The position numbers and the translations under genes were made by a program. A model generated the notes under the pieces. That model had not been told where the DNA came from, made no database searches, and was given only the letters and a program-made list of their open reading frames with translations. A DNA stretch of 24,676 bases from a virus: the IMG/VR virus record IMGVR_UViG_3300028423_000584, positions 1 to 24,676 of that record; one strand, written 5' to 3'. Shown here in pieces: positions 1 through 24,676 of the stretch (position 1 is the first letter of the stretch; each line of letters opens with the position of its first letter).

Positions 1-1056
1 GTGGATGACGCAGTGCAGTACAACGGCACAGCATATATTGCACTTGTAGATAACGCTAATGTTCAACCAGATACAGACCCCAACACATGGGACATACTCT
101 CTCAAGGTGGCTCTGGAGGTGGAGGAGCTGTAGATGTAACAGCCACTAATGATGCCACTGCTTTTGTCGGGCTTTATGAAGAAGCCACAGGGTCCATTGG
201 AGGTAAAACCAACTCTGGTATCACATACGATGCTGCAAACGAGATATTAAAAGTAACAGAACTAGAGACAGACACTATAGGACCATCGGACGGTATTACC
301 GGAACATATTCAATAAACTCACCAACGTCTCTTACACTTAATCCTACGACAGAGACTGTCAACAATGCACCTCTAATACTCCAAAACTTAACTGAAAATC
401 AAAAAAACTCACTCACTCCCAGCACTGGAGCTGTGATTTACGACACAGTTAATGCGGCTGCTTATATTTGGAGTGGCACCGCCTGGGAAGTAGTCGGCTC
501 TGGCACTGGCGGAGACGTTGGACCAACCGGTCCCACAGGGCCTACAGGGCCTACAGGGCCAGAAGGACCAGAAGGACCTATTGGACCTACAGGTGCTGAT
601 GGTGGAACTACAGATTTCAATTCACTTGACCAACCCAGCTTGACAAGTACTTCGTATGACCAAATAGCATACCCAGCGGCTATTAGAGTACAGGTAACTG
701 TTTCTGGGTTAAATTATTTATTTACTTACCCATTTAGCGGCGTAAACAACCCAGAAATTTACTTAAATCGTGGAACAACAATCGCGTTTAAGTTAAATGT
801 TGGCGGACATCCTTTCTTAATTCAAAGTGACCCTTCAGGTGGGACCAGTTATGCTAATGAGTCAGATGGGCTAGTGCACGTCGCGCCGGATGGAACTGTA
901 TCTACAGGGTCATTGGCTCAAGGAAAAGAAACAGGAACTTTATACTTTACCCTGCCATTTGATATAGCTGGAACAGATGCGACTGTCTACAGGTATATAT
1001 GTCAAATCCATAGCACTATGGTTAATAGCATTACACCTGTTCAAGGTACAACATAG
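1..1056 (+). CDS. Collagen-like tail fibre with plastocyanin-like C-terminal domain (5' partial)
   Basis: The reading frame is open from base 1, so the true start lies left of the window. Residues 1-35 (YNGTAYIAL...NTW) look like a small aromatic carbohydrate-binding (CBM5/12-like) module. Residues 171-200 are about ten Gly-X-Y triplets, mostly GPT/GPE, expected to form a collagen-like triple helix. Residues about 215-351 resemble a cupredoxin: His270 in GGHPF, then Cys334, His337 and Met340 in a C-x2-H-x2-M motif, the spacing seen in amicyanin-type blue copper proteins. The product is most likely a trimeric virion fibre. The stop overlaps the AGGAG ribosome site of the protease gene, so the two genes are probably cotranscribed. 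The role of a copper site in a phage fibre is unknown; the domain may simply be a beta-sandwich for adhesion. Confidence 0.8.
   Translation: MDDAVQYNGTAYIALVDNANVQPDTDPNTWDILSQGGSGGGGAVDVTATNDATAFVGLYEEATGSIGGKTNSGITYDAANEILKVTELETDTIGPSDGITGTYSINSPTSLTLNPTTETVNNAPLILQNLTENQKNSLTPSTGAVIYDTVNAAAYIWSGTAWEVVGSGTGGDVGPTGPTGPTGPTGPEGPEGPIGPTGADGGTTDFNSLDQPSLTSTSYDQIAYPAAIRVQVTVSGLNYLFTYPFSGVNNPEIYLNRGTTIAFKLNVGGHPFLIQSDPSGGTSYANESDGLVHVAPDGTVSTGSLAQGKETGTLYFTLPFDIAGTDATVYRYICQIHSTMVNSITPVQGTT
532..576 (+). repeat. Nonamer tandem repeat encoding GPT/GPE collagen triplets
   Basis: Five consecutive 9-base units are present: one cccacaggg, two cctacaggg and two ccagaagga. They are in frame with the fibre gene. 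Slippage here would change fibre length by three residues without breaking the frame. Confidence 0.8.
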
Positions 1057-1068
1057 GAGCTAACAAAA

Positions 1069-2658
1069 GTGGCTGATGACCTAAGAGAGTTTGTTGTAAA
1101 TGCGCCCGATAAAGAGACTGCTGATTCCCTATTAAAAGAACTTATAGAGGATGGCAGTGTTAACCCAGAAACCATTCCCGAAAGACCAGTTACTGTTGCA
1201 GATGAAAGACCAAATAACCCTTACAATACAGTTTATTTAATTAACGAAGAGGAAGCTCAAAGACTTAGAAAAGACCCTCGAGTAGGCGAGGTAAGAGATA
1301 CAACTCAAACTATTGCCCAAAAAATGGCTTTTCAAACAGGGGACTTCAATAAAGATTCTACAAATACTGGTGAAAAGTTTAATTGGGGCCTACTTAGACA
1401 TATAAAAGAAACTAACGTTTACGGAAGCTCTACTGCAGACCCTGGACTTTCATATGACTATGTTTTAGACGGTACAGGCGTGGACATAGTTGTCATAGAT
1501 AGCGGTATAGAACCAGACCACCCTGAATTTCAAGATTCCAATGGAGTAAGCAGAGTCCAACAAATAAACTGGTTCACTCAATCGGGCGTTTTTGGAACTC
1601 AGCCAAATGGTTTTTATGCTGACTATGACGGTCACGGGACCCATGTTGCAAGCATAGCTGCTGGCAAAACTTTTGGCTGGGCAAAAAACGCTCACATTTT
1701 CTCTATCAAGCTAACTGACTTAAGAGGGCCTAGTGACCCGTTTGGCGGATTAAGCATTACTCAGGCTTTTGACGTATTGATTGGCTGGCATCAAAATAAA
1801 ACTAATGGCAGACCCACCGTACTAGTCAACTCCTGGGGGACATTGATATTTTGGCACGAAGATTTAAATGCCTTCTCGTTTAGGAGCGACGGCTCGGGCA
1901 CATTCTACTCAGTAAATGGGGGCGAATACAGGGGTACTGCATGGACTGGTTCAACAAAAGATTTAGCTAAAGGCCATGTAGGTGCACCTTACGGGAATAA
2001 TGTATATGCATTCCCTTGGCAGTCTCCATCTATAGATATAGATATAACCCTGTGCATAGATGCCGGAATTGTGGTCTGCAATGCCGGTGGAAACGAGCGA
2101 CAAAAAGTAGCCACATTCTCTGACCCAGATTATAGTAACTACATAACTTTAGAAAATTTAACAAATTCTTTTTATTATCATAGAGGAGGAAGCCCAAATA
2201 TTAGAAATTATAGCGGGTTTCAAGTAGGTGCTCTATCTTCTCTCACCCTGGGCCCGACCTCTAATCAAGAGAAAAAATCCGTTTATTCTAACGCTGGACC
2301 TGGCATAAACATTTACGCAGCGGGTGACAGCATCATGGGGGCTATGAGTGCGGAAAATGTATATCCAGGCTCTGCTGATTATCATGGGGATGCAACATTC
2401 TTACAAACAGCAATTAGTGGGACTTCGTTCTCTGCACCGCAAGTGGCTGGTTTAGCCGCTTTACTGCTGCAAATCCACCCAAACTGGACCAATAAGCAAG
2501 TAGTTAAGTACTTAATAGACCAAACAAAGCCAACTTTATATACAACTGGTCAAGACAACGATTATCAAGATACTGCTTCTTTATATGGAGGAGATAGTAG
2601 GAACGCATATATACCATTTGGTGAGAGAAAAGTCTTTACTTATAACGAAGTCGTTTAA
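1069..2658 (+). CDS. Subtilisin-like serine protease (peptidase S8) in the fibre module
   Basis: The 529-residue product carries the S8 triad: Asp144 in VVIDSGIEPDHPEF, His189 in DGHGTHVASIAAG and Ser453 in GTSFSAPQVAGLAALLL, with the oxyanion-hole Asn in NAGGNE (about 338-343). Residues 1-95 look like an inhibitor-I9-type propeptide (YLINEEEAQRLRKDPRVGEV), which suggests autoprocessing. No signal peptide is visible, so it is probably assembled into the virion or acts in the cytoplasm rather than being secreted. The GTG start is supported by AGGAG nine bases upstream and by the tight junction with the fibre gene. Its place between two collagen-like fibres suggests fibre maturation or degradation of host surface protein; both ideas are inference. 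The family assignment is very secure. Confidence 0.93.
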   Translation: MADDLREFVVNAPDKETADSLLKELIEDGSVNPETIPERPVTVADERPNNPYNTVYLINEEEAQRLRKDPRVGEVRDTTQTIAQKMAFQTGDFNKDSTNTGEKFNWGLLRHIKETNVYGSSTADPGLSYDYVLDGTGVDIVVIDSGIEPDHPEFQDSNGVSRVQQINWFTQSGVFGTQPNGFYADYDGHGTHVASIAAGKTFGWAKNAHIFSIKLTDLRGPSDPFGGLSITQAFDVLIGWHQNKTNGRPTVLVNSWGTLIFWHEDLNAFSFRSDGSGTFYSVNGGEYRGTAWTGSTKDLAKGHVGAPYGNNVYAFPWQSPSIDIDITLCIDAGIVVCNAGGNERQKVATFSDPDYSNYITLENLTNSFYYHRGGSPNIRNYSGFQVGALSSLTLGPTSNQEKKSVYSNAGPGINIYAAGDSIMGAMSAENVYPGSADYHGDATFLQTAISGTSFSAPQVAGLAALLLQIHPNWTNKQVVKYLIDQTKPTLYTTGQDNDYQDTASLYGGDSRNAYIPFGERKVFTYNEVV

Positions 2659-2690
2659 TTAAAATCAGCAAATGCGTTGTATAATTAAAG
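2654..2690 (+). promoter_or_regulatory. Possible promoter and AT-rich inverted repeat upstream of the large fibre gene
   Basis: The 87-base gap before the fibre gene holds a perfect TATAAT at 2680-2685. An 8-base inverted repeat, TTTAATTA (2654-2661) and TAATTAAA (2682-2689), flanks it. No convincing -35 box is present at normal spacing. The repeat could be an operator or a weak terminator for the protease gene. The rest of the gap, to the start codon at 2746, shows nothing clear apart from a weak purine-rich ribosome site (agagagaa). Confidence 0.35.
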
Positions 2691-2745
2691 GTAGACTTGC
2701 GATAGCTTCAGTCGCCATCAATGGAAAGACTAGAGAGAATAAATA

Positions 2746-5700
2746 ATGCCATTAGACTTCCCCAACACCCCGAGCAACGATGCTATCTACACTGCTCCAG
2801 ACGGCAGGCAGTGGCAGTGGGATGGAACTACTTGGAATTCCGTAGAGACCCAAATTGCAACGGGAGCTACTGGCCCTAAAGGCGACCCAGGGCAAGACGG
2901 CGCTATCGGGCCCACAGGGCCAACAGGTCCCCAAGGGACAAATATTAATCTACTCGGCTCTGTTGCAAACGCTGGCAGCCTACCCCTGACAAATAACACA
3001 GTTAATGACGCATATATAACCCAAGACACCGGGGAAATTTATATCTGGGATGGCGGTCAGTGGTCCAATGCCGGAAATATTGTGGGACCACAAGGTGATA
3101 TTGGACCGCAAGGTGATACTGGACCGCAAGGTGATACTGGACCGCAAGGGGACGTAGGACCTCAAGGCGACGAGGGCCCGTTGGGTCCAACCGGTCCTCA
3201 AGGTACAAATATAAACTTGGTAGGCTCAATAGATGACGAAACAGCACTGCAAGGATTAGTAGACGGGGGCGGACTTTCGGATAGCGATGCATATGTAGAT
3301 TTATCCACAGGTGATGTATATGTGTATTCAGCTACCCTCAATAATTTCTTTAATGCTGGCCCTATTAATGGACCCACCGGGCCCCAGGGACCTCAAGGTG
3401 AGGTAGGTCCTCAGGGCGATGCGGGAATACAAGGTGATACGGGGCCGCAAGGTCCGGTAGGACCGACTGGTCCTGAATCGACTGTGGCCGGACCACAAGG
3501 GCCACAAGGTGAGACCGGGCCTCAAGGGGAGCTAGGGCCAACAGGGCCTCAGGGGGCCTCTATTGTTCTTCTTGGTTCTGTACCAACCGTTGCAGATTTG
3601 CCAAGCGCTGATAACTCAATCAATGATGCTTATGTGGTTACTGCACTAGGTGACTTATATGTTTGGGATGGCGTACAGTGGAATTCGGTCGGTCAAATTG
3701 TTGGGCCTACCGGTCCGAAAGGAGACCCTGGCCCCACAGGTCAGACGGGACCAGAAGGGCCAACAGGACCTCAAGGTACAGCCATCAAGCTTTACGGCTC
3801 TGTAATAACAGAAGCAAACCTACCAGCAGCAACCAATGATATTACTTACCAAGTCACCATTGAGACCGGAGCTGATGGCGTCAGGTATCACATGGACGGT
3901 AGGTCCACACCAACACTCTTCCTGAGCCCCGGAGGAACCTACACTTTCAACCAGTTCAATGGCTCTAACTTAAATAATGAGATGTATCTTTCCGAGACAC
4001 CAGGTGGACATCACTCTCTTGGTGGGACTGTTGCAGAAGCAGAATATACAACTGGCGTAACTTATACTGGAACCTCTGGTAGCAACGGATTCTTAGAGTT
4101 TGTTGTACCCGTTGACGCACCCTCAGTTCTCTACTTTGTAAGCAAAAACACACCCAACTATGGTGCTGGCGGCTCACTAGATATAAAAGATAATGCAATA
4201 AACGATGCTTACGTAAATCAAGAGAATGGTGACCTGTACGTTTGGGGTGGCTCAAGCTATACCAATGTTGGACAGATTGTTGGTCCACAAGGAGAAGTTG
4301 GACCGCAGGGGCCCCAAGGTGAAAAAGGTGATAAGGGAGATAAAGGTGACACCGGTAACAGTGGTGGTATCACCTTTGATGTTTCTGTACCGCTTACTTA
4401 TGACTCCTATACAATCAACGGCTCAGCTAACCCGACCTTATCTCTTATTAGAGGTCACAGGTATGTATTTAACTTAGACGCCAGCGTAACAGGATATAAC
4501 TTTAGATTTATGACCGTAGACGGGCCTTACGGACCTGGTTTTGAATACTCCACTGGAATTACTAATGTTGGTGCTGATAGCGGCGAGATTATATTTGAGG
4601 TACCATTTGACGCGCCTGACAACTTGTATTATGTATCAGAAGCTGACTCTACTCTTGCCGGGGATATAGTTGTTTCTAACCTTGGCCCTCAGGGGCCTCA
4701 GGGTCCTCAAGGTGAGCAAGGTATTCAGGGTGTAAGAGGTCCAACAGGTTCAACTGGTTTTCTAGATATTAGTTCTGAAACTTTTGAGACACTTGACCAG
4801 CTTAGGATTGCACATCCAACGGGCGACCCTGGAGACGCTTATTTTGTTGTAGGTGTTCTATATGTGTGGGACACTGACCTTGGAGACTGGAGAGCGACTG
4901 GCGACCTGCTTGGGCCCGAAGGCCCTGAAGGAGAGCGTCAAGCAATTAACTATGCTGTAAATGGTGGATTTGATTTCTGGCAGCGTGGTACCACAGGAGA
5001 TATGAACACTGCTCCATATTATGGCCCAGATAGATTCCAGGTATACCGAGGAGGTGGAGCTGGTGGAGGTACATACTCGCAGCAAACTACCTCTGTAAGT
5101 GGCTTTGAGTATGCGCTCAGGATTCAAAGAGATGCGGGAACCACTAGTACCTCAAGTATGAACATAGCAACTAGCTTGGATTCCAGAGATGTTGCTTCAC
5201 TTACCGGGGGACCCGTAACAGTTTCCTTCTGGGCAAGAGCTGGCGATAATATGTCTTCTACCTCTAAAGCTATAACATTAGAGCTGCTAACAGGAGACGG
5301 CACAAATGGAAATATCCAAACAGGTCTGTCAACAGAGACTGTAGAGTCTTCTTCTGTGTTTAACTTAGGCACAAACTTTGTTAGATTCTCTGCAACTATC
5401 CAAGACCTGTCAGCATTTGTGACACAGTTTGGTATAAAAATTTCTTATGTACCAGTAGGTACCGCAGGAACAAATGATTGGATTGAAGTTACAGGTGTTC
5501 AAATAGAGCAGAGCAACCAGATTTCTCCATTTAGACGTTCTGGCTACACACCTCTATCTGAGTTTGAAAATTGTATACGCTATTACTATGCGTCCCCAGA
5601 TGCCACTTATGGGGGAATGTACAGCGGAGACGTTACTTCAGGAAGTGCCTACTACGCCTTCTACAACTTACCTGTTCCTATGAGAAGAGTACCCGATGTA

Positions 5701-5853
5701 AGTGTTACATCGGTTGGTGCAATTGGATTTAATAACACAGCTGGAAGCACCTCTCAAGAAACCGAAAATTCATTCGTTGAATCTAGAACCGCCACAGGCA
5801 CAAACGCGGGAGCTTTCTACGCCAGTTCTTTCGTGGCAGACGCCGAGCTATAA
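2746..5853 (+). CDS. Large modular collagen-like tail fibre
   Basis: The product has 1035 residues. The N-terminal 35 residues ([20 protein letters not shown]) are typical of phage fibre starts. The middle alternates Gly-X-Y collagen runs with about five copies of a 45-50 residue module of the form [25 protein letters not shown]. Two cupredoxin-like beta-sandwich regions occur, at about 365-480 and 540-645; both lack the Cys-His-Met ligands seen in the first fibre gene. One lies inside a module copy. The C-terminal 270 residues begin [16 protein letters not shown] and contain [17 protein letters not shown] and a C-I-R-Y-Y motif, a carbohydrate-binding-like beta-sandwich common at phage fibre tips. 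It is probably a receptor-binding fibre. The gene is followed after 13 bases by the next fibre gene. Confidence 0.88.
3085..3156 (+). repeat. 18-base tandem repeat in a collagen-like tract
   Basis: Four 18-base units in tandem encode GPQGDx triplet pairs. The second and third (3103-3120, 3121-3138) are identical; the first and fourth differ at a few bases. Unit length is a multiple of three, so copy-number change would keep the frame and alter the length of the fibre shaft. Confidence 0.8.
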
Positions 5854-5866
5854 GTAAAGGAAAATA

Positions 5867-7690
5867 ATGCCAGTAAGAAGAGTTGGATACACAACACCTC
5901 CAGCAGACCAAACTACCCTTTTGGCGGTATCAGATTACTTTGCCGTAGCCTCTGTAATTGTATCTAACCGAAACGAGCTACCGGTCAGCACAACTATTTA
6001 TGTTGACCCCGTAGAAGCAGGTCTGGCAGAGTCTGCTCGTATATACCTGGCTAATGAAGTAGAGGTTGGTGCTGGTCAAAGCTATGAGACATTCAGATTT
6101 GCAATTAACGTAGGCGACCGAGTTCAGGTTACGGCTGACCGTGCAAACGTAAGCTTCTCTATGACAAGCGCCTATGAACTACAGGGACGAGCAAACGTAA
6201 CCTACTCCCCCATCCAACCTGACTCGCCGCAGGTTGGAGACATATGGTTAGACAGTAATAGCGACGAACTATATTTCAGACTACCTACCGGAAGTTGGAG
6301 GCAAGTAGTAAAGGTTGCCGACCAAGGACCGACTGGACCAACGGGACCTCAGGGTATTCAAGGAGTAGAAGGCGACCCTGGAGAGCCCGGTGCTGGAATC
6401 TTTATTAAGGGTCAATACAATACTTTAGCTGAGCTCAGGGAAGAGCAACCCTTAGGATTAATTGGAGATGGATATCTAGTAGAGGAAAATCTCTATGTCT
6501 GGGACAACATTAGTCTCGACTGGGTAGATATTGGACCGATAGTAGGACCTACGGGGCCACAAGGTCTTCAAGGAGATGTTGGATTACAAGGCCCAACCGG
6601 CTCTACGGGACCCACCGGGCCATCCGGAGGACCTACCGGACCAACGGGTCCAACAGGGCCTACTGGAGCGCAAGGTGTTCAAGGTATTCAAGGTAGTCAA
6701 GGCGAACTGGGACCAACGGGCCCTGAGGGGCCTGTTGGCTTAATTTATAGGGGAGAGTGGGTAGATAGTGCAAACTATGTGGAAAGAAACGTTGTCACAT
6801 ATCAGGGCAGTACCTATATAACAGAAACTTTTGAGAATGTAAGTGGTGTTGGTTTTAATCCAGGCGCTGTAGGTTCTAATTGGCAAATACTAGCTCAAGC
6901 TGGTGAAAAAGGCGATATAGGTGATACCGGGCCTCAGGGTGATACAGGACCACAAGGTGAGCTTGGTCCAGTTGGTCTAACGTGGAGGAATACCTGGTCA
7001 GAACTAGCGGCCTATGATAAAGGTGACGCTGTCTTCTTTCAAGGTTCAGGCTATTATGCAACAAGCAACTTAAATGTTAGTGGTGTTGAGTACTTCCCGG
7101 GAGCAACAGGTGCAAACTGGGCCATCCTAGTACAAAAAGGTGACACGGGACCAGAGGGTCCCCAAGGTATTAGAGGTATTCAAGGAATTCAAGGTCCTCA
7201 AGGTGAGCAGGGACTATCAATTAACTTCAAAGGTACAGTAAACACAGCATCTGACCTACCTACTTCGGGGAACGTGCTAAATGATGCATACATTGTTCTA
7301 GATACAAAGAATGCATACGTATGGAATGGTACAGACTTCCAAAACATTGGTCCTATTGTCGGCCCCGAGGGAGATAGGGGTCCTGTAGGTCCCCAAGGAC
7401 CTCAAGGTGAGCAAGGTCCACAAGGACCTCAAGGTAATCAGGGTGTACAAGGCGAGCAAGGTGAGCAAGGACCTCAAGGTGAGCAAGGTATTCAGGGGCC
7501 TCAGGGTGATACCGGACCGCTGTCCGCAGTAGATGACCCTCTAAACATAAAAGCAGACGGAAACACAATTGAATTAGTAGACGGATATGTGTATGACGTA
7601 GATGCTTCTGACTTTAAAATTATTTATGTAAAGAGCGGTCAAAGTGGTCCTAGTAATCCCCGTACTGGAGATGTTTGGATTAGTTACTAA
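5867..7690 (+). CDS. Collagen-like tail fibre with carbohydrate-binding modules
   Basis: The product has 607 residues. The N-terminal 130 residues form a separate beta-rich head ([21 protein letters not shown]) ending in a PQVGDIWLD motif that reappears at the C-terminus as [10 protein letters not shown]. The remainder alternates Gly-X-Y runs with two copies of the LYVWD module shared with the preceding fibre. Two CBM5/12-like modules ([20 protein letters not shown]... and [20 protein letters not shown]...) each end in a NW-Q-I/A-L motif. The ribosome site AAAGGA lies 5 to 6 bases before the ATG. Expected location is the virion tail, binding host surface glycan; ligand identity cannot be read. 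The stop codon shares one base with the next ATG (TAATG), implying translational coupling. Confidence 0.87.
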
Positions 7691-9075
7691 TGGCAAGAAG
7701 TATATATAGATTAGGAAGTACAGCAAACACTCGTTTCACAGAGTTTAGTAATGAATTCCTAATGACACCTATAACCGCACCTAGCCTAGGTGTATATAGT
7801 GGTGCAGTAGGGGAAGAATTTAAGCAGCCAGTCAGAATGAGTCAATTTGCCTTATTTTTTCTAAGCAGTTCTAGCGGAACCATTAGGATGAGGATGCCTA
7901 ACAGTTTGCCAGGAACAGACGGCTACGCGGACGACCAAACTAAAACAGCTAGGGGTGAAGAGCGTGACTATCCAAACATACCTAAGTTTGGCGGTGACCG
8001 TTTTTATTATGGTTTTTCTAAGGGCGATACAGCAAGAACCTCATTCTATGCGGGCGGAAACGATGGCATATATGCCCGTCGAGGGCAAGACGTGTTTGAC
8101 CGACAACTCTACGCTGAGTTTTATGTGGACACAGTTCCAGGCCCCGTAACGGGTTTAGGGCTATCAGTTCAAGGGCCAGACTCTATATATGTAGCTTGGA
8201 ACGCACCTAGCGATACAGGTGGTATCCCCTTGAGCGGGTATTCTGTATTTTATAGACAAAGTGGGACCAGCACTTGGAACTTTGCATCAGCACCAGGTAG
8301 ATTTACAACAAATACAACAATTTCAGGATTAAGTGCCGATACAACTTATGAAGTTGCAGTAGGAGCGCGTAATAATATATCAAAAGCTCACGGAGGTTCT
8401 AATACCAGTCCCTCTTACCACACTGGAAGGAGAGATACAGCATCTGCTACAACAGCATCGCTAGTTTCTAAACCAGAAAACAGCTTAGGTCTGACTAACG
8501 CCACACAAACTAGCTTTGACATAAGGTGGGAAGTGTCAAACAACCCAACAAGCGTACAAGTTTCTGTTAGCAATGGTTCAGTGTTCTATTCGAGTTCAGG
8601 CAATGAGACAATATCAGGACTTACTCCAAACACTACATATAGTGTAACAATAACTTCTAGTAACTCGGCCGGTTCAGATACAGATAGTAATACAATCACA
8701 ACTCTTCTACCTACGCCCACTCTGACTATGTCAGCAGAAGCCATTGATTCAACTTCCGCCCGCGTTATATGGAACAGCGAAAACGCATCCTCTGTAACGG
8801 TAACTGGAACTAACTTGAACTCATCCAGTTTGTCGGGCAATGAGATAGTAGAGAATCTAGAGCCTGGTGAAATTTACTTTTGGTCAGGTACGGCTAGCAA
8901 CCGAGATTCATCAACAGAGGCTCAAACGCCACGTATACAGCTACCAAATATAATTGGCGGGGTATGGAATGGCTCTGAATGGGGGCTCCCCGCAATTAAG
9001 AGGTGGAATGGCAGCAGCTGGGGCTCTACGGAAGTGAGAGTCTGGACCGGAAGTGAATGGAAACTCTGGGCATAA
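7690..9075 (+). CDS. Fibronectin type III tail protein
   Basis: The product has 461 residues. The first 150 residues form an unassigned domain with an ARRGQDVFDRQLYAEFYVDT segment. Residues about 149-238 are a clear FN3 domain (VPGPVTGLGLSV...IYVAW...YSVFYRQSGTSTW...ISGLSADTTYEVAVGARN). Two more FN3-like repeats follow at about 255-335 and 337-415, with the ISGLTPNTTYSVTITSSNSAG signature. The tail from about 424 has three Trp-rich short repeats (WNGSEW, WNGSSWG, WTGSEWKLW), likely a surface-binding tip. FN3 domains are common in actinophage tails. It is the last gene of the fibre block and is coupled to the previous one by TAATG. Confidence 0.85.
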   Translation: MARSIYRLGSTANTRFTEFSNEFLMTPITAPSLGVYSGAVGEEFKQPVRMSQFALFFLSSSSGTIRMRMPNSLPGTDGYADDQTKTARGEERDYPNIPKFGGDRFYYGFSKGDTARTSFYAGGNDGIYARRGQDVFDRQLYAEFYVDTVPGPVTGLGLSVQGPDSIYVAWNAPSDTGGIPLSGYSVFYRQSGTSTWNFASAPGRFTTNTTISGLSADTTYEVAVGARNNISKAHGGSNTSPSYHTGRRDTASATTASLVSKPENSLGLTNATQTSFDIRWEVSNNPTSVQVSVSNGSVFYSSSGNETISGLTPNTTYSVTITSSNSAGSDTDSNTITTLLPTPTLTMSAEAIDSTSARVIWNSENASSVTVTGTNLNSSSLSGNEIVENLEPGEIYFWSGTASNRDSSTEAQTPRIQLPNIIGGVWNGSEWGLPAIKRWNGSSWGSTEVRVWTGSEWKLWA

Positions 9076-9135
9076 TATTCCCAAAAATTAAAAATATCTG
9101 TTAGTATACAGTCATAAAACACTCAAGGAGTAACT

Positions 9136-9411
9136 ATGGCTCTATCAGATGCTCTTCAAACTGAAATCAAGAAGTACGCTCTCCGCGGCGAATGCACCGT
9201 TGCAAAGGTCGCCGAGCTACATCTTTCTGGTGAAGACAAAGAACTATATCTAAAAGTATTAAACAACAGCAATCAACGCGACCCAGAGTTTTTATCGACG
9301 GAGAGATTAGCTCACCTCATGCGTTCCGAGGGATACGAGGGAGTAAGTCCTTCCTCAATTAACCGCCATCGAAATAAAATTTGCCCATGCTATAGGTCAG
9401 GTAGAAATTAA
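9136..9411 (+). CDS. Small putative helix-turn-helix DNA-binding protein
   Basis: The product has 91 residues and is rich in charged helices. The segment LSTERLAHLMRSEGYEGVSPSSINRHR (about residues 53-80) reads like a helix-turn-helix with a basic recognition helix, followed by a C-terminal K-I-C-P-C-Y-R tail. A strong AAGGAG site sits five bases before the ATG. A possible TATACA box lies in the 60-base gap upstream (about 9104-9109) but has no good -35. The stop overlaps the metallophosphoesterase start by one base (TAATG). Similar small proteins occur next to phosphoesterase genes in actinophages, sometimes called small terminase or regulators; I cannot choose between these roles. Confidence 0.65.
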   Translation: MALSDALQTEIKKYALRGECTVAKVAELHLSGEDKELYLKVLNNSNQRDPEFLSTERLAHLMRSEGYEGVSPSSINRHRNKICPCYRSGRN

Positions 9412-10363
9412 TGTCCCTTTCAGACAAGCTTAATGAGCTAAAAAATCCAGGACCAAACGGTTCTGACTAAGCGAGCAAGTTGATACCGAAGAATTAATCA
9501 AAGATATAAACAAGTGGCGTCCTTCAAAATCGACAAAGAGGTCTACTGGAGAAGGCGCCTTTCTTATCGCACCTAGTGACCAGCAGCTTGGAAAGCGTGC
9601 AAACGGTCAAGGAAGTGCTCAATCGGTAAATCGCATTTTAGGGCTTACTGATAGGGCGGTACAAAAGTTTAATTCTCTTAAAAAAGCTGGCATAGCCCCT
9701 GGAACTGCCGTTTTGGCTTTACCTGGTGACCACGTAGAAGGTAATGTTAGCCAAGGTGGACGCCTTCAAGGTCAAGCTTCCTCTGATATGGGACTGACCG
9801 AACAGGTAAGAGTTGCACGGAGGCTGCTGATGGCACAGATTAAAGCGTTGGCCCCTCTTGTAGACAGACTTGTGGTGCCAGTAATTAATGGTAATCACGA
9901 CGAAGTAACCCGCCAGGTTACTGCTGACCCAGCCGATGGGTGGAACACAGAGATTGCTTCTGCTGTGCAAGACGCTTGCTCGGAAAACTCGGAGCTATCT
10001 CACGTTGAGTTTAGATTCCCCTCCTCTGGACACCAAACATTAACCGTAGATATAGACGGTTGTATGCTTGGCCTATTCCATGGCCATCAAGCAAGCCAAA
10101 ACAATGTAATGAAATTCTTGTCTGGTCATGCCGCAGGGCAAACTGCCCTAGGTATGGCAGACGTTTGGATTTCAGGCCACTACCATAACTTCCGCACAAT
10201 GGATGTGGGTAGCCGCCTGTGGATTCAAGCACCCACCACCGACCCAGGAAGTGAGTGGTTTAGAGACCGTTCTGGAATGGAATCCAATCCTGGATTGCTT
10301 TCTATGGTTATAGGTGGTAGTTTTGACCCAAGAGAAAACATCAGCGTATTAGGAGTTAAATAG
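9411..10363 (+). CDS. Mre11-like metallophosphoesterase, frame broken near 9467
   Basis: The natural start is ATG 9411, coupled to the previous gene. It gives 19 codons (MSLSDKLNELKNPGPNGSD) and then TAA at 9468-9470. The conserved enzyme continues in the -1 frame, open from 9467: LSEQVDTEELIKDINKW, then APSDQQLGKR (metal motif I), LPGDHVEGN (II), NGNHDEV (III), LFHGHQ and SGHYHN (IV/V). The downstream frame has no ATG, GTG or TTG before TTG 9713, and a start there would lose motif I. One base, or a longer piece, is therefore missing near 9464-9470, or a shift happens in translation. The family is metal-dependent phosphoesterases of the calcineurin/Mre11 fold, likely a nuclease or phosphatase. 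AGGAG at the 3' end serves the next gene (TAGTG overlap). Confidence 0.85.
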
Positions 10364-11436
10364 TGAAAGTCGGCGTATACACAATCGCATTAAATGAACA
10401 GCAGTATGTGGAATCTTGGTATGAATCGGCAAAGGAAGCCGACTACCTACTAATCGCCGATACAGGGTCGTCAGATATGACTGTACAGTGGGCAGCTGAG
10501 CGAGGTATAGATACTATTTATGTGGGTGTCAAACCATGGAGGTTTGATATGGCAAGAAATGCTGCCTTATCTTCTATGCCAGATGATTTAGATTATTGTA
10601 TAGCTCTAGATATGGATGAAGTGCTACTCCCCGGCTGGCGTGAGGAGCTGGAGAAAGCTCATGAGCAAGGAGCAACCAGACCTCGATATCAATATACTTG
10701 GAACTGGAAAGACGAGGAAGAAACTGTACCCGGTTTGCAATATGGCGGAGATAAAATCCACACCCGTTGGGGGTACCGCTGGAAGCACCCAGTCCATGAA
10801 GTGCTTACTCGCTACGGACCTGAGCCGGAAACCCAGTGTTGGACTGGCCTGCAAATTCACCACCACCCAGATAACTCAAAACCGCGCTCCCAATACCTAC
10901 CTCTCTTGAAGCAAGCAGTTGATGAGGACCCCCATGATGATAGAAATGCTTTTTATTACGCTAGGGAACTTTTCTTTTACGGTAAGTATGGAGAAGCTAA
11001 AGTAGAATTTTTAAGGCACCTAGATTTACCAGGTGCACAGTGGCCTCCCGAAAGAGCTGCCTCGATGAGATACCTTGCAAAGGTTGACCCAGAAAACAAA
11101 ACCTACTGGTATGAGCAAGCCGTTAAGCAGGCCCCGGGACGTAGAGAGCCACTAGTAGAGCTAGCGCAGCACTATTATGAACTGCAAGATTGGACAAACT
11201 GTAGAAACTACTCCATACAAGCACTAAAGATAGAAGAAAAGCCACTCGAGTATTTGTGCGAAGACTTTGCCTGGTACGAACTCCCCTGGGACTTAGCTGC
11301 AATTTCTAGCTTTAATCTTGAATACTATGAAGATGCCTTAAAGTATGGTAAAAAAGCTTGCGACCTCGCGCCGACCAATAAAAGACTGGCTGTTAATTTA
11401 TTGCACTACACATCTGCAATAAATAGTAGTGATTAG
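10363..11436 (+). CDS. GT2 family glycosyltransferase with C-terminal TPR-like helices
   Basis: The product has 357 residues. The N-terminus (MKVGVYTIALNEQQYVESWYESAKEAD) and LIADTGSSDMT match the nucleotide-sugar binding start of SunS/WcaA-like GT2 enzymes. Asp83-x-Asp85 in IALDMDEVL is the metal-binding DxD. Residues about 180-350 are helical with TPR-like spacing (NAFYYARELFFYGKYGEAKVEF, LVELAQHYYELQDWTNCRNY, DALKYGKKACDLAP). The GTG start has AGGAG eight bases upstream and overlaps the previous stop. It probably glycosylates a protein or surface glycan; placement after the fibre module makes virion proteins or host receptors possible acceptors, which is inference. It is the last gene of the plus-strand block. 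Confidence 0.87.
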   Translation: MKVGVYTIALNEQQYVESWYESAKEADYLLIADTGSSDMTVQWAAERGIDTIYVGVKPWRFDMARNAALSSMPDDLDYCIALDMDEVLLPGWREELEKAHEQGATRPRYQYTWNWKDEEETVPGLQYGGDKIHTRWGYRWKHPVHEVLTRYGPEPETQCWTGLQIHHHPDNSKPRSQYLPLLKQAVDEDPHDDRNAFYYARELFFYGKYGEAKVEFLRHLDLPGAQWPPERAASMRYLAKVDPENKTYWYEQAVKQAPGRREPLVELAQHYYELQDWTNCRNYSIQALKIEEKPLEYLCEDFAWYELPWDLAAISSFNLEYYEDALKYGKKACDLAPTNKRLAVNLLHYTSAINSSD

Positions 11437-11549
11437 GCTGCGTTTACTTTTTTATATTCAAGCTCATGTTTGTGCTCGCAGTCTCGAGCTAGAGATGGGA
11501 CTGGGAAGGACTTCTTGCACTCCGCACAGGAGTAATCAGTTATAGCCAA
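11433..11549 (-). CDS. 38-residue zinc-finger-like small protein
   Basis: This short minus-strand ORF fills the gap between the convergent blocks. It starts at TTG 11549, preceded eight bases upstream by an AAGGA site (minus-strand AAAAGGAA at 11564-11557), and ends at TAA 11433. The protein has Cys-Ala-Glu-Cys near its N-terminus and Asp-Cys-Glu-His-Lys-His thirteen residues later, a plausible C2-C/H metal site. An in-frame stop two codons before the TTG means no upstream start exists. Its last bases overlap the stop of the glycosyltransferase on the other strand. It would be cotranscribed after the primase-helicase. Function is unknown; small zinc proteins are common in actinophages. Confidence 0.6.
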   Translation of the reverse strand: MAITDYSCAECKKSFPVPSLARDCEHKHELEYKKVNAA

Positions 11550-11563
11550 TATTTAGTTCCTTT

Positions 11564-11602
11564 TCTGTCACGACCAAAAAGTCGTATATCAATTATGACA
11601 GA
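11564..11602. terminator. Intergenic nested hairpin, possible bidirectional terminator
   Basis: TCTGTCA (11564-11570) is the exact reverse complement of TGACAGA (11596-11602). Inside it, CGAC and GTCG (11571-11574, 11581-11584) form a second small stem around CAAAAA. On the plus strand the stem is followed by a short TTTT. It lies after the primase-helicase stop in one direction and about 130 bases after the plus-strand block in the other, so it may limit read-through from either side. It also overlaps the ribosome site of the 38-residue ORF. Confidence 0.4.
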
Positions 11603-11604
11603 TT

Positions 11605-14244
11605 TTAGGTAGCCTTAGCACGAGCCCACTGGTAAGCACCTTCCGCAGAACTGGCTGCAGCTCCACCGTCAGGACCTCCAGCTCCTCTAGCACGTCCTAA
11701 CAACTTGGCTTTGTTTCCATTACCTTCAATTTTCAATCCTCGGTCCATTAGCTTACGCTGGAACGAGGCAAAGGTCATAGAACGCTCACCGCGCTCTTCA
11801 CTCCAATATCTATAGCTTTCATAAAGCTCTTTAAGCATTACGGAGCCATTTGCAGATTCTCGGGTTGATTCGCCAAGGAATATGCCGATTCGGTCCTCTG
11901 CAGCTTTGTATACGTCGGCTGCCTCTTGAACAGCTTTGCACCAACCAAGAGGGTCCAGTTTTGGTGAGTTTAATATTTTCACCGCTCCCTCAACTGCCCA
12001 CGACAGAACGGCAGGTAACCCGCCATCTGGGTCTGAAAGGTATGGCTTCAAACTCGGGTCAATCTTTTCAGGAATGTTTGTAAGTGGGATTGGACGCAAG
12101 CGCCTCCACATAGCATCGTCAGTAATGATTGGCTTGTGGTTAGTAGTAATCCACAGCTTTCCCATAGATTTAAAAGTAAACGGCTTCTCACCAGGCGAGC
12201 GACCTTGCAGCTCAGCTGAACCGGTCATCTTTTTGACCTGGTTTTCTTTCATGCGTTCACCATCTGGAAGCTCATCTAGCCAAATCATACGCCTACCACG
12301 AAGCTCTGCCATATAGTATTCGTCTTTAGCTGCACTTACACCATCATTAGAAGCCAACACTTGAGAATCCAGAGAAAAAGCATACTGATGCGTTCCCAAA
12401 GCGTTAACAATTGTTTCTACAAATGTGTTTTTACCTGACCCAGGAGGTCCGTAAACCATAAACAATACGTCTTGGTTGACGTATCCAGTCAGAGTGTAGC
12501 CAACTGCTTTCTGTAGCCAATCTTGAAACTCTTTGTCGCCACCGGTGGCAAAGTCTAAGAACTCACTCCAGCGAGTATTAGTGATACCAGGTGTGTAGGA
12601 CACAGGCGTGGCCTTAGTCAGATAGAGGTCAGGACGCCCTGTGAGGAGCTCACCGGTCTTTAGGTTAATGATTCCATTCTTCACACCTAAAAGGTCCCTG
12701 TGGCCGTCCCAGACTTCTAGCTCCTGAACAACACGCTTATCTGAAGTAGCATTGGTGACCATCCCATTTAGACGGGTGTTTGACTTTGCCTGCTTTGCCC
12801 AAGAGACCAGAGCCTGTCTGGTGTTGTCGTCAGTGTGGTTTACAACCTCACCAGCAATTTGTGGTGAAACTTTCTTTGCTAGTTCCCGTAGCTGGAGGCT
12901 CTCACCGTCATGTTTCCAGTGATTACCTTCCCAGTAAAACCAACCTAGCCCAGTCGTGTAGGCAATCATTGAGCCGAAGCTGTCAACAAGTCGACGTCCA
13001 TTACCAGTATCGGTTAGACTTCGGAATCCTGGACGCCCTCCATCTGCTTCATCTACTGCATCTGGGTCATCTGGAACGTTTAGATTCCCGCCAGTTGTAG
13101 CACTGTCTAGAGACATTCCTCGCTTTGCAGCCTCTTGCACATGGCTACCAATGTCGAACATATTTGTTGGCCTTGATGGTTCATCATCATCTTCTATGAC
13201 ACCATCAAGAACTTCTAGCTCAGTGGATTCGTGCTCCTCTGCCCATCTTTTACCCTCGGACTTGACCCATTCTGATAGGCCACCCCACTGGCTATCAATT
13301 TTTGGATTATCTTTAACAAAGTCAATTGCCCTGTGTACGTGCATTAACAGCGAGTTAGGGCCTTCCAACTCCATAGGTGGCCTCACAGCTTCGGCATTGA
13401 AACGAATCATTAATGTTTCGATGTAAAGTCTGCTCTGGTCATCGGTGCCAAATTTATTAGCGAGAGCGCAAGAAAGCTTGTAGATATCGACAGCACGAGA
13501 ACCCTCGTCAATGCCTTCCTCCATTATTTTTTCGATGTCGACTTTTTCGCCACCAAATTCTAGGTCGCTGAAAGAAGACCAGTCCCCCTGAGAGAAATAG
13601 CCAGATGATTTACTACGCTTCTTTGGTCGAAGAAGCTTTAATAGCTCTTCAGGAGCTTCAGCGATTTCCATATTCCAAGGCTCGTGTCCAGCTTTCCACT
13701 CATAGTTAACACCAGAGAAGTGACGCGAAGGACTAAGCAATATGTAGCCATTGTGCTTTATATCTATACCTTTTAGCCCTTGATTAGCTAAATTACCGGC
13801 TAGCTTTTCTCTCGAGTTAAATTTATATATAAGGTGTCGGCCACGAACTTTCCGCTGAGTATAAACCCCAGTGATAGCTTCTACGGTGGCAGGGAGAGCC
13901 CCTTCTGTTAGGTTGTCTAACTCCACAAAAGAATCATCACCATTAGAGCGAGGGTCAATATCAATTACTAGAAACCCGGACTCTTTCGCAAACACACCTA
14001 CGTTGTAGTTAGGGTTCTGTTCCCACCACTTATCTATTTGGTCAAGGTTGCTAGTAGCTTCATCTGTCCACTTGCTAATAGCTGGGTGCTTACCAATGTC
14101 TTTGGATTCCGGGTGATGTTTACCGCAGGTGCACTTACCATTTTCGCCGATGCCATGTACAGGTAGGATTTTCCAACCGTAGGCTTGGGCATAATGCTTG
14201 GCAGCTTTTGCCAACCTAGGTGTCGTTTTCTCCCATTCGCTCAT
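11605..14244 (-). CDS. Bifunctional primase-polymerase / SF3 helicase
   Basis: The product has 879 residues. The N-terminus is a prim-pol (AEP) domain: AKHYAQAYGWKILPVHG, a small metal knuckle (CTCGKHHPESKDIGKHP, about 38-54), and catalytic Asp95/Asp97 in FLVIDIDPR. A linker with DUF-type helices follows. From about 480 comes a D5-N/SF3 helicase: ELLTGRPDLYLTKATPVSY, Walker A GPPGSGKNT with Lys605, Walker B MIWLDELPD, the sensor segment KLWITTNHKP and Arg-rich MWRRLRPIPL. The C-terminus is a winged-helix-like region. This is the P4-alpha/D5-like initiator class that unwinds the origin and lays primers. The ATG has AGGAG ten bases upstream. It reads away from the 180-base divergent gap, a likely control and possibly origin region. 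Confidence 0.93.
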   Translation of the reverse strand: MSEWEKTTPRLAKAAKHYAQAYGWKILPVHGIGENGKCTCGKHHPESKDIGKHPAISKWTDEATSNLDQIDKWWEQNPNYNVGVFAKESGFLVIDIDPRSNGDDSFVELDNLTEGALPATVEAITGVYTQRKVRGRHLIYKFNSREKLAGNLANQGLKGIDIKHNGYILLSPSRHFSGVNYEWKAGHEPWNMEIAEAPEELLKLLRPKKRSKSSGYFSQGDWSSFSDLEFGGEKVDIEKIMEEGIDEGSRAVDIYKLSCALANKFGTDDQSRLYIETLMIRFNAEAVRPPMELEGPNSLLMHVHRAIDFVKDNPKIDSQWGGLSEWVKSEGKRWAEEHESTELEVLDGVIEDDDEPSRPTNMFDIGSHVQEAAKRGMSLDSATTGGNLNVPDDPDAVDEADGGRPGFRSLTDTGNGRRLVDSFGSMIAYTTGLGWFYWEGNHWKHDGESLQLRELAKKVSPQIAGEVVNHTDDNTRQALVSWAKQAKSNTRLNGMVTNATSDKRVVQELEVWDGHRDLLGVKNGIINLKTGELLTGRPDLYLTKATPVSYTPGITNTRWSEFLDFATGGDKEFQDWLQKAVGYTLTGYVNQDVLFMVYGPPGSGKNTFVETIVNALGTHQYAFSLDSQVLASNDGVSAAKDEYYMAELRGRRMIWLDELPDGERMKENQVKKMTGSAELQGRSPGEKPFTFKSMGKLWITTNHKPIITDDAMWRRLRPIPLTNIPEKIDPSLKPYLSDPDGGLPAVLSWAVEGAVKILNSPKLDPLGWCKAVQEAADVYKAAEDRIGIFLGESTRESANGSVMLKELYESYRYWSEERGERSMTFASFQRKLMDRGLKIEGNGNKAKLLGRARGAGGPDGGAAASSAEGAYQWARAKAT

Positions 14245-14424
14245 CTATGAGCTACTCCTGTCATAAAGTCTTTATCGCAGTCTACATCAAATCTTAAATT
14301 ATGGCCAGTTATTTTACAAAATCAGGATTGCCATATTAGGTTAAAATTGAATAAGCAAGTTGTAGCTTTGACTGGCTAGATATTTATTATACATCTTTGA
14401 AAGTGTTTACTGGAACTGACAATC
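14245..14424. promoter_or_regulatory. Divergent intergenic region between primase and membrane protein
   Basis: These 180 bases separate divergent genes and so should contain promoters for both. For the plus strand, TTGACT (14368-14373) and TATACA (14388-14393) are visible but only 14 bases apart, shorter than usual. For the minus strand I see the AGGAG ribosome site (about 14255-14259) but no confident -35/-10 pair. The stretch is AT-rich. I see no long direct repeats that would establish a replication origin. Confidence 0.4.
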
Positions 14425-14826
14425 ATGCAAGAAGACCAAATGGCAATATTAACTATTGCATTATCCGTATCGACCGTCTTGGGTGCATGGTTTGCCGTCA
14501 CCAAGCTGTTTAAGCCTTTACAAAAACGAATTAAGTTTTGGATTGAAACCTGGGAAAACTTTATGGTCGATTGGGCAGGAGAAGAAGCCCGCGAAGGTAG
14601 AGACGCTATTCCTGGCGTGATGGAGCGACTAAACAATATTGACGGAGAGCTCAAGCGTAACGGTGGGAGCTCGCTCAAAGACTCTGTCGACCGTATTCAC
14701 GATAGGTTGGACGAAGGAAACAAACAGTTTGCTAAGTTTGATAAGCGAATCTTCCAGATTGAGAAACAACTAAAACTTGTAGAAGACACCACCACTAAAC
14801 CAATTACTAGAAAAAAAGCTTCTTAG
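14425..14826 (+). CDS. Small membrane-anchored coiled-coil protein
   Basis: The product has 133 residues. Residues about 6-25 (AILTIALSVSTVLGAWFAV) form one membrane helix, followed by a basic patch (KLFKPLQKRIKFW), then an acidic region and a long charged helix with heptad character (DSVDRIHDRLDEGNKQFAKF...IFQIEKQLKLV). The segment RLNNIDGELKRNGGSSLKDSVDRI is like actinophage small membrane proteins of the DUF2746-like type, some of which are holin candidates. An in-frame ATG at 14440 is an alternative start. It is the only plus-strand gene in the right half and converges on the WhiB gene with overlapping stops (14823-14826). Function is not proven; lysis or membrane attachment are both possible. 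Confidence 0.75.
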   Translation: MQEDQMAILTIALSVSTVLGAWFAVTKLFKPLQKRIKFWIETWENFMVDWAGEEAREGRDAIPGVMERLNNIDGELKRNGGSSLKDSVDRIHDRLDEGNKQFAKFDKRIFQIEKQLKLVEDTTTKPITRKKAS

Positions 14827-15281
14827 TCGTCACTCTTTTTCTCTTCCTGAGCGTGGTAAGCATCTACTGCATTAGCACTGGTGCGACTCTGCCAGACAAA
14901 CTTACACTCAGTGCAAAAAACAACCTTCATTGTTGACCAGCGTCCACCCTCAGGCCTATCAACAACCTTAGTTTGCAGATTCTCTGTTTTAGTAGCGCAC
15001 CCGGGGCACAGGGGAAATCGTTTGTGACGCATTTCCTGTCCTGCCCAATTAACAGACAAGGTTCTTCTAAGTTTCTTAGGAGTTAATCCTCCCCAAATAC
15101 CCCATATTTGCTTGTTATTAAGTGCCCATTTAGCACAGTCTCTGCGGATGGGACATTGTTGACAAAGTTTTAGTGCTGGATACTGTTGAGAAGGCTTGTT
15201 TGCGTAAAAGTTTTCTGAATACTTTAAATTCTCTGGCTTTGCACATTCAGCATCTTCATGCCATTCGGGAGTTTCCCACAT
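14823..15281 (-). CDS. whiB: WhiB-like transcription factor with C-terminal zinc ribbon
   Basis: The product has 152 residues. Cys13, Cys40, Cys43 and Cys49 give the WhiB pattern C-xn-C-x2-C-x5-C that binds a 4Fe-4S cluster, and IWGIWGG (59-65) followed by the basic TPKKLRR is the family's beta-turn and DNA-contact signature. Beyond a typical Wbl length, residues 92-126 add two CxxC pairs (Cys92/95, Cys123/126), a zinc ribbon. Wbl proteins act with the host sigma factor, and phage versions such as TM4 WhiBTM4 can interfere with host WhiB2. The gene ends the minus-strand operon. A GGTGA element six bases before the ATG serves as ribosome site and lies partly inside a hairpin. Confidence 0.92.
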   Translation of the reverse strand: MWETPEWHEDAECAKPENLKYSENFYANKPSQQYPALKLCQQCPIRRDCAKWALNNKQIWGIWGGLTPKKLRRTLSVNWAGQEMRHKRFPLCPGCATKTENLQTKVVDRPEGGRWSTMKVVFCTECKFVWQSRTSANAVDAYHAQEEKKSDD

Positions 15282-15287
15282 TAACTA

Positions 15288-15337
15288 TCACCGACCGGAA
15301 GTTCGACAATGGTAAGTTCTACGATATCTTCGGTCGG
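15288..15337 (-). promoter_or_regulatory. Hairpin over the WhiB leader and ribosome site
   Basis: CCGACCGGAAG (15291-15301) pairs with CTTCGGTCGG (15328-15337), ten base pairs with one bulged base and a 26-base loop. On the minus strand its 3' arm ends in the GG of the GGTGA ribosome site of the WhiB gene; its 5' arm lies in the last codons of the upstream gene. It could hide the ribosome site until that gene is translated. No T-tract follows, so it is not a standard terminator. Confidence 0.45.
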
Positions 15338-15627
15338 CTCTTGTGAATAAATAGATAGTCCTGTACGATTGCCCTAACATGGTCACCGCCGATTGCTCCA
15401 CCGTATGTGAGTGTGTGCACGCTTTGGTCTACTAATCCATATGCTGCACCTATTGAGTAAGATATGCCATCTCTCTGTATAGCAGAAGCCAAAGCTTTGC
15501 GAACAGTCTCATTTTCTAAGTCTACGTGGCCCTCTGTTTGATAAATGTATGGGTTTAGTAACTGCTGCTCATACTCTTGCCCATCCCATGGATACCAAAA
15601 AGAATCACCTGGTCTTGAATCACTCAC
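15319..15627 (-). CDS. Hypothetical protein, 102 residues
   Basis: I do not recognise this protein. It is soluble, with an aromatic N-terminus (DSFWYPWDGQEYEQQLLNPYIY), a helical middle and a glycine-rich turn (TYGGAIGGDHVRAIVQDYLF). The GTG start at 15627 has no good ribosome site but sits exactly where a -10-like TAAAAT would place a leaderless transcript start. It lies between the small acidic protein and WhiB on the same strand, with a 47-base gap upstream and a 37-base gap downstream. That gap suggests it may begin a separate transcript including WhiB. Confidence 0.6.
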   Translation of the reverse strand: MSDSRPGDSFWYPWDGQEYEQQLLNPYIYQTEGHVDLENETVRKALASAIQRDGISYSIGAAYGLVDQSVHTLTYGGAIGGDHVRAIVQDYLFIHKSRPKIS

Positions 15628-15639
15628 CCTATAATTTTA
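15628..15639 (-). promoter_or_regulatory. Candidate -10 box for a leaderless transcript
   Basis: On the minus strand TAAAAT (15639-15634) is followed by six bases and then the GTG start codon at 15627. This is the spacing expected when transcription begins on the start codon itself. Leaderless mRNAs with TAnnnT boxes are common in Actinobacteria, and the gene lacks a ribosome site. No -35 box is evident. Confidence 0.45.
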
Positions 15640-15674
15640 CAACAAAATAATTTTTAAAGGGTAAAGTTAATATG

Positions 15675-15869
15675 CTACCCAGAAACTTTTACGTAACACC
15701 TTGCCATAAATTTACCTAAAGAATCGTCTTTAGAGTCTTCTATCTCTATCTCAACCTCAGCACTAGAAGCTTCCGCAGCAGACAAAGCCGAACTCAGTTT
15801 AGTTTGTAGCTGTTGTTGAATAGAGTCTAGGGTGTCTCCATATATTTTAAGTTCCATTCTTACGCGCAT
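15675..15869 (-). CDS. Small acidic hypothetical protein, 64 residues
   Basis: The family is not recognised. The sequence pattern is a short beta strand (MRVRMELKIYG), a helix (TLDSIQQQLQTKLSSALSAAEA), then acidic strands (AEVEIEIEDSKDD) and a final strand (KFMARCYVKVSG), a compact alpha/beta fold. The ATG directly follows the stop of the upstream gene (TAA-ATG), so translation is probably coupled. A second in-frame ATG lies at 15857. It is the last gene before a 47-base gap. Confidence 0.6.
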   Translation of the reverse strand: MRVRMELKIYGDTLDSIQQQLQTKLSSALSAAEASSAEVEIEIEDSKDDSLGKFMARCYVKVSG

Positions 15870-16289
15870 TTATGCAACTCTCTTTTCTAGTTTGTAGGGG
15901 GAATAATGAGCACCATCTAATACAGGCTCTTTATCATCCGTGGTTTTCATTATCACGTCTCCATAGCGAATAGCAACAATCCGACCGCGACGCCCGTTGT
16001 GGACAGCTGCAAGCTTTCCGTCAAATGCATCGGCTAGCACCCTTACTTCATCACCCACAGTTAGCTGCCCTGGCTGTGCGGGAATCCACTTCTCTTCTGA
16101 GTTCTCTTCGACAAAGGCCTCTCCTTTTGCCAACCTAGAGAAAGTGGCAATAGTCTCACTTGCCATGTTGTCTGTAAGTTTCAGTTTTTCCCAGTCTTCT
16201 AGGAGCTTCATAACTGCCTTACCTGTGCCCACTCGCACTTTAGCGAGCTCTAGCTGGGTACGAACCCAATCCCAATTTACATCAGGCAT
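15870..16289 (-). CDS. Hypothetical protein with KOW/SH3-like C-terminal domain
   Basis: About 139 residues. The N-terminal half is helical (WDWVRTQLELAKVRVGTGKAVMKLLEDWEKLK). The C-terminal half (LTVGDEVRVLADAFDGKLAAVHNGRRGRIVAIRYGDVIMKT) reads like a small SH3/KOW barrel, a fold that often binds nucleic acid or ribosomal/transcription partners. I prefer ATG 16289, because AGAGG lies six bases before it; GTG 16292 is also in frame. It overlaps the end of the glycosyltransferase gene by about eight bases, indicating one operon. Function is unknown. Confidence 0.65.
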   Translation of the reverse strand: MPDVNWDWVRTQLELAKVRVGTGKAVMKLLEDWEKLKLTDNMASETIATFSRLAKGEAFVEENSEEKWIPAQPGQLTVGDEVRVLADAFDGKLAAVHNGRRGRIVAIRYGDVIMKTTDDKEPVLDGAHYSPYKLEKRVA

Positions 16290-17304
16290 CACTAACCTCT
16301 TTCATGTCGCTAGAAAATAATATATCACTAAATTGTAGTTTTAGCGACTCCTCATCCGGTATTGCTTCTAGATATGACTTTAGTTGCCAGTCAGCTAAAG
16401 CTGAGCGCTCCACTGGAGTCATATCCTCTAATTGGTAGGCCAACCTAGACCAACTCCAATGGAAGTCTTGGGTTTCTTTCCAATCAGTGACGATGGGAGT
16501 CCTGGTCCTCAGAGCCTGAGGAATTCGCTTTGACCACCAGATACCGGTCTTCCGCTGTTCAGGTGATACGAGTAAACCTATGTTGCTTTGCATCATTTGC
16601 TGAGCTAGATGGTCATCTCTACGAGCCTTCCGCAAATCTTCGTGGGTAAATCTGGTAGTTTTTAGAACTGTTTTAGTCCACGCATTCTTTTCATCTTGCG
16701 TAAGCCATCTGTTCTCTCGCTCATAGTATTCCGAGGGCATGTCTGAGTTAGTTAGATATAAGTTATCTACATTCAATCCCACTAACGAACCCTTAGACCC
16801 TAACCCCATAATGTCTGCTACTGAATCAGCTGACTTCCAGGGGAGGCTGGGGTAAATGGTCTTAGGCCATTTCTGTGTAGCCAGTTTAGTGCACGCACTA
16901 ACAATCTTTTTTTGATTCTTAACTGCCAGTGAAAATTGTAGACGCTTAGCATAGCTGTCTGGAAATAGACCTTTACCAGGATTATTTGCAGCACGAATAA
17001 AACTTGCTTTGTATTGCCAAGTCTGCGGATAGTCTGCAATCAGACGTAACTTATCGCTGGACCATAGAGTGTCAATAATGCCTAACGCTCCATAAGCCTT
17101 GTTAGCTGATAGAGCTGATGGAGGACAAATTCCCACAAAAACCAAGTCATATTGGTCAAAATCTTTTTTCTTCCACTGCACGTCTGGCTGTGACCAGTGG
17201 ACTTCGGCAAAATCTTCCGCAAGCTTACTAATGCCGGTAATGAAGTTGTGAGTTTCAGCTGCCTGTGTGTGGTGGGAAGCCATCCCCGTAAACAAAATCT
17301 TCAT
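16282..17304 (-). CDS. GT-B-like glycosyltransferase, possible DNA glucosyltransferase
   Basis: The product has 340 residues. It begins MKILFTGMASHHTQAAETHNF, with a Rossmann-like strand-loop, then DQYDLVFVGICPPSALSANKAYG and KLRLIADYPQTWQYKASF. A second half has SNIGLLVSPEQRKTGIWWSKRIPQALRTRTPIVTDW, typical of the donor-binding half of GT-B enzymes. Overall order and length resemble T4 beta-glucosyltransferase (351 residues), which modifies hydroxymethylcytosine in phage DNA; that match is by eye and weak in identity. It sits in the replication operon, not the fibre block, which favours a nucleic-acid target. No hydroxymethylase is visible here. AGGA lies five bases before the ATG, and a strong hairpin separates it from the SSB gene. 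Confidence 0.65.
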   Translation of the reverse strand: MKILFTGMASHHTQAAETHNFITGISKLAEDFAEVHWSQPDVQWKKKDFDQYDLVFVGICPPSALSANKAYGALGIIDTLWSSDKLRLIADYPQTWQYKASFIRAANNPGKGLFPDSYAKRLQFSLAVKNQKKIVSACTKLATQKWPKTIYPSLPWKSADSVADIMGLGSKGSLVGLNVDNLYLTNSDMPSEYYERENRWLTQDEKNAWTKTVLKTTRFTHEDLRKARRDDHLAQQMMQSNIGLLVSPEQRKTGIWWSKRIPQALRTRTPIVTDWKETQDFHWSWSRLAYQLEDMTPVERSALADWQLKSYLEAIPDEESLKLQFSDILFSSDMKEVSDA

Positions 17305-17326
17305 ATAATTCCTAGTTGTTTTTGAA

Positions 17327-17346
17327 GGGCACCCCGAAGGGTGCCC
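17327..17346 (-). terminator. Strong 8-bp GC hairpin between SSB and glycosyltransferase
   Basis: GGGCACCC (17327-17334) and GGGTGCCC (17339-17346) form a perfect stem around four bases. As minus-strand RNA the loop is UUCG closed by C-G, an unusually stable tetraloop. No U-tract follows, so full termination is uncertain; it may act as a partial terminator or an RNA end-protecting structure just after the SSB stop. Confidence 0.7.
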
Positions 17347-17354
17347 CTCAAATA

Positions 17355-17888
17355 TTAGAACGGAGTTTCGTCGTCAGAGTTTACTGGCGAAGAAGGTGCA
17401 GGTGGTGGTGGTGGTACCTCACCTGTGCTTGGTGCAGGAGATGCATCCGCAGTCTGAGCAGGGTTTGGTGTAGCTGGTGCTGCAGACTTGTGGTACTTCT
17501 TGATGTCGTTATACTCCTGACCATTGTAAGTACGAGTGGAGACAGATGCACGGAACGCACGACCGCCTAGAGCTTGCTCAATTTGTGCATCAGTTGGGTT
17601 TGAATCAAAGAATTGAGAATTCAACCCTAGAACACCCATTTTCATGAAGAACATGTTTAAGCTGGTGTCGTTACCTGGGTCAATAACCAGGTTGTCCCAG
17701 ATGCGGCGACCTGCATGAGGACCACCCTGTACTTCAGTGGTAATTTTAAACATGTTCTTACCACTCTGTGAACGGCGGTGCTCCGCCTCGATTACCTTGA
17801 GCTCATAGTCTCCATCTGGTACAGGCTCCATAGAGTTGTTGCTTGTACCAGCCTTGTTAACTAGCTCACTCCAATTAAGTGATGCCAT
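17355..17888 (-). CDS. Single-stranded DNA-binding protein (DUF669-like)
   Basis: The product has 177 residues. Residues about 20-130 (PDGDYELKVIEAEHRRSQSGKNMFKITTEVQGG...RRIWDNLVID...LGGRAFRASVSTRTYNGQEYNDIKKY) match the OB-like core of the DUF669 SSB family found beside phage recombinases. A Pro/Ala/Ser-rich linker (about 135-168) leads to an acidic tip ending DDETPF, the tail that SSBs use to recruit partners (compare DDDIPF in E. coli SSB). It follows the Sak4 gene by three bases and is followed by a strong hairpin, which could keep SSB transcripts abundant. Confidence 0.85.
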   Translation of the reverse strand: MASLNWSELVNKAGTSNNSMEPVPDGDYELKVIEAEHRRSQSGKNMFKITTEVQGGPHAGRRIWDNLVIDPGNDTSLNMFFMKMGVLGLNSQFFDSNPTDAQIEQALGGRAFRASVSTRTYNGQEYNDIKKYHKSAAPATPNPAQTADASPAPSTGEVPPPPPAPSSPVNSDDETPF

Positions 17889-17891
17889 TGT

Positions 17892-18662
17892 TTAACTCGC
17901 TTTCTTCTGCTGTGCAGATTCTTTTTTCTTTCCAAATACCATGTCAAGCATGTTCTCGACACCGAGATTTCCCTGCTCAACAATGGAGCCCAACCGGCCC
18001 TGAACGCGCTCGCCAGCTTCATACTGGTTTGTACGCTCAACGTACATACGACGTGCCTTGTGCGGTGCCTGTAGAGGGTCCTCGTTTGGAAACTCTTCAA
18101 TTGTTATTGCACCTAGAACGTCGTAGAAGTATGGTGCCTGTGTCGCTAGCTGGCCCTGTAGGTAAGGACGATAAACGCCGTCCTGACCCTTACGTGCCAT
18201 AGCGGTCAGCACCACAGCCTCCAACGGCTGGGTTGGGTGCATCGTAAGGTCACGGAGGTCACGAAGTAGTGCACCCATGTGGCGAAGTAGCTCGCCCCAC
18301 TGTTGCATCTTCATTTGCTCTGTGCCTGCGATGTTGTCCATGCACTTGACCTGCAACTCCGAAATAGAGTCAATAATCAAGGACTTGAACTGGTGCTTAC
18401 CAGACTGAAGCCATTGGAATGCCTTCAGCACTGTGTCGTAATCACGAACCTGGACCACGGTTGTGTCCCAAGTTCCATCCGCCTGGGGCGGCTCCTCGTT
18501 CATCGGGTCCCAGTACTTAGCATTAATGGGCAAGAACCTATGTCCGCCCTCAACGTCAAGCATGAGGCGAGGATAAGGAGCTGTCACGGCGAAGGTAGAC
18601 TTACCTACCTTTGACTCTCCATAGACCATAAGGGTCAAGGAGCGTTGTACTTCGTTAGCCAT
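17892..18662 (-). CDS. Sak4-like RecA-fold recombinase ATPase
   Basis: The product has 256 residues. Walker A GESKVGKST at 15-23 and Walker B SLIIDSISEL with Asp98 define a P-loop ATPase. The short N-terminus, the segment MLDVEGGHRFLP and a later VVLTAMARKG strand match the Sak4/RAD55-like phage recombinase group, which anneals or exchanges strands with its SSB partner. The neighbours, SSB downstream and Cas4-like exonuclease upstream, form a normal phage recombination trio. Start ATG overlaps the exonuclease stop (TAATG) and has AGGAAG upstream. The C-terminal Lys-rich tail (GKKKESAQQKKAS) is probably disordered. Confidence 0.88.
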   Translation of the reverse strand: MANEVQRSLTLMVYGESKVGKSTFAVTAPYPRLMLDVEGGHRFLPINAKYWDPMNEEPPQADGTWDTTVVQVRDYDTVLKAFQWLQSGKHQFKSLIIDSISELQVKCMDNIAGTEQMKMQQWGELLRHMGALLRDLRDLTMHPTQPLEAVVLTAMARKGQDGVYRPYLQGQLATQAPYFYDVLGAITIEEFPNEDPLQAPHKARRMYVERTNQYEAGERVQGRLGSIVEQGNLGVENMLDMVFGKKKESAQQKKAS

Positions 18663-19591
18663 TACTCACTTCCTTTTGTTTCTGTAGTGTTGTAGTAACC
18701 GTAAGGGTCGGAGACCTCAAACGCATCACTAATTGCTGCTTCAGCTGCCGAACCATCGTCAACTAGCGGGCAAATAGCGAAGAATTGACACTTCCACTTG
18801 CAATCACGACTAGGCCGTGGGTATGCATGCTTATAGTGACTCTCTCCAGCATCCAACGCGTCACGGACGCGGAGCATGTCTTCGAGTGTTCCCTCTAGCC
18901 TTTGCCAGAAGGAGCGAAGTGCAAACTGGTTGTGTCGCACTTCAAACTGGTCGTAGAAAGGTGGTTTTGCGTAACTTCCACGCTTAACCTTTCTTAGCAT
19001 GGTAAAGATTCCACCCTCTGAACGCTCACCCTCTTGGTTCTGAGCCTCCTCGAGTGTCATGTATGTCAAAATCTGCTCATTCATCTGAGCTGTAGCACCA
19101 AAGTCTGCGAAAGACCCTCCGACTGTCTTAAAGTCACGGAACATACGAACGCCATCTAGCTTGCGGCGCACACGCATATCAATCTTTCCCTGAAGAGTAA
19201 CTCGACCCTCCATCATTGGTCGTTCAATAATTTCCTCAGTTGAAATCATTTCAAGCTCTTGGTCTATACCGTTGAGCTCTACCCACTCAAGGTAGCCTTC
19301 TAGCATAATGCGGCCTAACTCGGCTTCAGACTCTAGGGCAGTTGTATCCCTATACGCATCATTCATGGTTTTCATATCTTCCTTGACCAAGTCGGCGTGA
19401 GCCTCTAGGAGAGGCTGACCCGTGCTGTAATAGCGGTCTAGTGCTTCGTGGATTCTAGAACCCAAAGCCAGAGCACCTGTGTAGTCTTTAATCTTTGGCT
19501 GAAGCCTGCGATAGTAAGTAAACCACCATTTCCTCCGGCAATCTTTGAACGTCTGAATCTCAGAGTTTGAGATTCTTACTGGTTCGGTCAT
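18662..19591 (-). CDS. Cas4/RecB-like PD-(D/E)XK exonuclease with Fe-S cysteines
   Basis: The product has 309 residues. Cys18 (FKDCRRKWWFTYYRRL) and Cys264, Cys268, Cys274 (CKWKCQFFAIC) are arranged as in AddB/Cas4-type iron-sulfur nucleases. Catalytic residues are visible: His48-Glu49 in GSRIHEALDRYY, Asp138 in GKIDMRV, then Asp153-x-Lys155 in MFRDFKT and a QILTYM motif IV. It should be a single-strand exonuclease that supplies ssDNA for recombination or degrades host DNA. There is no CRISPR array or Cas1 nearby, so a phage recombination role is favoured. The ATG overlaps the helicase stop by four bases (ATGA). Confidence 0.9.
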   Translation of the reverse strand: MTEPVRISNSEIQTFKDCRRKWWFTYYRRLQPKIKDYTGALALGSRIHEALDRYYSTGQPLLEAHADLVKEDMKTMNDAYRDTTALESEAELGRIMLEGYLEWVELNGIDQELEMISTEEIIERPMMEGRVTLQGKIDMRVRRKLDGVRMFRDFKTVGGSFADFGATAQMNEQILTYMTLEEAQNQEGERSEGGIFTMLRKVKRGSYAKPPFYDQFEVRHNQFALRSFWQRLEGTLEDMLRVRDALDAGESHYKHAYPRPSRDCKWKCQFFAICPLVDDGSAAEAAISDAFEVSDPYGYYNTTETKGSE

Positions 19592-21396
19592 CTAAGACCT
19601 CCTTTTAATATGTCCTTTAACTGTTCTTTGTCACGAACAACCTCTTCAAAGTTTTCTGCCTTAGAGTCAAGTGCCTCTATGACCCTTTCTTCGATTGTCC
19701 CTTCTGTCACGTAGTCGTGAACTAATATTGAGTCATGTTGTTCTGACCCAATCCTGTTAACTCGGTCCAGTGCCTGCTTGTGATTAACAAGAGACCATGG
19801 CCTTTGTAGCATTACAAGTCTTCTTGCTGTCGTAAGAGTGATACCAACTCCACCAGCAGCATCTGTAAATAGAATCCACTTAAGCTGACCAGCCTGGAAG
19901 AGGTCAACCGCCGTGTTTCGCTCCATATCATCCTGGTCTCCCGTAATCATTCCGTGAGGAATCTCCTCTTTAGTGAGACGGGCACTTAATAGATTTAATA
20001 GCTGTTTGGAAACACCGCAGACAGCTACAGAGTCATCACCGAAATCACCGTTTTTTATGTCGTCCATGAGAGCGTCAATCTTACAAGAGGGGTCGGACAA
20101 AGTAACTTTTTCTTTACCGGACTCCGTCATTTCAATTTCGGCGTATGCATTTGCAAACTGATTTAACCTCATAGTCTGCACGAGAGGGTCGGACGCAACT
20201 ACAGCGTCGGTGCTGTGCTCATTTTCAAGCATAGTAATCATGCTTTCCAGCATCTGCTTATAAGCTTTGGATTGCTTTGCGCCCATCTCGACATCTCGTC
20301 TAGTGGTTAGAACCTTAGGCAGCCACGGGAGTACCTTTGCCTTAAGCATTCTTCTCATTCTGGGATTCACGCCTGCATAGAACTCTTGCTCCATCTCTGG
20401 CTTGAGCCCCAACACAGTCATTCCGCCGAACACATTTGGAATTGTGTCTACAAATCGGTCAATCCACTTAGTTTTACTTGGAAACTCTTCGGGACTAATC
20501 CAGTGCAAGATAGGCCACAAATCGACAACATCGTTAGCTATAGGTGTACCTGTCATGGCAAACCTAATATCTGCATCACCTGTGGCTGCCCAAAGAGCTC
20601 GCGTCTGCTTAGACTTCGGGTCCTTCGAGCGGTGAATCTCGTCGGCAACGACGGATTTAAAATCAATAAAGTTAAGCTCCCGCTTATGGACCTCGCAACG
20701 TGCCTCAGACACTTTTGAGTCATGCCCACCGCACTCAGGGCAGCGAGCTAGAGCAATAGAGCCATACCCCAACAGCTTTGAGTGCGTTCTTAGTGACTCC
20801 CAGTTCATGACATATACATCAGCTAGTCCTGGCTGTAGTTGTTCACGTCGCTTATTAGCTGAACCGCGAACAACTTGTACATTTACATCTGGCCACCACT
20901 TCTTAAACTCCCGCTGCCAGTTTTTCTTCAGAGTGTTAGGGCAGACAATCATTGCAGGAAACACTTCTTCCCCTTGGTCCTGAAGCTTTTTTAGTCCCCT
21001 AATTGCTTGGGCAGTTTTACCGAGACCTGGCTCATCTGCCAGCAGTGCTCGTCTAGCTGTTGCGAGGAACGCAACACCCGCACGTTGGTGTGGGAACAGG
21101 TCCTCGTTATCCGGGTCTTCGAGTGTTTCTAGCTCCCGCAATTCCATGGAAGGCGTAACTCTGGTGGCTTTCTCATTAGCAGCCCAATCCTTCAAGTCGT
21201 CTTCAATAACTAGAGCTTGTTTGAACTGACTACGCAATGATAGGCATCCTGCCCAAGAAAGGGGGATTCTCCAGTTCTGCGACTTCGAGTCCCAGGTTGC
21301 TCCAGGTAGCCTCTTACAGACTTCTTTAAATCTGTACTCCGCGTGGATATCAATGTGTTTACCATCGGGAGAGATGTTGACTCTTACTTCTGACAA
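19588..21396 (-). CDS. SNF2-family helicase with HARP-like N-terminus and inserted zinc knuckle
   Basis: The product has 602 residues. Residues about 5-65 (VNISPDGKHIDIHAEYRFKEVCKRLPGATWDSKSQNW...) resemble the HARP domain of SMARCAL1-like annealing helicases. The SNF2 motor follows: FPHQRAGVAFL (Q), ADEPGLGKT with Lys127 (I), VCPNTLKKNW (Ia), VADEIHRSK 251-258 (II), MTGTPIAN (III), GGVGITLTTA (V) and QALDRVNRIGSEQ (VI). An insertion at 219-237 (CPEC...CEVH) between motifs Ia and II is a probable zinc site. Expected role: annealing or remodelling DNA at forks. It starts at TTG 21396 with a weak AAGAAG site. A hairpin-bearing gap precedes it, so expression may restart here. Confidence 0.9.
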   Translation of the reverse strand: MSEVRVNISPDGKHIDIHAEYRFKEVCKRLPGATWDSKSQNWRIPLSWAGCLSLRSQFKQALVIEDDLKDWAANEKATRVTPSMELRELETLEDPDNEDLFPHQRAGVAFLATARRALLADEPGLGKTAQAIRGLKKLQDQGEEVFPAMIVCPNTLKKNWQREFKKWWPDVNVQVVRGSANKRREQLQPGLADVYVMNWESLRTHSKLLGYGSIALARCPECGGHDSKVSEARCEVHKRELNFIDFKSVVADEIHRSKDPKSKQTRALWAATGDADIRFAMTGTPIANDVVDLWPILHWISPEEFPSKTKWIDRFVDTIPNVFGGMTVLGLKPEMEQEFYAGVNPRMRRMLKAKVLPWLPKVLTTRRDVEMGAKQSKAYKQMLESMITMLENEHSTDAVVASDPLVQTMRLNQFANAYAEIEMTESGKEKVTLSDPSCKIDALMDDIKNGDFGDDSVAVCGVSKQLLNLLSARLTKEEIPHGMITGDQDDMERNTAVDLFQAGQLKWILFTDAAGGVGITLTTARRLVMLQRPWSLVNHKQALDRVNRIGSEQHDSILVHDYVTEGTIEERVIEALDSKAENFEEVVRDKEQLKDILKGGLR

Positions 21397-21422
21397 ACTT
21401 ACTTCTTTCTATGTGACTACTA

Positions 21423-21465
21423 TATTATCAGAAAAAACTGAAACTTACGACATTTCTTGATAATA
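21423..21465. promoter_or_regulatory. Inverted repeat upstream of the SNF2 gene
   Basis: TATTATCA-GAAA (21423-21434) pairs with TTTC-T-TGATAATA (21453-21465), twelve base pairs with one bulged T around an 18-base loop. It fills most of the 72-base gap between resolvase and helicase. A TATAGT on the minus strand next to it could be a -10, though no clear -35 is present. It may be an operator, weak terminator or attenuator. Confidence 0.4.
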
Positions 21466-21468
21466 ACT

Positions 21469-21887
21469 TTATGAAAGTAAGCCTACAGGTTTCCAACCTG
21501 TTTTGACAAGTCTTAACAGGGCGTGTCGGATTGCATCTAATGCGTGTCCTTCCCCGCCTCGGTGCCAGTACTCTAGCTTCTTAAGAGCTTCGTTAGGAAA
21601 AATGTTTTTTGCGTCCGCTGGCTTTTGTAGGAAAATTTCTTGGGGGTTCCTATTAAAGTCCAACATAAGTTGCTTAAGTACACCTATCTGCTCCAGAGAG
21701 TAAGGGGCTTGGGTATTTCTAACTGTCTGCTGGTTAATTTAGCCAAAATCTCCCTTATGGGCCCAGCAAACTCTTCCTGTGTAACTTCAACAGACAGCTC
21801 CAAAACAGGCTCAGAATCGCTTTCACGGCTTATGAGAGCAATCCCTGAGGCCTTCCCTGGGTCAACCGCCAATACTATTTGCTTCAT
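21469..21887 (-). pseudogene. RuvC-like Holliday junction resolvase, broken by internal deletion
   Basis: The N-terminal piece (21684-21887) gives MKQIVLAVDPGKASGIALIS, the first catalytic Asp motif of the RuvC/RNase-H fold, running to REILAKL. It then goes out of frame to a TAG. The rest is in another frame, open from 21738: INQQTVRNTQAPYSLEQIGVLKQLM, then QKPADAKNIFPNEAL and WHRGGEGHALDAIRHALL, which holds the final Asp/His motif. In intact actinophage homologues about a dozen residues with a second catalytic Glu (VVCERF-like) lie between these parts; they are absent. A frame-changing deletion of a few tens of bases near 21738-21750 is inferred. The start is coupled to the polymerase stop (TAATG). 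Confidence 0.8.
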
Positions 21888-22360
21888 TAGTATTTAGACC
21901 CCCAATTCTCTAGAGGGCCGTCAGCATCTGCCGTTAGTGGCACTGCCCACCCTTGAGTTGTCGTCATACATTCTTTGACAATTTGCTTAATATCTTCAGC
22001 ATCTTTTTTAGGTGCACTAAGCACAATCTCGTCATGCACGGGCACGATTAGGTTTTCTGTGAGGTCGGCTTGGTCAAGTTTTATTAAGTTGGACTTAAAT
22101 ACTTCAGCCGCACCACCTTGAATCAAATAGTTAACTAGCCTGTAAACCGCATCTTCTTCTGTTGGGATACGTCTGCCAGTCCAAGTCTTTACGTATGCTA
22201 CTCCCTCAGAACCTAACCGCTCCATGCCTTGCTGCTCTATTTTCTTTTGGAACCTGGTCATACCAGGGAACCGCTTGTCGAATGCATTGGAAACATCACG
22301 CATCTGTGGTTCTGGCACCCCCGCTGTAAGTGCCTGCAAAAGGGTCAGAGCCTTCAGCAT
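21887..22360 (-). CDS. polA: DNA polymerase A, C-terminal fragment (motif C)
   Basis: The 157-codon frame contains LTAGVPEPQMRDVSNAFDKRFPGM, a fingers/palm helix, WTGRRIPTEEDAVYRLVNYLIQGGAAEVFKSNL and motif C IVPVHDEIVLSAP with its catalytic Asp. The true continuity with the preceding fragment is at about 22320-22345, so the first dozen codons here are probably out-of-frame sequence, and a separate start is unlikely to be real. Motif B (Lys and Tyr-Gly of the O helix), expected immediately before LTAGV, is missing. It ends in TAA overlapping the resolvase ATG. Confidence 0.85.
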   Translation of the reverse strand: MLKALTLLQALTAGVPEPQMRDVSNAFDKRFPGMTRFQKKIEQQGMERLGSEGVAYVKTWTGRRIPTEEDAVYRLVNYLIQGGAAEVFKSNLIKLDQADLTENLIVPVHDEIVLSAPKKDAEDIKQIVKECMTTTQGWAVPLTADADGPLENWGSKY

Positions 22361-22904
22361 CAGCTCTTAGGAACAGCTGAATCAAGTTGGGGTCCTGGGA
22401 CAGGTCTGCGAACATACGGAACTCAACCTGGTCAAGGTCAGAGGTAATTATGACAGAATCATCATCTTTGGGTAGGAACGCACGTCGCACGGTATCACTA
22501 CCTTTTGGGAGAGTCTGCAAAGCAGGATTTCGTATAGACATTCGACCAGTTCTTGCACCCATCGTCATAATGGATGGGTGAAGTAGTCCATTTTCGTTAT
22601 CCTCAATAAAATTTAAAAAGTATGTCCCAGCTAATTTATCAGCTTTGCGCTGCTCAAGCATCATGTTTGCAAGCTGCTTAACCTCTTCAGAGCCTTCGAT
22701 TGTAAACAACTTAAGCTGGTCAGCAGTGAGCGAAGCTCTCCCGGTTGGAGTAAACGATGTTATCTCGGCACCTAGTTGATTCTGAAACAGGTTAGCCATT
22801 TGAGGACCACTTGTAACAGAGGCACCGTAAGTCTCTTTTACCCAAGACTTAACTTGTTCCGTGTATTGAATAAGCTCGTCATACTTCTTCTGCATAAGGG
22901 GCAT
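22296..22904 (-). CDS. polA: DNA polymerase A, middle fragment (thumb and palm motif A)
   Basis: The frame reads KKYDELIQYTEQVKSWVKE (thumb), SFTPTGRASLTADQL, RKADKLAGTYFLNFI, HPSIMTMGARTGRMSIRNPALQTLPKG and motif A VIITSDLDQVEFRMFADLSQDPNLI with the catalytic Asp and the E-x-R. After GSDPF the frame leaves the family, ending TYSGGARTTDA. The real polymerase frame resumes in the C-terminal fragment. The ATG 22904 is only the first Met after the upstream frame break; it has no ribosome site worth noting. Confidence 0.87.
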   Translation of the reverse strand: MPLMQKKYDELIQYTEQVKSWVKETYGASVTSGPQMANLFQNQLGAEITSFTPTGRASLTADQLKLFTIEGSEEVKQLANMMLEQRKADKLAGTYFLNFIEDNENGLLHPSIMTMGARTGRMSIRNPALQTLPKGSDTVRRAFLPKDDDSVIITSDLDQVEFRMFADLSQDPNLIQLFLRADAEGSDPFAGTYSGGARTTDA

Positions 22905-23520
22905 GTAGCATGCCTCCTGGCTTAACTAAAGGCCAAAAGTGCTCGAACAGACGCATAGTGAGAATAGTGTCCAGAGCACCATAGGCCCAATAAGGCTCAA
23001 AGTTGACAGGGATGGTTCCCCAGGTCCAGCCGTTTTCTCGCTTTGCCGTGTCTAGACCGTCCTGCATCATGGCAGCATTAGCATCTACGTATTTGCTTGC
23101 AAGGCCCTTCAGTTTTGCTGAATCCGAAGGATTTATAACTTGAGACATAATCATGGTGTCATGTGCATTGTGCCAAGGCAGCTCCCATTCGCTTTGCAGC
23201 TCAAACCACTGTGCCTCAAAAGCAATGTTGTGAAATATGACTAAACCGTCATATTTGTTCATCCCTTGATAAAAAACGCCTTTCCAAGCATCCCAAGGAA
23301 TTGACCAGCCAGTCATACCATCGCCTACCTGAACTAAGCGAATTTGACCTTTTCTTGCATTAAGAGCGTCTCGTCTGTAGTCGCCGTCAGGAAGCTCGCC
23401 TGTTTCAATGTCTACAGCAACAGCATTGTGCGGGCGCCGCTCACTCAGCCAGGATAGAAAAGCCTGTGCTTCTTCCAAGTTGTCGACAAAGCGAACTTGG
23501 ATGCCTGATAAATCTGCCAT
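22879..23520 (-). CDS. polA: DNA polymerase A, N-terminal 3'-5' exonuclease fragment
   Basis: The 213-residue product has Exo I VAVDIETGELPD (Asp37, Glu39), Exo II VIFHNIAFEAQWF and Exo III YWAYGALDTILTMRLFEHF, the proofreading domain of phage Pol I-like enzymes. After KPGGMLHAPY the frame ends (AEEV stop), while family members continue through about 25 more residues into the thumb. The match resumes in another frame at KKYDELI. The start ATG 23520 with AGAGGA is the genuine start of the polymerase gene. Exonuclease alone could be folded, but the downstream parts suggest a damaged single gene. Confidence 0.88.
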   Translation of the reverse strand: MADLSGIQVRFVDNLEEAQAFLSWLSERRPHNAVAVDIETGELPDGDYRRDALNARKGQIRLVQVGDGMTGWSIPWDAWKGVFYQGMNKYDGLVIFHNIAFEAQWFELQSEWELPWHNAHDTMIMSQVINPSDSAKLKGLASKYVDANAAMMQDGLDTAKRENGWTWGTIPVNFEPYWAYGALDTILTMRLFEHFWPLVKPGGMLHAPYAEEV

Positions 23521-23533
23521 GTTCCTCTACAAA

Positions 23534-23869
23534 TTATGGAATGATTTCATAATTGTAGATTGCAGCTAAACGATATGTTTCCGGGAAAACTAATGTTTCT
23601 AAGTCTGAGTAGCACAATTCACAAGCGGTGGCGCTTGTAGAAAGTTCGGAGGCAGGTGCATCTTTTAAATTATACTTATTAACTAGCTCGCACGTGGGTC
23701 CATGAAAAATTAAGGAAACGCCGATACGAGACAATATATATGAGCCACTCTCTGTACGATAAAGTTTAAATTCTATCCACCTAACAGAGTCTTTCCTTTC
23801 AGAAGTAGATTCGGCTAAGAGGGTGCCCTCGAACTGTAAAGTTCTTGAAGAATCTTTTACGGTATGCAT
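23534..23869 (-). CDS. Hypothetical protein, 111 residues
   Basis: The product is beta-rich: RKDSVRWIEFKLYRTESGSYILSRIGVSLIFH, followed by a Cys-containing region (GPTCELVNKYNL... TACELCYSDLETLVFPETYRLAAIYNYE). The pattern W-x-E-F-x-L-Y-R-T-x-x-G-x-Y-I-L is shared by small actinobacterial and actinophage proteins of unknown role, as far as I can judge by eye. The ATG overlaps the stop of the tail-fibre gene (TAATG). The polymerase starts 13 bases after its stop, so all three are likely on one transcript. Confidence 0.65.
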   Translation of the reverse strand: MHTVKDSSRTLQFEGTLLAESTSERKDSVRWIEFKLYRTESGSYILSRIGVSLIFHGPTCELVNKYNLKDAPASELSTSATACELCYSDLETLVFPETYRLAAIYNYEIIP

Positions 23870-24676
23870 TACGAGCCACCTTCCAATTCTTTTAATCTTG
23901 CTGATAGCTCTTGTACCGATTTTATTAAACTAGGTATTAACTGAATATAGTCAATGCTTTTAACAGTATCTTTGTCTACAGACAATCCTTTTAAAATAAG
24001 AAGCTTTCTCTTCCCCTACCAATGACGTTGAAATCGCGCCGTGATTTTGTAAAACTTGCTCTAAGTCTTGGGCCAATAGCCCGTAGCTAATTCCCGCATC
24101 ATCTGCCTGAGAATTTAACCTATATTTAACGGGGTTCAGAGAATTAACAAAGCTTAAACCCAAGTCTGTGTCTTCTATATCTTTTTTTAAATCTTTATCT
24201 GAAGGCGTTCCACTGCTGTCATAGAGTACCCCGCCTTCAGTGGTCAACACATATCTGCTACCCACAAAGTGTTTAAGAGTGTCTGACTGAATAGTGCCAT
24301 CAACAGTTAGGTCGTCATCAATTTGAACATCTCGATGAAACTTAGTATTTTTTCTAATATCTAAGTTAAATGAGTTAAGGTCAATAGCATCGCTTCCGCC
24401 GACTCCCCCTGTGTTTAGCGTAACCCTTGTGTTGTCTTCAAATTGAAGAGAAGCGTCCCCGTTACCTATGTAGAACATCCGGAAAAAGGTTCTAAGCTCG
24501 CCCACAAAACGGCCCCCAGAATCATAAAACACAATCTTATTCCTGAGACCCGAACGTTCTGTGCCGGTCCTTATTTCTATCCTCTCGCCCGACTGAGAAG
24601 TCTTAAGAGTACCGGACCTGATATTGTCAGCATTTAAGTTAGAAACTGTTATTTTGCTAGCGTCAATTGTTCCACC
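23869..24676 (-). CDS. Tail fibre with S74 intramolecular chaperone domain (5' partial, frameshifted)
   Basis: The frame is open to the right edge (GGTIDASKITVSNLNADNIRSGTLK...), so the true start is outside the window. This opening repeat is typical of tail-tip or fibre proteins. The C-terminal S74/ICA domain reads SDKDLKKDIEDTDLGLSFVNSLNPVKYRLN and GISYGLLAQDLEQVL. Such domains trimerise the fibre and cut themselves off. After GEEKASY the frame runs off to a stop at 23960. Skipping one base at the TTTTAAAA run (23989-23996) restores GLSVDKDTVKSIDYIQLIPS and the expected final coiled coil, ending at TAA 23869. It is a structural gene lying directly upstream of the polymerase gene. Confidence 0.87.

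What the first reader, a model, noticed from the sequence alone, without database searches (positions are those of the whole stretch)
21469..23520. Three frame-changing internal deletions packed into the polymerase-resolvase region
Within about 1.2 kb, near 21740, 22345 and 22890, family-typical protein sequence stops in one frame and resumes in another with a stretch missing: about a dozen residues in the resolvase, about 40 in the polymerase palm and about 25 before the thumb. Everything between is well conserved, so the genes were intact recently. Single-base sequencing error cannot explain missing segments. Possible causes are recent decay, assembly collapse of strain variants, or an unknown process that removes or supplies these parts.
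Basis: partly seen in the sequence, partly recalled or inferred. Interest (0 to 1): 0.75.

Follow-up and report, generated by a model that had tools for sequence, protein, structure and literature searches.

The report
Phage polymerase genes with missing pieces
Near one end of this environmental phage sequence at least four short stretches (37 to 135 bases) of the DNA polymerase, resolvase and a small neighbouring gene are missing although every relative examined that spans them has them, which is most easily explained by an imperfect assembly of thinly sequenced DNA rather than by new biology.

Summary
Against the closest relative (L002, polymerase about 89% identical) the window lacks 37 bp in the RuvC-like resolvase (junction 21741/21740), 113 bp in the polymerase (22338/22337) and 74 bp between exonuclease and thumb (22893/22892); each changes frame. 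All lie in the last 3 kb of the 24.7-kb contig, 430-680 bp apart; the rest, where homologues cover it, shows no comparable break. No relative shares them: 95 polymerases and 106 resolvases are full length in one frame. The losses remove motif B (O-helix) and the presumed RuvC Glu, so no recoding could restore activity, and the parts are not elsewhere in the window. Retained pieces have no stops and low dN. Junctions are nearly blunt, without repeats, hairpins or preference for conserved sites. This fits fragments from thin coverage joined without the bases between them. Real, very recent decay is the main rival; only the reads can decide. Low interest.

The parts
21740..21741 (-). Junction D3: 37 bp missing in the RuvC-like resolvase (L002 residues about DYDELDVVCERFL, with the invariant Glu); frame changes
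22337..22338 (-). Junction D2: 113 bp missing in the polymerase (38 aa including motif B, KRRALIKGVVYGRLYG); frame changes
22892..22893 (-). Junction D1: 74 bp missing between the exonuclease and polymerase domains (ELEMNTRRVATQMELNGARVDLDYS in L002); frame changes
23567..23572 (-). Junction D4 (new): 135 bp missing in frame in the small gene 23534-23869, exact point uncertain by a few bases
23989..23996 (-). Probable fifth break: TTTTAAAA at which the S74-domain tail gene changes frame (one extra base or a loss of a few)
   Evidence: relatives too distant to size it
22879..23520 (-). Piece with the 3'-5' exonuclease domain (PF01612)
22296..22904 (-). Piece with the thumb and the motif A part of the polymerase domain (PF00476 positions 7-185)
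21887..22360 (-). Piece with the C-terminal part of the polymerase domain, motif C (PF00476 positions 230-379)
21472..21889 (-). RuvC-like resolvase gene, in two frames around D3

Best explanation
The missing segments are most likely a product of sequencing and assembly, not of the phage. The last 3 kb of the contig look like five fragments of about 430-680 bp, each correct and in the right order, set end to end with the bases between them (37, 113, 74, 135 and perhaps a few) left out. A thinly covered region at the contig end, bridged by read pairs and closed without gap letters or on trivial overlaps, would give this. Shown: positions, sizes, intact genes in relatives, constraint on the pieces, near-blunt joins, clustering at one end. 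Inferred: thin coverage and the joining step.
For: Four sure losses and one probable indel lie in the last 3 kb and no comparable break in the rest that homologues cover. No relative is broken there: 95 polymerases and 106 resolvases whole. The joined forms of D1 and D2 were found in no other viral contig. Retained pieces have no stops in about 680 codons and dN 0.09-0.15. Joins are nearly blunt, without direct repeats in the stand-in L002. Losses ignore conservation (percentiles 78, 62, 23) and run across gene boundaries. A few other contigs of the collection carry single similar losses (L150, L031). Local assembly errors and scaffold gaps that spoil genes are documented for metagenomes (PMC7111523).
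Against: No reads or coverage data were available. Scaffold gaps normally appear as runs of N, and none occur in the window or in 2.09 Mb of fetched loci, so a step that drops N or joins on trivial overlaps has to be assumed. Such losses are rare in the collection.
Confidence: 0.77

Rival explanations
1. Real and very recent decay: a defective phage genome, or a deletion-carrying subpopulation helped by intact phages, lost several segments of its replication block.
For: The losses destroy the polymerase and resolvase; one gene block is affected while others are intact.
Against: No stop codon and low dN in the retained parts, although four deletions have accumulated; no direct repeats at the joins; the affected region also covers a small gene and probably the tail gene and coincides with the contig end.
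Confidence: 0.18
2. Collapse of co-occurring strain variants in the assembly graph, in which paths skipped strain-specific stretches.
For: The phage group is diverse and common in freshwater-type contigs.
Against: Skipping needs shared sequence at both ends of a missing stretch; none is seen beyond about four bases; the segments are conserved parts of the genes, not strain-specific ones.
Confidence: 0.04
3. A programmed process (recoding, trans-splicing, parts supplied from elsewhere) restores the proteins.
For: None direct; frames are open and conserved on both sides of each junction.
Against: Recoding cannot create residues that are not encoded; the parts are not in the window; relatives encode the genes whole.
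Confidence: 0.01

Closest known systems
Local assembly errors and scaffold gaps in metagenome assemblies (Chen et al. 2020, PMC7111523)
   Same: Incorrect or incomplete protein-coding sequence at points without read support, several per genome
   Different: Here the gaps are unmarked, no N, and at least four lie within about 2 kb; read support could not be tested
Polymerase and resolvase of Actinomycetia phage DSL-LC01 (OQ999401) and contig IMGVR_UViG_3300026094_000022 (L002)
   Same: Same gene order polymerase, RuvC-like resolvase, helicase, nuclease, RecA-like recombinase; L002 polymerase about 89% identical
   Different: Both genes whole and in one frame
Phage pseudogenes from neutral decay
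   Same: Frame-changing deletions in once constrained genes
   Different: No stops and no rise of dN in the retained parts

Membership tests
Family A DNA polymerase (PF00476 with PF01612) | 3'-5' exonuclease domain, and motifs A and C of the polymerase domain | tested here: met
   Pfam matches on the three pieces; motif A (SDLDQVEFR) and motif C (HDE) read in the pieces and aligned through L002 to Klenow
Family A DNA polymerase (PF00476 with PF01612) | Motif B (O-helix R...K......YG) | tested here: not met
   Present and invariant in relatives, absent from the window: lies inside the 113-bp loss
RuvC-like resolvase | Acidic residues of the RNase H-like fold (N-terminal Asp, middle Glu, C-terminal Asp) | tested here: not met
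   The AVDPGK Asp and the HALDAIRHAL Asp are kept; the Glu of CERF, found in all relatives compared, is lost. That these are the catalytic residues is from general knowledge of RuvC
Pseudogene by neutral decay | Relaxed constraint: stops and raised dN in the remaining parts | tested here: not met
   No stops in about 680 codons, dN 0.09-0.15 against L002 with dS saturated in three of five pieces; very recent decay would not show
Assembly artefact | Junctions without perfect read support | not testable with these tools
   No reads available
Assembly artefact | Junctions absent from independent sequences of relatives | tested here: met
   no same-species contig was available

The most novel reading that the evidence does not exclude
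A real phage population carries at least four small deletions in and next to its replication genes and persists as a helper-dependent deletion mutant, so that the polymerase and resolvase are supplied in trans in nature.
Probability: 0.05. Interest if true: 0.55.

Novelty: not a real feature. Interest (0 to 1): 0.12.

Why it matters
As a likely artefact it matters for users of viral contig collections: unmarked losses of 30-200 bp make intact genes look broken or split, and a simple scan against relatives exposes them. If real, it would be a helper-dependent phage genome caught very early in decay.

Tried and rejected
Missing parts encoded elsewhere in the window: no convincing hit. The joined D1 and D2 sequences in other viral contigs: none; a same-species contig with identical flanks: only L002's contig. 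Hairpins at the junctions: no excess. Losses aimed at conserved sites, such as old intron or intein sites: percentiles 78, 62 and 23, and no relative has these genes split by insertions. Sizes 37, 74, 113 as multiples of 37: dropped, because the sizes depend on the relative (74 or 86; 37 or 40) and the fourth is 135. Host genome collection searched with the helicase: nothing. Close S74 relatives to settle the fifth break: none. A search of viral contigs for a 19-base intergenic match gave eight other contigs that I did not examine.

Full report
Observation. The window is a whole viral record of 24,676 bases. On the minus strand, 23520-21472 encodes a family A DNA polymerase followed by a RuvC-like resolvase. 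tblastn with proteins of related loci finds the polymerase in three pieces and the resolvase in two, each in another frame. Against the closest relative, L002, the DNA aligns between the junctions and then skips 74 bases (22893/22892), 113 bases (22338/22337) and 37 bases (21741/21740). The middle loss removes KRRALIKGVVYGRLYG, aligned to motif B of Klenow; the resolvase loss removes the Glu of CERF, found in all relatives compared.

More than was reported. The gene beside the polymerase (23534-23869) is 111 aa here but about 156-162 aa in most relatives; 135 bases are absent, in frame, at about 23570. The S74-domain tail gene next to it changes frame at the TTTTAAAA stretch 23989-23996; relatives are too distant to say whether this is one added base or a loss of a few. 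So four sure losses and one probable indel lie 430-680 bases apart, all in the last 3 kb. A scan of the rest of the window for frame changes and for gaps of five or more residues found only length differences that look like ordinary variable linkers. Most of the first 2 kb and a few short stretches have no relatives among the loci and could not be tested.

Controls. Among the other loci holding the genes, 95 polymerases and 106 resolvases are full length in one frame and none is split. The complete-genome record of phage DSL-LC01 lists both genes whole. In about 1.5 Mb of relative sequence covered by reference proteins I found two other frame-changing losses of 20 or more bases: L031 (32 bp) and L150 (about 197 bp); overlapping loci of the same contigs inflate that denominator. 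At that rate three such losses within 2 kb by independent chance have a probability of about 3e-9, so one local cause is needed whatever its nature.

State of the pieces. The retained pieces are 80-89% identical in protein to L002, have no internal stop, and dN is 0.09-0.15; dS is saturated in three of five pieces. Four deletions without one nonsense change is not what slow neutral decay usually leaves. With L002 as a stand-in the ends of the missing segments carry no direct repeats; in the window at most about four bases at a junction could belong to either side (my reading). Hairpin potential at the junctions is ordinary. The missing segments are not unusually conserved and do not recur in the window.

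Explanation. The pattern is that of short correct fragments laid end to end with the bases between them missing: thin coverage at the contig end, bridged and closed without marking the gaps. That the region was thinly covered is inference. None of 2.09 Mb of fetched loci contains an N, which is compatible with N-free contigs or with gap letters being lost, and cannot tell them apart. Local assembly errors and scaffold gaps that spoil protein-coding genes in metagenome assemblies are documented (PMC7111523). A real, very recent set of deletions in a helper-dependent or dying genome is the main rival and cannot be excluded without reads. A process that supplies the missing parts is not supported: recoding cannot create residues that are not encoded, and presumed catalytic residues are among those lost.

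Verdict. Observation confirmed and extended; most likely not a biological feature; low interest.

Noticed in passing
   Followed up: yes
23989-23996: Frame change in the C-terminal S74 chaperone domain of the tail gene at a TTTTAAAA stretch.
   Followed up: partly
L150 around 5885; L031 around 4076: Other viral contigs with a single frame-changing loss (about 197 bp in a primase-polymerase gene; 32 bp in the small gene beside the polymerase).
   Followed up: partly
1069-2658: A subtilase (Peptidase_S8, E 1.7e-30) encoded between collagen-like tail genes of a phage.
   Followed up: no
1-1056 and 2746-5853: Collagen-like tail proteins (Pfam Collagen in the second) that by eye also hold cupredoxin-like stretches, one ending in CQIHSTM as in copper sites; not tested.
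   Followed up: no
14823-15281: A WhiB-family transcription factor gene (PF02467), in keeping with an actinobacterial host.
   Followed up: no
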